Assembly: GCF_014207605.1 (NCBI RefSeq)
Contig: NZ_JACHHI010000003.1
Coordinates: 1-64,000, forward strand
Source of the DNA: Negativicoccus succinicivorans
Lineage (GTDB): Bacteria; Bacillota; Negativicutes; Veillonellales; Negativicoccaceae
Direction of reading: 5' to 3'
Length of the DNA: 64,000 bases
The position numbers and the translations under genes are program-made. Below are positions 1 to 64,000 of this stretch, piece by piece. Below the pieces are notes generated by a model that did no database searches, was not told where the DNA came from, and saw only the letters and a program-made list of their open reading frames with translations. Position 1 is the first letter of the stretch. Each line of letters starts with the position of its first letter.

Positions 1-635
1 GTAACGTTGGCGTTCTTGCAGCCTTGTCCGTCCAGCGGATTAAATCGAATCCACGCGCCCGCTTCCGTGTTGTACGTTCCGATGGTGTCCGTGATGTCGT
101 CCGGACTTCGGCGTAACGATTCAATCAGTTGTCCGGCCGTTCTGTCCCAAAATCCCATGCTCGGCAAATATCGGCCGTTTTTCGCATGGTAGCTTTCCGA
201 CACATAGCCGACATGTTCGTCCGCCTCAAATAGCGTTTCAAGATAGGTGATTAATTGTTGCGCCGGATCCCATGTGGAAGGCTCAACCAATTCCCGCCCT
301 TCCAGCCATTCTGTTTGAATGATTTTGTAATCTTGCGTTATTTCGGCGTCCCACGCTAGCTCGTGTACGTCTTTAGCCGCCGGTTTCCAGCCGTGTTGTT
401 TGGCAAGCATAAACACAGTCCCCGCCGTGACGGGTGTCGCGTTACCGTTAAATCCCGCCCACTTGCGGGTGCATTCTCCTTCATGGAAACGCGCCGTATC
501 CGCCCGGCTCCAATCTTCCCAAATATGCACGGGGTAACCTTCCAGCTTCAACGCCATGCCGACATTCAGCCAGTCTTGATAATCAAGCGCGGCGGGGTCG
601 ATGCAATCAAGCGCCTTTAATATGTCGCGATTCAT
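1..635 (-). CDS. Phage replication protein with PriCT-2-like N-terminus (partial)
   Basis: The reading frame opens at the ATG at 635 and runs off the left edge, so only about 211 residues are visible. The first 30 residues (LDYQDWLNVGMALK and what follows) resemble the PriCT_2 domain found at the N-terminus of phage and plasmid primase/helicase proteins, and a Trp-rich stretch follows. The start overlaps the helicase stop as ATGA, which implies translational coupling. Its place after Gp157, Sak4, DUF669 and a DEAH helicase fits a primase or P4-type replication ATPase; the catalytic part lies outside the window. The assignment is by family resemblance. Confidence 0.7.
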   Translation of the reverse strand, partial: MNRDILKALDCIDPAALDYQDWLNVGMALKLEGYPVHIWEDWSRADTARFHEGECTRKWAGFNGNATPVTAGTVFMLAKQHGWKPAAKDVHELAWDAEITQDYKIIQTEWLEGRELVEPSTWDPAQQLITYLETLFEADEHVGYVSESYHAKNGRYLPSMGFWDRTAGQLIESLRRSPDDITDTIGTYNTEAGAWIRFNPLDGQGCKNANV

Positions 636-2215
636 GACCGAATCCCCCTAATTCTTTCCCTCACTGTGGCGCTCATCTTCCATTTGTTTTGGGCAATGAA
701 ACCAATCGCCTTTGTTGCTTGGTCTTTTGTCCAGTCGCCGACGTCTTCCATGCCGTATCGCTCCAGCGTCCGGATCTGTAACGGCGTTGCCAGTCCGGCG
801 TCCATACGCTTAAATAAGCGATTAAGAACAACGGAGGCCGCGCCTTTACATGAAATGCCCTCCGGATCAACGCCCAATTTTCGTAATGTTTGCGCCTGTT
901 TTTCCGTAACCGGCTCGCGTTCCCATGCAAAGTCGGGTTCATAATCAAGCAGCATGCCGCCGCCGATAGAAAATTCAAATTGCATAACATTGACGGTCTT
1001 ACTCTTTTTCGTGCTGTTTTTTTCTAGCAGGTCTTTCATTGCCTGCTCGCGCTCTTTGACAATGTCGCGATCGACTTCATCGGCAAGTTCCAACAGGTCC
1101 AGCTGTTCTCCGTCCGCATCGGTAAGTTTTTGCGTGATTCGCGTCAGTTTTTCTTCTTTATCGGCGACAATGTCAGCCGGTCGGCATAGTTCCATTCGCC
1201 CTGACTGCCACAAAAAGTCCAGCAATAATAAATCTTTTTTGTTCGGCGCCGGACGCGTTCCCCGTCCCACCATTTGCACGTAAAGGCTTCGGATCTTAGT
1301 TGGCCGCAAAATGACAATGCAATCCACGGCCGGACAGTCCCAACCTTCCGTCAATAACATAGCGTTACAAAGTACGGAATATTTACCGCGTTCAAAATCA
1401 CGGATAATCTCCGCACGGTCAGCCGATTCGCCGTTCACTTCCGCCGCGGCTATGCCGATATCCTGCAACGCTTTTACCATCTTTCGACTTGTTTCAATGA
1501 GTGGCAAAAACATGACTATTTTGCGGTCAGAAGAAAGCGGTTTGACTTCTCGCGCAATCTCCGACAAATACGGTTCAATCGCGTGCCCGCTATCGCCGGC
1601 CGCATAATCGCCGCCGGATCTGCCAACTTGACTGATGTCAATTTTTAGCGGTATCTGTTTCGCGATAATCGGCACGAGATAACCTTGATTAATCGCCGTA
1701 ATGGTCGAATATTCAAAGGCTAACGAATCAAATATTTCACCCAGTTTCTTTTTGTCGCCGCGATCCGGTGTCGCCGTTACGCCTAAATATTTCGCTTGGA
1801 AATAGTCAATAATACGTCGATATGTGGGACTTAGCGCATGATGCGCTTCATCAATAATAACCGTGTCGAAATGGTCATGCTCAAAGGCTTGTAAACGGCT
1901 TTCTCTTGATAGAGTCTGCACGCTTGCAATAGTGATCGGCGCCATACTGTGAAGGCTCGTTTGCGTGCCTTTTTCAAGCGCCGTCATGCACCCTGTCAGC
2001 GTTTCAATCTTTTCCGCCGCTTGGTTCAATAATTCTTCACGATGCGCAAGTACCAGCACCCGCTTGCCGGCTGCTACAATGCGCCGTACAATTTCGGAAA
2101 AGATGACGGTTTTGCCCGTTCCGGTCGGGCAAACGAGCAACGTTTTCGGTCGCCCGTTCGCCCACTCCGCGAACACCGCTTTCACCGCTTGTTCTTGGTA
2201 GTCGCGTAGTTGCAT
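632..2215 (-). CDS. Phage DEAH-box superfamily 2 helicase
   Basis: 527 residues. Walker A PTGTGKT is at about 30-36, the DEAH box at 122-125, motif III TATPDR at about 148-152, and motif VI QMVGRGTRP at 314-322, so both RecA-like lobes are complete. Phage SF2 helicases of this type lie between a DUF669 protein and a primase and are thought to unwind DNA in replication or recombination. The gene follows the DUF669 gene by 2 bp and overlaps the next gene by 4 bp. About 150 residues follow the helicase core without a recognised domain. Family and activity class are clear; the exact role is inferred. Confidence 0.92.
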   Translation of the reverse strand: MQLRDYQEQAVKAVFAEWANGRPKTLLVCPTGTGKTVIFSEIVRRIVAAGKRVLVLAHREELLNQAAEKIETLTGCMTALEKGTQTSLHSMAPITIASVQTLSRESRLQAFEHDHFDTVIIDEAHHALSPTYRRIIDYFQAKYLGVTATPDRGDKKKLGEIFDSLAFEYSTITAINQGYLVPIIAKQIPLKIDISQVGRSGGDYAAGDSGHAIEPYLSEIAREVKPLSSDRKIVMFLPLIETSRKMVKALQDIGIAAAEVNGESADRAEIIRDFERGKYSVLCNAMLLTEGWDCPAVDCIVILRPTKIRSLYVQMVGRGTRPAPNKKDLLLLDFLWQSGRMELCRPADIVADKEEKLTRITQKLTDADGEQLDLLELADEVDRDIVKEREQAMKDLLEKNSTKKSKTVNVMQFEFSIGGGMLLDYEPDFAWEREPVTEKQAQTLRKLGVDPEGISCKGAASVVLNRLFKRMDAGLATPLQIRTLERYGMEDVGDWTKDQATKAIGFIAQNKWKMSATVRERIRGIRS

Positions 2216-2217
2216 AA

Positions 2218-2739
2218 TCAGAACGGCGGGTTCGTGTTATCGGCGGCCGCCTTAACGAACGCCAATAATTCCTTGTCGTTCGGCGCGAGATAGCGGGTAA
2301 TCTCATTGCGCCACCGTGTTTGTCCGTCACGGTTTGTGTATGCTTTTTTCTCTACCTTCACATAGCCGCTTTTACCAATCGCGCCGTCAAAGTCAATGCG
2401 CGCCCGTTCGTTTTCTTTCTTCATGCCGAGTGATAAAAAGAATTGCCCGATTTTCCACTCTAAATCGTTACGTAATACGAGATTATCGAAGGCGCGCACG
2501 TTGCGTTGCCCGTCGGATAATTCGAGCGTTAATTTCGCCATGTTACATGGCGGAAATTTCTCATTGCCGCGCGTCCGCGTCTTTTCGTATTCTTTGACGG
2601 TAAACATGTAAATGCCGTTTTCAAACGGATCAAAATTATTACTGTCTTGGGTGATTTCATCTCCCCAACCTAATTCACGCACTTGTTGTTCTCCGTTCGG
2701 TGTGTTGGCGAATTGTTTCCAGTTGGCTGCTTGTTCCAT
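2218..2739 (-). CDS. DUF669 phage protein, probable ssDNA-binding partner
   Basis: 173 residues with the DUF669 pattern: an N-terminal FDPFENGIYMF segment, a middle beta-rich part and a conserved GKSGYVKVEKK stretch. DUF669 proteins are small phage proteins that sit beside Sak4-like or AAA recombinases and are commonly taken as SSB-like. The gene lies 3 bp after the Sak4-like gene and 2 bp before the helicase, so the three are probably co-translated. The DNA-binding role is inferred from family context. Confidence 0.8.
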   Translation of the reverse strand: MEQAANWKQFANTPNGEQQVRELGWGDEITQDSNNFDPFENGIYMFTVKEYEKTRTRGNEKFPPCNMAKLTLELSDGQRNVRAFDNLVLRNDLEWKIGQFFLSLGMKKENERARIDFDGAIGKSGYVKVEKKAYTNRDGQTRWRNEITRYLAPNDKELLAFVKAAADNTNPPF

Positions 2740-2742
2740 TTG

Positions 2743-3687
2743 TTATTCTCCTTTAGTTTCTTTAATGACGGACACAACGCTGTCCCAATTTTTAATCAAG
2801 TTGTTTTCTATAAATTCGGTCGGGTACATTTCCAACCGTTTTGATGCCGGATAATATCCTGCTTTTTCAACGGCCGCACGTACCTGTTTATCAGTTACAT
2901 CTGCGTCGATCATCAGCTTTACCAGCCGCGGGTCGATTTCCCGCTTAAATCGGTTCGGAATAATGTTCTCCAGCGGTTCATACGAAAGCGGGAAAGACGG
3001 CGGTAAATCGTGCCGATTTTTCGCGTCATAGGCAGGTGTGTGCGTGGTATACACGGTTCGTTTCCCGCCGGTCGCTCTGTACTTTTCCGTACCGTTCACG
3101 TTGTACACTTTTGTTTCATAGTTGATGAATAAAAGCATGTCCGCCCACTCTTTGATGATCGGCGCCGTTTGTGATGCCGTCCGTTTACCTAATTTCAATT
3201 CGTAACGGTCATACGCGCCCGCTTCTCCCGGCTGCTCGAATTTACGAATTTGCGCGTGTGCCGTCAGAACTACATTCAAGCCGGCCGCGATAATCTCGTT
3301 TAACGACTTAATAAATTGCTCAAATTCTTCCCGGACATAGGTGTAGCCGGTACCGTAGCCAAACGATTCAATGTTGGTCTTATCGTGCTTTTTGCAGACG
3401 TATTCGATGCATAGCATTTCCGCCCAGTCGACGGTATCAATAACGATGGTGCCAAAGTCATCAACGGCCGGATCTTTCGGAATACGCGCAATCATTTCTT
3501 TCAGCTCTTCCCATGTTTGCGGTACGGGCAAGCGCGCGACGTCCATGTGCGCCGTGCCGCCTTCCGTGTCAATGAATAAAGGCGCGGGAAATTGCGATGC
3601 TAATGTGGATTTGCCGATGCCCTCAATACCGTAAATCACAATGCGCTGCGCCCGTTCTTGTTTGCCGCGTGTAATTTGAAATGACAA
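2743..3687 (-). CDS. Sak4-like RecA-fold ATPase (phage recombinase)
   Basis: 314 residues. An early P-loop GIEGIGKST lies at about 20-28, followed by FIDTEGG and a hydrophobic Walker B-like strand TIVIDTVDW at about 80-88. This matches the short RecA-core NTPases (AAA_24/Sak4-like) that promote single-strand annealing in phage recombination. It starts at ATG 3687 behind an AAAGGAG site and leads the DUF669/helicase/primase block. The protein is longer than minimal Sak4; its last 80 residues show no known motif. Confidence 0.82.
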   Translation of the reverse strand: MSFQITRGKQERAQRIVIYGIEGIGKSTLASQFPAPLFIDTEGGTAHMDVARLPVPQTWEELKEMIARIPKDPAVDDFGTIVIDTVDWAEMLCIEYVCKKHDKTNIESFGYGTGYTYVREEFEQFIKSLNEIIAAGLNVVLTAHAQIRKFEQPGEAGAYDRYELKLGKRTASQTAPIIKEWADMLLFINYETKVYNVNGTEKYRATGGKRTVYTTHTPAYDAKNRHDLPPSFPLSYEPLENIIPNRFKREIDPRLVKLMIDADVTDKQVRAAVEKAGYYPASKRLEMYPTEFIENNLIKNWDSVVSVIKETKGE

Positions 3688-3738
3688 GTTGTTTTCTCCT
3701 TTCTTAAATACCTAACGCGTCTCTCATTTTTTAGTTAC

Positions 3739-3906
3739 TCAAACACCACGCTTTTTCCCCATTTCCATAACTACATCAGTTAATACGACTATTGCCCGTT
3801 CAAGCCCGTTTATTTCTTCTACTGAGCACGATCTTCGTGCGGTTAGAAGGCTGTTATAAATTTCTGTTGCGAATGATAACCGCTCTTTTATTTTTGCTTC
3901 CGTCAT
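3739..3906 (-). CDS. Small phage protein, 55 aa, function unknown
   Basis: The frame starts MTEAKIKERLSFATEIYN and ends KKRGV. The ATG overlaps the Gp157 stop as ATGA, the same coupling used repeatedly in this operon, which supports translation. The composition suggests two short helices. I recognise no family. Confidence 0.6.
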   Translation of the reverse strand: MTEAKIKERLSFATEIYNSLLTARRSCSVEEINGLERAIVVLTDVVMEMGKKRGV

Positions 3907-4391
3907 TCAAACACGACCCCCTGTCGCTGCTCAAGGCTTGCGCCCGTGACCTCATCGCCGTTTTGCAAGGCTTTTTTGATCGCAATTTTGTCAATGCTCA
4001 TCGTTATCTTTTCTTTGATGTATTCTTTAGGCAATAGCCGCTCATCAGTGACCACCACGCGCGGCAGAAATTTCCGACGCTTGAATGTAAATTGATCGCC
4101 TTTTGCCTTGTCTTTACCCATTGCCGTTAAAAAGTTAGCGGCTATGTTAGTTACCCGTTCTTTTGTCCGTCCTGCTCGTGCTTTCAATTTTTTAAGCCGT
4201 TCTATTTCTGTGTCGATCTTGACCTCATCGCCCTGTGCCTCAAGGAAAATCGCCGATAACGCGTCAATTTTTACGGTTATAGCGTCATTTATTGCGTCGA
4301 ACGTGTCGGCGACTTCTTCCGGCGTGACCTCCTCATTTTCCAGCGCGGCTTGTAATTCTTTGTACATTTCCGTCAATTCATACATGCGCAT
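3903..4391 (-). CDS. Siphovirus Gp157 family protein
   Basis: 162 residues from the ATG at 4391; GAGGCGG lies about 6 nt upstream. Longer upstream readings overlap the previous gene and lack a ribosome site. The sequence begins MRMYELTEMYKELQ, has a central coiled coil with DTEIERLKKLKARA, and ends with the lysine-rich beta segment typical of Gp157 (Streptococcus phage Sfi resistance-associated) proteins. These are usually encoded next to a Sak4/AAA recombinase, as here. Biochemical role not established. Confidence 0.85.
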   Translation of the reverse strand: MRMYELTEMYKELQAALENEEVTPEEVADTFDAINDAITVKIDALSAIFLEAQGDEVKIDTEIERLKKLKARAGRTKERVTNIAANFLTAMGKDKAKGDQFTFKRRKFLPRVVVTDERLLPKEYIKEKITMSIDKIAIKKALQNGDEVTGASLEQRQGVVFE

Positions 4392-4707
4392 TGTTGTCCG
4401 CCTCGCTTTCACGTTTCGCCCGCCATTGTTCGTCCTCAATCAGTCGGGAGATCATTTTTTCCATACCCTCCACGACTTTCAAGATTCCTTCGCCCTGTCC
4501 GCGAATGTATTCCAGCGACTTTTCGTCAAAGACGTCCATGTTGCCTTCGAATTCCATTAAGTGCAGACCGATCGCGCTCCACGCGGCCAATTCGCCGGCT
4601 ATTGACCGACCGACCGCCTTTTGATTGATTAGTTTTTCTATGCTATAATTTTGGTGAATGCTGTTGTTTGCGTCCGTTCCCGCGGACGCATTTTTTATTT
4701 CAGTCAT
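4378..4707 (-). CDS. Hypothetical phage protein, 109 aa
   Basis: I take the ATG at 4707 because GGAGGAAGAATATT precedes it; the frame is open further upstream without a better site. The protein is helical and charged (IEKLINQKAVGRSIAG, then LEYIRGQGEGILKVVEG). It overlaps the Gp157 start by 14 bp and the previous gene by 8 bp, as usual in this compact operon. No family recognised. Confidence 0.65.
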   Translation of the reverse strand: MTEIKNASAGTDANNSIHQNYSIEKLINQKAVGRSIAGELAAWSAIGLHLMEFEGNMDVFDEKSLEYIRGQGEGILKVVEGMEKMISRLIEDEQWRAKRESEADNNAHV

Positions 4708-4936
4708 AATATTCTTCCTCCGCATCTTCAGAAAAAATAACGTCCCAGCTGTCAATTTCGAAGTTATCGATGTTGCCCATAATGCTATCCTCGTAGTAGT
4801 CGATTTTTCCGTCAATTTCTTCTTCATCGTCAGCCGTTACCTTAATAGTCGCCGTGACTATTGCTTTTACTTGCACCGTGTAAACCTGTGTTGTAGGTAT
4901 TACGTGCCGCTCCAGCACCATCGGATTTTCGATCAT
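4700..4936 (-). CDS. Acidic small phage protein, 78 aa
   Basis: Beta-rich first half (VYTVQVKAIVTATIKV) and a strongly acidic second half ending EDAEEEYYD. The start at 4936 overlaps the previous stop by 4 bp (ATGA). Acidic small early proteins are common in phages, sometimes as DNA mimics or inhibitors, but nothing here shows such a role. Confidence 0.6.
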   Translation of the reverse strand: MIENPMVLERHVIPTTQVYTVQVKAIVTATIKVTADDEEEIDGKIDYYEDSIMGNIDNFEIDSWDVIFSEDAEEEYYD

Positions 4937-5193
4937 CTCGTCACCTCCTCAAGATCAACGCATAGGCTCACCAGCGCGCCGCCGCCGATAATCGCGCCCC
5001 AGCTTTTCGCTAAATACTTAAGCGCCACCGAATAATCGACGTATAGCTCCACGTCAGCCGTGATTAAGTTTGCCGCACCTATTAACATAAGCGCTCCGCC
5101 GATAGCCGCCCCGATAGTCCGCCAATGCTCATGAATGAAAATCAGCGCTAATACCAGCCTTTGAACGGCGGTCAATTTTCTACGCCTTTTCAT
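4933..5193 (-). CDS. Small phage membrane protein, 86 aa
   Basis: A basic N-terminus (MKRRRKLTAVQR) is followed by two hydrophobic segments, at about residues 28-45 and 65-80, so a two-pass membrane protein is likely. It overlaps both neighbours by ATGA junctions. No family recognised. Confidence 0.6.
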   Translation of the reverse strand: MKRRRKLTAVQRLVLALIFIHEHWRTIGAAIGGALMLIGAANLITADVELYVDYSVALKYLAKSWGAIIGGGALVSLCVDLEEVTR

Positions 5194-5342
5194 TTCTTTT
5201 CACCTCTTTCATCGCTTTTATACGCTATCCCCCGGCGCTCGCATTCGCTCTTTATTACCAGCATTACCGAAGTCACCGCGGCGATAAAAAATGCGCCGAA
5301 TAGAAGCAGAATAAAAATCAGATCCAATAGCGATAATGTCAT
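5190..5342 (-). CDS. Small single-pass membrane protein, 50 aa
   Basis: The frame MTLSLLDLIFILLLFGAFF continues to VMLV and then becomes charged, giving one transmembrane helix and a cytoplasmic tail. Both ends are coupled to neighbours by ATGA overlaps (5339-5342 and 5190-5193), which is the main support for it being real. Function unknown. Confidence 0.55.
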   Translation of the reverse strand: MTLSLLDLIFILLLFGAFFIAAVTSVMLVIKSECERRGIAYKSDERGEKK

Positions 5343-5596
5343 TTTTCCAACCTCTTTTTCGCCTTGAGGCTTTGCGTCGTCACAAGATAATCAATGAATG
5401 CGCCCGCATTGATAAGACGCATGCCCGGATAGCTGATGATTTTATCGTCGTATTTCCCACTTGCCTCCATCATCGCCGCATGTTCGCGGATCTTTGTGTC
5501 GCCGAGGCCTACGAATTTTTTCAGCCCGCTTGTTTTGCACCAAGTATCGCCGGCGGCAATAAGCACCGGACCATCTATCAGTTGAACATCTGCCAT
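5339..5596 (-). CDS. Putative small DNA-binding phage protein, 85 aa
   Basis: The ATG at 5596 follows AAAAGGAGGCGTAAAAAA. The stretch KFVGLGDTKIREHAAMME and the later ISYPGMRLINAGAFIDYL resemble the winged-helix layout of excisionase-like or DUF771-like proteins. The position early in the leftward operon suits an excisionase or early regulator. This assignment is tentative. Confidence 0.5.
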   Translation of the reverse strand: MADVQLIDGPVLIAAGDTWCKTSGLKKFVGLGDTKIREHAAMMEASGKYDDKIISYPGMRLINAGAFIDYLVTTQSLKAKKRLEK

Positions 5597-5600
5597 TTTT

Positions 5601-5972
5601 TTACGCCTCCTTTTTGTCGCGAATGTACCCGCCGATCTCCTCCGAAAAGTAATCAGAAAGACGGATTGTAAATCCATACAAACCGTGCTTATCATATAAT
5701 CTCACTCCGTCGAACAGGGTTTGGGTGATACAATCGTTCGGGGCACTAATATCAATAATTCCCAATTCGAGCAAAAAAAGCTGATTTGCGGTCGGCGAAT
5801 AGTATCGACCACGCAAAGCGTTCACACGGTCATTAAAAACATCAACGAGCGTAACCCCAGGTTCCGTACGCGCCATGTAAAACTCAATTTCTGATAACAC
5901 GTTTTGTTGATCCGGTTCGAGCGACGTTTTCGCGGTTTGATATGCTTCCCATTGTTCGGCTGTTGCCGTCAT
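5601..5972 (-). CDS. Hypothetical phage protein, 123 aa
   Basis: Begins MTATAEQWEAYQTAKTSL at 5972 behind GGAGGCC, and ends 4 bp before the start of the next gene. The protein mixes helix and strand and has no recognised motif. It follows the XRE gene by 13 bp and is probably co-transcribed with it. Confidence 0.6.
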   Translation of the reverse strand: MTATAEQWEAYQTAKTSLEPDQQNVLSEIEFYMARTEPGVTLVDVFNDRVNALRGRYYSPTANQLFLLELGIIDISAPNDCITQTLFDGVRLYDKHGLYGFTIRLSDYFSEEIGGYIRDKKEA

Positions 5973-5985
5973 TTTTTAGGCCTCC

Positions 5986-6186
5986 TTAACTCTTTTTCTT
6001 AAACACAATCTCAATTCCCAGCGCTGAACATATCCGCTCTACCGTGCTGATCATCGGAGAATGCATTTCCAATTCCAACTTTGAAATCATTTCTCTTGAC
6101 AGCCCGCATTCTTTCGCTAACCTGTACTGCGTCCACCCTTTTTCATTTCGTGCGTTTTTCATCACATCTACAAAATGTTGACCCAT
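5986..6186 (-). CDS. XRE-family HTH regulator, 66 aa
   Basis: A compact helix-turn-helix: EKGWTQYRLAKECGLSREMI forms the recognition region, followed by LELEMHSPMISTVERICSAL, typical of Cro/CI-type domains without an effector domain. The ATG at 6186 has GGGGGTGA about 10 nt upstream; a TTG two codons earlier is less likely. It is divergent from the Cas2-like gene and heads the leftward block. Probable targets are its own promoter and that of the neighbour. Confidence 0.8.
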   Translation of the reverse strand: MGQHFVDVMKNARNEKGWTQYRLAKECGLSREMISKLELEMHSPMISTVERICSALGIEIVFKKKS

Positions 6187-6222
6187 ATACAACCATCACC
6201 CCCTATATCTTGTGAAATATGT

Positions 6223-6251
6223 TTGACTATTAAACTATTTGGCGATATAAT
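6223..6251 (+). promoter_or_regulatory. Promoter of the Cas2-like gene
   Basis: TTGACT at 6223-6228 and TATAAT at 6246-6251, separated by 17 bp, about 50 bp before the Cas2-like start. The match to a vegetative promoter is near-perfect, so this gene is probably expressed in the lysogen apart from the leftward operon. Confidence 0.75.
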
Positions 6252-6301
6252 CGTCTCGGATAGGTTTACAAACAATTTTTCCAGAAAGGAGGTGTGTTTG
6301 C

Positions 6302-6583
6302 ATGGTATATCTCATTTCCTACGACCTGAATAAATCCGGACAAAATTATGACAAACTGTACGACGCGATCAAGAAATGTAGCGCATCATGGTGGCATTAC
6401 CTTGATTCCACTTGGCTCATAGACACTTCTTATTCAGCATTAGAAATACGGGAAATTATCCGAAAATGTGTTGATGCAAATGATTCTTTCATTGTTATTG
6501 AAGTAACACGCAACTATGGCGGATTGTTGCCCGAAAAAGCCTGGGACTGGATTTATAAGCACTTAGGATTTTCCGCCGCTTAA
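6302..6583 (+). CDS. Stand-alone Cas2/VapD-fold-like small protein
   Basis: 93 residues starting MVYLISYDLNKSGQNYDKLY behind AAAGGAGGTG. The first strand YLISYDL, the helix after it, the STWLIDT strand and the DSFIVIEVTR strand give the beta-alpha-beta-beta order of the Cas2/VapD ferredoxin-like fold. Databases often call such proteins 'SinR family', although they share nothing with the Bacillus SinR repressor. It has its own strong promoter, opposite to the surrounding operon. No CRISPR repeats or cas1 are present. The fold is inferred by pattern only; function unknown. Confidence 0.6.
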   Translation: MVYLISYDLNKSGQNYDKLYDAIKKCSASWWHYLDSTWLIDTSYSALEIREIIRKCVDANDSFIVIEVTRNYGGLLPEKAWDWIYKHLGFSAA

Positions 6584-6757
6584 CTCAAAACATTGATCTG
6601 TGTTTACGAAAAGAGTACAGTCGCATCTGTGCTCTTTTTGTATGTCAGCCGCCATTTGCACGATCTCCTTAACTTGCGATGCGCGATAAGCTGTCGCCTT
6701 GATGTGAACATTAAGCCCTTGCTTACGTTGCCTTTTGAATGGCTTTCTCTTTGGCAT
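6563..6757 (-). CDS. Hypothetical basic phage protein, 64 aa
   Basis: Starts MPKRKPFKRQRKQGLN, a highly basic N-terminus suited to nucleic-acid binding, then a helix and a strand. It converges on and overlaps the Cas2-like gene by 21 bp. The ribosome site (GAAGTGAG) is modest. It follows a 19-codon ORF by 6 bp. No family recognised. Confidence 0.45.
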   Translation of the reverse strand: MPKRKPFKRQRKQGLNVHIKATAYRASQVKEIVQMAADIQKEHRCDCTLFVNTDQCFELSGGKS

Positions 6758-6763
6758 CTTTTC

Positions 6764-6823
6764 TCACTTCTTTCTTCGTCTTATATGTCTTGCGGCAAAC
6801 TCTTTAACGGTTAACTCGTTCAT
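6764..6823 (-). CDS. 19-codon micro-ORF (leader peptide or small protein)
   Basis: MNELTVKEFAARHIRRRKK is encoded behind a very strong GAGGAGGTGAAGC ribosome site at 6824-6836. It lies between the Cro-like gene and the 64-aa gene. The sequence looks like the first helix of a DNA-binding protein cut short. It may serve as a translational leader or be a remnant. Confidence 0.4.
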   Translation of the reverse strand: MNELTVKEFAARHIRRRKK

Positions 6824-6841
6824 GCTTCACCTCCTCATCTA

Positions 6842-6856
6842 TAGAATTAAATTCTA
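6842..6856. promoter_or_regulatory. Perfect 15-bp palindrome, candidate phage operator
   Basis: TAGAATT-A-AATTCTA is a perfect inverted repeat overlapping the end of the Cro-like gene. The half-site TAGAATT recurs at 7092-7098 in the leftward promoter spacer, and AAGAATT lies at 7152-7158 in the CI promoter spacer. Shared half-sites at promoters suggest CI/Cro operators. Not proven. Confidence 0.5.
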
Positions 6857-7051
6857 GTTTTTGGGCAAAAAATTAATATTGTCAATCGGTATCTTATAGG
6901 CTTGCGAAATTCGTTGCTGGAACAATGCGCTTACACGCCACGGCTCTTTTTCCCACCGAATTAAAGTGTCCTTACCGATACCGATTTTTGGCGCCGCTTG
7001 CTTAATAGTAAGGCTAGCATTTACGCGCGCCGCTCGTAATGAAATTTGCAC
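6854..7051 (-). CDS. Cro-like repressor, 65 aa
   Basis: GTG start at 7051 behind GGAGGTGAAAAA. An HTH is visible in SLTIKQAAPKIGIGKDTLIR, followed by the WEKEPWRV turn typical of phage Cro/CI-type domains. It is transcribed divergently from the CI-like gene across 144 bp with back-to-back promoters, the classic lysis-lysogeny switch. It probably represses the CI promoter and its own. Confidence 0.8.
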   Translation of the reverse strand: MQISLRAARVNASLTIKQAAPKIGIGKDTLIRWEKEPWRVSALFQQRISQAYKIPIDNINFLPKN

Positions 7052-7082
7052 TTTTTCACCTCCGTTCCTTTATCTTGGTTAT

Positions 7083-7111
7083 AGTATAATCTAGAATTTT
7101 GCGCTAGTCAA
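7083..7111 (-). promoter_or_regulatory. Leftward early promoter (cro side)
   Basis: Reading leftward, TTGACT (7111-7106), a 17-bp spacer and TATACT (7088-7083). The TAGAATT half-site lies inside the spacer, where a repressor would block polymerase. Confidence 0.75.
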
Positions 7112-7141
7112 GACTTTTTTTCTACTTTTTTCAAAAAAATA

Positions 7142-7170
7142 TTGACCGTTCAAGAATTTTAATCTATACT
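7142..7170 (+). promoter_or_regulatory. Promoter of the CI-like repressor
   Basis: TTGACC at 7142-7147, a 17-bp spacer and TATACT at 7165-7170, 25 bp before the repressor start. It is back-to-back with the leftward promoter; the two -35 boxes are about 30 bp apart, so a bound repressor could act on both. Confidence 0.75.
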
Positions 7171-7195
7171 ATTCATAAAAGGAGCGGATCTAGAT

Positions 7196-7837
7196 ATGTT
7201 AGAGACTGAAATTCGCGCTATTTTTAGCCGCAACTTAAAAATGTATATGGAAGTCCACGGCCTTAACAACGTAGAATTAAGCCGCATTGTTGGCGTATCT
7301 GAAAGCACCGTCGGCAAGTGGCTGCTTCAAAAGTCTTTGCCGCGCATGGGTGTTGTTGAACAACTTGCCAACTATTTCAAAATTAATAAATCGGACTTGT
7401 TGGAAGATAAGGGCAAGATGGTTTCAATACCAGACGACCCGAATGTTTTCGCGCCTAAATTAAAAAAAGTCCCCTTATTGGGAACTACTGCGGCCGGTGA
7501 ACCGATATTGTCGGAAGAACATTTTGAAGGTTATGTCGGAACAACGGCAAACGCCGATTTTTGCTTACGTGTTACCGGCGACAGCATGACTGGCATCGGC
7601 ATTTACGACGGCGACACGGTTTTCGTCAAGTCACAAAATGAGGCGGAATCCGGTCAAGTGGTAGTCGTGCGCATCAACGGCGACGCCGTTACTCTTAAAC
7701 GTTTCTATCGTCACGCCGGAAGCGTTATTTTGCAGTCAGAAAACCCCGCCTATCCGCCTATGATATTCAACGCCAACAACTGTGACGATTTCCGTATATT
7801 GGGCCGCGCTATCATCAAGCAGAGTATTATTAAATAA
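7196..7837 (+). CDS. CI-like repressor with LexA/S24 autoprotease domain
   Basis: 213 residues. The N-terminal HTH covers about 25-60 (VELSRIVGVSESTVGKWL). A linker holds the Ala100-Gly101 cleavage pair in GTTAAGEP. The C-terminal S24 domain has Ser130 in TGDSMTG and Lys168 in DAVTLKRF, the catalytic dyad. RecA-stimulated self-cleavage is expected, so the prophage should be SOS-inducible. The start follows AAGGAGCGGATC. All expected residues are present. Confidence 0.93.
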   Translation: MLETEIRAIFSRNLKMYMEVHGLNNVELSRIVGVSESTVGKWLLQKSLPRMGVVEQLANYFKINKSDLLEDKGKMVSIPDDPNVFAPKLKKVPLLGTTAAGEPILSEEHFEGYVGTTANADFCLRVTGDSMTGIGIYDGDTVFVKSQNEAESGQVVVVRINGDAVTLKRFYRHAGSVILQSENPAYPPMIFNANNCDDFRILGRAIIKQSIIK

Positions 7838-7873
7838 TTATTTTTGTGCGCATGTAAAGGGGGGCACGTAAAA

Positions 7874-8290
7874 ATGGATACTATTTTGGAGTGGGCTGTT
7901 ATTATTGGCGCGTCTTATGCGATATACAGTCAGTATCAAAAGCAAGCGCTTGCGAATAAACCACTTTATTCAAAACGCACTTACGCCTTAATAGAAACCG
8001 CCGTGGCTATTATTTTCTTTGTGTTGTTAGCCATTGCGGGGAGCTATTGGTCGTCAGCGTATGGACACCGATTCAACGCAACCGCCTTTGAGTATAGCGC
8101 GTTTTACAGGTGGCTAGCGCTAGATCTAGTAATAATTAACGCTGTTTTTACTTACTTTTATAGCCGCTCGCTTAAATGGTCAACGATCAAATCAACAATA
8201 ATGGCACTGTTGACATTGTTTATATTTGGCGCACCAATATCATTTTTGATGATTATATTTTCAAAGCCGAAACAAGCACTAAATAATTAA
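7874..8290 (+). CDS. Prophage membrane protein, 138 aa
   Basis: I use the ATG at 7874 (MDTILEWAVIIGASYAIY), which has a G-rich site upstream; an in-frame TTG at 7844 would add ten unlikely residues. Four hydrophobic segments lie at about 5-20, 40-58, 82-100 and 112-132. Genes between a repressor and an integrase are often lysogenic-conversion or superinfection-exclusion genes. No family is recognised and the role is inferred from place. Confidence 0.65.
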   Translation: MDTILEWAVIIGASYAIYSQYQKQALANKPLYSKRTYALIETAVAIIFFVLLAIAGSYWSSAYGHRFNATAFEYSAFYRWLALDLVIINAVFTYFYSRSLKWSTIKSTIMALLTLFIFGAPISFLMIIFSKPKQALNN

Positions 8291-8301
8291 ATAAATTAAA
8301 A

Positions 8302-8406
8302 GCGGGACGCTACCAACGCCCCGCGGAGAGATGCGCCAACCGTGGCATTAGGAGATGCAGAAACGGCGACGCGGACAGAAACACGCCCGAAATGGGCTGT
8401 TTTCTG
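8302..8406 (+). other. Two stem-loops between membrane gene and integrase
   Basis: 8302-8324 forms a GCGGG/CCCGC stem with an inner CG/CG pair. 8376-8406 forms a longer hairpin: CAGAAACA and GCCC pair with GGGC and TGT(T)TTCTG around a GAAAT loop. The second is followed by a T-poor AT-rich stretch and could be a terminator or an mRNA-processing element ahead of the integrase. Confidence 0.5.
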
Positions 8407-8441
8407 TATGTTTAATTATATCATAATAAGGAGGAAAAGCC

Positions 8442-9584
8442 ATGTATGTCGAGGAGAGAAGATCTAAAAGCGGCCGGATCTCTTACCGTGCCATTGAAAC
8501 GTACATTGACCGCCTAACCGGGACGCGTCGGCGCGTGTCGGTTACGATGGATAAAAAGACGAATGCGACCATGAAATGGGCAACCGCCGAATTACAAAAG
8601 AAAATCGACGAGGCTCAGGAAACAAAAGCGGCAAAGAATATCACGCTCGCGGAACTGTTAAAAGAGTATGCGGAATACCGTGCGCCTGATGTTAGACCGA
8701 CAACACGGCGCGCGCATGCGGATTATATCAAGCGGCTAATTAAGATATTTCCCGATAACGTTTTAATATCGGCGCTTACTTTGCCGATTATACAAAAGGC
8801 ATTTATTAAAATACGCGACTTGTCCGGCATTACTGTCGGCATGACCGCCTCATTTTTTAAGCAATCCATGAAGTACGCTAAACGAATGAAGTATATAACA
8901 GATATAAGTTTTATCCACGAGATGACCGTTTCCGGACGCGCAAAAACAGTTGACGATGTAAAACGCGCGCGGGAAAAGTTTTTGACGCGTGAAGAGTTGG
9001 CGGAAGTACTGCAGAAAGTACATGAAATAAAACCGCGTTACGCCCTTATGCTTGAATTTATCGCGCTTACCGGCTTACGCGTCGGCGAATGTTCCGCGCT
9101 CCGGTATCAAGATTTTGACGGCGAAAACATTGATATAAACGGCACGATTTCACAGGCCGTTAGGCTTTCCGCTAAAGAAATAAAAACGCCGCCGAAAACG
9201 CTATCATCATTCCGAACTGTGGCGCTCAATAGCCGCGCCATTGAAATTCTAAAACAGATCCGCATTGAAAACATGAAAGCGGCCGCATGGAATAAAGGTA
9301 AATACACAGAAAAAGGCTACTTTTTTACAACGTCGACGGGCAACCCTATCCGCTTTGCCAACATAAACCGCACGCTCCGCTCGCTTAAATTGCCGCGTCA
9401 TATTTCAACGCATGTATTCCGCCATACTCATATATTTTTATTGGCGGAGTTAGGCGTTCCGCTTAAGACGATCATGGAGCGCGTCGGGCACATTAACCCA
9501 AAAACGACGCTTGCCGTTTATTCGCATGCAAGTGAAAAAATGCATCGTGAAGCCGCCGACAAGCTCGACGAAATATCAATGTAG
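8442..9584 (+). CDS. int: Phage tyrosine integrase
   Basis: 380 residues. An AP2-like arm-binding N-terminus (1-60) and a core-binding SAM-like domain (about 68-160) precede the catalytic domain. Catalytic residues are Arg213 in TGLRVGE, a probable Lys252, His324-x-x-Arg327 in HVFRH, His350 in VGHINPKTT and the nucleophile Tyr360 in AVYSH. It mediates site-specific prophage integration and excision. An AATAAGGAGGAAAAGCC site precedes the ATG. It is the last phage gene before host DNA, so an attachment site should lie just downstream. Confidence 0.95.
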   Translation: MYVEERRSKSGRISYRAIETYIDRLTGTRRRVSVTMDKKTNATMKWATAELQKKIDEAQETKAAKNITLAELLKEYAEYRAPDVRPTTRRAHADYIKRLIKIFPDNVLISALTLPIIQKAFIKIRDLSGITVGMTASFFKQSMKYAKRMKYITDISFIHEMTVSGRAKTVDDVKRAREKFLTREELAEVLQKVHEIKPRYALMLEFIALTGLRVGECSALRYQDFDGENIDINGTISQAVRLSAKEIKTPPKTLSSFRTVALNSRAIEILKQIRIENMKAAAWNKGKYTEKGYFFTTSTGNPIRFANINRTLRSLKLPRHISTHVFRHTHIFLLAELGVPLKTIMERVGHINPKTTLAVYSHASEKMHREAADKLDEISM

Positions 9585-9612
9585 CTGTGGGGGAACAATG
9601 GGGGAAAATTTA

Positions 9613-9710
9613 ACGATGAAAACGAAAATGCTACGATGAAAGCGAAAACACAAAAGCCTATAACGGCGGTCTTTGCGACGGTTATAGATATTGCACGATG
9701 ACAACAAAAA
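9613..9710 (+). repeat. Three imperfect 16-bp direct repeats after integrase
   Basis: ACGATGAAAACGAAAA (9613-9628), ACGATGAAAGCGAAAA (9633-9648) and ACGATGACAACAAAAA (9695-9710). The first two are 20 bp apart (two helical turns). Between copies two and three is an inverted repeat CTATAAC/GTTATAG at 9658-9687. They could be integrase arm sites next to the attachment core. Confidence 0.45.
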
Positions 9711-9846
9711 CGGTAATAATTATATGATCTCGATCGCGGTCAAAAACGCCGACGCACGTTACCCGGTCTGCCACCGCTCGCGCCGCGCGAACCTGAAAAA
9801 ACGCAGTAACTTTATCCGACCGTCGGCCGGCATGTACCGACAAAAC

Positions 9847-9878
9847 AAAAAGCGCTTACCCAAGGGTAAGCGCTTTTT
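9847..9878. terminator. Bidirectional terminator at prophage/host boundary
   Basis: A perfect 15-bp stem (AAAAAGCGCTTACCC and its complement) around an AA loop, with T runs on both strands. It ends 2 bp before the stop of the leftward YkvA-like gene, so its main role is probably terminating that operon. Confidence 0.88.
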
Positions 9879-9879
9879 C

Positions 9880-10209
9880 TCAACCCGGAAAAAATTTTTT
9901 GGCCTTCATCACATGTTCCGGCTGGATATATTTATCGGCAATTTTCATTGCCCCGGCGACAACCGCCGCATCATCCAACCAGCCGATGCCGGTAATAAAA
10001 TCCGGTAAGAGGTCGCCCGGCGTAATCATATACCCCAGCGCCCCCAAAATGGCAAGCCGTACAAAATTCGGTGTCCGCGAGTCACGCAGACAATAAAACA
10101 AGACAACTGCCTGACGCAAGAATCCCGCTCGTCTGCCTAACGTTCCGAAATAGCCTAAAAACTTTTTGGCCGAATACATACGGAATAAGAGTTTGAACAA
10201 TCCTCCCAT
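9880..10209 (-). CDS. YkvA-family (DUF1232) small membrane protein
   Basis: 109 residues with the DUF1232 signature: a hydrophobic segment, then YMITPGDLLPDFITGIGWLD, at about 60-79. YkvA proteins are small membrane-associated proteins of unknown function. It starts at 10209 behind GGGGGGACATTTCT and is last in a leftward group with two Ala/Lys/Glu-rich helical proteins, which hints at a shared envelope or stress role (inference). Confidence 0.85.
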   Translation of the reverse strand: MGGLFKLLFRMYSAKKFLGYFGTLGRRAGFLRQAVVLFYCLRDSRTPNFVRLAILGALGYMITPGDLLPDFITGIGWLDDAAVVAGAMKIADKYIQPEHVMKAKKFFPG

Positions 10210-10223
10210 AGAAATGTCCCCCC

Positions 10224-10460
10224 TTACTTCGTTGCTTCGTGAATTTCCTGTTTTACCTTTTCCGCAGCGTCTTCGACAGTTTGTTTGGCGTCGGCATAAG
10301 CGCCTTTTGCTTTCGCGCCGTATTCGTCCGCTTTCGCTTTGGCTTTATCGGCCAATTCGCCGCCGTCCGGCTCCGCTTTTTCCGCTTCGTATCTGGCTTT
10401 GGCCGCCAGTTCTTCCGCTTTTGCTTCGGCTTTCATTTTCATGTTATCCAAGTCGCTCAT
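10224..10460 (-). CDS. Ala/Lys/Glu-rich helical protein, 78 aa
   Basis: Low-complexity helical sequence (MKMKAEAKAEELAAKARYEA, later KAKGAYADAKQTVEDAAEKV) with no hydrophobic core, like LEA-type or CsbD-like desiccation/stress proteins. The start follows GGGGGGAGGAACTCTG. It shares composition with the C-terminal half of the neighbouring 411-aa protein. Biochemical role unknown. Confidence 0.65.
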   Translation of the reverse strand: MSDLDNMKMKAEAKAEELAAKARYEAEKAEPDGGELADKAKAKADEYGAKAKGAYADAKQTVEDAAEKVKQEIHEATK

Positions 10461-10549
10461 CAGAGTTCCTCCCCCCGGGCCGTGCCCGTTTCAAAATAGA
10501 TTCCGATTATTTCTTTGCTTTGCCTTCTGCACGCGATCTGCCGCGGCAA

Positions 10550-11785
10550 TTATTTTTGATCTTTCTGTTCTTTTTTGATTTCTTCCGTACGAGCCTCGAC
10601 TTTGTCCTTGAATGTCTCCGCCTTGTCGGCTGCTTCTTCTTTCGCTTCTGCGGCCTTCTCTTTCGCTTCCTCCGCTTTTTCCTGCACGCGGTCCTTTAAT
10701 TCTTCCGCTTTATCGGCCGCATCTTCTTTCGCTTCCGCGGCTTTCTCTTTGGATTCGGCCGCTTTTTCCTGCACGCGGTCCTTTAATTCCGCCGCCTTAT
10801 CGGCCGCTCCTTCTTTTACTTCGGCGGCTTTCTCTTTCGCTTTGGCCGCTTTTTCCTGAACGCGGTCTTTTAATTCCGCCACTTTATCTTCGGCTTTAGC
10901 CTGCCAATCCACGGATTTTTCTTTCACTTCATCCGCTTTTTGTTGGGCTTGATCTTTCAGTAATTCCGCACGCAATTTGGCATCGGCACTAGCTTCATTA
11001 ACGCGTTCTTTAAGTTCGACCGCCAATTCTCCCGCCGTGTCTTTAGTCACTTCAAAGATGCCTTTTGCCAACGCTTTTTTATCGTCAATCTGCGCCTGCG
11101 ATACACCGAAAGTCAACAGTAATTCCGTCAACGCTTTGTCGGCCGTGCCCAAGAATTTGTGTACTTTGGCCTGACCGGCATAGTCTTCCATAAAGTCTTG
11201 CGTTTCGTCGCCCAACGGCTCGTCTTTTTTGACATCGTTGGCGATTTCTTCCACTTTTTCCCGACCTTCCTGTTTCAGGTCTTCAAATTTTTCCACATAC
11301 GGTTTGATATCGAGCGGCAAGCCGTCTTTAATCCACGACTGCGCCACACGACCAACACCGTAGGTGACGGAAACGGCGACCGGCAAACCGACTCCCGGAA
11401 TCGGAATCATCATCGCGGCGATAGAGCCGACGACACGCGCGCCGAACGCGCCGAGAAAACTCATAATGGTACGATCCGAAAGATTGACATCGTACACTTT
11501 CGCCAGTCGGCTGATCATATATACTTCATTGGCCATCAAAGCGATTCCGCCCAAAAACGGCGTCATCGAAATGACACCCGCGCGCGCGGCGCCCCAGCGG
11601 ATTAAATTTTCCGCTTCCAGGTCGCGTTCATCATGAACGACCGGCGCTTCCGGCGCCACCGGTTTCGTTTCCACTTGCGGTGCCGGGACATGCGCCCCTA
11701 ATTTTTCCACGTCTTCCTGCGCTTGCGCCGTCGGACGAATGTCTTCATGCTCCGGATTCTTAATTTTTCGTTTGTCTTTTGACAT
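10550..11785 (-). CDS. DUF697-like membrane protein with LEA-like repeat tail
   Basis: 411 residues from the ATG at 11785 (GAAGGGGTG upstream; the frame also allows a GTG three codons earlier). Residues about 60-160 hold hydrophobic segments and a glycine-rich VGSIAAMMIPIPGVGLPV stretch resembling DUF697 domains. From about 290 the chain becomes a charged helix with three 29-residue repeats (AELKDRVQEKAAKAKEKAAE type). The tail recalls group 3 LEA proteins. A membrane-anchored protective or spacer role is an inference. Confidence 0.65.
   Translation of the reverse strand: MSKDKRKIKNPEHEDIRPTAQAQEDVEKLGAHVPAPQVETKPVAPEAPVVHDERDLEAENLIRWGAARAGVISMTPFLGGIALMANEVYMISRLAKVYDVNLSDRTIMSFLGAFGARVVGSIAAMMIPIPGVGLPVAVSVTYGVGRVAQSWIKDGLPLDIKPYVEKFEDLKQEGREKVEEIANDVKKDEPLGDETQDFMEDYAGQAKVHKFLGTADKALTELLLTFGVSQAQIDDKKALAKGIFEVTKDTAGELAVELKERVNEASADAKLRAELLKDQAQQKADEVKEKSVDWQAKAEDKVAELKDRVQEKAAKAKEKAAEVKEGAADKAAELKDRVQEKAAESKEKAAEAKEDAADKAEELKDRVQEKAEEAKEKAAEAKEEAADKAETFKDKVEARTEEIKKEQKDQK
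10608..10872 (-). repeat. 87-bp tandem repeats within the LEA-like tail
   Basis: The motif CCTG(C/A)ACGCGGTC on the + strand recurs at 10681, 10768 and 10855, exactly 87 bp apart, encoding three near-identical 29-residue units and a partial fourth. Exact periodicity suggests recent unit duplication and possible copy-number variation between strains. Confidence 0.8.
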
Positions 11786-11966
11786 ATGATTCACCCCTTC
11801 GCAAAAATAATTCTTCTGTCTTTATTGTACCACAATTGCCGCTAAGTGACCCCAAAGGCCACTAAAAAAACACAGTTTAATACGATACTAATGAATGTAT
11901 ACCGCGTTTTTTCAAAGACCGTTTTTATGCCTGTTACTCATCCGCAAGCAACGCTCGTTCGCTGCC

Positions 11967-12689
11967 TTACCATGCAGTGAGACCACCGTCCACCGGAATG
12001 CCCGCGCCGGTGATGAAGGATGCGCTCGGCGACAGTAAAAAAGCAATCACTTCCGCGACTTCGTCTGCCGTCGCGATCCGTTGCAAAGGATACTGCGCCG
12101 CCATCTCCGCGCGATCCGTCGGCGTTTGCCATTGCGCTTGGGTTAACGGCGTCTCGGTATCACCGGGTAAAACCGCATTCACCCGTACCCCGTAAACCGC
12201 CATTTCGAGACTCCAAGAACGCGTAAAAGCAAGCACTGCTCCCTTAGTGGCCGCATAAAGCGAAGCGGCGATATTCCCGTTGACCGCAGCGTCGGAGGCT
12301 ACCGTAACGACCGCGCCGCATGTCTCACGTAAGTAGGGAGTCGCCGCGCGGCAGCAACGAATCGTGCCGTAAACGTTCGTGGCGAAAAGTTCCTCCAGTG
12401 TGGCTTCCGTTTCCTCACTTAAAAGTGCTTCATGATAAATACCGGCGCTGGTGACCAATCCGCCGATCGGACCGTACTGCGCCGCTTGCGCAAAAATGGT
12501 TTCCGCCGCGCTCGGCTCGGCCACATCTCCCTGCAAAAATCGGGCGGCCGGAACTTGCGCCAAGGCGGCCGCGCCGCGTTCGGGATCACGTCCTACTAAA
12601 AGAGGAAGAAAGCCTGATGCAGCCAAAATTTTCGCCGTAGCAAGCCCGATGCCCGACGTCCCGCCGGTGATTACAATACTTTGCTTCAT
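11967..12689 (-). CDS. SDR-family NAD(P)-dependent oxidoreductase
   Basis: 240 residues from MKQSIVITGGTSGIGLATAK. The TGGTSGIG dinucleotide-binding motif is at 8-15, a catalytic YAATK-type motif lies at about 150-154, and a C-terminal GAGIPVDGG is typical of classical SDRs. The ATG overlaps the stop of the TSUP permease gene (ATGA), so the pair is co-translated. Substrate unknown; FabG-like or sugar/acid dehydrogenase roles are both possible. Confidence 0.88.
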   Translation of the reverse strand: MKQSIVITGGTSGIGLATAKILAASGFLPLLVGRDPERGAAALAQVPAARFLQGDVAEPSAAETIFAQAAQYGPIGGLVTSAGIYHEALLSEETEATLEELFATNVYGTIRCCRAATPYLRETCGAVVTVASDAAVNGNIAASLYAATKGAVLAFTRSWSLEMAVYGVRVNAVLPGDTETPLTQAQWQTPTDRAEMAAQYPLQRIATADEVAEVIAFLLSPSASFITGAGIPVDGGLTAW

Positions 12690-13459
12690 GCGCCCCAGTA
12701 CCCCCATGCAAGCTTGATGATCAACGCACCGACAATCAGCAGAAACAGCAATCGCACAAAGCCGCTGCCGCGCACCATTGCCGTGCGCGCGCCGGCATAT
12801 CCGCCGGCCACCATGCCCAACGCCATCGCCAAACCGTAACCGAAATGCACCTGTCCCCACAACAGGAAGAATACTAAACTGCCGCAATTGCTGGCCGCAT
12901 TCAGGCAACGACTGTTACCCGCCGCCTGGACAAAATCAAAACCCATGGCGACAAACGCCATCATCATAAACGATCCGGTCCCCGGACCGATAAAGCCGTC
13001 ATAAAAAGCGCAGCCCGCCGCTGTCAGCATCGCCGCCAGCCAAACATTACGACTCCGACCGCGATACGTAGATTGGCCGCCCCAGTCCTTTTTAAAAAGA
13101 ACGACCAGCGCGACGATCACCAAGGCGCCGATAATCACCGGTTCAAAGGCGAACGAGGCGATTTGCATAATGACATACGAACCGAGCATCGAGCTGAGAA
13201 AAGCCAGCGGTAACAAATATACCACCAGCTTTTTTTCGACCATGCCCCGCCGCCAGAACGTGGTGCTTGAGGTCAAAACTCCCGCGATCGCGGCCAGTTT
13301 GTTCGTTCCGAGCGCCACCGTCGGCGGAAGTCCCGTCAGCAACATGACCGGCAGCGAGATCAAACCGCCGCCGCCGACCACACTGTCAATAAAGGCAGAA
13401 ATAAATCCCGCTGCGATTAATGCCAGTAAAAGCAAAATATCTGTAGAAAACAGTTCCAT
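12686..13459 (-). CDS. TSUP (TauE/SafE) family permease
   Basis: 257 residues with about eight hydrophobic segments and the typical N-terminal FIDSVVGGGGLISLPVM motif at about 24-41 and a second-half GFIGPGTGSFMMM repeat. The family exports or imports small sulfur- or carbon-containing anions such as sulfite or sulfoacetate. It lies 3 bp after the deacetylase stop and overlaps the SDR gene. Substrate cannot be told from the sequence. Confidence 0.87.
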   Translation of the reverse strand: MELFSTDILLLLALIAAGFISAFIDSVVGGGGLISLPVMLLTGLPPTVALGTNKLAAIAGVLTSSTTFWRRGMVEKKLVVYLLPLAFLSSMLGSYVIMQIASFAFEPVIIGALVIVALVVLFKKDWGGQSTYRGRSRNVWLAAMLTAAGCAFYDGFIGPGTGSFMMMAFVAMGFDFVQAAGNSRCLNAASNCGSLVFFLLWGQVHFGYGLAMALGMVAGGYAGARTAMVRGSGFVRLLFLLIVGALIIKLAWGYWGA

Positions 13460-13462
13460 CCG

Positions 13463-14773
13463 TCATCCTACCAATTGCGAAACATAGACTAGTTCAATGC
13501 CTTGCGCTTCCAGCTCCGGTACCATTTGACGCACCGCTTCCGCCGTATTCGGGCGGCAGTGTCCGATTACCAGCGCCGATCCGTCGAGTTGCGCCATGGC
13601 GGCCGCTTGCCGCAAACGTTCACAAATGGCCGCGACGCTGCTGTCATTATCGATAAATAATTCGTTTCTGCGCGTCGCGATCCCCATTTCACCCGCCAAC
13701 GAACTGCCGATCGAATCGGCTGAGGTGGCGCTGTCGACATAAAAGAGGCCGCGATCTCTGAGAATTTGCAATACGGGCAACATAGCACCGCGGTCGGCGG
13801 TAAATTTTGAACCTTGGTGGTTGTTGACACCGACCGCTCCCGGTACTTGTGCCAGCGCCGCTTTGGTACGACCGGCAATATCCGTTACCGACATCGTGGT
13901 CAACAGAGTGCCCGCTTCCATACCGCTGCCGGAAACAGGCTCCATCGGCAGATGCAACATGATTTCAAAGCCCTGCTCTGCCGCTTGCGCTGCCGCCGCA
14001 CTCGTATTCGCCATGTTCGGCATGATGGCCAGCGAAAACGGCCGGCCGATGGATGCGTATACCGCCTGCGCGTCCAGATTGGTACCCGCATCGTCAATCA
14101 GGATCGCCAGTTTCGCCGTCTTGCCGGCGACCGGTGTCGCCTTTGGTGTTTCCGGCGGCGCGGTGGCCTGCGGTGCTTCCGTACCGGCGGCCTGCGTTGC
14201 TTTGACCGGATACACATATAGATGCGCGATAATCATCGTAATTTCATCCTGTTTCGGACGATCTTTCAGCGTCACTTCATACCGTTCGACGGCATCTTCG
14301 TGCCAGGTATCTTCATGCGCTTCGCTGAGTGTTACTTTTCCCGCCGTATCGGGCAAGGCATCGATGAGTTTCGGTAAATCCAGCGGTCGGCTCGGTGTGA
14401 CGACCAAGTTGCGCGCCGACCAGTGAATACGGCCGCCGGTTTCTTCCCATTTCACTTCTTTTTTGACCGGCGTTTCCCCTTCCACTTTCGCGCCTTCGGC
14501 TTCCAATTTCGCCACCAGACGTGTCGCCAAATTGTCGATGGCCGGACGATAATCGGCAGTGCTTTGCGTGACTTGCGGTTTCTGCGGCAACGGTTTGGCC
14601 TTTTCCTCCGCTGCCCGATTCGAGTCATGCATGCCGAAATACCACCACGCCCCGCAAGCGACGGCGATAAACAGCAATACCACCCACAGGGAAAAACCGC
14701 GGCGGCGTTGCGTAAGCGATCCCTTCGGATGACTTCGTCCCGCGGGACGCCGTCCTTTTCTTTGTTGCGCCAT
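13463..14773 (-). CDS. Divergent polysaccharide deacetylase family protein
   Basis: About 436 residues. A basic cytoplasmic N-terminus leads into one transmembrane helix (FSLWVVLLFIAVACGAWWYF), then a linker and the catalytic domain from about 230: LAILIDDAGTN, the later HLPMEP and NNHQGSKFT segments match the divergent polysaccharide deacetylase family (YibQ-like). The start at 14773 has GGAG six nt upstream; an ATG four codons earlier is possible. It probably acts on envelope glycan in the periplasm. It heads the TSUP/SDR group. Confidence 0.85.
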   Translation of the reverse strand: MAQQRKGRRPAGRSHPKGSLTQRRRGFSLWVVLLFIAVACGAWWYFGMHDSNRAAEEKAKPLPQKPQVTQSTADYRPAIDNLATRLVAKLEAEGAKVEGETPVKKEVKWEETGGRIHWSARNLVVTPSRPLDLPKLIDALPDTAGKVTLSEAHEDTWHEDAVERYEVTLKDRPKQDEITMIIAHLYVYPVKATQAAGTEAPQATAPPETPKATPVAGKTAKLAILIDDAGTNLDAQAVYASIGRPFSLAIMPNMANTSAAAAQAAEQGFEIMLHLPMEPVSGSGMEAGTLLTTMSVTDIAGRTKAALAQVPGAVGVNNHQGSKFTADRGAMLPVLQILRDRGLFYVDSATSADSIGSSLAGEMGIATRRNELFIDNDSSVAAICERLRQAAAMAQLDGSALVIGHCRPNTAEAVRQMVPELEAQGIELVYVSQLVG

Positions 14774-14853
14774 AGTCAGCTCCATTTCCTTGCACTAACC
14801 CTCTTTTATCTCTTCTTAGCCCTATTGTAACTGCGAAAACAAAACGCTGCAAT

Positions 14854-14883
14854 AAAAAAAGCCCTTGCGATCGCAAAGGCTTT
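14854..14883 (-). terminator. Terminator of pyrFE
   Basis: AAAGCC(T)TTGCGATCGCAA(G)GGCTTT stem followed leftward by a T run, 22 bp after the pyrE stop. Confidence 0.85.
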
Positions 14884-14904
14884 CCGCAAAGCGGATTTTT
14901 CCGG

Positions 14905-15492
14905 TTATGCTTTTAAATGTTTGCTGCCGCGTTCCGTCAACGGTGTTCCTTCTTGGCAAAGTGGGCAATCTTCCGGCGCGTACGTCTGCACGTCCAGTTT
15001 TAAAAGCGCCTGAACCTTTTCATTCGGCACGCCGAAATCTGCGCGACCGCCCGACCGATCGACCAATAAGCCTACGCCGACTATCTCCGCGCCCGCCGCC
15101 TTGACCACGTCGACGACTTCACGCACCGAGCCTCCGGTCGTCACGATATCTTCGACAATCAGCACGCGTTCCCCCGGCGCGAGCTTGAAACCGCGACGCA
15201 ACGTCATCTTGCCGTTTTCGCGTTCCGTAAAAATCGCCCGCGTGCCGAGCGCCTTGCCGACTTCATGCGCGAGGAGAATACCGCCCGTCATCGGTCCCAA
15301 AACCGTATCCACTTTTTGATCCGCGAACCGCGCCGCGAGTTCTTTACACAACGCTTCCGTATACCGAGGCTGTTGCAGCACGTTAAACTTTTCGACATAT
15401 AGCGGGCTGTGCAATCCCGATGTCAGTAAAAAATGTCCTTCCAAAATGGCTTTTGTTTCCACTAATAATTGACGTACTTCCTGTTCGTTCAT
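14905..15492 (-). CDS. pyrE: Orotate phosphoribosyltransferase
   Basis: 195 residues. The PRPP loop VLIVEDIVTTGGS is at 110-122, and the flexible-loop region and SGLHSPLYVEKF at 25-36 fit PyrE. It converts orotate and PRPP to OMP. A C-terminal CPLCQEGTPL tail with a Cys pair is typical of the Firmicute/thermophile PyrE subgroup. Its start overlaps the pyrF stop as ATGA, so OMP made here is decarboxylated by its operon partner. Confidence 0.96.
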   Translation of the reverse strand: MNEQEVRQLLVETKAILEGHFLLTSGLHSPLYVEKFNVLQQPRYTEALCKELAARFADQKVDTVLGPMTGGILLAHEVGKALGTRAIFTERENGKMTLRRGFKLAPGERVLIVEDIVTTGGSVREVVDVVKAAGAEIVGVGLLVDRSGGRADFGVPNEKVQALLKLDVQTYAPEDCPLCQEGTPLTERGSKHLKA

Positions 15493-16205
15493 TTGCTTTC
15501 CTCCATCTCGGCAATAATCGTTTGCGCCGCCGCTTTGGGATCATCCGCTTTCGTAATCGGTCGGCCGATGACCAGGTACGAAGAACCGGCCGCCAGGGCA
15601 TCTTTCGGTGTCATAATGCGTTCCTGATCATCCAGCGACGCAAACGCGGGACGAATGCCCGGTGTCACCAACAGAAAATCCGGTCCGAGTAAAGCGCGCA
15701 AACGGGCCGCTTCCTGCGGCGAGCAGACCACCCCATCAAGCCCCGCTGCCTGCGCCAATAACGCGAGCTTTTCCACATGCGTGACGATCGGCACCGTACC
15801 GCCGATTTCCTCCCACCCGGTTTCGGAAAAACTCGTCAGGGCCGTAATGCCCACCAGACGCGGGCGTTCGATACCGAGTTCCGCCGCCGTTATTGCGGCA
15901 GAACGAGCCGCCGCCTGCATCATTTCCCGGCCGCCCTGCGTATGCACGCTTATTAAATCCGCTCCTAAGCGTGTTAACGCCGCCACCGCCTGCGCGACAG
16001 TATTCGGTATATCATGCAGTTTTAAATCCAAAAATACATGTTTTTTATGCGTTTTTAAGTAATCCAGAGGCAAGGTTCCCGCACTGTAGAAAAGTTCCAT
16101 CCCGACTTTGTAAAAAGATACCGACTCGCCCAACGTATCGACAAGTGTCTTCATCTCCGCCGGTGACTTCACGTCTAAAGCGGTAATCAAACGCGATCTG
16201 CTCAT
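15489..16205 (-). CDS. pyrF: Orotidine-5'-phosphate decarboxylase
   Basis: 238 residues from MSRSRLITALDV; GGAGG lies four nt before the ATG. Catalytic D60-x-K62-x-x-D65 is seen in LDLKLHDIPNT, and the phosphate-binding PGIRP and VIGRPIT motifs are present. It makes UMP from OMP. First gene of a two-gene pyrFE operon; its leader carries a terminator-like hairpin, so attenuation is possible. Confidence 0.96.
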   Translation of the reverse strand: MSRSRLITALDVKSPAEMKTLVDTLGESVSFYKVGMELFYSAGTLPLDYLKTHKKHVFLDLKLHDIPNTVAQAVAALTRLGADLISVHTQGGREMMQAAARSAAITAAELGIERPRLVGITALTSFSETGWEEIGGTVPIVTHVEKLALLAQAAGLDGVVCSPQEAARLRALLGPDFLLVTPGIRPAFASLDDQERIMTPKDALAAGSSYLVIGRPITKADDPKAAAQTIIAEMEESK

Positions 16206-16234
16206 CCTGCCTCCATCATATCCTAAAATAAAAA

Positions 16235-16315
16235 ACTTCTCCCGCCGGGAGAAGTCATCCAAAACAATTTATTCTTACATTGCCGCCGCTGTCCTTTCCG
16301 GTCTCCCGTACCGGA
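16235..16315 (-). promoter_or_regulatory. Candidate transcription attenuator before pyrF
   Basis: On the leftward transcript a TCCGGT/ACCGGA hairpin (16315-16297) exposes CGGGAGA in its loop. It is followed by a perfect terminator: ACTTCTCCC/GGGAGAAGT at 16255-16235 and TTTTTT, only 30 bp before pyrF. CGGGAGA can pair with the TCTCCCG arm of the terminator, which is the usual antiterminator logic. I do not find a clear PyrR binding loop. Confidence 0.55.
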
Positions 16316-16334
16316 TTAAAAGACAAGTTTGGGC

Positions 16335-16361
16335 AAAAAAAGAGGTCGCGGTAGCGACCTG
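16335..16361 (-). terminator. Terminator of the small structured RNA locus
   Basis: AGGTCGC-TACC-GCGACCT stem followed leftward by CTTTTTTT, 7 bp after the stop of the 16-codon ORF. Confidence 0.88.
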
Positions 16362-16367
16362 CTCGGA

Positions 16368-16418
16368 TCAGAACTGAATACCGAAGTAATTCAGAGCCAT
16401 CATAACTAAAGTTCCCAT
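16368..16418 (-). CDS. 16-codon hydrophobic micro-ORF in the structured RNA
   Basis: MGTLVMMALNYFGIQF is encoded after AAAGAAAGGACATGCGCA, a good ribosome site. An in-frame ATG nine codons upstream would give 25 residues but lies inside the folded region. The peptide is hydrophobic and could insert in a membrane. No family recognised; coding status unproven. Confidence 0.4.
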   Translation of the reverse strand: MGTLVMMALNYFGIQF

Positions 16419-16526
16419 TGCGCATGTCCTTTCTTTGCTAACCATGGTACCTATCACTAGGCTCCGTTACCACTGTAAATCATTGTTGTGCAATGGCCTT
16501 TAGGATCTCTTCTAAAGGTTAGCTAA

Positions 16527-16555
16527 AGTATAAAACACGCAATGCGGAATTGCAA
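16527..16555 (-). promoter_or_regulatory. Promoter of the structured RNA
   Basis: Leftward TTGCAA (16555-16550), 17-bp spacer, TATACT (16532-16527). The first closing helix of the RNA begins within a few bases of the expected start site. Confidence 0.75.
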
Positions 16556-16561
16556 GTCTTT

Positions 16562-16721
16562 TTTACAAAAAACAGAGCTTTTTTTTACGCCTTTTATAAA
16601 CAGTCCCTCACCATATGCCACAAGGCTCGGCAGTATTTTTCAAAAAAGGCTACCAATGGGCGCTTCAGCCCATTATAAAAAAGTTAAACACAAAGTTTTT
16701 CATAACTTCCAGTAAATTTTT
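16562..16721. other. Intergenic stretch with one inverted repeat
   Basis: AT-rich spacer after the leftward 107-aa gene. AATGGGC-GCTTCA-GCCCATT at 16655-16674 forms a hairpin, followed leftward after 7 nt by TTTTTT, so it may be a weak terminator. Nothing else is recognisable. Confidence 0.4.
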
Positions 16722-17045
16722 TCAGGTTCGATTTTGATGTTTTTTCGGCTCGGTGACGAGCACAATATTGCGTCCGTCACGACGCGCTTCGATCGAAAAA
16801 TCGACGATTTCGTCTTTGTAGTAGTCAAGCTTGACTTCCAGCAACAATTTGCCCAGACGCTCTTCGAGTTCGGGTGTCAAAAAGCCGCGGTGAAACGAGT
16901 CGGTGGTTGTCGATTGCCTTGTCGTCGCGCGAGTGTTTGCCTGTGTTTGGGACGATCTTGTCGCCGTCGTCCGTTTAGCATTGACACCCGCGGCACGCAG
17001 CATGTCCGCATCGGTTCTGTCCTTCGGAATTTTATATTTCGCCAT
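16722..17045 (-). CDS. Hypothetical protein, 107 aa
   Basis: Starts MAKYKIPKDRTDADMLRAAG behind GAAGGAGTAAT. A Thr/Arg-rich, likely disordered stretch (35-48) separates it from a C-terminal alpha/beta segment (ELEERLGKLLLEVKLDYYKD). It begins one base after the previous stop, so it belongs to the envelope-type operon. No family recognised. Confidence 0.65.
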   Translation of the reverse strand: MAKYKIPKDRTDADMLRAAGVNAKRTTATRSSQTQANTRATTRQSTTTDSFHRGFLTPELEERLGKLLLEVKLDYYKDEIVDFSIEARRDGRNIVLVTEPKKHQNRT

Positions 17046-17046
17046 A

Positions 17047-18000
17047 TTACTCCTTCTTCTTCGTTGGTTGATCGTTGGCGGTCATGCCTTCGCCTTCCCG
17101 CTGCTGAGCGTAGTTGATCGTGACCTGCGAAAACGGTACCGGTTCGGTGAGTTTGGCGATGGTCGTGAAGCCGACGCCCAAGTACCCGCGCGCCAATTCA
17201 ATGGCGTTTCCTTTGGAATCCACTTTCGCCGCATAAATGGCTTTACTTTGGTCGACGCCGATCAAACGATAAAAGCCCGGCGGAGAAATCGTGCGCCAGG
17301 AGCTGTCGCTGCCGTTAAATGCGTACATGATACCTTCATCGGCATCATCATAAAAGAATACGTCTTCGTCATAAAACACGCCGATCCGACCGATATTTTC
17401 CGCTTGGACATAAATGCGGCGCGTATCGTAGTTCGCGTCGGTACGGTAAATGCGGTAGCGTTCATCGGCAACCTGCATCTTCATATAAACGGCATTGGTC
17501 GCCGTCGAATACGCCATCGACGTGACTTTCGATCCGGCCGGTACATTTTCAATCGGCGTGTCCAGTTCATGATCGGGCGTTTCCGGATTGTACTGCGCGA
17601 TGATAATGTCATCGGTCCCTCTCGCGTCGGGATCAAAGAGCGCCATTAAGATCAGGTTCCGATCCGGCAACCATTCAAAGAATGATACTTCGCGCTTTTT
17701 CAGATCGATCACCTGAGTATTTTGTTTATCCTGTGCATCATAGACGGTCACGGATGTCGGCGTGACCATCGCCATGTAACGACGATCATGCGAATAGTAC
17801 CGGGAACCGCTGCCTTCCACTTGTCCGAACCGATCCGAATCCGGCTGCTGTTTCTCTTCGGACATGCCGCTGACGTAAAAACCGGAGTCCGGCGCGAACA
17901 GGTATTGGTCCAAATAAAGATAGACTGCTCCCTGCAGCAAAATTCCGGCGGCAAACGCCACAAGCCATGTAGTACGAAGCGATTTCACAACATTCCTCAT
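17047..18000 (-). CDS. Membrane-anchored beta-rich protein, 317 aa
   Basis: An N-terminal transmembrane anchor (WLVAFAAGILLQGAVYLYL) is followed by an extracytoplasmic domain with repeated short beta segments such as HDRRYMAMVTPTSVTVYDA and MYAFNGSDSSWRTISPPGFY, suggesting a beta-propeller. The start overlaps the glycosidase stop as ATGA. Family not recognised; a surface glycan-related role is inferred from neighbours. Confidence 0.65.
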   Translation of the reverse strand: MRNVVKSLRTTWLVAFAAGILLQGAVYLYLDQYLFAPDSGFYVSGMSEEKQQPDSDRFGQVEGSGSRYYSHDRRYMAMVTPTSVTVYDAQDKQNTQVIDLKKREVSFFEWLPDRNLILMALFDPDARGTDDIIIAQYNPETPDHELDTPIENVPAGSKVTSMAYSTATNAVYMKMQVADERYRIYRTDANYDTRRIYVQAENIGRIGVFYDEDVFFYDDADEGIMYAFNGSDSSWRTISPPGFYRLIGVDQSKAIYAAKVDSKGNAIELARGYLGVGFTTIAKLTEPVPFSQVTINYAQQREGEGMTANDQPTKKKE

Positions 18001-18944
18001 TTCACAATAAACGCGGTCGGAATCATCCGTTCGCCCAAAAGATCGGCCGGCTTATTCACGACTTTGCCATTTAAATACAGTGTGGAGCTCGAGCCGCCGT
18101 CCAAGTTGGCGGCAATGTAGGCGCCCTGTTCATACATGATATTTTGCACGTCCGCCAGCGACGCGCCGACGGAGTAGCCGACCTGGCGACCGTCAATGAC
18201 GAGAAATAAAACGGTGCCGTCGCGACGTTGACCGATAGCGGTTCGCGGACCGATGCCCCAGCCGCCGTCACCGTGCGTAATCGTTTTCTGTCCGTTAACG
18301 ACCAAGGGCGGTCCGAAAGTAATACCCTCGATCACGCCGAGCCGACGAAGCTCCGCTTTATTGTACGTGCCGGCAATCAGGTTGCCGCTATCGCTAAAGC
18401 CGATAAAATCGACTTCTTCTTCATCATCGACCTTCTCGCCCAAAAGGTATTTGCCGTCATGCAAAATAAAACCGTAAGGCAAGCGTCCCGTGCCCGTGCC
18501 GTTGGGATCGTAAAAACCGCCGCCGTTGATCGCGGCCACCGCGTCATTATTGCGGGCGATATTACTGGTCGTATCGCCTTTTTCATTGATATCCGCGGCG
18601 GTAGCGACTTGGATTCGTTTCGGATTCGGGATCTCCAAAAGATACCCGACGAAACGATCCGATTCAATTTTTTGCAATTTCAGCGTTTTATCTTCACGCA
18701 CTTTGAAATTGAAAATATCCTGTTCCGGCACCGCCTGGACACGTCCCAAAATGCGGTCCAGTTCCTGCTGATCAAACAGCCAGGTGATGTAGTGCGGATG
18801 GCGCGAGCGCACAATCGCGCCAACGACCGCCTGCTTCAAATTCGCAAACGGGCCGAACAAAACGACAATCGGGCTTGTGATGACGAAAAACAGCAGCGTC
18901 ACCAGCAGCCACCGTATGCCGATATGATTCCACCAATGTTTCAT
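17997..18944 (-). CDS. Phosphodiester glycosidase (NAGPA-like) family protein
   Basis: 315 residues: one N-terminal transmembrane helix, then the NAGPA/DUF2233 domain with NNDAVAAINGGGFYDPNGTG at about 132-151, GPRTAIGQRRDGTVLFLVID and the C-terminal NLDGGSSSTLYLNG. Relatives include the uncovering enzyme for mannose-6-phosphate and many bacterial exopolysaccharide-locus proteins. It probably cleaves or remodels a phosphodiester-linked sugar outside the membrane. It sits next to a polysaccharide deacetylase gene. Confidence 0.88.
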   Translation of the reverse strand: MKHWWNHIGIRWLLVTLLFFVITSPIVVLFGPFANLKQAVVGAIVRSRHPHYITWLFDQQELDRILGRVQAVPEQDIFNFKVREDKTLKLQKIESDRFVGYLLEIPNPKRIQVATAADINEKGDTTSNIARNNDAVAAINGGGFYDPNGTGTGRLPYGFILHDGKYLLGEKVDDEEEVDFIGFSDSGNLIAGTYNKAELRRLGVIEGITFGPPLVVNGQKTITHGDGGWGIGPRTAIGQRRDGTVLFLVIDGRQVGYSVGASLADVQNIMYEQGAYIAANLDGGSSSTLYLNGKVVNKPADLLGERMIPTAFIVK

Positions 18945-18952
18945 AGAGCTCC

Positions 18953-19783
18953 TTATAACGAACGGTACTGATCCGTGGTCAACCGTTCTTCAAAATGTTC
19001 CAAATCCACGCGATTACCGATCCAAATCCGGCGGACGGTAAGCGGATCATCACCGACATGCACACGGCCCGGATCCATCGTCACCGCCAACGTAATGCCG
19101 TTCTCCTGTAAAATGCCAAGCAGCGTATTATTGTACAAACCGTACGGATAACAGAAGTACGTATTTTCAATGCCCAAATGCTCCGCCAACGCCTGTTGTG
19201 ACAACGTGACCTCTTCCCGCTGCGTCTTGGCCGGAAGGTAAGTCGTCTGCGGATGCGAAAAAGTATGGTTCGCCACCGTCACGCCCGCAGCGTGCATTTC
19301 TTTGAGCTGTTCCCAAGTGACGCGACCGGATTTGCCGACATCATTGGTAACGACAAAAATCGTCCACGGAAAACCGAATTCTTTCATGAGCGGATACACG
19401 ATTTCATAGTTATCGAGATAGCCGTCATCAAACGTAATGCAAACGGGTTTTTCCGGCAACGGCGTACCGTGACTGATATACTCATCCAATTGTTGCAATG
19501 AGATCGGATGGTAGCCGTTATCTTTTAAAAATTGCATTTGCGCTCGAAAATGATCCGGAGCCAGCACCGCGTCATTATTCGCAAGATCGGCAATCATATG
19601 GTACATCAAAACAGATACGCCGTTTTTCACCGGCTCCTCGGCCGGCGGAGCCGTTGCGGCCTTGACCGGCTCGGCGTCATGCGCCGTCGTGTTCGTAACA
19701 GGATCATGTTGGCAACCGGCCAGCAACATCATCGCCATCAGCATGGTAACGACCAGACCCCAGCGCCAAATCTTTTTTTGCAT
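18953..19783 (-). CDS. Polysaccharide deacetylase lipoprotein (NodB domain)
   Basis: 276 residues from MQKKIWRWG; a GTG five codons earlier is part of the GGGAGAG ribosome site. A lipobox LLAGC marks a lipoprotein. The NodB domain begins VSVLMYHMIA; TFDDGYLDN carries the metal and catalytic aspartates, and NHTFSHP carries the metal histidines. Similar to PgaB/IcaB N-deacetylases of poly-GlcNAc-type polymers. First gene of the four-gene envelope operon. Confidence 0.9.
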   Translation of the reverse strand: MQKKIWRWGLVVTMLMAMMLLAGCQHDPVTNTTAHDAEPVKAATAPPAEEPVKNGVSVLMYHMIADLANNDAVLAPDHFRAQMQFLKDNGYHPISLQQLDEYISHGTPLPEKPVCITFDDGYLDNYEIVYPLMKEFGFPWTIFVVTNDVGKSGRVTWEQLKEMHAAGVTVANHTFSHPQTTYLPAKTQREEVTLSQQALAEHLGIENTYFCYPYGLYNNTLLGILQENGITLAVTMDPGRVHVGDDPLTVRRIWIGNRVDLEHFEERLTTDQYRSL

Positions 19784-19923
19784 CGTATTCTCTCCCACTG
19801 CCCGCCGTGTCTATGTGCAGATAAAAGTTTACTTTTTACGGGCGAATGTAATTACTCCTTATTTTACTATACAGAGCGCCGCATTTCAAACCGCAGCGCG
19901 ACAGTCTTCCTATATAACGGCAC

Positions 19924-19956
19924 AAAAAAAGAGCGTCTTTCAAGACGCTCTTTTTT
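19924..19956 (-). terminator. Terminator of the ATP synthase operon
   Basis: AAGAGCGTCTT/AAGACGCTCTT stem with T runs on both sides, directly after the atpC stop. Confidence 0.9.
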
Positions 19957-19958
19957 GA

Positions 19959-20387
19959 TCAACTTTTGAGTTTGGTCGCACCGGCGACTTGCAAACGAAT
20001 CAATGCACGTTGCAAAGCCAGTTCGGCACGCTCATAATCGATATTCTTATCCTTGGATTCCAAACGAGACAGCGCACGATCGCGCGCTTTGATCGCTCGT
20101 TCGATATCGATATAGTCCGCCGTTTCCGCCACTCGGGAAGTAATCGTAACCACGTTGTCTTTGACTTCCATGAAGCCGCCGAATACGGCGATTACAATTT
20201 CTTTACCGTCTTTTTTAATGCGGATCGGCCAAACCTTCAATGCCGCTACTAATGGGGCATGATCGCGCATGATCCCGAACTCACCGTCAAGTGCGCGTGC
20301 GACCACCAAATCGACGCCGTCTTCACTGAAAACAGTGCCGTCCGGCGTGATGATGTTGACGCGCATTCCCGCATCATTCGTGGCCAT
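19959..20387 (-). CDS. atpC: ATP synthase epsilon subunit
   Basis: 142 residues: N-terminal beta-sandwich (MRVNIITPDGTVFSEDGVDL, then GEFGIMRDHAPLVAALK) and a C-terminal two-helix hairpin with RALSRLES and AELALQRALIRLQVAG. Part of the F1 central stalk and inhibitory element. Last gene of the atp operon, 3 bp after atpD. Confidence 0.96.
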   Translation of the reverse strand: MATNDAGMRVNIITPDGTVFSEDGVDLVVARALDGEFGIMRDHAPLVAALKVWPIRIKKDGKEIVIAVFGGFMEVKDNVVTITSRVAETADYIDIERAIKARDRALSRLESKDKNIDYERAELALQRALIRLQVAGATKLKS

Positions 20388-20390
20388 GGG

Positions 20391-22711
<2,321 letters not shown>

Positions 22712-22715
22712 TCAA

Positions 22716-24251
22716 TCACCCCGCAACCGTATTACTGTTCCGCGCCGCCTTGAACCGTTCTTTATACTCTGCAATGGCTTGTTTCAGAGCTTCTTCTGTA
22801 GATTCTTCCAGTTTTTTCTTCGCGACGATGTCACGGCCGATATCCGCATACGTGGTACGCAGGTAGTTAACCAGACCGTGCTCGAACGGAACGACTTCAT
22901 CCACTTCGAGATCATCCAGGAAGCCGTTAACCGCGGCGAAGATCACCATGACCTGTTCTTCAACCGGGTACGGTGTGTACTGCGGCTGTTTGAGAACTTC
23001 CGTCATGCGCTGACCGCGATCAATCTGCGCTTTGGTAGCAGCATCCAAGTCCGAACCGAACTGCGCGAAAGCGGCGAGTTCGCGGAACTGTGCCAAGTCC
23101 AAACGCAAGGTACCGGCGACCTGTTTCATCGCCTTAATCTGCGCGGAACCGCCGACACGAGATACCGAAAGGCCGACGTTGACCGCCGGACGAACGCCCG
23201 AGTAGAAAAGTTCCGTTTCCAGGAAAATCTGACCGTCGGTAATGGAAATGACGTTGGTCGGAATGTACGCACCGACGTCGCCTGCGAGCGTTTCAATGAT
23301 CGGCAACGCGGTAATCGAACCGCCGCCCATATCATCGGAAAGCTTCGCCGCGCGTTCCAAGAGACGGGAGTGTAAGTAGAATACGTCGCCCGGATACGCT
23401 TCACGTCCCGGCGGACGACGCAGCAAGAGCGACATCGCACGGTACGCAACCGCGTGTTTGGACAAGTCATCATATACGCACAGTACGGCTTTGCCCTGGT
23501 ACATGAAGTGTTCCGCCATGGCAACACCCGCGTACGGAGCAATATACTGCATCGGCGAACCTTCCGATGCGCCGGCGTGAACGATGATCGTGTAATCCAT
23601 CGCACCCGCTTCCGTCAGTTTATCGACAAGACGAGCGACCGTCGAGTTCTTCTGACCGATGGAAACGTAAATACAAATAACATCCTGTCCCTTTTGGTTC
23701 AAGATGGTATCAATCGCTACCGCGGTTTTACCGGTACTGCGGTCGCCGATGATCAACTCACGCTGACCACGTCCGATCGGAACCATCGAGTCGATGGATT
23801 TAATACCGGTCTGTAACGGTTCATTAACCGACTGCCGATCAGCAATACCCGGCGCAGGAAATTCCACACGACGGTGGTCAGCAGCGGGAATCTCCCCTTT
23901 GCCGTCCAACGGTTGACCGAGCGCGTTGACAACGCGACCGATCATCGCTTCGCCTACCGGCACCTGCATAACACGACCGGTGCGTTTGACCGTGTCGCCT
24001 TCTTTAATCGTTTCGTAGTTGCCCAGCAATACGGCGCCGACGTTCGACTCTTCCAAGTTGAGCGCCATCCCGTATACGCCGTTCGGCAACTCGAGCAGCT
24101 CACCGGCCATACACTTGTCAATACCATAGATATGTGCGATACCGTCGCCCACTTCCAATACCGAGCCTACTTCATCGACATTGAGGTCTGCTGTGTAATT
24201 TTCGATTTGCTGTTTAATCACCGATGTTATTTCATCCGGTTTAATTTTCAT
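22716..24251 (-). CDS. atpA: ATP synthase alpha subunit
   Basis: 511 residues. P-loop GDRSTGKT at 169-176 and the [17 protein letters not shown] signature. Non-catalytic nucleotide-binding F1 subunit. Its ATG overlaps the atpH stop by 4 bp. Confidence 0.98.
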
Positions 24252-24820
24252 ATTGCGTTAGTCACCTCAATCCCATGTTTTTCCGATAGTAGGGTCGTCT
24301 TCATTTCGTGTAACTGTCGTTTCAAGGACCCGTCAATGCGCCGGTCGCCGATCGTCACGATCATGCCGCCCAAAATCGACGGATCGATCGTTTTTTCCAG
24401 ATAAATTTCTTTTCCGGTCAATTCGGTCAACTCGCGAATCAAACGAGTTTCTTCTTCGTCAGTCAAGTCCACCGCCAAGCGCACCTGCGCTTCGGCAATG
24501 TTGCGTTCGACATGCGACAACTCCAGATAGACATCAATAATATCCGGCAGGAGCGCAATTCGGCCGCGGTCAATGACAACACCCAGAAATCGCATGACCA
24601 TCGGATTCAGATGTTGCATGAAAATCCGTTCTACGACTTCTTTTTTTGCCTCGCGGGAGATCAACTGATTGCGCAAAAAGTCCGTCAATTCCGGATTTTG
24701 CTGCACAATCTCGCCGATTTGTGCGAGTTCCTGCTCAACTTCTTCCAATGTGCCGGTTTCCTTGGCTAAGGCCAAGAGCGCCGCCGCATATTTTTTGGCA
24801 AGTTCTCGGTTATTTTTCAT
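24248..24820 (-). CDS. atpH: ATP synthase delta subunit
   Basis: 190 residues: helical N-terminal domain ([20 protein letters not shown]) and C-terminal [20 protein letters not shown], the OSCP/delta signature. Joins F1 to the peripheral stalk. Starts one base after atpF. Confidence 0.96.
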
Positions 24821-24821
24821 C

Positions 24822-25316
24822 TTACCGACCTACTTGCTTTGTAGCCAACTTTTCGATGCAGTCATTAATCAGTTTACGATTCATATCCGCATCAAGGTTT
24901 TTGGCAATCAGCCGCTCAGCGATCGCTGTAGCGAGCTCTACCACCTCGGCACGCAAATTCTTCACAAGTTCCTCGCGTTCTTCCGCCAATTGACGGGTAG
25001 CGAGCGTTTTTTCCTGTTCGATTTGAGTGCGTACCGTATCCAGTTGCGCTTGGGCTTGTTGTTCCGCTTCCGCAACGGCTTTATTAACGATTTCCTGCGC
25101 TTGCGCGCGTGCCGATTCCAGTTGCGCCTGGTATTCCGCATGCAGTGCTTCCGCCTGTTTCCGGGCTTGTTCCGCGCCGCTTAAATCTGCAGCAATCCGA
25201 GCTTTACGTGCATCGAGAGTCCGCATCAGCGGACCGAAACCGAATTTTCCTATGATGGCAACGAGAACGAAAAAGTTGAGGATTTGGATAATCAAAGTAA
25301 GGTTAAATTCGACCAA
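24822..25316 (-). CDS. atpF: ATP synthase b subunit
   Basis: 164 residues: N-terminal membrane helix (LIIQILNFFVLVAIIGKFGF) followed by a long Ala/Glu/Gln coiled coil. Peripheral stalk subunit, a single b-type gene with no b' partner in the operon. Confidence 0.96.
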   Translation of the reverse strand: MVEFNLTLIIQILNFFVLVAIIGKFGFGPLMRTLDARKARIAADLSGAEQARKQAEALHAEYQAQLESARAQAQEIVNKAVAEAEQQAQAQLDTVRTQIEQEKTLATRQLAEEREELVKNLRAEVVELATAIAERLIAKNLDADMNRKLINDCIEKLATKQVGR

Positions 25317-25349
25317 TGAAATTCCCTCCTCAAAACACTAGATGCCAAA

Positions 25350-25610
25350 TTAGAGCAAGTCAACGAGCGGGTTGGCAAATACCAAAACGAGCGCAATAAC
25401 CGACGAAATAATCGGAATCGATTCGATCAAGCCGATCGAGATCAGCAAGTTAACCATCAAACGTTGCGCCATTTCCGGCTGACGAGCCATGGCGTCCAAT
25501 GCAGTCGTAGCCGCTTTCGCGTCAGAGAATGCCGCCGCAATCGAAGCGACGCAAGCGATCAAAGCTGCGCAAATCGCAGAAACAACAAGTACTAAAGCAG
25601 TAGATTCCAT
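25350..25610 (-). CDS. atpE: ATP synthase c subunit with unusual ion site
   Basis: 86 residues, two helices joined by the loop ARQPE. The ion-carrying Glu63 is in GLIESIPIISS. Helix 1 lacks the usual glycine ladder (GxGxGxG): aligned on ARQPE it reads AFSDAKAATTALDAMARQPE, with Asp30 at the place of the Na+-ligand Gln32 of Ilyobacter and of the second carboxylate Glu32 of Fusobacterium c rings. Ser64 matches the Na+-type Ser66, but ...SIP is proton-type. Coupling ion not decidable by eye. Confidence 0.95.
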   Translation of the reverse strand: MESTALVLVVSAICAALIACVASIAAAFSDAKAATTALDAMARQPEMAQRLMVNLLISIGLIESIPIISSVIALVLVFANPLVDLL

Positions 25611-25663
25611 TATAGTTTCCTCCTAAAATAAAATTCCATTATGTACGTTTCGTACATGCTGAA

Positions 25664-26341
25664 TTAATGGCCGCCCTCACCAATTGCACCGCCCAGGTAT
25701 GCGGTCACGAGGATCGTAAAAATAAACGCCTGGATCAAACCAATGACTAACGAAACACCGATCCATAAGATAGGTACACCGACTGGCGCCAGATAGTTTA
25801 AAACTTCCAGCAAAATTTCCCCCGCCAAAATGTTGCCGAATAGACGCATTGCCAACGTAATCGGTTTTGCGATTTCTTCGATCAGGTTAATAAAAACGAA
25901 CGGAGCGAAGGGTTTGAAGAAGTGTGCAAAATACTCTTTGAACCCTTTGTTTTTCACGTACAGTGCGTGCGTCGCCAGGGATGCTGCAATCGCCAGGCCC
26001 AATGTCGTATTCACGTCATTTGTGGGCGAGGTAATGAGGTGCGGCGTCGGTAACAACCCGATCTCGTTTCCGATAAAGATAAAGAAAAAGAGCGTTAACA
26101 GCATGTATACCGCTTTACGATAATCGGGCCCGAGAATGGAATGAAACTGATCGCTTAAATTCTCTACGATCATTTCCACTGCGTTTTGCACACCGGACGG
26201 TACCATTTCACGACTCCGCGTCGCCAACAATACCAAAATAAAAACCAGTGCGCCGGTCAGCCAGGTCATGTAAATCGTGTCCATGTTAACGGCCATTCCC
26301 CAAAGATATTGCACATCATGTGTACCTGTGTGTAGATGCAT
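25664..26341 (-). CDS. atpB: ATP synthase a subunit
   Basis: 225 residues with five to six transmembrane helices. The essential Arg166 is in ITLAMRLFGNILAGE, and GLIQAFIFTIL closes the half-channel signature. Forms the stator half-channels facing the c ring. Relevant partner for the unusual c subunit. Confidence 0.97.
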   Translation of the reverse strand: MHLHTGTHDVQYLWGMAVNMDTIYMTWLTGALVFILVLLATRSREMVPSGVQNAVEMIVENLSDQFHSILGPDYRKAVYMLLTLFFFIFIGNEIGLLPTPHLITSPTNDVNTTLGLAIAASLATHALYVKNKGFKEYFAHFFKPFAPFVFINLIEEIAKPITLAMRLFGNILAGEILLEVLNYLAPVGVPILWIGVSLVIGLIQAFIFTILVTAYLGGAIGEGGH

Positions 26342-26369
26342 AGCTTCACCCCCTTCCGCCAGGACATAC

Positions 26370-26759
26370 TCACCTTTTTTTTATATGCTTGAAGTCGCCC
26401 AAAAACGTGACAAAGTAGTACACGAGTTTCAGCGACAGTAAGCCGCAAACCGTAGCCCCGAAATGGGCTAAATGGGTTTTTAAGACCACCAGCAAAAAGA
26501 TGATGGCCACAAAGAAACGCCCTGCCGCGACATTGGTTAAGCTTTTCGCCATATCCAGATCATCGCGATCGCGTCGCTTAAACGCGATCAATGCAAGGTA
26601 CGAAAAATACGCTATATTAAAGGCGCCGCCTATGATCCAACCGACGGCCCAATCCCCTTTACCGAACAGGAGAACGAGGACCGCCCCCGCGGCCATCAAC
26701 GCTCCTTGCCAATGCATGCAGGCAAGCAGCCAACGAAAAAGTTCCCGACCGTCTGTCAT
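26370..26759 (-). CDS. atpI: ATP synthase subunit I (AtpI)
   Basis: 129 residues with four hydrophobic segments (ALMAAGAVLVLLFGKG, GWIIGGAFNIAYFSYLAL and two more). AtpI assists c-ring assembly. Placed directly before atpB and overlapping the previous gene by 4 bp. Confidence 0.85.
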   Translation of the reverse strand: MTDGRELFRWLLACMHWQGALMAAGAVLVLLFGKGDWAVGWIIGGAFNIAYFSYLALIAFKRRDRDDLDMAKSLTNVAAGRFFVAIIFLLVVLKTHLAHFGATVCGLLSLKLVYYFVTFLGDFKHIKKR

Positions 26760-26965
26760 TTGCGAATCATGTCACGAACTAACGTCAACAGACCTGCCAG
26801 CGCACCCGCCACGCCTCCGGCCAGTAAACCGAATGGAGCCGTGCCGATATATTTATCGAGAAGATACCCTAAATACAGGCCGAATAAAATCGTACAAAGC
26901 AGTGTCATACCGGCACCGGTAGCGATGGCTAACGCCCGCCGCCAATTAAATTCCTGTTCTTTCAC
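26756..26965 (-). CDS. AtpZ/AtpI-family small membrane protein
   Basis: 69 residues from a GTG at 26965 behind GCAAGGAGGTCTCCG. Two transmembrane helices and a GYLLDKYIGTAPFG loop match AtpZ-type proteins that lie first in atp operons and, with AtpI, form a cation channel. Longer upstream readings run into the promoter area. Confidence 0.82.
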   Translation of the reverse strand: MKEQEFNWRRALAIATGAGMTLLCTILFGLYLGYLLDKYIGTAPFGLLAGGVAGALAGLLTLVRDMIRK

Positions 26966-27026
26966 CGGAGACCTCCTTGCCGTGCACATGAGGTTATAAG
27001 GGCCTGCACATGCAGTTATTATTCTA

Positions 27027-28184
27027 TCATAATTCATTAGCGTTGGCTATAAATTCAGGCGGTTTTTTCGCCGTTTTACCATAAGCATACAAAAGCGCCT
27101 GCACAATTCGACCGGCCGCTTTACCGTCGCCGTACGGGTTGACAGAATTCGCCATCCGACGGTACAAATCATCATCGGTTAAAAGACGTTTCGCTTCCCG
27201 GTAGACATCTTCTTCCGCCGTGCCGACCAGGCTTACCGTACCGGCCGCTACCGCCTCGGGTCGTTCCGTGGTATCGCGCAACACGAGTACCGGTTTGCCT
27301 AAGCCCGGCGCTTCTTCCTGAATACCGCCGGAATCGGTCAAAATCAGATCGCTTTGCGCCATCAATTGCGCAAACGGTTCGTAATCCAACGGTTCGATCA
27401 AATGCACGTGCGGCACATCGCCAAGTTCCGCTCGGACGACTTCGCGCACCGCCGGATTTTTATGAACAGGAAATACCAGTTCCAAGTTCGGTACATCTTC
27501 CAGTATCCTCCGTAACGCGCGATATACGTCGCGCATCGGGGCGCCCAAATTTTCGCGCCGATGGGTGGTTACCAGAAGCGTACGCCGTGACGGGTCAAGC
27601 TTCACCGGCAGCGTATTCGGATCAAAAGGACGGCCGACTGTCTGCAAAAGCGCATCGATGACCGTGTTACCTGTCACGAAAATCGATTCTTCCTCGACAT
27701 TTTCTCGCAGCAGATTCGCTTTTGTTTCCGGTGTCGGCGCAAAATGGTAACGCGCCAGCCGTCCGGTCAGGCGGCGGTTCATTTCTTCGGGAAACGGCGA
27801 GTAAATATCGCCCGTCCGTAAACCCGCTTCCACGTGCCCGACAGGAATCTGCTCATAAAATGCGGCGAGCGCGCCGGCAAAAGTTGTCGTCGTGTCGCCG
27901 TGAACCAAGACTACATCAGGACGTTCCTGTTGCAGACATGTCCGCAAGCCGAGCAACGCCCGGCTGGTGACGTCATATAAAGTTTGTCCCGGCGCCATGA
28001 TATCCAAATCGTAATCCGGTGTAATCGCAAACAACCGCAACACCTGGTCGAGCATTTCGCGATGCTGCGCGGTCACGGTAACGCATACGGAAAACTCCGG
28101 ATGCCGTGCGAGTTCGGAAACGACGGGAGCCATTTTGATGGCTTCCGGACGGGTACCGAAAATTGTCATTACTTTAATGGTCAT
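27027..28184 (-). CDS. wecB: UDP-N-acetylglucosamine 2-epimerase (non-hydrolysing)
   Basis: 385 residues from MTIKVMTIFGTRPEAIKMAP; GAGGAAC precedes the ATG. VHGDTTTTFAGALAAFY, GHVEAGLRTGD and LTDSGGIQEEAP are the family signatures. It makes UDP-ManNAc for surface glycan or teichoic-acid-like linkage units. It lies just after a WecA/TagO-type transferase gene and before atp. Confidence 0.94.
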   Translation of the reverse strand: MTIKVMTIFGTRPEAIKMAPVVSELARHPEFSVCVTVTAQHREMLDQVLRLFAITPDYDLDIMAPGQTLYDVTSRALLGLRTCLQQERPDVVLVHGDTTTTFAGALAAFYEQIPVGHVEAGLRTGDIYSPFPEEMNRRLTGRLARYHFAPTPETKANLLRENVEEESIFVTGNTVIDALLQTVGRPFDPNTLPVKLDPSRRTLLVTTHRRENLGAPMRDVYRALRRILEDVPNLELVFPVHKNPAVREVVRAELGDVPHVHLIEPLDYEPFAQLMAQSDLILTDSGGIQEEAPGLGKPVLVLRDTTERPEAVAAGTVSLVGTAEEDVYREAKRLLTDDDLYRRMANSVNPYGDGKAAGRIVQALLYAYGKTAKKPPEFIANANEL

Positions 28185-28194
28185 AAAACGTTCC

Positions 28195-29226
28195 TCAGTG
28201 TTTTTCCGACGCGCACTTGCCGCCTGCAATCATGCCCAAGTAGCGTGCCCACCAAAGTCCCGCCGCCGTTACCACACCGACTACGACGACACCGAAAACA
28301 ACATTTAAATGTACTACCAATAGTGCGATCATCCCCAGAAAAGCGGTAATCGCATACATCAATAAAACCACCTGCTTTTGCGATAAGCCGCTATCGAGCA
28401 GACGGTGATGCAAATGCCCGCGGTCCGGCGCGAAAATCGGCATGCCCGAAAGCTTGCGCCGCACGATCGCCAGCGCCGTATCCATAATCGGCAAGCCCAG
28501 CGCTATGACCGGCACAACCAAAGCGACGGTAGCCGCTGTTTTCATCACACCCATGATCGATACCGCGGCGAGCGTGTAGCCTAAGAACATGCTGCCCGTA
28601 TCGCCCATAAAAATCTTCGCGGGGTTGAAATTATACTGCAGAAAACCGATCGCCGCGCCCGCCATCGCGACCGTAATCGCCACGCTGTTCCATTGCCCCA
28701 TTTGGTACGCAATCAGCGCCACGGAAACGGCGGCGATCGAACTTACGCCGGCCGCCAAGCCGTCTAAACCGTCGATCAAATTCACCATATTGGTGAATCC
28801 CACCACCCACAAAATCGTGAGCGGTACGGAAATAAATGCGCTTAAATAAATATAATCGCCAAGCGGATTTAAAATCCAGTCGACACGTACACCACACGCT
28901 ACCAGCACAACCGCCGCCAAAATCTGACCGAGCAATTTTACCTTAGCGGGAATCTGACAAATATCATCCCATACGCCGACCGCAATAATCACGGCCGAGC
29001 CCATCAGTAAACCGATCACTTCGGTCGATAACGGCAAACTGTACAGCACCGATGCCAAAAATCCGATATAAATTCCCAAACCGCCCAAACGCGGTACGAC
29101 TCCATGATGAACCTTGCGCGCATTGGGATTATCCATCGCTCCGACCCGACAGGCCAAACGCTTCACGGCAGGGGTAATGACATAGGTCACGATGAGCGCA
29201 ATCCCGAACGCAATTACATACGCCAA
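28195..29226 (-). CDS. Undecaprenyl-phosphate GlcNAc-1-P transferase (WecA/TagO type)
   Basis: 343 residues with about ten transmembrane helices. NLIDGLDGLAAGVSSIA, FMGDTGSMFLGYTLA and the histidine-rich PDRGHLHHRLLD are the polyprenyl-phosphate HexNAc-1-P transferase motifs. It starts lipid-linked glycan synthesis on the inner membrane face. Followed 10 bp later by wecB, so both serve the same polymer. Confidence 0.93.
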   Translation of the reverse strand: MAYVIAFGIALIVTYVITPAVKRLACRVGAMDNPNARKVHHGVVPRLGGLGIYIGFLASVLYSLPLSTEVIGLLMGSAVIIAVGVWDDICQIPAKVKLLGQILAAVVLVACGVRVDWILNPLGDYIYLSAFISVPLTILWVVGFTNMVNLIDGLDGLAAGVSSIAAVSVALIAYQMGQWNSVAITVAMAGAAIGFLQYNFNPAKIFMGDTGSMFLGYTLAAVSIMGVMKTAATVALVVPVIALGLPIMDTALAIVRRKLSGMPIFAPDRGHLHHRLLDSGLSQKQVVLLMYAITAFLGMIALLVVHLNVVFGVVVVGVVTAAGLWWARYLGMIAGGKCASEKH

Positions 29227-29581
29227 GCTCTTCCGCCTCCTCTATTCTCATTCATCGTTATTGTATCATAACGCGCGTCTTAATAACATTAATTTTGTCA
29301 AGCGCGATTTTACCGTTCATTTTTGCGCTTAGAAAATATTTTTTACATTACGCTATTGACCTTATTTTTATTAGCTTATTCATTCTGTATTTGTGTCTAT
29401 TTTATTCTTGATCGGAATGGAAAATCAATTGACAACTATTCCCACTATCCCCTACAATAAATCTCATCATTTTCGTCTGTCAAAATGTGCAGATAAAGTC
29501 GAGCGTTACGCGTCATTATCCTGTTTGCTGCAGGGGATGCGTCAGCGCTCCATGTAAATTAATCCTAAAGGAGTTTACCCA
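29227..29581. other. AT-rich divergent intergenic region
   Basis: Separates the WecA-like gene (leftward) from a secreted-protein gene (rightward). Besides the rightward promoter at 29429-29458, no further gene, RNA or repeat is recognisable. Confidence 0.5.
29429..29458 (+). promoter_or_regulatory. Promoter of the secreted 177-aa protein
   Basis: TTGACA at 29429-29434, 18-bp spacer, TACAAT at 29453-29458, about 120 bp before the start codon, leaving a rather long 5' leader. Confidence 0.7.
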
Positions 29582-30115
29582 ATGAAAAAAATTACCACTA
29601 CCCTCTTGGCGGCCCTCATGCTTCTCTCCGCCACCCCCTCCGCGTACGCGCTGGAGACGCCCGCCAACGAAACCACACGTGTACAACGGGTTATGACCAA
29701 AGAAACGCGCACCGAAACAGTGACGCACACCGAAGAACGCACCAAAGAAACCCGACACGGTCACTCCGTTCGCGTGCAACCGCCGGCCGGTAAAGTGCAA
29801 CTGGGTTTTGACGGTGTAGCCGAAACCGGCTTTGAAAAATGGACCAACGCCGCGATGTCGGTGTTCTCGATTTTCAAAAAATCACCGGTTAAGAAGGCTA
29901 AGCAACCGCTTTTACCCGCACTGAAAGAACAGGACCTGCCCTATTTTGAAATCTCCAAAATGCACGGACACAAGCGCACCACCGGCATCACGACGACGGT
30001 AACCAAGGAGCAGACAACTATCTATCCGGGTCTGCCCATGGATACGAAACCGCAGTCGGAAGATCCGTTCGAACGAATGATCAGAGACTTCGGTCCGGAA
30101 TCCGTCAAACGCTAA
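29582..30115 (+). CDS. Secreted hypothetical protein, 177 aa
   Basis: A clear signal peptide (MKKITTTLLAALMLLSATPS, cleavage near AYA-LE) is followed by a Thr/Glu/Arg-rich strand-like stretch (TKETRTETVTHTEERTKETR). A KSPVKKAKQP segment and a repeat of the charged theme (TTTVTKEQTT) come later. Ribosome site AAAGGAG. No family recognised; periplasmic or outer-membrane-associated location likely. Confidence 0.7.
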   Translation: MKKITTTLLAALMLLSATPSAYALETPANETTRVQRVMTKETRTETVTHTEERTKETRHGHSVRVQPPAGKVQLGFDGVAETGFEKWTNAAMSVFSIFKKSPVKKAKQPLLPALKEQDLPYFEISKMHGHKRTTGITTTVTKEQTTIYPGLPMDTKPQSEDPFERMIRDFGPESVKR

Positions 30116-30218
30116 ACGACGGATTCTCTCCGTCGCGCCATGATGCCGTTTGATCGTATGATTATGCGATAAATAGCAAGCGGAAATACAACTTTTTTAG
30201 ATGTTGTATTCGCGCAAT

Positions 30219-30248
30219 AAAAAAAGACTCGCCGAGCGAGTCTTTTTT
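30219..30248. terminator. Bidirectional terminator
   Basis: AAAAGACTCGC-CGA-GCGAGTCTTTT with T runs on both strands, between convergent genes (secreted 177-aa and the outer-membrane protein). A second inverted repeat AATACAAC/GTTGTATT lies at 30185-30210. Confidence 0.9.
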
Positions 30249-30258
30249 ATGTTTAGAA

Positions 30259-30771
30259 TTAGAAGCGGTAGTTCAAGCCGACGCCGACACCTTTACGGTT
30301 CAAGTCTTCGTCGCGATCCTGGTACGTGTAATTAACGTCCAAGTCGAAGTTCGGGTTCAGATCATACAAAGCACCGACTTTGTATTCTTTTTCTTCACTC
30401 GAAACTTTGACGCTGGCATAGCCGTCAAATTTGTCGGTCAGGTAGGTCATGCCTTCCACGCCCGCGTAGAGTTTGTTGCCGGCCACGTCGTAGTTGCGAT
30501 TGCCGAGGGTCACATATACGTTATCGTTCAAACGATATTTACCGTACACATCAAATTCATTGCCCATGTTGACAAGGTCACGATATTCCGCGCCGATCAC
30601 GACTTTATCGGCGATACCGTGTTCCACGTAGACCGCATGCGAACCGTCCTGCGCTCCGTTGTAACCGTAACCTACATTCGTGCCGCCTTCCGGAATATAC
30701 GTCACCGGCGCTGCCATGGCGGCGCCCGCCACAAAGCATGCACACGCTGTTAAAATAGCTAATTTACGCAT
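30259..30771 (-). CDS. Small outer-membrane beta-barrel protein
   Basis: 170 residues from MRKLAILTACACFVAGAAMA (signal peptide, cut after AMA); GAAGGAGGG precedes the ATG. Alternating amphipathic strands (VYVEHGIADKVVIGAEYRDL, YVTLGNRNYDVAGNKLYAGV) and the terminal VGLNYRF with C-terminal Phe fit an eight-stranded barrel inserted by the BAM machinery. This supports a diderm cell envelope. Ligand unknown. Confidence 0.8.
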   Translation of the reverse strand: MRKLAILTACACFVAGAAMAAPVTYIPEGGTNVGYGYNGAQDGSHAVYVEHGIADKVVIGAEYRDLVNMGNEFDVYGKYRLNDNVYVTLGNRNYDVAGNKLYAGVEGMTYLTDKFDGYASVKVSSEEKEYKVGALYDLNPNFDLDVNYTYQDRDEDLNRKGVGVGLNYRF

Positions 30772-30937
30772 TTCTTTTCCCTCCTTCAAGTATCCTATCG
30801 ATTAGTTTCATTATAGAGGATACGTTCGTTAATGTACAGTCAAAATTGCCGGTTAAAAAAATTTAATCCGCCGGCGACGCTTGACGTAACATTATGTAAA
30901 AGTGCATTATAGATATACTCAAATGAAAGGATCGGAT

Positions 30938-32482
30938 ATGTCATTTTTAAAAATTGAAACGCTGCGCAGTCGCTCTTTACGGACCGACTCTACCTTGCTT
31001 TTGGAAGGTGTTTTGGTCGGGTTGCTGGCGGGCGGCGCGGGTGTCATTTATCGTTTGCTGATCAGTTGGTGCGAGGACAGTGTCAGCTATTTGGCGCAAC
31101 TGGCCGCCTTGGACTGGTCCCGGTTGCCGCTGATCCTGATCGCTTTTTGCATCGGCGCCATTGCACTGGGCGCGATCGTTCGTCACGAACCGTATGCGGG
31201 CGGCAGCGGTATCCCGCAGGTGACCGCAGAAATTACCGGTCGGATTCAAACGTCCCCGCTTTCGGTTTTGCTGCATAAATATTTGGGCGGAACCATCGCC
31301 GCGCTTTGCGGCTTATCCCTCGGTCGCGAAGGCCCGTCCATTCAGCTCGGCGCGATGTGCGGTAAACTCGTCGCCCGGGGTTTGAAACATAATTATATTC
31401 GGGCGCAAAATTTGATGTCATGCGGCGCGGCGGCCGGTCTTTCGGTCGCGTTTAACGCCCCGGTATCCGGCGTACTGTTTTCGCTGGAAGAAATTCATAA
31501 AACGATTACGAAGCGCTTGATCATCAGCTGCTTCGCCGCCGCCTTGACGGCGGATGTCGTCAGTCAATACGTATTCGGTCTCGCGCCGATTTTCCATTTT
31601 CCCGAGATCGGCAAGATGCCGGTCAGCATGTACCCATGGGTCGTTCTGCTCGGCATTGTTTCGGGCTGCATGGGCGCTGTATATTTTTGGGGTCTGCGCG
31701 GCTGCTACTATGTGTACGGCAAATTGAATTTATATATTTTATTGCGACCGCTGCCGGCGATTCTCTGCTCGTTCGTGCTGATGCTCTTCTTCCCGATCGT
31801 CTTGGGTGGCGGGCATCCGATCTTGGGCCAGCTGTTAAATGCGCCGCATGCGCTTTGGTGGTTATTGCTGCTGCTCGTGGTCAAAACCGCTTTTTCCTTG
31901 ATTTCATTTGCCTCCGGCGTACCGGGCGGCATCTTCCTGCCGATTTTGATTCAAGGCGCGATTCTCGGCTGTCTGTTCGGTCAAATCGTCGCGCCGGAGT
32001 ACGTCGTGCTTTTCATCGTGCTCGCGATGGCGGGCTATCTGACGGCGGTCGTGCGCAGCCCGCTCACGTCGCTCTTACTTTTATTTGAAATGACGCAGCG
32101 CATCTCCTACTTTTTACCGCTCGCTATTTGCTGTCTGTTGGCGTATTACACGGCGAACGCGCTCGGCACGCCGCCGATTTACGAATATTTATTGCAAAAC
32201 ATTTTGCGTAAAGAAAAACCGCGTCCCGATTTCGATACGACGATGATGCAGGTGACCGCGGTTGTTTCCGATCACAGCCCGCTTGCCGGCACGGCCTTGC
32301 GTGACATCGCGTTACCGCCGCACGCGTTAGTGATCGCCATTGATCGCCAGGGCGTCGCGGTGGTGCCACGCGGCGAAACGGAAATCCAGGCCCACGATCA
32401 GCTGGTCTTTGTCTTGCCGCGCAATCAGATCGGCGCGCTCGAAGCGCTGCTCGATGAAACCACCGAATACGAACAACCGTAG
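30938..32482 (+). CDS. CLC-type Cl-/H+ antiporter with TrkA-C domain
   Basis: 514 residues from the ATG at 30938 (GAAAGGATCGG upstream). Selectivity motifs GSGIPQ, GREGPSIQLG (gating Glu) and GVPGGIFLPI are intact, and FSLEEIH supplies the internal proton Glu, so an exchanger rather than a channel is expected. A cytosolic RCK/TrkA-C domain follows from about residue 440. Acid-stress or volume control are usual roles. Confidence 0.92.
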   Translation: MSFLKIETLRSRSLRTDSTLLLEGVLVGLLAGGAGVIYRLLISWCEDSVSYLAQLAALDWSRLPLILIAFCIGAIALGAIVRHEPYAGGSGIPQVTAEITGRIQTSPLSVLLHKYLGGTIAALCGLSLGREGPSIQLGAMCGKLVARGLKHNYIRAQNLMSCGAAAGLSVAFNAPVSGVLFSLEEIHKTITKRLIISCFAAALTADVVSQYVFGLAPIFHFPEIGKMPVSMYPWVVLLGIVSGCMGAVYFWGLRGCYYVYGKLNLYILLRPLPAILCSFVLMLFFPIVLGGGHPILGQLLNAPHALWWLLLLLVVKTAFSLISFASGVPGGIFLPILIQGAILGCLFGQIVAPEYVVLFIVLAMAGYLTAVVRSPLTSLLLLFEMTQRISYFLPLAICCLLAYYTANALGTPPIYEYLLQNILRKEKPRPDFDTTMMQVTAVVSDHSPLAGTALRDIALPPHALVIAIDRQGVAVVPRGETEIQAHDQLVFVLPRNQIGALEALLDETTEYEQP

Positions 32483-32502
32483 CTTGCTGCGGTTGTTTTT
32501 TT
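32473..32502 (+). terminator. Terminator of the CLC gene
   Basis: CAACCG-TAGCTTGCTG-CGGTTG followed by TTTTTTT; the stem begins inside the last codons of the gene. Confidence 0.85.
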
Positions 32503-32577
32503 ATTCTGACACGGCAAGCTGCCGAGCGCGGTATTTACGGGTATAATAAAAGCAAAGGAAACAGAGGAGGAATGAAC

Positions 32578-33525
32578 ATGCCAAAACTGGTAGTACTCAA
32601 CCATCTGACACCGGAACGCTTGGAACGTTTGCAACGGGTCCGCCCCGATGCCACTGTCGAAGCGTACGCTAAAATGAGCGAGGCGCTGCCGCACCTGGAA
32701 GATGCCGATGCGGTGGCCTTGTGGGGTTCCATGGATCCGCTTCCCGTGCTGGAAGCCGCGCCGAAACTGCGCTGGCTGCACAGCATGAGCGCCGGGATTG
32801 AAAAACTGTTGCCGCCTCCCATGCAACAAAACGATATCGTCTTGACGCACACCGCCGCGATTCACGATGCGCCGGTCGCGGAGCGGGCGCTGGCGTTGCT
32901 GCTCGCGTTGCGTCACAAATTAAAACGCGCCGTGACGGCGCAAGCGGAAAAAAATTGGGATCCGCAGTCATTTACGTCGCTGGAAAATACGAAAGTGTTG
33001 ATCGCCGGTTTCGGTGGCATCGGTAAAGAAATCGCCAAACGCTGCGCGGCCTTCGGCGCGGAAATCATCGCGGTAAAAAATCACCTTACGGAAGAGGCTT
33101 TGGCCGATCGCGTCATCACCAACGATGAATTGATGAGCGTCTTGCCGGAAGTCGACGTCGTCATGTGCGCGCTGCCCGGCACACCGGAAACGGAAGGATA
33201 TTTCGGCGCCAAAGAAATCGCCGCGATGAAAAAAGGCGTTTACTTCATCAATATCGCGCGCGGCACCATCGTTGACGAAGCCGCCTTGATCGAGGCGCTG
33301 CAGTCGGGTCGCGTCGCGGGCGCGGGTCTTGACGTCACCGCGCGGGAACCGTTACCGGAGGATTCGCCGCTGTGGACGCTCGACAATGTCATTTTGACTC
33401 CGCATACCGCGGCGCGCGTCTACGGCTACATGGACAAAGTTTTAGATGTGCTGGCGGATAATTGGCAACGCTTTTTACGCGATCAGAAGTTGAAGAATGT
33501 CATTGATAAAAAACGCGGGTATTGA
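32578..33525 (+). CDS. D-2-hydroxyacid dehydrogenase (NAD-dependent)
   Basis: 315 residues; I use the ATG at 32578, which has GAGGAGG at good spacing (an ATG two codons earlier is too close). The Rossmann motif GFGGIGKEIAKRCAAFG is at about 142-158, catalytic Arg lies in INIARGTIVDE, Glu in DVTAREPLP and His in LTPHTAA. It reduces a 2-keto acid or oxidises a D-2-hydroxy acid; substrate unknown. Monocistronic between terminators. Confidence 0.92.
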   Translation: MPKLVVLNHLTPERLERLQRVRPDATVEAYAKMSEALPHLEDADAVALWGSMDPLPVLEAAPKLRWLHSMSAGIEKLLPPPMQQNDIVLTHTAAIHDAPVAERALALLLALRHKLKRAVTAQAEKNWDPQSFTSLENTKVLIAGFGGIGKEIAKRCAAFGAEIIAVKNHLTEEALADRVITNDELMSVLPEVDVVMCALPGTPETEGYFGAKEIAAMKKGVYFINIARGTIVDEAALIEALQSGRVAGAGLDVTAREPLPEDSPLWTLDNVILTPHTAARVYGYMDKVLDVLADNWQRFLRDQKLKNVIDKKRGY

Positions 33526-33531
33526 AAAATA

Positions 33532-33560
33532 AAAAAAGAACGCGATCGCGTTCTTTTTTT
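33532..33560. terminator. Bidirectional terminator between convergent genes
   Basis: AAAGAACGCGATCGCGTTCTTT palindrome with A and T runs on either side. Confidence 0.88.
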
Positions 33561-33568
33561 ATTGCGAA

Positions 33569-34939
33569 TTATTCTACCGTCGTTTCAATCAGCGCCAACA
33601 CTTCGTCCCGCTTGGTTTGCATCAACTCCCGATCGCCGCGCGTTTCCAAATTGAAACGTACCAGCGGTTCGGTATTCGACTGCCGCAAATTGAATCTCCA
33701 TGTGCCGAAATCCATGCTCAAGCCGTCCAAATATTTTACTTCCCGCGCCTGATCACGATACGCCGCTTCGACGACGGCTAAGGTTTCCTCCGTTGATTTT
33801 ACGACGCGATTGATCTCGCCGCTGCAAGGGGACTGTGCTTCCATATCAGCAATCAGTTGCGAGAGCGGTTTGCCTGTTTCGCAAATGATTTGCGCGACTA
33901 AAAGCCAGGGGATCATGCCGCTGTCGCAATAGGAAAAGTCGCGGAAGAAATGGTGCGCGCTCATTTCCGCTCCGTACAGGCCATCCACACGCCGCATCGT
34001 TTCTTTCATAAAAGCGTGGCCGCCTTTGGATTCCACCGCGGTGGCACCGTAGCGTTCACAAATCGCCTGCGTGTTCCAGTACAGACGCGGATCGTGCACG
34101 ATGGTCGCGTGCGGATCCTGCTCTAAAAAGTGTTCCGCGAGCAATCCCAAGACATAGTATCCTTCGACAAAATTACCTTTTTCATCCACTAAAAAGCAAC
34201 GATCGAAATCGCCGTCCCAGGCCACGCCCAATTGCGCTTTTTCCGCTACGACCGCCCGACTCGTCACCAGCCGGTTTTCTTCGATCATCGGGTTCGGTAC
34301 ACCGTGAGGAAAGGTCGCGTCCGCGTCCATGTACAACTCATGCCAGGTGAACGGCAAATGCGTTTTCAAATCGTTAAACGCCAAACCCGCGCCGCCGTTG
34401 CCGGCATTGACCACGATGTGCATGGGCTTTAAATGACTCAGATCCACGTACTGCAATAAAGTTTCGATATACTCTTTCTGTACGTCGAGCGTTCGGTAAA
34501 CGCCTTTTGTTGCCGGCGTGGCAAAATGGCCGGCGAAAACGCGCTCTTCGATTTCTTTTAAACCGGTATCCGCGCTAATGGGAATGCCTTCTTCACGCAC
34601 CAGTTTCAGGCCGTTGTAATTGACCGGATTGTGGCTGGCCGTCACCATGACGCCGCCGTCCAAACCGTAATGAAACGTCGCGAAATACACCATCTCGGTG
34701 CCACAGACGCCGATATCATACACATCCGCGCCGCCGTCTGTCAAACCGCGCGCCAACGCCTCAGAAAGGCGCGGCGAGCTTTCGCGGATATCCCGTCCGA
34801 TCGCTACTTTGCGCGCCTTGTATTGGTCCGCATACGCGCGTCCGACACGGTAACTTACTTCTTCATCCACTTCCGTCGGCACGATGCCGCGAATGTCATA
34901 CGCCTTAAAGCCGTTGCGACTCTTCTCCAGTGCTTCCAT
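33569..34939 (-). CDS. Phosphomannomutase/phosphoglucomutase
   Basis: 456 residues. Phosphoserine loop TASHNPVNYNGLK at about 100-112, metal loop DGDFDRCF and sugar-binding GAEMSAHHFF give the alpha-D-phosphohexomutase order (ManB/AlgC type). It interconverts hexose 6- and 1-phosphates for sugar nucleotides, in line with the WecB and WecA-type genes nearby. It follows the TrpR-like gene with no gap. Confidence 0.93.
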   Translation of the reverse strand: MEALEKSRNGFKAYDIRGIVPTEVDEEVSYRVGRAYADQYKARKVAIGRDIRESSPRLSEALARGLTDGGADVYDIGVCGTEMVYFATFHYGLDGGVMVTASHNPVNYNGLKLVREEGIPISADTGLKEIEERVFAGHFATPATKGVYRTLDVQKEYIETLLQYVDLSHLKPMHIVVNAGNGGAGLAFNDLKTHLPFTWHELYMDADATFPHGVPNPMIEENRLVTSRAVVAEKAQLGVAWDGDFDRCFLVDEKGNFVEGYYVLGLLAEHFLEQDPHATIVHDPRLYWNTQAICERYGATAVESKGGHAFMKETMRRVDGLYGAEMSAHHFFRDFSYCDSGMIPWLLVAQIICETGKPLSQLIADMEAQSPCSGEINRVVKSTEETLAVVEAAYRDQAREVKYLDGLSMDFGTWRFNLRQSNTEPLVRFNLETRGDRELMQTKRDEVLALIETTVE

Positions 34940-35245
34940 TTACGTATCCTTTCCCTCTAACCGCTCCAGCATCGTTTGGTAACCGTCCGCGCCGTAACGC
35001 AACGCGCGTTTGACGCGGCTGATCGTTGCGGAACTCGCTCCCGTAAGCGATTCGATATCTTCATATTTTTGACCGCTGTGCAGCAACTGCGCCACCTGCC
35101 AGCGCATACTCAAGTCTCGCAGCTCGGAAACGGTACACAAATCTTCCAAAAGCGCATACCCTTCCTCGCGCGTTTCAAGTGCCAGCAACGCATCCAGCAG
35201 GCTGTCCATTGCCGGGCTGACCAATCTCGGATTTACGCTCATCAT
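34940..35245 (-). CDS. YerC/YecD-family TrpR-like regulator
   Basis: 101 residues with the TrpR-like helical domain: LCTVSELRDLSMRWQVAQLL and the HTH SLTGASSATISRVKRALRYG. YerC-type proteins are predicted DNA-binding regulators of unknown ligand, distinct from true TrpR. GGAGGGGAAATG precedes the start. Confidence 0.87.
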   Translation of the reverse strand: MMSVNPRLVSPAMDSLLDALLALETREEGYALLEDLCTVSELRDLSMRWQVAQLLHSGQKYEDIESLTGASSATISRVKRALRYGADGYQTMLERLEGKDT

Positions 35246-35376
35246 TTCCCCTCCTATTATTCTTTATTATAGCACATAGTAAAACAAATACGCTCGTATT
35301 ACAGCGGCAAAAACAAGCTGTTCATACCGGCATAGGCGAACGTTATGGCGACTTACCAAAACGAATTCCCGCACGC

Positions 35377-35404
35377 AAAAAGAGATCCTGTACGGGATCT
35401 CTTT
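35377..35404. terminator. Terminator after the broken B3/4 gene
   Basis: AAAGAGATCC-TGTAC-GGATCTCTTT-like stem with flanking A and T tracts, 11 bp after the stop. Confidence 0.8.
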
Positions 35405-35415
35405 CGTCATATACG

Positions 35416-36117
35416 TTAAAAAATAAATTCCGGCTCGTCTTTTGTGATCAGACCGATTTTCACTTGCGCATGAAATACTTCGGTCAGGTATTTTGCCAAA
35501 AGGTCACGCCCGCGTTCCAGATCTTCACGGCGATCGGAAAATCCGTCCAAAAGGTAAAGAATATCTTTCGTTTGGGGCGTGATTTTACCGAGTTCGCTTT
35601 GCCTCCATAAAAACCGGCGCGTACGCACGGTCGTACCGGATGCGTACACAATCTCTCCGAGGTCCGGCGCTTCCGCAACCGTCTCGCCGAACGGCACGAA
35701 GGTATCGTTTTCTCGCGCGCGACGTACGCCGAGCGTGCCCTCCGCCAAAGAGTCGACGGCATGCGCGCCGATCGGCACGGACTCAAGCAATGATGCGGCA
35801 TTTCCCAAATCGACCAGCGGTGTAATCGAGGTCAGCATTTTTCCTTTGGAAATACGCGTCAAGAGTGCTTCAATGGAACTCGGATATTTATTCGGATTGA
35901 TACCGACCGCGCGAAACGCTTCGCGGTACGCGGCCAGTTCCGATTATTCCTTTACTTTCACGCCGCGGTATTTTTCCGCCGCTTGCGCCTGCGCTTTCGC
36001 AAACAGTTCCGCCACCGCTTGGCTTTTCCGTAACGGCTCGATGCCGGTGGCGACTACCACTCCCACCATATAGTGAGGTAATACGTCAAATACTTCTTCG
36101 CTGACAAAATATTTCAT
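35416..36117 (-). pseudogene. B3/4-domain protein gene broken by an in-frame TAA
   Basis: One continuous frame from ATG 36117 (MKYFVSEEVFDVLPHYMVGV) to the stop at 35416 encodes a B3/4-domain protein (PheRS-beta editing-domain homologue) of normal length, about 233 codons. Codon 58 (35946-35944) is TAA, between GVKVKE and SELAAYREAFRAVGINPNKY. The parts before and after are both well conserved, including PIGAHAVDSL and RRFLWRQSELGKIT. So either a recent nonsense mutation, a sequencing error, or readthrough; a TTG at 35862 could restart the C-terminal 148 residues. Such proteins are thought to clear mischarged tRNA or bind amino acids. Confidence 0.8.
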
Positions 36118-36163
36118 ACTGCTTCTTTTACTTTACTCACGTATGCGCGCAAATGCGGATAGC

Positions 36164-36189
36164 AAAAAAGCAGCCTGAAAGCTGCTTTT
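36164..36189. terminator. Terminator after bofA
   Basis: AAAAGCAGC-CTGAAA-GCTGCTTTT stem, 5 bp after the bofA stop. Confidence 0.85.
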
Positions 36190-36193
36190 CAGA

Positions 36194-36436
36194 TTAAAAC
36201 AAGGCACGACAAATCGCAATCACGATCGTTCCCGGGATACCGAATAAAGCGACGATAATGGCATCCCAAAAGGTCCAGGGAAGTTTCATGAGCATCGCAT
36301 CGATCAGCCAATACAAGAGTCCGCCGGCAATGATATTACCGATAAACGGAGCTAATGCCCAGCCCAAGACGCGGAAAATTAAAATCGCGATGATCGCAAC
36401 CACAACAAAAGTAATCAGGGTATTCAATGCTACCAT
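36194..36436 (-). CDS. bofA: BofA-family pro-sigma-K processing inhibitor-like protein
   Basis: 80 residues, strongly hydrophobic, with IIAGGLLYWLIDAM in the middle and FGIPGTIVIAICRAL at the end, the BofA pattern. In Bacillus BofA holds the SpoIVFB protease inactive; in non-sporulating relatives its role is unknown. The recR-bofA order is the standard Firmicute one, which supports the call. GGAGGAG precedes the ATG. Confidence 0.82.
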   Translation of the reverse strand: MVALNTLITFVVVAIIAILIFRVLGWALAPFIGNIIAGGLLYWLIDAMLMKLPWTFWDAIIVALFGIPGTIVIAICRALF

Positions 36437-36449
36437 TTTACTCTCCTCC

Positions 36450-37040
36450 TTACATACTTTGACGGTGGGCGACTGCGCCGGCTAAGGTGACGCCGTCCAC
36501 AAAACCGATATCTCCACCGGCCGGTAAGCCTCGCGCGATGCGCGTGATCGTAATGCCGATGGGCTTGACCAAACCCGCGATGTAGAGAGCCGTCGCTTCC
36601 CCCTCCGCGTCCGGGTCGGTAGCCATAATAATCTCTTTCACCGTATCGTCTCGCAAACGTTCCAAAAGTTCGCGAATATGAAGCTGCTCCGGCTGAATAC
36701 CGTCCAAAGGCGAAAGCGCGCCATGCAACACATGGTACACACCGTGATATTCATGGCAACGTTCCATGGCTTGCACATCCGTGGGAGATTCAACCACGCA
36801 AATCACACTGTGATCACGCCGCGAATCGGCGCAAAATTCACAGGGATCCCGGGTGGACAGATTGCCGCACACAGAGCAGTACTTGGTCTGCGCTTTCGCG
36901 GTCTTGATGGCCTCAACAAACGCGTCCACCGACTCCTGCGGCTCTTCCAAAATAAAGTACGCCAAGCGGCGGGCGGTTTTCACGCCGACGCCGGGCAGGC
37001 GACGAAATTGTTCCGTCAGCCGCTCTAACGGTTCGTTCAT
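36450..37040 (-). CDS. recR: Recombination protein RecR
   Basis: 196 residues: helix-hairpin-helix RRLPGVGVKTARRLAYFIL, a C4 zinc finger (CSVCGNLSTRDPCEFC) and a Toprim domain with ICVVESPTDVQAME and ATDPDAEGEATA. Acts with RecO/RecF in gap repair. Its ATG shares one base with the ebfC stop (TAATG). Confidence 0.96.
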   Translation of the reverse strand: MNEPLERLTEQFRRLPGVGVKTARRLAYFILEEPQESVDAFVEAIKTAKAQTKYCSVCGNLSTRDPCEFCADSRRDHSVICVVESPTDVQAMERCHEYHGVYHVLHGALSPLDGIQPEQLHIRELLERLRDDTVKEIIMATDPDAEGEATALYIAGLVKPIGITITRIARGLPAGGDIGFVDGVTLAGAVAHRQSM

Positions 37041-37366
37041 TAAAACATTCCCGGAGGAAGACCCATCCCGCCGGTAATGCGGTTAACTTCCTGCGAAGCC
37101 ATGTCGTCAATTTTGCGTCCCGCTTCATTGACGGCCGCCGTTACCAAGTCTTCCAGCATTTCGGCGTCCTGCGCTTCCAAGACCGCCGGATCAATTTTTA
37201 ATTCCGTAATTTGCTTTTCACCGTTCATCACGAGGCGGATCGCACCGCCACCCGCTGTTACTTCGGTTGTTTTTCGTTTCAGTTCCTCTTGCATTTTGGC
37301 CATGTCGTCTTGCATTTTTTTGACCTTTTTCATCATGCCGGCCATTTGCGCTTTATTACCAAACAT
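37040..37366 (-). CDS. YbaB/EbfC family nucleoid-associated protein
   Basis: 108 residues from MFGNKAQMAGMMKKVKKMQD, with a central VTAGGGAIRLVMNGEKQITE beta segment and the C-terminal NRITGGMGLPPGMF. Binds DNA as a dimer. In the conserved dnaX-ebfC-recR order. GAGGGGCAATC precedes the ATG. Confidence 0.94.
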   Translation of the reverse strand: MFGNKAQMAGMMKKVKKMQDDMAKMQEELKRKTTEVTAGGGAIRLVMNGEKQITELKIDPAVLEAQDAEMLEDLVTAAVNEAGRKIDDMASQEVNRITGGMGLPPGMF

Positions 37367-37409
37367 TGATTGCCCCTCTTTCACGGTAGATAAATAGTCC
37401 AATACTGTT

Positions 37410-39410
37410 TTATTCTTCCCATACATATATATCACAGTCACCGGCAAACTGCAAGGCGTTCGCGAGCACCGGATCATTTTGATCCGCGGGGTCAATATCC
37501 TCCCGGCGGATCTTGCGGTACTCCCCCGGCGATGTCACCGAAGATGCGGAAACCGCTGTTTTTTCCGATGACGGTGCCGCCGCTTCGTCTCGTTGCAATG
37601 CTTCAGCACGAGCGCGCGCTTCATCCGCCTGAGTGCTTTGGGCGGCTACGGCTAAGAGCGTCAGCTCGACGCCGGTGAGTTCCTGCAAAATACCGGCCAC
37701 TTCCTGTCGGTATTCCGGCCGATTCGCCGCATCGACCAGAAACGCATGCTCAATCGCGATGATGACATGAGTGCCGGCGATTAAAAGAAGTTTCGCATTG
37801 CGGTAGCAGGCCGCCTGCGCCATTTTTTTGCGGGCGAAAAGCGCCTCGACAACTTTTTGCCAAATCCCGTCATATTGCGCGGGAAGCACAAAAAAGTCAA
37901 CGTTCTCCGCCGCTTTTTCCTGCTTCTTCACCGAAGATCTCGTTACCTTTGTTTGAAGTGGCGTTGCGGAAGGAGTCCGCTGCGGCGCAACAGGTTCCGT
38001 CGGTAACGGTTGCGCCGACGTTTTGGGCGACACGGCCGTTTTTTTTCGCGCTGACGGCGACGGCACACGTGCCGGTTCTGTCGGCGCAACATGCTCCTCT
38101 TCGTCAACGGGAGAAAACGGTGCCACGTTCATTTCCCATTCCGCGGCGCTGACGGCCGCGTCCTCATCATCCGGCGGAGTCGGTTCCGTGCGCCGCGCTT
38201 TTGCCGTGACGCCGCGTTGCACGGCTTCTTCCAGTGCGCTTACACGTTGCAGCAAGGCCGGCGAAACAGCCGCCTCTTTATTTTCCAACGCCGTGATGCG
38301 CTCTTCCCACTCGGCGGCATTCACTTCCCCGCCGCTGCGGCAAAGCGCCAACAAAGTAAGTTCCGTCGCCATGCGCACGGAGCCGGCAAATCGCGCTTCC
38401 CGCAAACCGTCCGCCGTGCGCGTGGCGAGCGTGGCCAAGCGGCCGGCAGGTAGCGTTTGTGCTATGTTTTGTAAGCGCGGAAACGCCTCGCCGTAGATGG
38501 CAAGTTCCGGAAAGTCGGGGTCGATTTGACACAAAAGAGCGTCGCGCAGCCATTGCAACAGCTGCTGCAATACGACGGCCGGTTCTTTGCCGGAGCCCAA
38601 AATATCCTGAAAAATTTGCAACGTGCGCGCGCTGTCACGCGCCAAAACGGCTTCCGCCAAACCCGTGATTTCTTCCTGGTCCGGCAGTCCTAAAACTGTA
38701 GTGACCACGGCTTCCGTGATGGCGCCTCCGGTGCCGGCGCATTGATCCAACAGACTTAGAGCGTCGCGCAAACCGCCTTCCGCACGTACGGCGATCAACC
38801 GCGCCGCGCCTTCGCTCAGTTCGATACCCGAACCCTGCGCGACTTTCAACAGTTGCGCGGTGATAGCGGCCACGGAAATACGCCGAAATTCATACCGCTG
38901 GCAACGCGAAATAATGGTGGCCGGCAAGCGTTCCGGTTCGGTCGTCGCCAAAATAAACACGACATGTTCCGGCGGCTCTTCCAGTGTTTTCAACAACGCG
39001 TTCGCCGCTTCCTTGGTAAGCATGTGCGCTTCATCGATGATATATACTTTGGTCCGCGCAACGGTCGGCAACTGCGCGACGGTATCCCGCAACGCGCGCA
39101 TCTCGTCAATGCCGCGATTGGACGCCGCGTCAATTTCACTCACATCAAAGGCGGTGCCTTGCGTAATTTCCCGACAACGTTCGCATGCATTGCACGGTTC
39201 CGCCGTGGGTCCGTGGATGCAGTTGAGCGCTTTGGCTAAAATTTTCGCCATACTCGTCTTGCCCGTGCCGCGCGGACCGGAAAACAAATACGCATGCGCC
39301 ACTTTACCGCGGGCTACCGCTTGCGCAAGCGTATGCGCGATCGGATCCTGGCCGACGACGTCGGCGAACGTCTGCGGCCGCCATTTACGATACAATGCCA
39401 AGTACGCCAT
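37410..39410 (-). CDS. dnaX: DNA polymerase III tau/gamma subunit
   Basis: 666 residues from MAYLALYRKWRPQTFADVVG. P-loop GPRGTGKTS, a C4 zinc module (C-N-A-C-E-R-C region), Walker B IIDEAHML and sensor ATTEPERLP are all present. The C-terminal third is a low-complexity linker and a tau-specific domain. An A8 run falls at codons 455-458, near where gamma-producing slippage sites occur in other bacteria. It follows the SRP RNA gene. Confidence 0.95.
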   Translation of the reverse strand: MAYLALYRKWRPQTFADVVGQDPIAHTLAQAVARGKVAHAYLFSGPRGTGKTSMAKILAKALNCIHGPTAEPCNACERCREITQGTAFDVSEIDAASNRGIDEMRALRDTVAQLPTVARTKVYIIDEAHMLTKEAANALLKTLEEPPEHVVFILATTEPERLPATIISRCQRYEFRRISVAAITAQLLKVAQGSGIELSEGAARLIAVRAEGGLRDALSLLDQCAGTGGAITEAVVTTVLGLPDQEEITGLAEAVLARDSARTLQIFQDILGSGKEPAVVLQQLLQWLRDALLCQIDPDFPELAIYGEAFPRLQNIAQTLPAGRLATLATRTADGLREARFAGSVRMATELTLLALCRSGGEVNAAEWEERITALENKEAAVSPALLQRVSALEEAVQRGVTAKARRTEPTPPDDEDAAVSAAEWEMNVAPFSPVDEEEHVAPTEPARVPSPSARKKTAVSPKTSAQPLPTEPVAPQRTPSATPLQTKVTRSSVKKQEKAAENVDFFVLPAQYDGIWQKVVEALFARKKMAQAACYRNAKLLLIAGTHVIIAIEHAFLVDAANRPEYRQEVAGILQELTGVELTLLAVAAQSTQADEARARAEALQRDEAAAPSSEKTAVSASSVTSPGEYRKIRREDIDPADQNDPVLANALQFAGDCDIYVWEE

Positions 39411-39433
39411 GCCTTGCCCCTTTTCTTTATGAA

Positions 39434-39460
39434 ATAAAAAACGCAGCGGAACGCTGCGAT
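39434..39460 (-). terminator. Terminator of the SRP RNA gene
   Basis: CGCAGCG-TTC-CGCTGCG followed by TTTTTTATTT, read leftward just before dnaX. Confidence 0.88.
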
Positions 39461-39626
39461 ATCCGGTTACCGGCAGAAACCGTTTATGACAACCTCCCGA
39501 GTTACCTCGTGGCACATGAAAGGATTCGCTTACTGCTGCTTCCTCTCGGACCTGACAGGGTTCACGAACTTCCATTGCACAAGCCCCGAAAGGTTGCCAT
39601 AAACGACCTCTGCACAGTCGCCGGTT
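39455..39626 (-). ncRNA. ffs: Signal recognition particle RNA
   Basis: The leftward strand carries the conserved domain IV: CCTGTCAGGTCC, then GAGGAAGCAGCAG, closed by GTTCGTGAA. Long pairing of CGTTTATGGCAACC with GGTTGTCATAAACG makes helix 5, and ACCGGC/GCCGGT closes the ends. At about 170 nt it is intermediate, without an obvious Alu-type domain. Placement directly upstream of dnaX is the Firmicute arrangement. Ends are approximate. Confidence 0.9.
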
Positions 39627-39631
39627 ATTTC

Positions 39632-39660
39632 ATTATACAAAAAACGGTACGAAAGCGCAA
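39632..39660 (-). promoter_or_regulatory. Promoter of the SRP RNA gene
   Basis: Leftward TTGCGC (39660-39655), 17-bp spacer, TATAAT (39637-39632); expected start near 39626. Confidence 0.8.
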
Positions 39661-39680
39661 TACTTCCGTACCGTCATTTC

Positions 39681-40520
39681 TTACGGATGATGCCGCAACG
39701 CCGCGGTCACCGCCGCGTCCAACATAAGCGCGGTCGTTACCGAACCGATACCGCCCGGAACCGGTGTCGCCGCCTGCGCTTTCGCGAGCGCCTCCGGCGC
39801 GACATCACCGACGGTTTTGCCGTCCACGCGATGAATGCCGACATCGACGACAACCGCATCTTCACTCACCATATCCGGCGTCACCATCATCGCTTTGCCG
39901 ACCGCCGCGACCAAAATATCCGCCGCGCGAGTGAAGTGTGGCAAGTCCTGCGTTTTGGAGTGGCAAATGGTAACCGTCGCATTCGCCGCCAGCAATAATT
40001 GCACAACGGGTTTACCGATGACATCGCTGCGACCGATCACGACCGCGTGTTTACCGGCGAGCGGAATGTCATAATGCCGCAATGTAGCGAGCACCGCCCG
40101 CGCGGTCGCCGGCACAAATGCGGTGCGCCCCGTCACAAGCCGGCCTACCTGCGTCGGTGTCAAACCGTCGATATCCTTGCCCGGCGCAATCGCTTCGACC
40201 AGCGAACTGCGATCCAGTCCCGGCGGCAACGGCATTAAAAGTAAAATGCCGTCAATCTGCGAATTCTGATTCAGCGCGTGAATCGTCGCCAAAGCGTCCT
40301 CTTGCGTCAGATTTTCCTCGGGCTCGACCCGTTCGACATATAATCCCGCTTGCGTTGCAGACTTCGCTAAAAAGTCGCCGTACATCTGCGCCGCCCGATC
40401 CGCGCTGAAACGCACAATGGCCAGCCCCGGAGTAACGCCCTTCGCCGCCAGCATGCGAATTTTTTTCGCCGTGGTTTCCTGCTGCGCGGCCGCTACCGGC
40501 GCCCCCTTAAGTTCTCGCAT
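39681..40520 (-). CDS. folD: FolD-family methylene-THF dehydrogenase/cyclohydrolase, altered site
   Basis: 279 residues with intact NAD(P) motif VVIGRSDVIGKPVVQLLL and C-terminal TPVPGGIGSVTTALM. The catalytic region reads AAQMYGDFLAKSATQAGL: aligned without gaps to E. coli FolD (YVASK), the essential Lys56 is Leu51 here, and Gln100 (ILVQLPLP) is Leu95 (ILLLMPLP). The Tyr and the DIDGL aspartate remain. Cyclohydrolase activity may be lost. It follows fhs by 9 bp, so a one-carbon role is still expected. Confidence 0.9.
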   Translation of the reverse strand: MRELKGAPVAAAQQETTAKKIRMLAAKGVTPGLAIVRFSADRAAQMYGDFLAKSATQAGLYVERVEPEENLTQEDALATIHALNQNSQIDGILLLMPLPPGLDRSSLVEAIAPGKDIDGLTPTQVGRLVTGRTAFVPATARAVLATLRHYDIPLAGKHAVVIGRSDVIGKPVVQLLLAANATVTICHSKTQDLPHFTRAADILVAAVGKAMMVTPDMVSEDAVVVDVGIHRVDGKTVGDVAPEALAKAQAATPVPGGIGSVTTALMLDAAVTAALRHHP

Positions 40521-40529
40521 GAATCCTCC

Positions 40530-42200
40530 TCAAAAAAGACCGACAATGTTTCCGTCCGCCGTCACGTCGATTTTTTCCGCGGCCGGCTTTTTCGGTAATC
40601 CCGGCATCGTCATGATGTTGCCGGTAAGAGCGACGATGAAGCCTGCGCCGGCACTGATTTTAAGTTCGCGTACGTGCAGCGTAAAGCCGCTGGGACGGCC
40701 CAGTTTGTTCGGATCATCGGAGAACGAATACTGCGTCTTGGCGATGCAGACCGGCAACGCCGCATACCCGCCCGCTTCAATATCGGCCAACGTTTTTTGC
40801 GCCGCCGCTTCTAAAACAATATCGTCCGCGCCGTAAATCTCCTGCGCAATCGTACGAATTTTATCGGGAACACTCAATTCGCTCTCATACAGCGGCTGAA
40901 AATCAGCGGCGCCCTTGGCAATTTCCTCCAGCACGGCTTGCGCAAGTTCCTTACCGCCTTCTCCGCCTTTGGCAAAAACATCGGACAGCGCGACGGGTAC
41001 GCCGCGTTCTTCGCAGTATGTACGAATCGCCGCCATTTCTTCCGCCGTGTCGCTGGCGAACGCATTGATCGCCACAACAGCGGGAACATTATATTTGGCA
41101 ATATTTTCTAAATGTTTGCCGAGGTTTTCTAAGCCCCGCTTAAGCGCGTCGACATCCGGTTCGGTGAGTTCGTTTTTCGCGCGACCGCCGTGCATTTTGA
41201 GCGCGCGCACCGTCGCGACCAATACCGCCACTTCCGGTTTTAACTTGCCGTAGCGGCATTTAATATCAAAGAATTTTTCCGCACCCAGATCCGCGCCGAA
41301 ACCGGCTTCCGTAACGACATAGTCCGCCAGGTGCAACGCGGTTTGGGTGGCCACCAGCGAGTTGCAACCGTGCGCGATATTCGCAAACGGACCGCCGTGC
41401 ACCAGCGCCGGCACATGCTCAATCGTCTGCACCAGGTTGGGCGAGATCGCGTCTTTCATAAGCGCCGTCATCGCGCCCTGCGCATGCAGGTCGCCGGCCG
41501 TTACCGCCTTACCGTCGTAATCGTAGGCGACGATAATGCGGCTGAACCGTTCTTTCATATCTTTGAGATCCTGCGCGAGACACAAAATCGCCATGACTTC
41601 GGACGCAACCGTAATATCAAAACCGTCTTCACGCGGCACGCCGTTCACTTTGCCGCCCAAACCGACCACGATGTGGCGCAATGCCCGATCATTCATATCG
41701 ACCACGCGTTTCCACACGATCCGACGCGGATCAATGCGCAACGTATTGCCCTGTTGCAGATGGTTATCGAGCATGGCCGCCAATAAATTGTGCGCCGCGG
41801 TAATGGCGTGCATGTCGCCGGTAAAATGCAAGTTGATATCTTCCATCGGCACCACTTGCGAATAACCGCCGCCGGCGGCACCGCCCTTGATTCCCATGCA
41901 CGGCCCGAGCGACGGTTCACGCAACGCCACCATCACTTTTTTGCCGAGTTTGGCAAGTCCCTGCGCCAAACCGACCGTGGTGGTCGACTTGCCTTCACCG
42001 GCAGGCGTCGGAGAAATCGCCGTAACCAAAATCAAATGTCCGTTTTTTTCGCCGTCCAGCTTACGAATTAAATCATAGCCGATTTTGGCCTTATAGCGTC
42101 CGTACGGTGCTAAATATTGTTCTTCAATACCTGCCGCCGCGGCAATTTCCGTAATCGGTTGCAGCTTCGCTGCCTGGGCGATTTCAATATCGCTTCGCAT
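40530..42200 (-). CDS. fhs: Formate-tetrahydrofolate ligase
   Basis: 556 residues, full length. P-loop [20 protein letters not shown] at about 66-85 and [20 protein letters not shown] signature. It makes 10-formyl-THF from formate, THF and ATP. Adjacent folD would reduce the product toward methylene-THF, feeding MetF/MetH. Confidence 0.97.
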
Positions 42201-42213
42201 GGGATTGCCTCCT

Positions 42214-44196
42214 TTATTCCGCCAATTGCACCCGGATCTGTCGGGTATCTTCCAAAGTGAGTCCGGCGAGCGGAGTTTGCGTGATAACTACGCCCTCGCC
42301 CTCCGGCACTACGCCAACCTGAGCCTGATTGGCCCATTCCAACACATCGCGCAAACGTCGTCCCGTGAAGTCCGGCACAATAATGTTGCCCTCCTCCGTT
42401 CGCGTTAACGTCAGCGGCTCGAGAGCCGCTTTTTCCGCCGTACCGGTATCCGCCACGTCCGTCACATTGGGATGAATGCCTCGATAGCGCATAATTTCTC
42501 CCATGACCTCGGCAAATACAGGCGCGGCGATCTGTCCTCCATAGTATACGCCTTCCGGATCATCGAGAACAACGAGGCAGACCGCTTCCGGCTGTTCAAT
42601 CGGACCGAAACCGATAAAGGACGCGATGTAACGTCCCTCCAAGTAGCCGCCGCGTTCCGTATCCAACTTCTGCGCCGTACCGGTTTTGCCGGCGAGACGA
42701 TAACCGTTGACCTGCGCTTTGACCCCGCCGCCGCCGGAAACCACCTGCTCGAGCATGGGGACCAACGTGTGATCCACTTCGGGAGTAATCGGTTGTCCGA
42801 CTTCTTCCGCCTGGCTCGCCTGATACGTTGTGCCGTCGGGATTGACAATGGACGCAATGACATGCGGCTTCATCATTTTACCGCTGTTGGCCAGCGCTCC
42901 GTACGCCTGCAACATTTGTAACGGCGTGACGGCGATACTTTGCCCGATCGACATGGTCGCTATATCGCTGTCGCGCATGTCGTCCGGGTTGAACAAAATA
43001 CCCTCGCCTTCGCCCGGCAGTTCGATGCCCGTCGGTTGACCGAAACCGAACCGTTTCGCATAATCTGTCAATACCGCTCCGCCGGTGCGCAGACCGACCA
43101 TCGCAAAACCCGTATTGATCGAATATTTGATAATATCGACAAGGCGTACGTCACCGTAGCCTTCGCTGTTCCAGTTTTGAATGGTGTGTCCCGACGCATA
43201 CACCGAGCCGGTATCATGCAATACCGTTTCCGGTGTAATCGAACCCGATGCCAGCGCCGCCGCCGCGATGATCGGTTTAAACGTGGACCCCGGTTCATAC
43301 AGATCCGTCACCGCGCGATTACGAAAATCTTCTTCCGTACCTTCCGCGAACCGGTTCGGATTATATGTCGGACGATTGGCCATCGCCAAAATTTCGCCGG
43401 TACGCGGATCCATCACAATAATGGAACCGCCGGCCGCGCGTGTCGTACCCATGGCGCGATCAAGAGCGCGCTCCGCAAAAAATTGAATTTGCGCGTCAAT
43501 CGTCAAGTAGACACTGCGCTCCTCATCGGGGAAAAGTTGGGAAAGCGTCGATTTCAAAATCGGCGTTCCGTAACGCGACGTGATAATGGTCTGCTGCTTG
43601 CTGTCTCCTTTAATTTCCTGATCAAGCACCATCTCGATACCGTCAAGACCTTTGTCATCGATACCGACAAAGCCCAGTACCTGTGCCAGCAAATTGCCGT
43701 TCGGGTAGTAGCGTTTACTTTCTTCCACAAAATGCAAGCCGGTAATCTTTTGCTGCCCGATCAGCGCTTTCACCTGATCGGAAACTTCTTTGTCCAACAT
43801 GCGTTCCAACCACACAAAACGGTTGGTTTGGGCGAGTTTTTCCGCGAGCTTATCTTCCGGCACAGACAATAGCGGCGCCAGTATCTGCGCCAAAGCCTGC
43901 GGGTCCCGGTTCAATTCTTGCGGATCCGCGTACAGCGAAAGCGTGACGGCGCTCACCGCAAGCACTTTGCCGTTGCGGTCATAAATCGTGCCGCGCGGCG
44001 ACTGTAGCGGCCGCACTTCTTCGGCTTGTCCCAAATCAAGTTCCGCATAGTACGCGCCGCGTACCACCTGTAAATAAAAGAGCCTGCCGCAGATCAGGAT
44101 GCCGAACACAGCCAATGCCATAAAGAGAAACGCGACGCGCGTCCTCCCCCGCTTTTTCTGCGGTACGGTTTTACTCCTTACTCGTTCCTTCGTCAT
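42214..44196 (-). CDS. Class B penicillin-binding protein with PASTA domain
   Basis: 660 residues from the ATG at 44196 (AGGAAAGGAATGCGC upstream). One N-terminal membrane helix, a dimerisation domain starting [10 protein letters not shown], and the transpeptidase domain: active Ser in EPGSTFKPI (about 304-307), YSINTGF and AGKTGTAQ. A single PASTA domain ([20 protein letters not shown]) closes the chain, as in SpoVD/PBP2x types. Septal or sporulation-type cross-linking cannot be told apart; it is outside a visible division cluster. Confidence 0.93.
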
Positions 44197-45643
44197 GCGC
44201 ATTCCTTTCCTGCCTCAGTTGGTATCGTTCAGCAGCCAGTGTTAACGCTTCCGGCTCGTTGGCCAAAGTTCCGTCCTGCACCCGTTGGCGCAAAACTTTT
44301 AACACGGTCGCCGTGTCTTTCCCGTAACGTTGCGGTAATGATGGATCGTACCGCAGATCCCGCGTATGCACCGGCATTGTGGCAAGTTCGGCACGTACCG
44401 CGCCGCCGAATGCGCGATGACCGTCGGTAGCGCTGAGCGGCCGTCCGCAGCCGATCACATCCGCCACGCACAAGTCATTTAATTCGTCCAGCGCCTCGGT
44501 CAGTTCGCTCGTGGTGCGAAATTCTCCCGAACGCGCCAATTGGCGCAACCAACGTCGCACATTCGCATCCGCCGTATTGGCGTATTGATGGTATTTCATA
44601 TGATTGGCGACTAAAAATTCGACACGGCTCACCATCGTCGCCGGATATTGCAGACGGGTCAACGCCGCTTTGGCCATTTCGGCGCTGCGCACATCGTGAC
44701 CGTAATCGGTAATATCGCCTTTATGAAAGCCGCGGATACCGGGCAGGCCTTTCGCCGCGTCATGGAAAAGCGCCGCATAGCGCGCCACCAATGTAGCCGG
44801 ACTGTGTTCCACAACGACCAGCGTATGCAACCACGCGTCGTAGGCGTGGAAGCGTCCTTGCGGCGTTTCGGGTAAATGGCTCAATTCCGGTAAAATCGCA
44901 ACCGTTTTATCGATTCCCTGTTCGCGTACCCGGCACGTTTGCTCCGCCAATCCCGAACGAACGAAAAGATCCAAACCGCGGCCGGCATACGGCGCGACCA
45001 GCAGCCGATCGAGTTCGGCGCGCACGCGTTCCAGCGAAAGTCCCTCTACCCGAGCAAACGCCTGCGGCATCGCCGCGCACAATTCACGCGTCGGTCGAAA
45101 ACCGAGCTGCGCAATAAAACGGCAGGCGCGAAACAAGCGCAAAGCGTCTTCCCGAAAGCGTTCATCGGGAGCGCCGACAGTCTGTAAACGTTTTTTCCTC
45201 AAATCTTTGCGGCCGTCGTAAGGATCGATCAATGTGCCGTCGGAACGAAACGCCATGGCGTTGACGGTAAAATCACGCCGCGCCAGGTCGTCCGCAAAAT
45301 GCTTGGCGTAATACACTTTTTCCGGGCGGTGACTGTCCGCTCCATATTCTTCCCCGCGGAAAGTGGCGACCTCATAGGTTGCGCCCGCCCATTCCACCAG
45401 GGACACGCCGAACGCGCGTCCGACAGTACCGACCACTTTAAACGGCGACGCGGCAAACACCCGCTCCACTTCGTCCGGCGTGGCGGCCGTCGTGATATCC
45501 CAGTCGTGCGGCGTGCGTCCCAGCAATGTATCGCGCACGCACCCGCCCACGGCGTAAGCCTCAAAGCCCGCCTGCTCCAATGTCTGCAGTAATGTCCGAA
45601 CTGCGTCCGGTAATGGATAACGGCGGGTAAAAAACGGTATCAT
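44171..45643 (-). CDS. CCA-adding / poly(A) polymerase-type tRNA nucleotidyltransferase with HD domain
   Basis: 490 residues from MIPFFTRRYP. Nucleotidyltransferase motifs GGCVRD (33-38) and DWDI (47-50), RRDFTVNAMA and the RFREDALRLFRACRF signature; an HD domain follows (LFHDAAKG...HD). This matches class II CCA-adding enzymes with an HD phosphohydrolase. The start overlaps sdaAA (ATGA) and the end overlaps the PBP gene by 26 bp. Confidence 0.92.
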   Translation of the reverse strand: MIPFFTRRYPLPDAVRTLLQTLEQAGFEAYAVGGCVRDTLLGRTPHDWDITTAATPDEVERVFAASPFKVVGTVGRAFGVSLVEWAGATYEVATFRGEEYGADSHRPEKVYYAKHFADDLARRDFTVNAMAFRSDGTLIDPYDGRKDLRKKRLQTVGAPDERFREDALRLFRACRFIAQLGFRPTRELCAAMPQAFARVEGLSLERVRAELDRLLVAPYAGRGLDLFVRSGLAEQTCRVREQGIDKTVAILPELSHLPETPQGRFHAYDAWLHTLVVVEHSPATLVARYAALFHDAAKGLPGIRGFHKGDITDYGHDVRSAEMAKAALTRLQYPATMVSRVEFLVANHMKYHQYANTADANVRRWLRQLARSGEFRTTSELTEALDELNDLCVADVIGCGRPLSATDGHRAFGGAVRAELATMPVHTRDLRYDPSLPQRYGKDTATVLKVLRQRVQDGTLANEPEALTLAAERYQLRQERNAHDEGTSKE

Positions 45644-46500
45644 TGCTCGCGAATCTTGCGCGCCCACACTTTGCCCGTGGGCGTTGTCGCAAGCCCTGCT
45701 TCGCTGCGTTCGCGTAATGATTTGGGCATCATGTGACCGATTTCCGCCATCGCACTGATCACTTCGTCTGCGGGGATCGCGCTTTTTACGCCGGCCAGCG
45801 CCAATTCGATCGCTACCAACGCGTGCACCGCATGAAACGCATTGCGCTTCACACACGGTACTTCAACCAAACCGCCGACCGGATCGCAAACCAGTCCCAA
45901 GACATTTTTAAGTCCCAACGCGACCGCGTGATCCATCTGCTCGGTCGTGCCGTTGCACAATTCGATACCGGCCGCGCCGGCCATGGCGATCGCCGTTCCG
46001 CATTCCGCCTGACAACCGCCGACGGCACCGGCAATCATCGCATTTTTCGCAATGACATCACCGACGCCCGCGGCCGTAAACAAGGCGCGCAAAATATCAT
46101 CATCACTGCTGCCCAAACGTTCCGCCAGCGTCAGCAAGACCGCCGGCAAAATGCCGCACGAACCCGCGGTCGGACACGCCACAATGCGGCGCATTTTCGC
46201 GTTAGCTTCCGCGATGCCCATACCGAGCGTGGCCGCGCGCCAGGCGTAACCGTTTAAAAAATGCGGGGCCGCATCGCGCATGCGCAAAGCATCCCCGCCT
46301 GTCAAACCACTCGGTGAACTGCCACCGTCACTGATCCCCGTCTGCGCCGACTCACGAAACGCAGCCAGCATATCCTGCATTTTGCGCCGCACTGCCACCA
46401 AGGGCTGTTCATTGGCCGCCGCTTCCTGCGCCGCGACAAAATCACCGACACGTTGGTCGGCTGCTGTCGCTTGATCCCATAATTCCCGTAGCGAACTCAT
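45640..46500 (-). CDS. sdaAA: L-serine dehydratase, iron-sulfur type, alpha subunit
   Basis: 286 residues. The Fe-S cysteines lie in CPTAGSCGILPAVLL and CDPVGGLVEVPCVKRNA. With the beta subunit it deaminates serine to pyruvate and ammonia, an oxygen-sensitive energy route suited to anaerobes. Follows sdaAB by 14 bp. Confidence 0.95.
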   Translation of the reverse strand: MSSLRELWDQATAADQRVGDFVAAQEAAANEQPLVAVRRKMQDMLAAFRESAQTGISDGGSSPSGLTGGDALRMRDAAPHFLNGYAWRAATLGMGIAEANAKMRRIVACPTAGSCGILPAVLLTLAERLGSSDDDILRALFTAAGVGDVIAKNAMIAGAVGGCQAECGTAIAMAGAAGIELCNGTTEQMDHAVALGLKNVLGLVCDPVGGLVEVPCVKRNAFHAVHALVAIELALAGVKSAIPADEVISAMAEIGHMMPKSLRERSEAGLATTPTGKVWARKIREQ

Positions 46501-46514
46501 GTCGAATCCTTTCC

Positions 46515-47174
46515 TTACACCGGCGGAAACGTCCGCACGACTTCAATCGCCGGATGCGCCGCGATCTCCGCCAACGTCGCATTGGCGACCGGCGTATCCG
46601 TTTCAATAAACATCATTGCCAAGCGCTTGCGTTCCTGTCGAAACAGACGCATCGCCGAAATATTAATATCCTGTGCCGCTAAAATTTGGGACACAAAGGC
46701 CACGATCCCCGGACGATCATTATGCCGCGTCAAAAGCGTATGATTGGACCCGTCCAAATCGACCGAATAACCGTCAAACTCGCGCATGCGAATCCGTCCT
46801 CCGCCGGTGGATACGCCCATCAGCTCACGTGCTTTGCCGCTGCTGCCGGTCAAATGAAAACGCACCGTATTCGGATGTTCCGTTTCCGCAGCAGACGCGG
46901 TAATCGTCACTTGCAGTCCCAGCTCGGGGGCCATCGTCAACGCATCGCGCAAGCGCGGATCATCCGGCGCCCAGTTCAAGAGTCCGGCCACACAGGCGCG
47001 GTCGGTCCCGTGCCCCCGATACGTTTGCGCAAACGAACCGTAAAAAGTAATATCCGCCTTGATCGGTGATTCGCCCAGCAAGTATCGCGCCAAACGTCCC
47101 AAACGCGCCGCTCCCGCCGTATGTGAACTCGACGGACCGATCATCACCGGACCGATGATATCAAAAACTCCCAC
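46515..47174 (-). CDS. sdaAB: L-serine dehydratase, iron-sulfur type, beta subunit
   Basis: 219 residues: N-terminal IGPVMIGPSSSHTAGAARLG and a C-terminal ACT domain (HNDRPGIVAFVSQILAAQDI). The GPSSSHT motif is shared with alpha-beta serine dehydratases. First of the sda pair. Confidence 0.95.
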   Translation of the reverse strand: MGVFDIIGPVMIGPSSSHTAGAARLGRLARYLLGESPIKADITFYGSFAQTYRGHGTDRACVAGLLNWAPDDPRLRDALTMAPELGLQVTITASAAETEHPNTVRFHLTGSSGKARELMGVSTGGGRIRMREFDGYSVDLDGSNHTLLTRHNDRPGIVAFVSQILAAQDINISAMRLFRQERKRLAMMFIETDTPVANATLAEIAAHPAIEVVRTFPPV

Positions 47175-47192
47175 CCTGCCGCCTCCATTTTC

Positions 47193-48620
47193 TTATAGCC
47201 AGCGTGATAAGTCAAAATCTTCCTGGATTTCTTCTTTCAAATAAAGCTTACCGATATACATGCCCAAGAGCGTCGGCGCGGAACGGCGCAGCATACTGCT
47301 GTCCCACGCGTCGGCGAGCCGCGCCAGAACCGGTGCCACCGTCCGCAACACTTTGGTCGACGCGCGCCGTTCATACACGACAGGCCGCGATTGCATCAGT
47401 TCCGTCAATTGGTTGCGCGTGGTTTCGTCGGTAATATTAGCCGAACGGAAAAAGTCGGGCAGTTCGCCGGCATCGGTAACCGCCAATTTATAGTAGTCAC
47501 CGTACGCCGAGCGCACGAGGTATTGCGCCGGTAAACGTTCGCCGGCAAGCGCGGCCGCCAATTCCTCTTTGGTGAATCCCATGTAGCTGAAAAAGTACGG
47601 GTACGATTCACGCAGCACCTGACCGAGCGGCAAATCCTTGCGCGCCATGCTGGTGCAACGCAAATATTCGAGCTGCTGATAGTAACTGTACTCCGTCGGC
47701 AAATCCTGCAGTAACGGCTGCACATATTTTTTCGCGTAACGGCGAAACGCCGCCGCGCTGATGTTATCCGCGTGACGCGAGTAATGGAATAAAAGCAGCA
47801 GCGCCAAGATGCGGTAATGTCCCTGTTCCAGATGCGTCATCGCCGCCAAGGCATCATACGCCAATAAGGTCTGCGTTTCGGTGCGTTCCCCTAAAGCGAC
47901 TTCGGCAAAAGCATCCGTGACCATTTCCAAAACGGTATCATCCGGCGTCATAACATAGACGCGCTGCGCATTTTGCAATGCTTCCTGCACCATAATGTGA
48001 GCGATCATATCTTGGATCTCGCTGTCGTCCACATCGCCCAACTTGGCAAACGCCAACGCCGTCACCCGTTCCACATCGTCCGCCATATCCGGGCTGATAG
48101 TCGCATACCGCACCAGAAAATGACGTACCTGCCGGCGCAGTAACGACTGCGTGTCTTCCAATGTGTCAATAATTTCAGGCTCCGGCGCGAGTTGCCGCAC
48201 CGGCTCTTTTTCACGAACCGCATTCGCCGTCGCCAGTGCCGGTTCCGGTTCCGTCGAACTTTCTACGAGTTCCTTTAAATTTTCGCGATTGACAATCTGC
48301 GTTTGCGCCAATTCGTCCCGCTCCGGTTCACTGACAGCGGTCGGAGAAAGGCGCGGCAATTCACGTGTTTCCTGCCCCGCTTTGGCGACCGCCGGCGCGG
48401 CGGCGGATTGAACCACTGTGGTATCGACCGTACTCGACGACCAGGCCGGTTCCGAATGCACCTGCAAACGCTCCGGCACCACTTTTTCGTGCGCGTGGCG
48501 GCGACGGGACGCTTGCGGCACATACGGAGCACGCCGGCGCGGCGCGGGTTTATAAAAGAAAAGACGACATACCAATAAAAAGGCCAAAGCGACCAAAAGA
48601 ATTACCAAATATGAAACCAT
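47193..48620 (-). CDS. Membrane-anchored hypothetical protein, 475 aa
   Basis: An N-terminal membrane helix (MVSYLVILLVALAFLLVCRL) and an Arg/Pro-rich cytosolic linker (to about 140) lead to a mostly helical domain of 330 residues (RQVRHFLVRYATISPDMADD and on). No motif is recognised. It lies 18 bp before sdaAB but need not be functionally linked. Confidence 0.7.
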   Translation of the reverse strand: MVSYLVILLVALAFLLVCRLFFYKPAPRRRAPYVPQASRRRHAHEKVVPERLQVHSEPAWSSSTVDTTVVQSAAAPAVAKAGQETRELPRLSPTAVSEPERDELAQTQIVNRENLKELVESSTEPEPALATANAVREKEPVRQLAPEPEIIDTLEDTQSLLRRQVRHFLVRYATISPDMADDVERVTALAFAKLGDVDDSEIQDMIAHIMVQEALQNAQRVYVMTPDDTVLEMVTDAFAEVALGERTETQTLLAYDALAAMTHLEQGHYRILALLLLFHYSRHADNISAAAFRRYAKKYVQPLLQDLPTEYSYYQQLEYLRCTSMARKDLPLGQVLRESYPYFFSYMGFTKEELAAALAGERLPAQYLVRSAYGDYYKLAVTDAGELPDFFRSANITDETTRNQLTELMQSRPVVYERRASTKVLRTVAPVLARLADAWDSSMLRRSAPTLLGMYIGKLYLKEEIQEDFDLSRWL

Positions 48621-48982
48621 GTTGCCACTCCCTCGGGATATTCCCTGTTTTCGTTATTTTTATTATTTCATTATAGCATATATCCACCGCGCGGCCGCCT
48701 TTGCCGGCGGGATTTTCTGCATGCTTTTCCGCACCTTTTTGTAAACCGTAATCCGCTAAACGCCTGACCCCTCATTTGGGCCATTTTATAATGCGACAAA
48801 TGCGCATGAACACAACGACCGATATTCACGGTCTCCCATTGCCGGGAAACGTTTCCGTCACCTGAACTCGGTACATGACTCGCATGATCCTTGCGGATAT
48901 CTATAAATTACGATATAATAATCATAGGACAAGAAAAGGACACAAAAGGGTGGCCTGATTAGTATTAAGGAGGAGTTATATA
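48621..48982. other. Divergent intergenic region before dps
   Basis: About 360 bp without a gene. It holds the dps promoter near its right end and a short GACCG/CGGTC inverted repeat around 48818-48834. No RNA or repeat family recognised. Confidence 0.45.
48891..48919 (+). promoter_or_regulatory. Promoter of dps
   Basis: TTGCGG at 48891-48896, 17-bp spacer, TATAAT at 48914-48919. The AT-rich ATTACGATATAATAATCAT around the -10 could hide a PerR- or Fur-type box, but no clear palindrome is seen. Confidence 0.65.
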
Positions 48983-49420
48983 ATGAAAAATGCAAAATCT
49001 GTAAACCAGTATTTGGCTGACTTGGCTCTTTGGAACATTAAACTTCACAACCTGCATTTCAACGTCGAAGGAGTTCCGTTCAAAGCCATCCACGAATTCC
49101 TGGAAGAGATTTACGAGGAAGTATTTGAATACTATGATGCGGTTGCCGAACTCATGAAGCAACAGGGAGAATTCCCGGTTGTTACCGCCAAAGAATATCT
49201 GAAGATCGCCAGCCTCAAAGAAATCGAATCGAAACCGTATGCGGTGAAAGACGCTCTCGAAATCCTTTTGGGCGACTTGGAACTCATGCGCGATGAAGCA
49301 TTGAAGATTCGTGAAGAAGCGGACAAAGAAGACAACTTCCTCTTGGCTAACATGATGGAAGATCATGTCGAATTCTACGCGCTGAAGATTTGGTTCACGC
49401 GCGCTTTCATGGCAAAATAA
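48983..49420 (+). CDS. dps: Dps-family ferritin-like protein
   Basis: 145 residues; ferroxidase-type residues in WNIKLHNLHFNVEG and AIHEFLEEIYEEVFEYYDAV match Dps (dinuclear site shared between subunits). Stores iron and protects DNA from peroxide. AAGGAGGAG lies before the ATG. Monocistronic, with its own promoter and terminator. Confidence 0.93.
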   Translation: MKNAKSVNQYLADLALWNIKLHNLHFNVEGVPFKAIHEFLEEIYEEVFEYYDAVAELMKQQGEFPVVTAKEYLKIASLKEIESKPYAVKDALEILLGDLELMRDEALKIREEADKEDNFLLANMMEDHVEFYALKIWFTRAFMAK

Positions 49421-49431
49421 TATACACCCGC

Positions 49432-49462
49432 ATAGCGGACCCTTGCGGGTCCGCTATTTTTT
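49432..49462 (+). terminator. Terminator of dps
   Basis: ATAGCGGACCC-TTGC-GGGTCCGCTAT followed by TTTTTTT. Confidence 0.9.
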
Positions 49463-49480
49463 TGGAAAGGAGCATGCGGC

Positions 49481-49960
49481 ATGGCTAAACCGCTGATTGT
49501 TTATTTTTCAAAAACCGGTCATTCCAAACAACTCGCCCGTCTCGCCCAAACGTTAGTCGGCGGTGATCTTTGCGAGTTGAACTTGGTCGCCCGCTATCCG
49601 GAAAACTATATTCTGAGCGTTATGCGCTCCGGCGCGAGCCTCATCGCGGGCGAATTGCCGAAACTGCGTCAGATTCCGGATATCAGCGCCTACCGTGAAA
49701 TTCTTCTTTGCTATCCGCTCTGGTGGTGGGAACTGCCCACACCGGTCATGCGCTTTCTGCACGATGTCGACACGACCGGCAAAACGATCTATCCGATTTG
49801 CTCGTGCGGCGGCGGCGGTCTCGGTAAGTCGGTGAAGCGCATTCGTAAATTAGCGCCGTATGCGGCCGTGCAAAAAGGAATTTTCATTCGCGAAGCGGAT
49901 ACGAACAACAAAACCGCAGCAGAGTCCCTCGCCGCGTACCTTGCGCCGCTGGGAAAATAA
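49481..49960 (+). CDS. Flavodoxin-like protein
   Basis: 159 residues. The FMN phosphate loop VYFSKTGHSKQLA is at about 7-19 and the flavin stacking region YPLWWWELPTPVMRFL at about 78-93. It carries electrons or acts as an NADPH-type flavodoxin reductase partner; a Trp-rich 90s loop is characteristic of the long-known flavodoxin_4 group. Confidence 0.88.
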   Translation: MAKPLIVYFSKTGHSKQLARLAQTLVGGDLCELNLVARYPENYILSVMRSGASLIAGELPKLRQIPDISAYREILLCYPLWWWELPTPVMRFLHDVDTTGKTIYPICSCGGGGLGKSVKRIRKLAPYAAVQKGIFIREADTNNKTAAESLAAYLAPLGK

Positions 49961-49965
49961 GATAT

Positions 49966-49998
49966 AAAAAGAACCTCGTCTTGACGAGGTTCTTTTTT
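49966..49998 (+). terminator. Terminator of the flavodoxin gene
   Basis: AAAAGAACCTCGTC-TT-GACGAGGTTCTTTT with a trailing T run. Confidence 0.9.
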
Positions 49999-50067
49999 AT
50001 TTTACAAGCTTGCATTTTAAAATAAATATCCCTAAAATAGAAATAAATTTATATTAAATGAGGCGAT

Positions 50068-51483
50068 GTGATTTTGTCTATTTTCCGTACCAAAAATCTG
50101 CGCGGTTTACTCGCGGAAATTGCCGCGCAAGGCGAAGATCGTAAATTACGGCGATCGCTGACGGCGCTGGATATTACCCTGTTGGGCTTAGGTGTCATGA
50201 TCGGGACGGGGATCTTCGTTTTGACGGGCATTGTTGCCGCCGAATACGCGGGCCCCGGTTTGATGCTTTCCTTTGTGCTTGCAGCCGTTGTCTGTACGTT
50301 CGTCTGTCTCGCCTACTCGGAGCTTGCGTCATTCATTCCGGTCGCTGGTTCATCGTATACGTACGCGTATGTCTCACTCGGTGAAATTTTCGGCTGGCTC
50401 GTGGGCTGGTCGCTTATCCTGGAATACACCGTCGGCGCGAGCGCCGTGGCCGGCGGCTGGTCGGCGTATTTTACAAGTATTTTGGCGGACATCGGTATCC
50501 ATTTGCCGAAAGTGCTCACGACCGTTCCCGCCGAAGGCGGCCTGATGAATTTGCCCGCCATGTTGATTGTCGGCGTCGTTTTGTTTTTCCTGCTGCGCGG
50601 CATTCGTGAAAGCGCCGGCGCCAATCGCATGCTGGTCTTTGTCAAATTAGGCACGATTTTCCTTTTCCTGCTCTTGGCGGGGCCGCATATTAACCCGCAA
50701 AACTGGACGCCGTTCTTACCGTACGGTTGGTCGGGCGTATCCGCGGGTACGGCTGTGCTGTTTTTCTCGTACCTGGGATTTGATTCGCTTTCCACCGCGG
50801 CGGAAGAAGCACGCAATCCGGGACGCGACATGCCGATCGGCATTATCGCCGCACTGACGCTGACCACGCTTTTGTACATCGCCGTCAGCGCCGTCATGAC
50901 CGGTGTCGTTCCGTATCCGGAACTCGACACCGCCGCTCCCGCATCCTTTGTCTTACAAAAAATCGGTCTGCGTCTCGGCTCGGCCATCATCGGTACCGGT
51001 GCGATTTGCGGCCTGTCAACCGTATTGTTGGTTATGATCTACGCGCAAACCCGCGCCTTTTACGCGATGAGCCGCGACGGTTTGATTCCCGAATCATTGT
51101 GCCGTGTTCACCCCGTGTACCGTACACCGTACCGGATTACATTGATCGTCGGGTTGGCTGTGGCATTCATCACCGGCTTCACACCGATTCATATCGTTGC
51201 CGAAATGTGCAGCGCCGGTACCATTTTCGCCTTCCTCTGCTCATGCAGCGGGCTGTTGATTTTGCGCAAACGCTATCCCGATGTAAAACGGCGTTTCGTC
51301 TGTCCCGCCGTGTGGCTGATCGCGCCGCTCGGTTTTCTCTCCTGTCTCTACATATTTTCGCAGCTCTCCGCCCACACGCTGGAACTTTTCACCGCGTGGT
51401 TTATCCTGGGCGTGATTATTTACTTCGTTTACGGTCGCAAGCACAGTCATTTAAATGCGGTTGAAAATGAATCCGCGCAATAA
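50068..51483 (+). CDS. APC-family amino acid permease (CAT/YfnA type)
   Basis: 471 residues, 12 or more hydrophobic segments. LLGLGVMIGTGIFVLTGIVA and GFDSLSTAAEEARNPGRDMP are APC/cationic amino acid transporter signatures. GTG start at 50068; a TTG two codons later also fits the GAGGCGA site. Amino-acid substrate cannot be told. Confidence 0.9.
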   Translation: MILSIFRTKNLRGLLAEIAAQGEDRKLRRSLTALDITLLGLGVMIGTGIFVLTGIVAAEYAGPGLMLSFVLAAVVCTFVCLAYSELASFIPVAGSSYTYAYVSLGEIFGWLVGWSLILEYTVGASAVAGGWSAYFTSILADIGIHLPKVLTTVPAEGGLMNLPAMLIVGVVLFFLLRGIRESAGANRMLVFVKLGTIFLFLLLAGPHINPQNWTPFLPYGWSGVSAGTAVLFFSYLGFDSLSTAAEEARNPGRDMPIGIIAALTLTTLLYIAVSAVMTGVVPYPELDTAAPASFVLQKIGLRLGSAIIGTGAICGLSTVLLVMIYAQTRAFYAMSRDGLIPESLCRVHPVYRTPYRITLIVGLAVAFITGFTPIHIVAEMCSAGTIFAFLCSCSGLLILRKRYPDVKRRFVCPAVWLIAPLGFLSCLYIFSQLSAHTLELFTAWFILGVIIYFVYGRKHSHLNAVENESAQ

Positions 51484-51510
51484 AAAAAGAGCTTTCAAAG
51501 CTCTTTTTTA
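51482..51510 (+). terminator. Terminator of the permease gene
   Basis: AAAAGAGCTTT-CA-AAGCTCTTTT with T run, starting in the stop codon. Confidence 0.85.
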
Positions 51511-51535
51511 TTGCCTGTATTTTTATAATTTACGT

Positions 51536-51562
51536 ATAAAAAATCCGGGCAATGCCCGGTTC
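51536..51562 (-). terminator. Terminator of the tRNA operon
   Basis: Leftward CCGGGCA-TT-GCCCGG followed by ATTTTTTAT, 9 bp after the last tRNA. Confidence 0.85.
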
Positions 51563-51570
51563 TTGTTAAG

Positions 51571-51655
51571 TGGTGCGGTTGGAGAGACTCGAACTCTCAC
51601 GGATTGCTCCACTGCCGCCTGAAGACAGCGCGTCTGCCAGTTCCGCCACAACCGC
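51571..51655 (-). tRNA. tRNA-Leu (anticodon CAG)
   Basis: Full cloverleaf with long variable arm and encoded CCA; anticodon loop TTCAGGC. Confidence 0.95.
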
Positions 51656-51671
51656 GTGGGTAATATGTAGT

Positions 51672-51758
51672 TGGTGCGGCTGGTGAGACTTGAACTCACA
51701 CGGAGTTACCTCCACTACCCCCTCAAGATAGCGCGTCTGCCTGTTCCGCCACAGCCGC
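51672..51758 (-). tRNA. tRNA-Leu (anticodon GAG)
   Basis: Cloverleaf with long variable arm and encoded CCA; anticodon loop TTGAGGG. Confidence 0.95.
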
Positions 51759-51772
51759 AAGCTGTGAAAAAA

Positions 51773-51849
<77 letters not shown>

Positions 51850-51861
51850 AAAAAGAAAAAA

Positions 51862-51937
51862 TGGCGACCCGGATCGGATTTGAACCGACGATCTCCGCCG
51901 TGACAGGGCGGCATGTTAACCACTACACCACCGGGCC
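51862..51937 (-). tRNA. tRNA-Asp (anticodon GTC)
   Basis: Cloverleaf with encoded CCA; anticodon loop CTGTCAC. Confidence 0.95.
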
Positions 51938-51942
51938 ATAGA

Positions 51943-52018
<76 letters not shown>

Positions 52019-52026
52019 ATATAAAA

Positions 52027-52101
52027 TGGTGACCCGTGGGGGATTCGAACCCCCGATACCGCCGTGAAAGGGCGGTGTCTTAACCACTTGACCAACGGGC
52101 C
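52027..52101 (-). tRNA. tRNA-Glu (anticodon TTC)
   Basis: Cloverleaf with encoded CCA; anticodon loop CTTTCAC. Confidence 0.95.
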
Positions 52102-52136
52102 GTGTATAAAATTGTTCCCCAAGGTTAAAATGAATA

Positions 52137-52212
52137 TGGTGACCCGTGGGGGATTTGAACCCACCGATCCCGCCTTGAGAGGGCGGTGTCTTAACCACTT
52201 GACCAACGGGCC
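52137..52212 (-). tRNA. tRNA-Glu (anticodon CTC)
   Basis: Nearly identical to the neighbouring tRNA-Glu(TTC), so probably its tandem copy; anticodon loop CTCTCAA. The T stem GTGGG/CCCCC contains one T-C mismatch. Confidence 0.92.
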
Positions 52213-52221
52213 AGAAAAAAG

Positions 52222-52297
52222 TGGTGATCCATCCGCGACTCGAACGCGGGACACCCTGATTAAAAGTCAGGTGCTCTACCAACTGAGCTAATGGATC
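52222..52297 (-). tRNA. tRNA-Lys (anticodon TTT)
   Basis: Cloverleaf with encoded CCA; anticodon loop CTTTTAA. Confidence 0.95.
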
Positions 52298-52300
52298 ACG

Positions 52301-52375
52301 TGGCAGGGGTGGAAGGATTCGAACCTGCGCATGGCGGAGTCAGAGTCCGCTGCCTTACCACTTGGCTACACCCCT
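52301..52375 (-). tRNA. tRNA-Gln (anticodon CTG)
   Basis: Cloverleaf with encoded CCA; anticodon loop CTCTGAC. Confidence 0.94.
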
Positions 52376-52376
52376 A

Positions 52377-52452
52377 TGGCTCCCTGAGTAGGACTCGAAC
52401 CTACGACCGATCGGTTAACAGCCGATTGCTCTACCAACTGAGCTATCAGGGA
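52377..52452 (-). tRNA. tRNA-Asn (anticodon GTT)
   Basis: Cloverleaf with encoded CCA; anticodon loop CTGTTAA. Confidence 0.95.
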
Positions 52453-52456
52453 ATAA

Positions 52457-52531
52457 TGGAGCGGGAAACGAGATTCGAACTCGCGACCCTCGCCTTGGCA
52501 AGGCGATGCTCTACCACTGAGCTATTCCCGC
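52457..52531 (-). tRNA. tRNA-Gly (anticodon GCC)
   Basis: Cloverleaf with encoded CCA; anticodon loop TTGCCAA. First tRNA of the 11-gene operon. Confidence 0.95.
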
Positions 52532-52546
52532 ATATCAACAGATGCC

Positions 52547-52575
52547 ATTGTAACATACCGTTTTTTTTATGTCAA
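52547..52575 (-). promoter_or_regulatory. Promoter of the tRNA operon
   Basis: Leftward TTGACA (52575-52570), 17-bp spacer, TACAAT (52552-52547), 16 bp before tRNA-Gly: a strong stable-RNA type promoter. Confidence 0.85.
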
Positions 52576-52658
52576 TGACCAGTTAAGTTACTATATAAGA
52601 ATAGCAAACGAGGATTTTTTTGTCAAGAAGGTTTTCACTTTACCGAAAATTTGTTTTA

Positions 52659-52693
52659 CAAAAAAGTGACATAGCAGAACGTTGCTATGTCAC
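52659..52693 (-). terminator. Terminator of the metF-metH-larC operon
   Basis: Leftward GTGACATAGCA-ACGTTC-TGCTATGTCAC followed by TTTTTT, 7 bp after the larC stop. Confidence 0.9.
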
Positions 52694-52699
52694 AAAATT

Positions 52700-53473
52700 T
52701 CAAGGGTTTTGGCCGAAAATGTAGGGCGCCGGTACCTGCCAGCGCTGCACAGGCAACAACTGGCCGTAGTAGCCTCCCAATGTATTGGACGCAGCGAGAT
52801 CATACGTCCCTGCGCCGTAGCCGACACGATCAATCACCAATTCAGACGGACGTTTTTCTACCGGTACGGCAAATGTCGCAAGCGCCGCCGCACCGGTCGG
52901 TGTAGTGAGTTCATAGTCGGGCGTTCCGGTGATCGTCGGGAAACCCTGCAACAAAAACTGTGTCGCGGGCGCGGGGACCGAAAGTTCGCCGTGTGCCGCG
53001 CGAATCGTACCCGATCCGGTGGCCACCGGGCCTGTTAATACAATATCGATGTCCAAATATTCCAAACCGAGCGCAATCGACGCGCAATCGATGATGCAAT
53101 CGACCGCGCCGACTTCATGAAAATGCACGTCTTCTGGCGCAATCCCATGGGCCCTGCTTTCCGCCAGCGCCAGTGACCAGAAAATGGATACCGCGCGTTG
53201 TTTCGCGCTGCCTGACCAATCGGCGCGCGCCAAAATGGTTAAAATATCCGGTAAATGACGATGCGTGGTTGTTTCCTTCACATCAACGTTAAAATACGTC
53301 GCCGTGATGCCTCGCTTGTTGACCTTTTCAAAAATCAACTCGTAGTCGTCAAGTCCGAGTTTTTGTAACTCATTGATCAGCCAAATCTGTGGCACTCCTA
53401 AATCAAGCAACACCCCGACAAACATGTTGCCGCTGATCCCGCTCACGGGATCCAAGTACAATGCCCGTTCCAT
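52700..53473 (-). CDS. LarC N-terminal-type protein (DUF111), no LarC2
   Basis: 257 residues with LarC1 motifs: LDPVSGISGNMFVGVLLDLG at about 8-27, VHFHEVGAVDCIIDCASIAL, GPVATGSGTIRAAHGELSVP and TTPTGAAALATFA. In Lactobacillus LarC inserts nickel into the pincer cofactor in a CTP-dependent step and needs LarC2, made by frameshift. Here a terminator and tRNA genes follow, so no LarC2 is possible in cis, and no larB/larE are seen. It is last in the Met T-box operon and begins TGATG after a cobT remnant. Function in this context is unknown. Confidence 0.82.
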   Translation of the reverse strand: MERALYLDPVSGISGNMFVGVLLDLGVPQIWLINELQKLGLDDYELIFEKVNKRGITATYFNVDVKETTTHRHLPDILTILARADWSGSAKQRAVSIFWSLALAESRAHGIAPEDVHFHEVGAVDCIIDCASIALGLEYLDIDIVLTGPVATGSGTIRAAHGELSVPAPATQFLLQGFPTITGTPDYELTTPTGAAALATFAVPVEKRPSELVIDRVGYGAGTYDLAASNTLGGYYGQLLPVQRWQVPAPYIFGQNP

Positions 53474-53759
53474 CAGAGCACTTCCTTTCGCTGCCTTCCT
53501 TTACCCGGACCGTCCTCGGCCACCGTCACACCGGCGGCGCCGAACGTCCGCATTTCATTCAACATATCGAGTGATGCGTCGAGCAGGGACAGCCCCAATG
53601 TCGAGCCGAGTCCTTGCGCCAACGTGAAATTATAATGCAACGCTTCCTGTAATCCCAACTTTTGTAATTGCAATTTGTGCAGGGGATCAGGATACGCCGC
53701 CGAGGCGAATACGTAGTCGTTTAGCCGCGGCGCGATCGCTACCGCCGCTACTGCCGCCT
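53473..53759 (-). pseudogene. Duplicated 3' end of the cobT-like gene
   Basis: This stretch repeats the last third of the cobT-like gene at 58606-58892: 61 of the last 66 residues agree (KLGLQEALHYNFTLAQGLGS and on), and the DNA is about nine-tenths identical by eye. Similarity stops abruptly at 53759/58892, 19 bp past the metH stop. There is no start codon and no N-terminal two thirds. It keeps the TGATG junction to larC. Confidence 0.88.
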
Positions 53760-53777
53760 GTCTCCCCGCGATACCGC

Positions 53778-56180
53778 CTACCGCATCGGATCTTCCCGGG
53801 TGCCGAAAAATGCCGCCGCAATATCGGCCACGGCCGCGGGGTGTGCCGCATACCGGTCCGCACCGATGTCGGCCGCGTAGCGTTCATTGAGTACGGCACC
53901 GCCGACCACCACTTGCACGTCGGGAATCTCCCGTTTGAGCAAGGCGATGGTTTCCTGCATGGAGACAACCGTCGTCGTCATCAGCGCACTCAAGCCGACC
54001 AGTCGTGCATGATAGGTGCGACAGGCATCGAGGATCGCTTGGGGCGGCACGTCTTTGCCGAGGTCGATGATCCGATAGCCGTAGTTTTCCAGTACGACTT
54101 TGACAATATTTTTGCCGATATCATGCACATCGTGCCGCACCGTCGCAAGAATAATCGTGCCGCGATCGGCGGCCGTTTCTCCCTTAGCCTCCAGTACCCG
54201 TTTGACTTCGGCAAACGCAACTTGTGCGGTTTGCGAGGCCCGGATCAGTTGCGGTAAAAACAGTTCCTGCGTTTCAAAACGTCGTCCCACCTCGTTCAAT
54301 GCGCCGATAAGATCCTCATTGACCACGTCAAGCGGCGCTTTACGGGCGAGCAGTTCTTTTGTCAGTCGCAGCGTTTCCGCTTCCAGTCCGTCGACAATCG
54401 CCGCCAAAATCGTCGAGACGGGCGACGGTGCCTTGGCCTCGTCTTGTACTTTACGAGCCCGGGCGATCCATTCCCGCGCCCCGTCATCGTATCCCGCCAG
54501 CACACGGTAGGCGGCCAATGTATCCGTCATACCCCGATCGCCGGGATTGGCAATCGGGGCGTCCAGTCCGTGGGCCAGTGCCATCTGTAAAAATGTCCGA
54601 TTAATGATCGAGCGTTCCGGCATGCCGAAGGAAATATTGCTCACGCCGAGTGCGGTCGCCACGCCGAGTTCCCGTTTCACGAGAGCAACGGCCTCGGCGG
54701 TAATCCGTGCATTTTCCGCACCGGTGCCGAGTGTCAATGTCAGACAGTCAATGAGGATATTTTCTCGCGGGATACCCCATTCCAATGCGCGAGTAACGAT
54801 TTTTTCTGCCAGTGCGAGTCGTCCTTTTGCCGTATCGGGAATCCCGTTTTCATCCAGCGTCAGTCCCAGTACGCAGGCCCCGTAGCGGCGAGCGATCGGC
54901 AATACTTGTGCCAGACTGTCCTCCCCCGCATTGACCGAGTTGAGCAGCGGTTTGCCCGCCACCGCTCGTGCCGCCGCCGCCAACGCGGTCGGTGAGGCCG
55001 TGTCAATCACGAGCGGCGTACCCGTCACCGTTTGTACGGCACGTACCGCCCGCGGCAAGAGTGTCGGTTCATCGACACCCGAGGTACCGACATTGATGTC
55101 AAGAAGCGCCGCGCCTTCCCGACGTTGGACAACAGCTTCCCGAACGACACGATCAAGTACGCCGCGACGCAGTTCTTCCTGCAACTCCCGTTTGCCCGTA
55201 GGATTGATTCGTTCTCCGATCATCAGCGGGCCTTGTCCCAAAACGACGGTTTCCGCATAAGAGGACACCCGTGTTACGGGAGTGACGGAAGGTCTCGTGC
55301 CGTGCACTTCCCCACGCAACGCATGCAAGCGTGCCATCAGTGCGGGATCGGTACCGCAGCAGCCGCCGATGATCTCCACGCCGCGCGACAGGAAATAGCG
55401 CATATGATCAAGATGCGCCTGTACATCGAATCGACTATGACCGTCGGCATCGGGAATCCCGCCGTTCGGCTGCACGATCAACGGCAGTTTCGTTGCCGCC
55501 AACAAAGCGTCCACCAGCGGTCGTGTCTCCGCCGCCCCGAAGGAGCAGTTGATCCCGACGGCTGTCACGCCGAGTCCTTCCAGTGTTGTCGCCATACTGA
55601 CGACATCGGTCCCCGTAAAGGTCCGTCCCGTATGTTCAAAACTCATCGATGCCAAGACGGGAAGATCGCTGTGTTCGCGGGCCGCAAGAACGGCATATTT
55701 GAGTTCCGCCAAATCGGTTTGCGTTTCGATGATGATCAGATCGACACCGGCCGCCACCCCCGCTTCGACTTGTTCCCGATACAAATCATACGCCCGCTCG
55801 GGAGACATATCCCCCGCCGGTGCAAGCAACGCGCCGATTGGCCCAATATCCAAGGCCACGTAAATCGGTCGTGTGCCGTGATCGGCGATATAGCGTTCCC
55901 GTGCCCGCCGCGCACATCCGACGGCGGCATGAATCAAGGCGCTCGGTGTCGCATCCGTATCCGCACATTTGTAGCCGTTGGCACCAAACGTGTTTGTCGT
56001 CAGCACGTCCACGCCGCTCACGAGATAGTCATAGTGTATCGACTCGATAAGTGCAGGCTCATGCAGTACGCACATATCGGGCGCAATCCGCAGATCCGGT
56101 CGCCGCCGTTGGACTTCCGTACCCATCGCTCCGTCAATGAGTACGGTCTGCCCGGCAAGAAATGTACTAAATGGTATCAT
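53778..56180 (-). CDS. metH: Cobalamin-dependent methionine synthase, four-module form
   Basis: 800 residues. Homocysteine/zinc domain (IDGAMGTEVQRR at 16; zinc Cys in GGCCGTDPAL near 278), pterin-binding domain (from IGERINPTGK), cap, and B12-binding domain with DVHDIGKNIV and SALMTTT. The C-terminal reactivation domain of the long MetH is absent and is encoded next door. It methylates homocysteine using methyl-THF from MetF and a cobamide. It overlaps the activation gene by 14 bp. Confidence 0.95.
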   Translation of the reverse strand: MIPFSTFLAGQTVLIDGAMGTEVQRRRPDLRIAPDMCVLHEPALIESIHYDYLVSGVDVLTTNTFGANGYKCADTDATPSALIHAAVGCARRARERYIADHGTRPIYVALDIGPIGALLAPAGDMSPERAYDLYREQVEAGVAAGVDLIIIETQTDLAELKYAVLAAREHSDLPVLASMSFEHTGRTFTGTDVVSMATTLEGLGVTAVGINCSFGAAETRPLVDALLAATKLPLIVQPNGGIPDADGHSRFDVQAHLDHMRYFLSRGVEIIGGCCGTDPALMARLHALRGEVHGTRPSVTPVTRVSSYAETVVLGQGPLMIGERINPTGKRELQEELRRGVLDRVVREAVVQRREGAALLDINVGTSGVDEPTLLPRAVRAVQTVTGTPLVIDTASPTALAAAARAVAGKPLLNSVNAGEDSLAQVLPIARRYGACVLGLTLDENGIPDTAKGRLALAEKIVTRALEWGIPRENILIDCLTLTLGTGAENARITAEAVALVKRELGVATALGVSNISFGMPERSIINRTFLQMALAHGLDAPIANPGDRGMTDTLAAYRVLAGYDDGAREWIARARKVQDEAKAPSPVSTILAAIVDGLEAETLRLTKELLARKAPLDVVNEDLIGALNEVGRRFETQELFLPQLIRASQTAQVAFAEVKRVLEAKGETAADRGTIILATVRHDVHDIGKNIVKVVLENYGYRIIDLGKDVPPQAILDACRTYHARLVGLSALMTTTVVSMQETIALLKREIPDVQVVVGGAVLNERYAADIGADRYAAHPAAVADIAAAFFGTREDPMR

Positions 56181-56757
56181 GGGGTTCCTCCTTTCGTGTG
56201 CAGCCGGTGAGAAAAATAATCGATTTTTCCGGCACCATCAGATGACCGTCCGTCACATGCACACCGATTCGCTTCGACAGTTGCAGGCATGTTGCCAATT
56301 CCTGATTGAGCGCCAGCGGTACGTCACCGTAGCCGGGACTGAAACGCATCGTCGTTGCACCGAACGTGTGCTGCAAGTACGCCGCATAGGCATCGACTAA
56401 TACCGACGCCGTCGCGTCGACGACAACCCCCAGTGCAGGATCGGTCGCCATCCATTCACGAATAGTACGATACACGTCCTGACCGATGGTACAGCCGCAA
56501 ACGATGACCTCGTCGCAATCGGCAAAGAGCCGTCCGAGCGAACGATACGGCAACACGGTATCTCCCCAGCAGCCGCCGGTATCCGTACTCCGCCACGGGC
56601 GTCGCTGATGCGTTTCCCGATATACGGCGGCCGCATCGACAATCTCCCGCGCCCGATCGAGCCAACGGCGATCGGACTCACTGATCCGGCGCCGTTTGTG
56701 TCGCAAAAAACGCAACACGTCGTCTTCATCATAAAAATCAGCCGGCGTTCGTTCCAC
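56167..56757 (-). CDS. Stand-alone MetH activation-domain protein
   Basis: 196 residues ending with TTMRFSPGYGDVPLALNQEL, the AdoMet-binding RxxPGYG motif of the MetH reactivation domain. Such separate proteins restore oxidised cob(II)alamin MetH with AdoMet, as in Thermotoga and many Firmicutes. It overlaps metF by 20 bp and metH by 14 bp, so the three are translationally linked. Confidence 0.88.
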   Translation of the reverse strand: MERTPADFYDEDDVLRFLRHKRRRISESDRRWLDRAREIVDAAAVYRETHQRRPWRSTDTGGCWGDTVLPYRSLGRLFADCDEVIVCGCTIGQDVYRTIREWMATDPALGVVVDATASVLVDAYAAYLQHTFGATTMRFSPGYGDVPLALNQELATCLQLSKRIGVHVTDGHLMVPEKSIIFLTGCTRKEEPHDTI

Positions 56758-57640
56758 GATGTTCCTCCTTGACCGTTTGCAAGGTGCGGCCGATCCCCCT
56801 TGTGACCGCCTGTACCACTTCCGGCCGATTCATCACATACAGGTGAATACCGTCCACTCCCGATGACAATAAATCAATAATCTGCTCGCACGCATACGCA
56901 ATGCCCGCATCATACATCGCCTCCGGCGCATGCTCGTAGCGGTCGAGCATCCGGCGAAACTTCGGCGGCAAACTCGCCCCCGACAACGCGGTCATTCGCA
57001 CAATCTGCGCCTTGTTCAGACAGGGCATGATGCCGGCGGAAATCGGCACATTGATGTCGATACTGCGGGCCGTTTCCAAAAAGCGGAAAAACGCGTCATT
57101 GTCAAAAAACAGCTGCGTCACCAAAAAGTCCGCCCCCGCATTCACCTTATCTCGCAAGCGGATCAAATCCGCCGTCAGGCTGCGAGCCTCCGTATGGCCT
57201 TCAGGATACGTCGCCGCACCGATACAAAATGCGTGCTTGGAGCGCACGTAAGCCACCAGCTCATTGGCATAACGGAATCCGTCCGCGGGCATTTCGCCGT
57301 CTTCTCTGCGATCGCCGCGAAGTAACAGCGTATTTTCAATTCCCGCCGCTTCGATCCGTGCCAAAATCTCCGCCAGTTCCGCTTGCGAATATCCCACGCA
57401 AGTCAAATGCATCAACGGCTCGATGTCCAGCTCCTTGCGGATATACTCCGCCAATTTCAACGTCAACATACCGCGTGCCGCCCCCGCCGCACCGTACGTC
57501 ACCGACATATAGTCGGGATGCCATTGGGCCAACTCATGCAATGTCGCCACCATATTGCCCAAATCGCCTTCCCGTTTCGGCGGGAACACCTCAAACGAAT
57601 ATAACGGCCCTTCTTTTTCATACTTGTCTTTGATTTTCAT
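56738..57640 (-). CDS. metF: Methylenetetrahydrofolate reductase
   Basis: 300 residues: YSFEVFPPKREGDLGN, MSVTYGAAGAARG, LRGDR and DFLVTQLFFDN are MetF signatures (FAD-binding TIM barrel). It reduces methylene-THF to methyl-THF for MetH. First gene of the operon behind the T-box leader; GAGGTCCGT precedes the ATG. Confidence 0.95.
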   Translation of the reverse strand: MKIKDKYEKEGPLYSFEVFPPKREGDLGNMVATLHELAQWHPDYMSVTYGAAGAARGMLTLKLAEYIRKELDIEPLMHLTCVGYSQAELAEILARIEAAGIENTLLLRGDRREDGEMPADGFRYANELVAYVRSKHAFCIGAATYPEGHTEARSLTADLIRLRDKVNAGADFLVTQLFFDNDAFFRFLETARSIDINVPISAGIMPCLNKAQIVRMTALSGASLPPKFRRMLDRYEHAPEAMYDAGIAYACEQIIDLLSSGVDGIHLYVMNRPEVVQAVTRGIGRTLQTVKEEHRGTNAG

Positions 57641-57660
57641 ACGGACCTCTTTTCCCTATA

Positions 57661-57934
57661 AAAAAAGCCCTCGCCCTGATTGCTCAGGGACGAGGACACT
57701 CGTGGTACCACCCTACTTCATCTGCGCTGCAGACCTCATTCATGTACGGCTCAAAGAGCGATACACCAGTGCAGTGACGGGCACACCCGGCACGACCTTG
57801 CCTTGCGGCTCAGCCGGCAGCTCCGAGGCCATTTTCCGCAACGGTTATGATCGCCCGTTTTCACCGACTCGGGCTCTCTGTCGATCGTCTGCGTTGCGTA
57901 CTCTTCTCTTCATCGCTTTTCACATATGTAAATT
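57661..57934 (-). promoter_or_regulatory. T-box leader, probably methionine-specific
   Basis: Leftward transcript begins near 57934 with GCGATGAAGAGAAGAGTA, the stem I start, and CGACAGAGAGCC. The T-box AGGGTGGTACCACG lies at about 57714-57701, and the terminator CCTCGTCCCTGA/TCAGGGCGAGG with TTTTTT at 57697-57661. In stem I the specifier region reads GCGGAAAATGGCCTCGGAGC; ATG (57832-57830) is the best specifier, i.e. Met. The T in the TGGT bulge fits a discriminator A. Uncharged tRNA-Met should switch metF-metH on. Confidence 0.9.
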
Positions 57935-57940
57935 AGAAGC

Positions 57941-57970
57941 ATGATACCAAATCCGTCGACCGATTGTCAA
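57941..57970 (-). promoter_or_regulatory. Promoter of the metF operon
   Basis: Leftward TTGACA (57970-57965), 18-bp spacer, TATCAT (57946-57941), just upstream of the T-box RNA. Confidence 0.78.
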
Positions 57971-57997
57971 ACACTTCAGAAAATTATCACGTAATTC

Positions 57998-58606
57998 TCA
58001 CCAACCACTAATCGTACCGCGTGCACGAGCGGTATCGCCGAATACGTAAGGACGCTCCTGTGTCCACGGCACCGGCTGTCGATAGCCGAGTGTCGCCTCC
58101 GTTACCGCATCACCGCAGATGCCGTAGCCGACCCGATCGGCAATCCGCTCACCCGGCATTTGTGTCGTCACCCATGTCTGCGTTAATACGGCGATCGCTC
58201 CCGTGCCGACGGATTCCGCCGCGACAACCGTCACGTCAAGATAATCCAATCCCAACGCAATGCCCGCCGCCAGCAGCCATTCGTCCGCTGTCAGCACCGC
58301 GCCGACCGTTTCCGCCTGAACGGCCAACGCGGCCAAGCGTTGCCACCCGCCCGCCGCTTCACCGTCCGTCGGCAAGGACGCACGTACCGCCGCGGCAGCG
58401 GGAGAAACGGGCAGCGTCGCCGTCACCGCGACATCACGCCCGACGATCCCGCGACAGGTGACGTCATGAACCGTCACCGTTGCGCGATCGTGGCACCACC
58501 GCCGGTATTCGGCTTGCCAATATGCCGCCGGCACGCCGCAACCGGCAAGCGCACCGAGCCAGCCCGCCGGCGAAGAAAGCACCGGCAGATACAATATCCG
58601 TTCCAT
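57998..58606 (-). CDS. Strongly diverged LarC-like protein
   Basis: 202 residues starting MERILYLPVLSSPAGWLGAL (compare MERALYLDPVSGISGNMFVG in the other copy). The C-terminal IADRVGYGICGDAVTEATLG and PYVFGD match the LarC gene at 52700 (IDRVGYGAGTYDLAASNTLG, PYIFGQ). The key motifs (SGISGNM, HFHEVGAVD, GPVATGSG) are lost or changed, and about 50 residues are missing. The TGATG junction to the preceding cobT-like gene is identical in layout. Either decaying or with a new role. Confidence 0.75.
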   Translation of the reverse strand: MERILYLPVLSSPAGWLGALAGCGVPAAYWQAEYRRWCHDRATVTVHDVTCRGIVGRDVAVTATLPVSPAAAAVRASLPTDGEAAGGWQRLAALAVQAETVGAVLTADEWLLAAGIALGLDYLDVTVVAAESVGTGAIAVLTQTWVTTQMPGERIADRVGYGICGDAVTEATLGYRQPVPWTQERPYVFGDTARARGTISGW

Positions 58607-59652
58607 CACCGCACCTCTTCTCTCTGTCGCCCCTTGCCCGGGCCGTCTTCCGCCACCGCCACACCGGCGGCGCCGAACGTCCGCATTTCATTCAACATAT
58701 CGAGTGATGCATCGAGCAGGGACAGTCCCAACGTCGAGCCGAGCCCTTGCGCCAACGTGAAATCATAATGCAACGCAGCCTGTAATCCCAATTTTTGCAA
58801 TTGTAATTGGTGCAGGGGATCAGGATACGCCGCCGAGGCGAATACGTAGTCTTTTACCCGCGGCGCGATCGCAGCCGCCGCTACTGCCGCCGCGCCGGTG
58901 ACGCTGTTGTCAAAAACGATCGCCATATGGCGCGCGGCCGCGCCTAAAACCAGCCCCGTCAACATCGCAATCGATGCGTTTCCGTAGCGCGTGAGTACCG
59001 TTTCCGGTTCCGTTTGCGCCAACGTCCACGCCTCACTTTGCGCGGTAAAGCCCTGCGCCCGCATCGCTTCGGAGAGTTCCGGTCCTAAAAAGGCCGTCGT
59101 CACGGCAAGCGCCGCAAGCGCGCCGCGAGCGCCGATTTCACCGAGCGCCAATGCTTCGACGCCGCTATGCGCCAATTCACCGGCCAGCGCGCCGCCGAAG
59201 GCAATCGCTTCCGCGCATGCTTCCTGCGTCAGCGCGTCCCCTTTTTGCAATGACTGACTGCCGTTTTGCATTTTATGCAGCATCACGCCCGCGACATGTT
59301 CGGTGTTTTGTTCCAAGCCGACATCCGCCACATATACCGGCGCCTGCAGTTCGCGCGCCAACGCCGAAACGGGCGCCGCGCCGCCGGCAATAAGCATCAG
59401 TTCCGCCAGGCTCTTTTTTCCGTGATCCTGATTGTCCGGACTGTCGATCGACGTATCCGCGGCGGCAATGACAATGGCTTTTTGCAGGCGAGCCGGTTTT
59501 TTACGGCAGGTAATGCCGGCGATGCGAATCGCCATTTCTTCCAATTGCGCCAATGAGCCCAACGGTTTGGTAAGGTTATCGACGTACTCGCGGCATTGCT
59601 CCATCACCGAGGTGTCGAGCGGCGCGATTTGATCATTCCATGCTTCCAACAT
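58606..59652 (-). CDS. CobT-family subunit lacking the catalytic Glu (ArsA/ArsB-like)
   Basis: 348 residues of CobT fold: LTKPLGSLAQLEEMAIRIAG, VADVGLEQNTEHVAG, VFDNSVTGAAAVAAAAIAP. At the C-terminal catalytic loop CobT has GEGSGA; here it reads LAQGLGSTLGLSLL, so the general-base Glu is absent. In Veillonella and Sporomusa two adjacent CobT homologues, ArsA and ArsB, work only as a heteromer and activate phenol and p-cresol for phenolyl cobamides. This gene overlaps its partner by 20 bp and fits that pattern. Its 3' end is duplicated at 53473-53759. Confidence 0.8.
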   Translation of the reverse strand: MLEAWNDQIAPLDTSVMEQCREYVDNLTKPLGSLAQLEEMAIRIAGITCRKKPARLQKAIVIAAADTSIDSPDNQDHGKKSLAELMLIAGGAAPVSALARELQAPVYVADVGLEQNTEHVAGVMLHKMQNGSQSLQKGDALTQEACAEAIAFGGALAGELAHSGVEALALGEIGARGALAALAVTTAFLGPELSEAMRAQGFTAQSEAWTLAQTEPETVLTRYGNASIAMLTGLVLGAAARHMAIVFDNSVTGAAAVAAAAIAPRVKDYVFASAAYPDPLHQLQLQKLGLQAALHYDFTLAQGLGSTLGLSLLDASLDMLNEMRTFGAAGVAVAEDGPGKGRQREEVR

Positions 59653-60709
59653 CGGCGTTACCTCCCTGCATCATTTCTTGTTTCGTCAGGCAATCATTGT
59701 AAATCGCCAACGCATGTTCAAGCATGCGCATCTGCACCGACGCACCGGACGCTTCTCCGAGCCGTAGCCCTAAATCAACGTAGGCTTCCGTCTGCAAGGC
59801 CTCAAGCGCCATGCAATGCGCCTTTTCCGCCGACAGATGCGACGCCATCACATAGTGACGACTGGCAGGAGCGATCGCTTTGGCGATATGCGCGCAGGCG
59901 GTCGTATTGAAGCCGTCGATGATGACCAGCGCATGATGCGCGGCCGCCGCTAAAATAACGCCTGAAATCACACCGAATTCGAAGCCGCCGACTTTCGCCA
60001 AGACATCGATGCCGTCCGTTTTATCCGGACGGTTCACCGTCAACGCTTTCGCAACGATTTTCTGTTTGCGCGCCAAACGTTCATCGGAAATATTCGTGCC
60101 TCGTCCCGTCACCTGCAATGCATCCCAGCCGCCGAATGCACCGATGATCGCTGCCGCCGATGTTGTATTGGAAATCCCCATTTCCCCGACGGAAAGCAAT
60201 CGGTAACCGCGCGCGATGACATCACCGGCCACTTCGATCCCCGCTTCGATCGCTTGAATCGCCTGCGCCCTCGTCATCGCCGGGCCTTCACTGAAATCCT
60301 GCGTGCCGTAGGCGATTTTTCTGTCCAAGAGCCCCGGAACTCCACTCATATCCGCATTGATGCCCGCATCAATCACCGTCATGTCCGCTCCGGCGTAATG
60401 CGCCAGCGCGTTGGCTCCGGCGCCTTTACTGATGAGATAATTTTTCGTCATCTCTACCGTCGTTTCCACCGGATACGCGGACAATTGATGACGCGCCACG
60501 CCGTGATCCGCCGCGGCTAAAATCATCATTTTCTTAGGCGGCGTCGGCATGACTTCACCCACTACCGCCGCATATTGCACAACGATATCGCGCAGTTTTC
60601 CCAAGTTTCCGTTACCGAGCACCAAATCATCGGCGCGCGACGCGGCCGCTTCCGCAATGCTCGGCGATGGCACTTCAATCTGCGCCACCGTCTTTTCCCA
60701 CAGACTCAT
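59633..60709 (-). CDS. cobT: Nicotinate-nucleotide phosphoribosyltransferase CobT family (ArsA/ArsB-like partner)
   Basis: 358 residues, canonical CobT: MMILAAADHGVARHQLSAYP, YLISKGAGANALAHYAGADM, GEMGISNTTSAAAIIGAFGG and the catalytic loop GLRLGEASGASVQMRMLEHA with the Glu. It transfers ribose phosphate from NaMN to a lower-ligand base. Paired with the Glu-less neighbour it probably forms an ArsAB-type enzyme, so lower ligands may include phenolics. Starts behind GGGAGGGATCC. Confidence 0.9.
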   Translation of the reverse strand: MSLWEKTVAQIEVPSPSIAEAAASRADDLVLGNGNLGKLRDIVVQYAAVVGEVMPTPPKKMMILAAADHGVARHQLSAYPVETTVEMTKNYLISKGAGANALAHYAGADMTVIDAGINADMSGVPGLLDRKIAYGTQDFSEGPAMTRAQAIQAIEAGIEVAGDVIARGYRLLSVGEMGISNTTSAAAIIGAFGGWDALQVTGRGTNISDERLARKQKIVAKALTVNRPDKTDGIDVLAKVGGFEFGVISGVILAAAAHHALVIIDGFNTTACAHIAKAIAPASRHYVMASHLSAEKAHCMALEALQTEAYVDLGLRLGEASGASVQMRMLEHALAIYNDCLTKQEMMQGGNADVGSME

Positions 60710-60773
60710 AGGATCCCTCCCATCATAATGACTTCATTATAACACGGACATTTTGTCTTCTATTTCGCACAAT

Positions 60774-60798
60774 AAAAAAGCGGTATGTCCGCTTTTTT
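60774..60798. terminator. Terminator after the ypfJ-like gene
   Basis: AAAAAAGCGG-TATGT-CCGCTTTTTT stem, symmetrical T runs, 4 bp after the stop of the leftward gene. Confidence 0.88.
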
Positions 60799-60802
60799 GA
60801 TT

Positions 60803-61642
60803 TTAAATTTGCAGGCCCAGGGCCCCGAATGTATCGCCGTGACCGAAATCATGGTACTGCATGCCGCGTCGGAACCACTCCGCGCGCTGCGCGCTGGTGC
60901 CGTGCGTAAATTCCTCCGGACGGATCTGCCCTTGCGTGATCTTCTGCAAATGGTCATCGCCGACCGTCTTGGCGGCATTGATCGCCTCTTCGATATCGCC
61001 CGCGTCAAGGTAGCCTTTTTGCTGTACATAGTACGCGAACACTCCGGCCAAATAATCCGCATGCAGTTCCAGCGCGACCGAGTATTTTTTCGCGTCCGCC
61101 TCACTCATTTGTTGCTGCAGCTTATGAACATGCATCAGCAGCCCCGATTGGTTTTGCACGTGGTGACCGACTTCGTGCGCCAACACGTAGGCCATCGCAA
61201 AATCGCCGCCCTGACCGCCGAATTTGCGTTGTAAATCGTTGGCGAACGTCACGTCCATGTAAATGGTTTTATCGACCGGACAATAAAACGGACCGGTCGA
61301 TTTGCCCGCCACGCCGCAACCGGAACGTACCTGTTCTTCAAAAAACATCAGTTTCGGTTCTTCGTATCTTTCTCCGACTTCCGCGAACTTTTGGTGCCAA
61401 ACATCTTCCGTGTCCGCCAAGACGACGCTCAACATATCTTCCATGTTGCGGCGCGCCGGATCGCTCGCCTGCTGTTCCACCTGTTGCGTCTGTCCGGCGC
61501 CCGCCATATTAATTACGTCGGAAACGTTACCGCCGAAAAACGAATAGATCAAGGCGAAAATAATCAAACCCAAACCGCCGATTTTCGCCGGTCCGCCACC
61601 GCGCCCCGTGTTACTGCTCATCCGTCTGCCCCGCCATTGCAT
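60803..61642 (-). CDS. YpfJ-family zinc metallopeptidase
   Basis: 279 residues from MQWRGRRMSSNTG behind GAGGAGG. One N-terminal membrane helix (IGGLGLIIFALIYSFFGG), then a neutral zinc peptidase domain with HEVGHHVQ (HExxH), FYCPVDKTIYMD and LELHADYLAGVFA supplying the third ligand. Predicted periplasmic or membrane peptidase; substrate unknown. Confidence 0.92.
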   Translation of the reverse strand: MQWRGRRMSSNTGRGGGPAKIGGLGLIIFALIYSFFGGNVSDVINMAGAGQTQQVEQQASDPARRNMEDMLSVVLADTEDVWHQKFAEVGERYEEPKLMFFEEQVRSGCGVAGKSTGPFYCPVDKTIYMDVTFANDLQRKFGGQGGDFAMAYVLAHEVGHHVQNQSGLLMHVHKLQQQMSEADAKKYSVALELHADYLAGVFAYYVQQKGYLDAGDIEEAINAAKTVGDDHLQKITQGQIRPEEFTHGTSAQRAEWFRRGMQYHDFGHGDTFGALGLQI

Positions 61643-61808
61643 TGCCGAAACCTCCTCTGCATTACGTCCGTTTTATTTTCATTTTAGCATACAAAGCGGC
61701 TAAACACACCGCTGCGGACGATAAAACTTCGCCATCGCACCTTGTTTCCTATTTTAGATGCAAGTACAATGAAACCAAACAAATCCATTGTTACGAAAGG
61801 AGTCGCCT

Positions 61809-63224
61809 ATGAATTTTGAACGTTTATATATCAACGGGGAATGGGTATCGCCCCAAAGCACGGAACGAATTAAAGTGGAAAATCCCGCGAGCATGTATCG
61901 GTTTGCCGCCGTTCCCGTCGCCACCGATACGGAAGTCGACGCGGCCTGTCGGGCCGCCGCCGATGCCGCCTGGCGTTGGCAGGAATCGCCGCTCGCCGCG
62001 CGGCTGACGATTTGCGAAAAAATGTTGGCGCAGCTGCTGACCCGCAAAGCGGAAATCGTCGATATTGAAATCCAAGAACTCGGCGCGCCGAGTCAAATGG
62101 CCGAAACGGTTCATTTCGATTTCCAGGTGGAACGCATGCGTACCTTCATGCGCCTTGCGCAAGAAATCGAATTTCGAGAAGAGTTGGAGCATTCGACATT
62201 GTACCGTGAGCCGGTCGGTGTAGTCGCGGCCATTACGCCGTGGAACTATCCGCTCGGTCAGGTCGTGCAGAAAATTATGCCGGCCATTTTGATGGGCAAT
62301 ACCGTCGTGTTGAAACCGAGTCAGCACACGCCGCTTTCCGTATACTACTTGGTGGACGCGTTCCATCAGGCGGGACTGCCTAAAGGCGTTTTGAATCTCG
62401 TCACGGGTCGCGGCGGCGACGTCGGCAACGTCTTGGCTTCGCATCCGCTGGTCGACATGGTTTCCTTCACCGGTTCCACTACCGGCGGCATTGAAGTCGG
62501 TAAGCACGGTTTGGATTCGGTGAAAAAAATCCACTTGGAACTCGGCGGCAAATCGCCTTGCGTGATCCTGCCGGGCGCCGATATCGATCAGGCGATTCGG
62601 GCCTGCTTCAATTCGCTCCTCTTGAATTGCGGTCAAACGTGCTCGGCGCTGTCTCGCTTGTTGATCCTGGAAGATCAAAAAGAAGCCATTGAAGCGCGCT
62701 TGGTGGAAATTCTGCAAGAATATCCGGTCGGCGATCCTCGTGCAGAAGGCACGAAGATCGGGCCGCTGGCCAGTGAAAAACAGTTCACTAAAGTAAAAAA
62801 ATATATTGAAACGGGTCTTGCCGAAGGCGCGCGCATGCTCACCGGTAGTGTGCCCACCGAACCGATCGGCGGCTACTACGTCCAACCCGTGATTTTCACC
62901 GATGTCACCAACGATATGCAAATCGCGCAGGAAGAAATTTTCGGTCCCGTGCTGTGCGTCATTACGTACAAGGACCTGCCGGATGCGTTGCACATCGCCA
63001 ACGATACGATTTACGGTCTGAATGCCGCGGTGCACGGACCGTTTGATGAGGCCGTCGCGTTCGCGCGCCGCATTAAATCGGGCAATGTGTATATCAACGA
63101 CAGCGCGCGCGATGTAACCGCGCCGTTCGGCGGTTACAAAATGAGCGGCATCGGCCGCGAAGGAGGAATCGAGGGTATCTTGGAATTTACCCAGAGTAAA
63201 GTCCTCTTTGATCATGACGCGTAA
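61809..63224 (+). CDS. Aldehyde dehydrogenase (NAD(P)-dependent)
   Basis: 471 residues from MNFERLYINGEWVSPQST behind GAAAGGAGTCGCC. Catalytic Cys in NCGQTCSA, Glu in HLELGGKSPCV, cofactor motif FTGSTTGG and C-terminal EIFGPVL and PFGGYKMSGIGREGG. Oxidises an aldehyde to the acid; substrate undetermined. Monocistronic. Confidence 0.93.
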   Translation: MNFERLYINGEWVSPQSTERIKVENPASMYRFAAVPVATDTEVDAACRAAADAAWRWQESPLAARLTICEKMLAQLLTRKAEIVDIEIQELGAPSQMAETVHFDFQVERMRTFMRLAQEIEFREELEHSTLYREPVGVVAAITPWNYPLGQVVQKIMPAILMGNTVVLKPSQHTPLSVYYLVDAFHQAGLPKGVLNLVTGRGGDVGNVLASHPLVDMVSFTGSTTGGIEVGKHGLDSVKKIHLELGGKSPCVILPGADIDQAIRACFNSLLLNCGQTCSALSRLLILEDQKEAIEARLVEILQEYPVGDPRAEGTKIGPLASEKQFTKVKKYIETGLAEGARMLTGSVPTEPIGGYYVQPVIFTDVTNDMQIAQEEIFGPVLCVITYKDLPDALHIANDTIYGLNAAVHGPFDEAVAFARRIKSGNVYINDSARDVTAPFGGYKMSGIGREGGIEGILEFTQSKVLFDHDA

Positions 63225-63234
63225 TTTACGCCAA

Positions 63235-63268
63235 TAAAAAAAGAACCGCAGTTGCGGTTCTTTTTTTA
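63235..63268. terminator. Bidirectional terminator between convergent genes
   Basis: AAAGAACCGCA-G-TTGCGGTTCTTT with A and T runs on both sides. Confidence 0.9.
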
Positions 63269-63270
63269 TG

Positions 63271-64000
63271 TCATTTTTTATCTTTCGCCGGGCGCTTGTC
63301 AGCTTGCGGCTCTTTGTTCGCGTCTTTATTTTCCTGGTCATTGTCCGCTTCGGCATCGTTTTCCGTCACTTTTTCCCGCAGCTGCGCCATGATTTCTTTC
63401 ACCGCATCGCGACGGCGGCGATCGTTGGGCGCTACCACTTCAAACTCGAATTGGCCGTCGCCTTTGATAATGTACGGCATCGTGACGCGCGTTTTGGCTT
63501 TTTCGTCCTCATCACCACCCGCCAACGTATCCGCGTCGGTCTTTTTACCCTTGTGCAAATAGTCCGGCAGCGTTTCTTTCGCCGGTTCCTGCAACTGCGC
63601 ATGATGCCCCGCGGACTTTTCATCCGGTACCATGCTGACATTATCTTCCAGAATTTCCACGATCAGCTCGTTATTTTTGTCTTCCTTCTGCAGCTTGTTC
63701 AGAAAATCGCGGAAATCTTTATACTTTCGCAACCGATCAATAATTTCATCCGTCAAATTGAGTTGCTGCTTTTGGATCAGGTACGGCAACGGTACGACAC
63801 CGCCGCCGCGCACTTCCAGCGTCATCGGCCCAAGCGGCTGATCGGCGGGCACCGTAAAGGCGAGCGTCTTGGAAACGACTTCGCCGCGGTACGGACGCAG
63901 TTTCACATTGACATAGATGATGTCGCCCGGGCTCACAATCCCCGGCCGCGCTTTCGCGTCGATGATTTCCGCGACTTCTTTATCTTCCGTCAGCGAAAGC
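63271..64000 (-). CDS. C-terminal part of an S55 (SpoIVB-peptidase)-like protein, partial
   Basis: The frame is open to the right edge, so the N-terminus is missing. The visible 242 residues contain IVSPGDIIYVNVKLRPYRGE and MTLEVRGGGVVPLPYL, typical of the segment after the S55 peptidase domain in Firmicute SpoIVB-like proteins. A charged, Asp/Glu/Lys-rich tail (DAEADNDQENKDANKEPQAD) ends the chain. Peptidase residues are not in view, so activity cannot be judged. Confidence 0.6.
   Translation of the reverse strand, partial: LSLTEDKEVAEIIDAKARPGIVSPGDIIYVNVKLRPYRGEVVSKTLAFTVPADQPLGPMTLEVRGGGVVPLPYLIQKQQLNLTDEIIDRLRKYKDFRDFLNKLQKEDKNNELIVEILEDNVSMVPDEKSAGHHAQLQEPAKETLPDYLHKGKKTDADTLAGGDEDEKAKTRVTMPYIIKGDGQFEFEVVAPNDRRRRDAVKEIMAQLREKVTENDAEADNDQENKDANKEPQADKRPAKDKK

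Follow-up and report, generated by a model that had tools for sequence, protein, structure and literature searches.

The 64,000-nucleotide stretch of Negativicoccus succinicivorans DNA analyzed here (the window; contig NZ_JACHHI010000003.1, positions 1 to 64,000) carries, in tandem, two gene arrangements that are alternatives behind arsB in this family. One is larC1, found in genomes that have the Lar system and lack methionine genes, and the other is larCx followed by metF and metH, found where the Lar system is missing and the methionine genes are present. The locus is probably a tandem fusion of these two arrangements produced by a one-event transfer. Events of this kind are already known, and this example is unusually complete: the resident, donor-type, and fused states of a single locus are all visible, the likely crossover can be placed within about 27 bp, and having both arrangements in one chromosome makes the case unusually legible.

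Four genomes of the family were compared: that of the window (G000), the only other one of the genus (G001; median protein identity of 94% to the window genome), and two from elsewhere in the family, G002 (a MAG of an uncultured Veillonellaceae bacterium, CAMCNU010000002.1) and G003. In G001, the locus reads permease, tRNA array, larC1, arsB, arsA, an htpX-like gene, and aldehyde dehydrogenase, with arsB and larC1 overlapping directly, and G003 has arsA-arsB-larC1; the undivided ancestral layout that the sequence-only reading had expected in related genomes, with arsB and larC adjacent, is thus seen intact in both. G002 has arsA-arsB-larCx-T-box-metF-act-metH, where act is a methionine synthase activation-domain gene. 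G000, G001, and G003 have LarA; G002 does not, and it also has no PF01969 match anywhere and is without larC1 and LarC2. Among these four, metF is found only in G000 and G002, G001 and G003 have no metF, metH, or metE, and none of the four has MetE. The window's type of metH is confined to G000 and G002 among 61 genomes of the order, as is larCx among 250 genomes of the class. The relatives' layout supports the earlier proposal that the methionine operon entered an arsB-larC locus through an event that copied the arsB end.

The genes of the locus all lie on the minus strand. Upstream are arsA (59633-60709; PF02277; 97.5% identity to G001) and arsB (58606-59652), two tandem CobT homologues whose best solved matches are the ArsA chain 4hdk_A (E 5.7e-115) and the ArsB chain 4hdk_B of Sporomusa ovata (E 8e-59); the latter match replaces the label cobT-like under which arsB had first been described. 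We identify them by homology as the phenolyl-cobamide ArsAB pair. Tandem arsAB genes, which activate phenolic lower ligands, are nearly restricted to the Negativicutes (PMC6461909). The pair resembles ArsAB of Sporomusa ovata and Veillonella, which activates phenol or p-cresol as lower ligands of phenolyl-cobamides, in its tandem order and best solved matches; it differs in that the window contains a second arsB end, which is a headless remnant, and in that its substrate is predicted by homology.

The two arsB ends form a direct repeat on the same strand (53457-53758 and 58590-58891; ~300 bp, 302 ungapped) with 89% identity and a spacing of 5,133 bp, beyond which identity is at chance level on both flanks. 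The left edge is abrupt, with identity dropping at once at 53758, 20 bp past the metH stop codon, and the right edge lies just beyond a TGATG stop/start overlap, after the opening codons of the LarC-type gene into which each copy runs. Copy 1 (58590-58891) comprises the arsB 3′ end and the first bases of larCx, and exactly between the copies are the T-box, metF, the activation-domain gene, and metH. The duplicated block and the enclosed methionine operon described in the sequence-only reading are therefore real, and its sharp repeat end is too, although the coordinates given for it (53759 and 58892) are each one base off. Copy 2 includes a 286-bp arsB 3′ remnant (53473-53758) that begins at arsB position 761 and has no start of its own. 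It holds a Shine-Dalgarno-like AAAGGAAG and the TGATG ahead of larC1, and the scar thereby suggests why a broken arsB end persists, as it carries the likely ribosome-binding site of larC1. The remnant branch has accumulated seven silent and six amino-acid changes, small numbers that are compatible with relaxed or no constraint.

Alignment with G001 and G002 shows that the full-length arsB is a mosaic. Its first ~1010 bases are G001-like (to ~58637-58663), and its last ~38 bases, from 58636 to the stop, are G002-like; its product ends in QREEVR as in G002, and the remnant ends in QRKEVL as in G001. There are 30 sites at which the repeat copies differ, and the remnant agrees with G001 at 6/19 before arsB position ~1011 and at 11/11 after it, where the full-length arsB agrees with G002 at seven of the 11. 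This switch in affinity is significant by permutation (p 0.001) and by Fisher's test (p 0.0003). Upstream of it, dS between the two copies is 0.21, whereas their dS values to G001 are 0.56 and 0.63; 23 changes set both copies apart from G001, compared with 6 found only in the full gene and 12 found only in the remnant. The joining is therefore younger than the split from G001, although recent gene conversion between the copies could mimic a young age.

We propose that the starting state resembled that of G001, with arsA-arsB-larC1-terminator-tRNAs, and that the incoming DNA came from a relative with the G002 arrangement, arsB-larCx-T-box-metF-act-metH. A homologous crossover would have occurred near the arsB 3′ end (~58636-58663), within about 10 to 27 bp, and the donor end behind metH would have been joined, with no detectable homology, to the resident arsB at a point 286 bp short of its end. 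The product would be a full arsB with a donor tail, larCx, the methionine operon, and a headless arsB end leading into the resident larC1. The presumed nonhomologous junction lies in the 20-bp gap between the metH stop codon and the remnant (53758-53777). In the sequences compared, no homology is visible at 53758, and a 40-mer spanning the metH end and the gap (53760-53799) has no other occurrence in the four genomes with up to three mismatches.

We infer a single event of one-sided homologous recombination, which is similar to homology-facilitated illegitimate recombination (PMC3240628) in that one homologous crossover, here indicated by the allele switch at arsB ~1011, and one nonhomologous join, here presumed, insert foreign DNA. 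Short duplications of the homologous end are a known outcome in E. coli, where most of the Lac- events analyzed had duplications of 109 to 950 bp (PMC3240628), and the 286 bp duplicated here supports one-sided integration. The classical process is described with loss of recipient sequence, whereas here 286 bp have been copied instead; moreover, the homologous partners in this case are related alleles, and the event is reconstructed from sequence.

The divergence of the block between the window and G002 bears on the donor. When 62 gene pairs are ranked by synonymous difference, larCx, metF, the activation-domain gene, and metH all fall within the lowest 10 (pS 0.51 to 0.60, against a median of 0.67 and 0.65 for arsA and arsB), so the common ancestor of the block would be later than that of the genomes, although the signal is modest and values in this range are also seen for the codon-biased atpD, atpA, and rpsB. 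A recent transfer directly from G002 can be set aside, as four-fold-site identity is only 0.49 to 0.65 and GC3 differs. Third-position GC in the block is host-like and unlike that of G002, which argues that the donor was not close to G002. It was probably an unsampled member of the same family; no genome with its exact sequence was found.

An unlikely alternative is an ancient local tandem duplication, in which the family ancestor had arsB-larC-metFH-arsB′-larC1, one larC copy decayed to larCx, and the arsB ends stayed similar through gene conversion. Recombination between the repeats would then have removed larCx-metFH from G001 and G003, and G002 would have lost arsB′-larC1. A 300-bp direct repeat could cleanly delete the block, the same mosaic would arise from a conversion tract with its end at arsB position ~1011, and the host-like third-position GC of the block fits this history. 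However, this history needs three independent losses as well as recent conversion, there is no relic in G001, G003, or G002, and all four block genes rank with the least diverged of the G002 pairs, which the neighboring arsA and arsB do not. The branching order of the family, taken from pairwise identities of 42 genes, is a near trichotomy in which G003 is if anything closer than G002 to G000 and G001 (24/42 genes), which adds a loss.

Less likely still, the donor fragment could have closed on itself, metH end to arsB, and integrated through a single crossover in arsB. Single crossovers of shortened circular molecules are the authors' own explanation for most of the E. coli duplications (PMC3240628), and the final gene order would be the same. 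With such a circle, the part of the 286-bp remnant ahead of the crossover should be donor sequence, and only the part behind it resident. Over the 250 bp that precede the switch, however, the remnant resembles the window's own arsB more than it does G001, and it is no nearer to G002; a donor would therefore need an arsB that is of resident type in this part and of G002 type in the final 38 bp. An assembly chimera of two strains or species is highly improbable, although the assembly is in 10 contigs: the metH-arsB junction joins sequences too dissimilar to have been brought together by assembly overlap, identity between the copies is only 89%, and the contamination estimate is 0.07%.

The methionine operon that the proposed transfer would have delivered begins with a sigma-70-like promoter (TTGACA-18-TATCAT, 57941-57970), an 11/12 match that is largely kept in G002 (TTGACA-18-TATGAT), although such sites occur in the region at chance level. 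Behind it lies a T-box leader (57683-57922; RF00230, 96.6 bits) with AUG, for methionine, at the specifier position of the alignment and located ahead of methionine genes; G002 has it too (96.8 bits; L034:8351-8590). The genes are metF (56738-57640; PF02219, E 2.7e-78; 87% identity to G002 and absent from G001 and G003), the activation-domain gene (56167-56757; 84% to G002), for which the PF02965 match is weak and below cut-off (E 1.3e-4), and metH (53778-56180; 84% to G002), which has homocysteine, pterin, and B12 domains and no activation domain. The order metF-act-metH also occurs in many Clostridia, which have the same two-gene type of methionine synthase, and in the metH tree the window and G002 fall within a Tissierellia/Peptostreptococcaceae clade that includes Fusibacter, apart from other Veillonellales. 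Taken together, gene order and clade indicate that the operon most likely entered the family from Clostridia. The window's operon differs from the Clostridia type in standing behind a Met T-box; no Met T-box was found in seven related loci searched, of which four carry SAM riboswitches, and the leader may have been gained after the operon's entry into the family.

The two LarC-type genes are quite different from each other. The resident larC1 (52700-53473; 92% identity to G001) encodes the N-terminal half of the nickel-pincer cofactor protein (PF01969, E 2.7e-72; TIGR00299, E 1.1e-49) with the SGISGNM and VHFHEVG stretches, and is under purifying selection (dN/dS 0.07 versus G001). The donor-derived larCx (57998-58609; 203 aa), which appears to be coupled translationally to arsB through TGATG, has no Pfam or NCBIfam match and lacks both stretches; its product is 53% identical to that of the gene in the same position in G002 and 29% identical to larC1 of G001. 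An AlphaFold2 model of larCx on three sequences was of no use (mean pLDDT 36.5). In the tree, larCx falls on a long branch inside the family's larC1 clade (support 92/92), which points to descent from larC1; the most plausible view is that it was the larC1 of a lineage from which the Lar system has disappeared. The tree placement within its own family also excludes larCx as kin of an arsB-linked LarC1-like group in another family, f2. The earlier suggestion that the two genes arose by duplication in place and diverged under uneven selection is not supported, nor is a need for later gene conversion. We read them instead as two alleles from two lineages: larCx also lies between arsB and the T-box in G002, and so arrived together with the methionine genes, and the arsB ahead of it is likewise of G002 type over its last ~38 bp.

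The window genome has LarA, and larC1 resembles LarC of the lactate racemase system in its PF01969 half, but here LarC is split into two unlinked genes, and larCx, without the conserved stretches, is also present in G002, which has neither LarA nor LarC2. We note that larC2 is located beside larB at a distant locus (G000:C1:219019-219411; L037:7975-8430), and that G001, G003, and most f3 genomes also have LarC1 and LarC2 at separate places.

A tentative possibility, which we would not favor, is that a LarC1-like protein made right after ArsB (larCx in the window and G002, as well as the separate f2 group) has a job in phenolyl-cobamide metabolism that is independent of lactate racemase. Five genomes without LarA (G002, G004, G006, G009, and G024; loci L005, L007, L027, L028, and L030) keep an open LarC1-like gene of 200 to 258 aa directly after arsB, which suggests a role apart from lactate racemase, and larCx has a dN/dS of ~0.46 over a synonymous distance near 0.9 with its reading frame unbroken, in support of the same idea. 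In f2, most of the genomes with LarA encode a full-length LarC separately, at another locus.

Two consequences of the proposed transfer are likely. First, the window genome would have acquired a complete methionine synthase of the cobamide-dependent type, and with it probably the ability to make methionine, in a bacterium with a cobamide pathway whose nearest relatives are without metF, metH, or metE. Second, larC1 would have moved from the arsAB operon into the Met T-box operon. Between metH and larC1, we found no convincing terminator, only one weak stem inside metH (53815-53834), and larC1 is therefore predicted to be read mainly from the Met T-box promoter; a strong terminator-like stem follows larC1 (52666-52693; 11 pairs and TTTTTTG), in a region where the total number of such sites is at chance level. 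If the operon prediction is true, an insertion has accidentally made a nickel-cofactor gene subject to control by methionyl-tRNA, and the locus is a small natural case of regulation rewired in this way.

After larC1 lies an array of 11 tRNA genes (51574-52531) in resident synteny, with 11 tRNAs at the same place in G001. Several families of the order have an array of equal or reduced length at the corresponding position behind the arsB region. Elsewhere in the window, on the minus strand, is a bacterial large SRP RNA (39452-39700).
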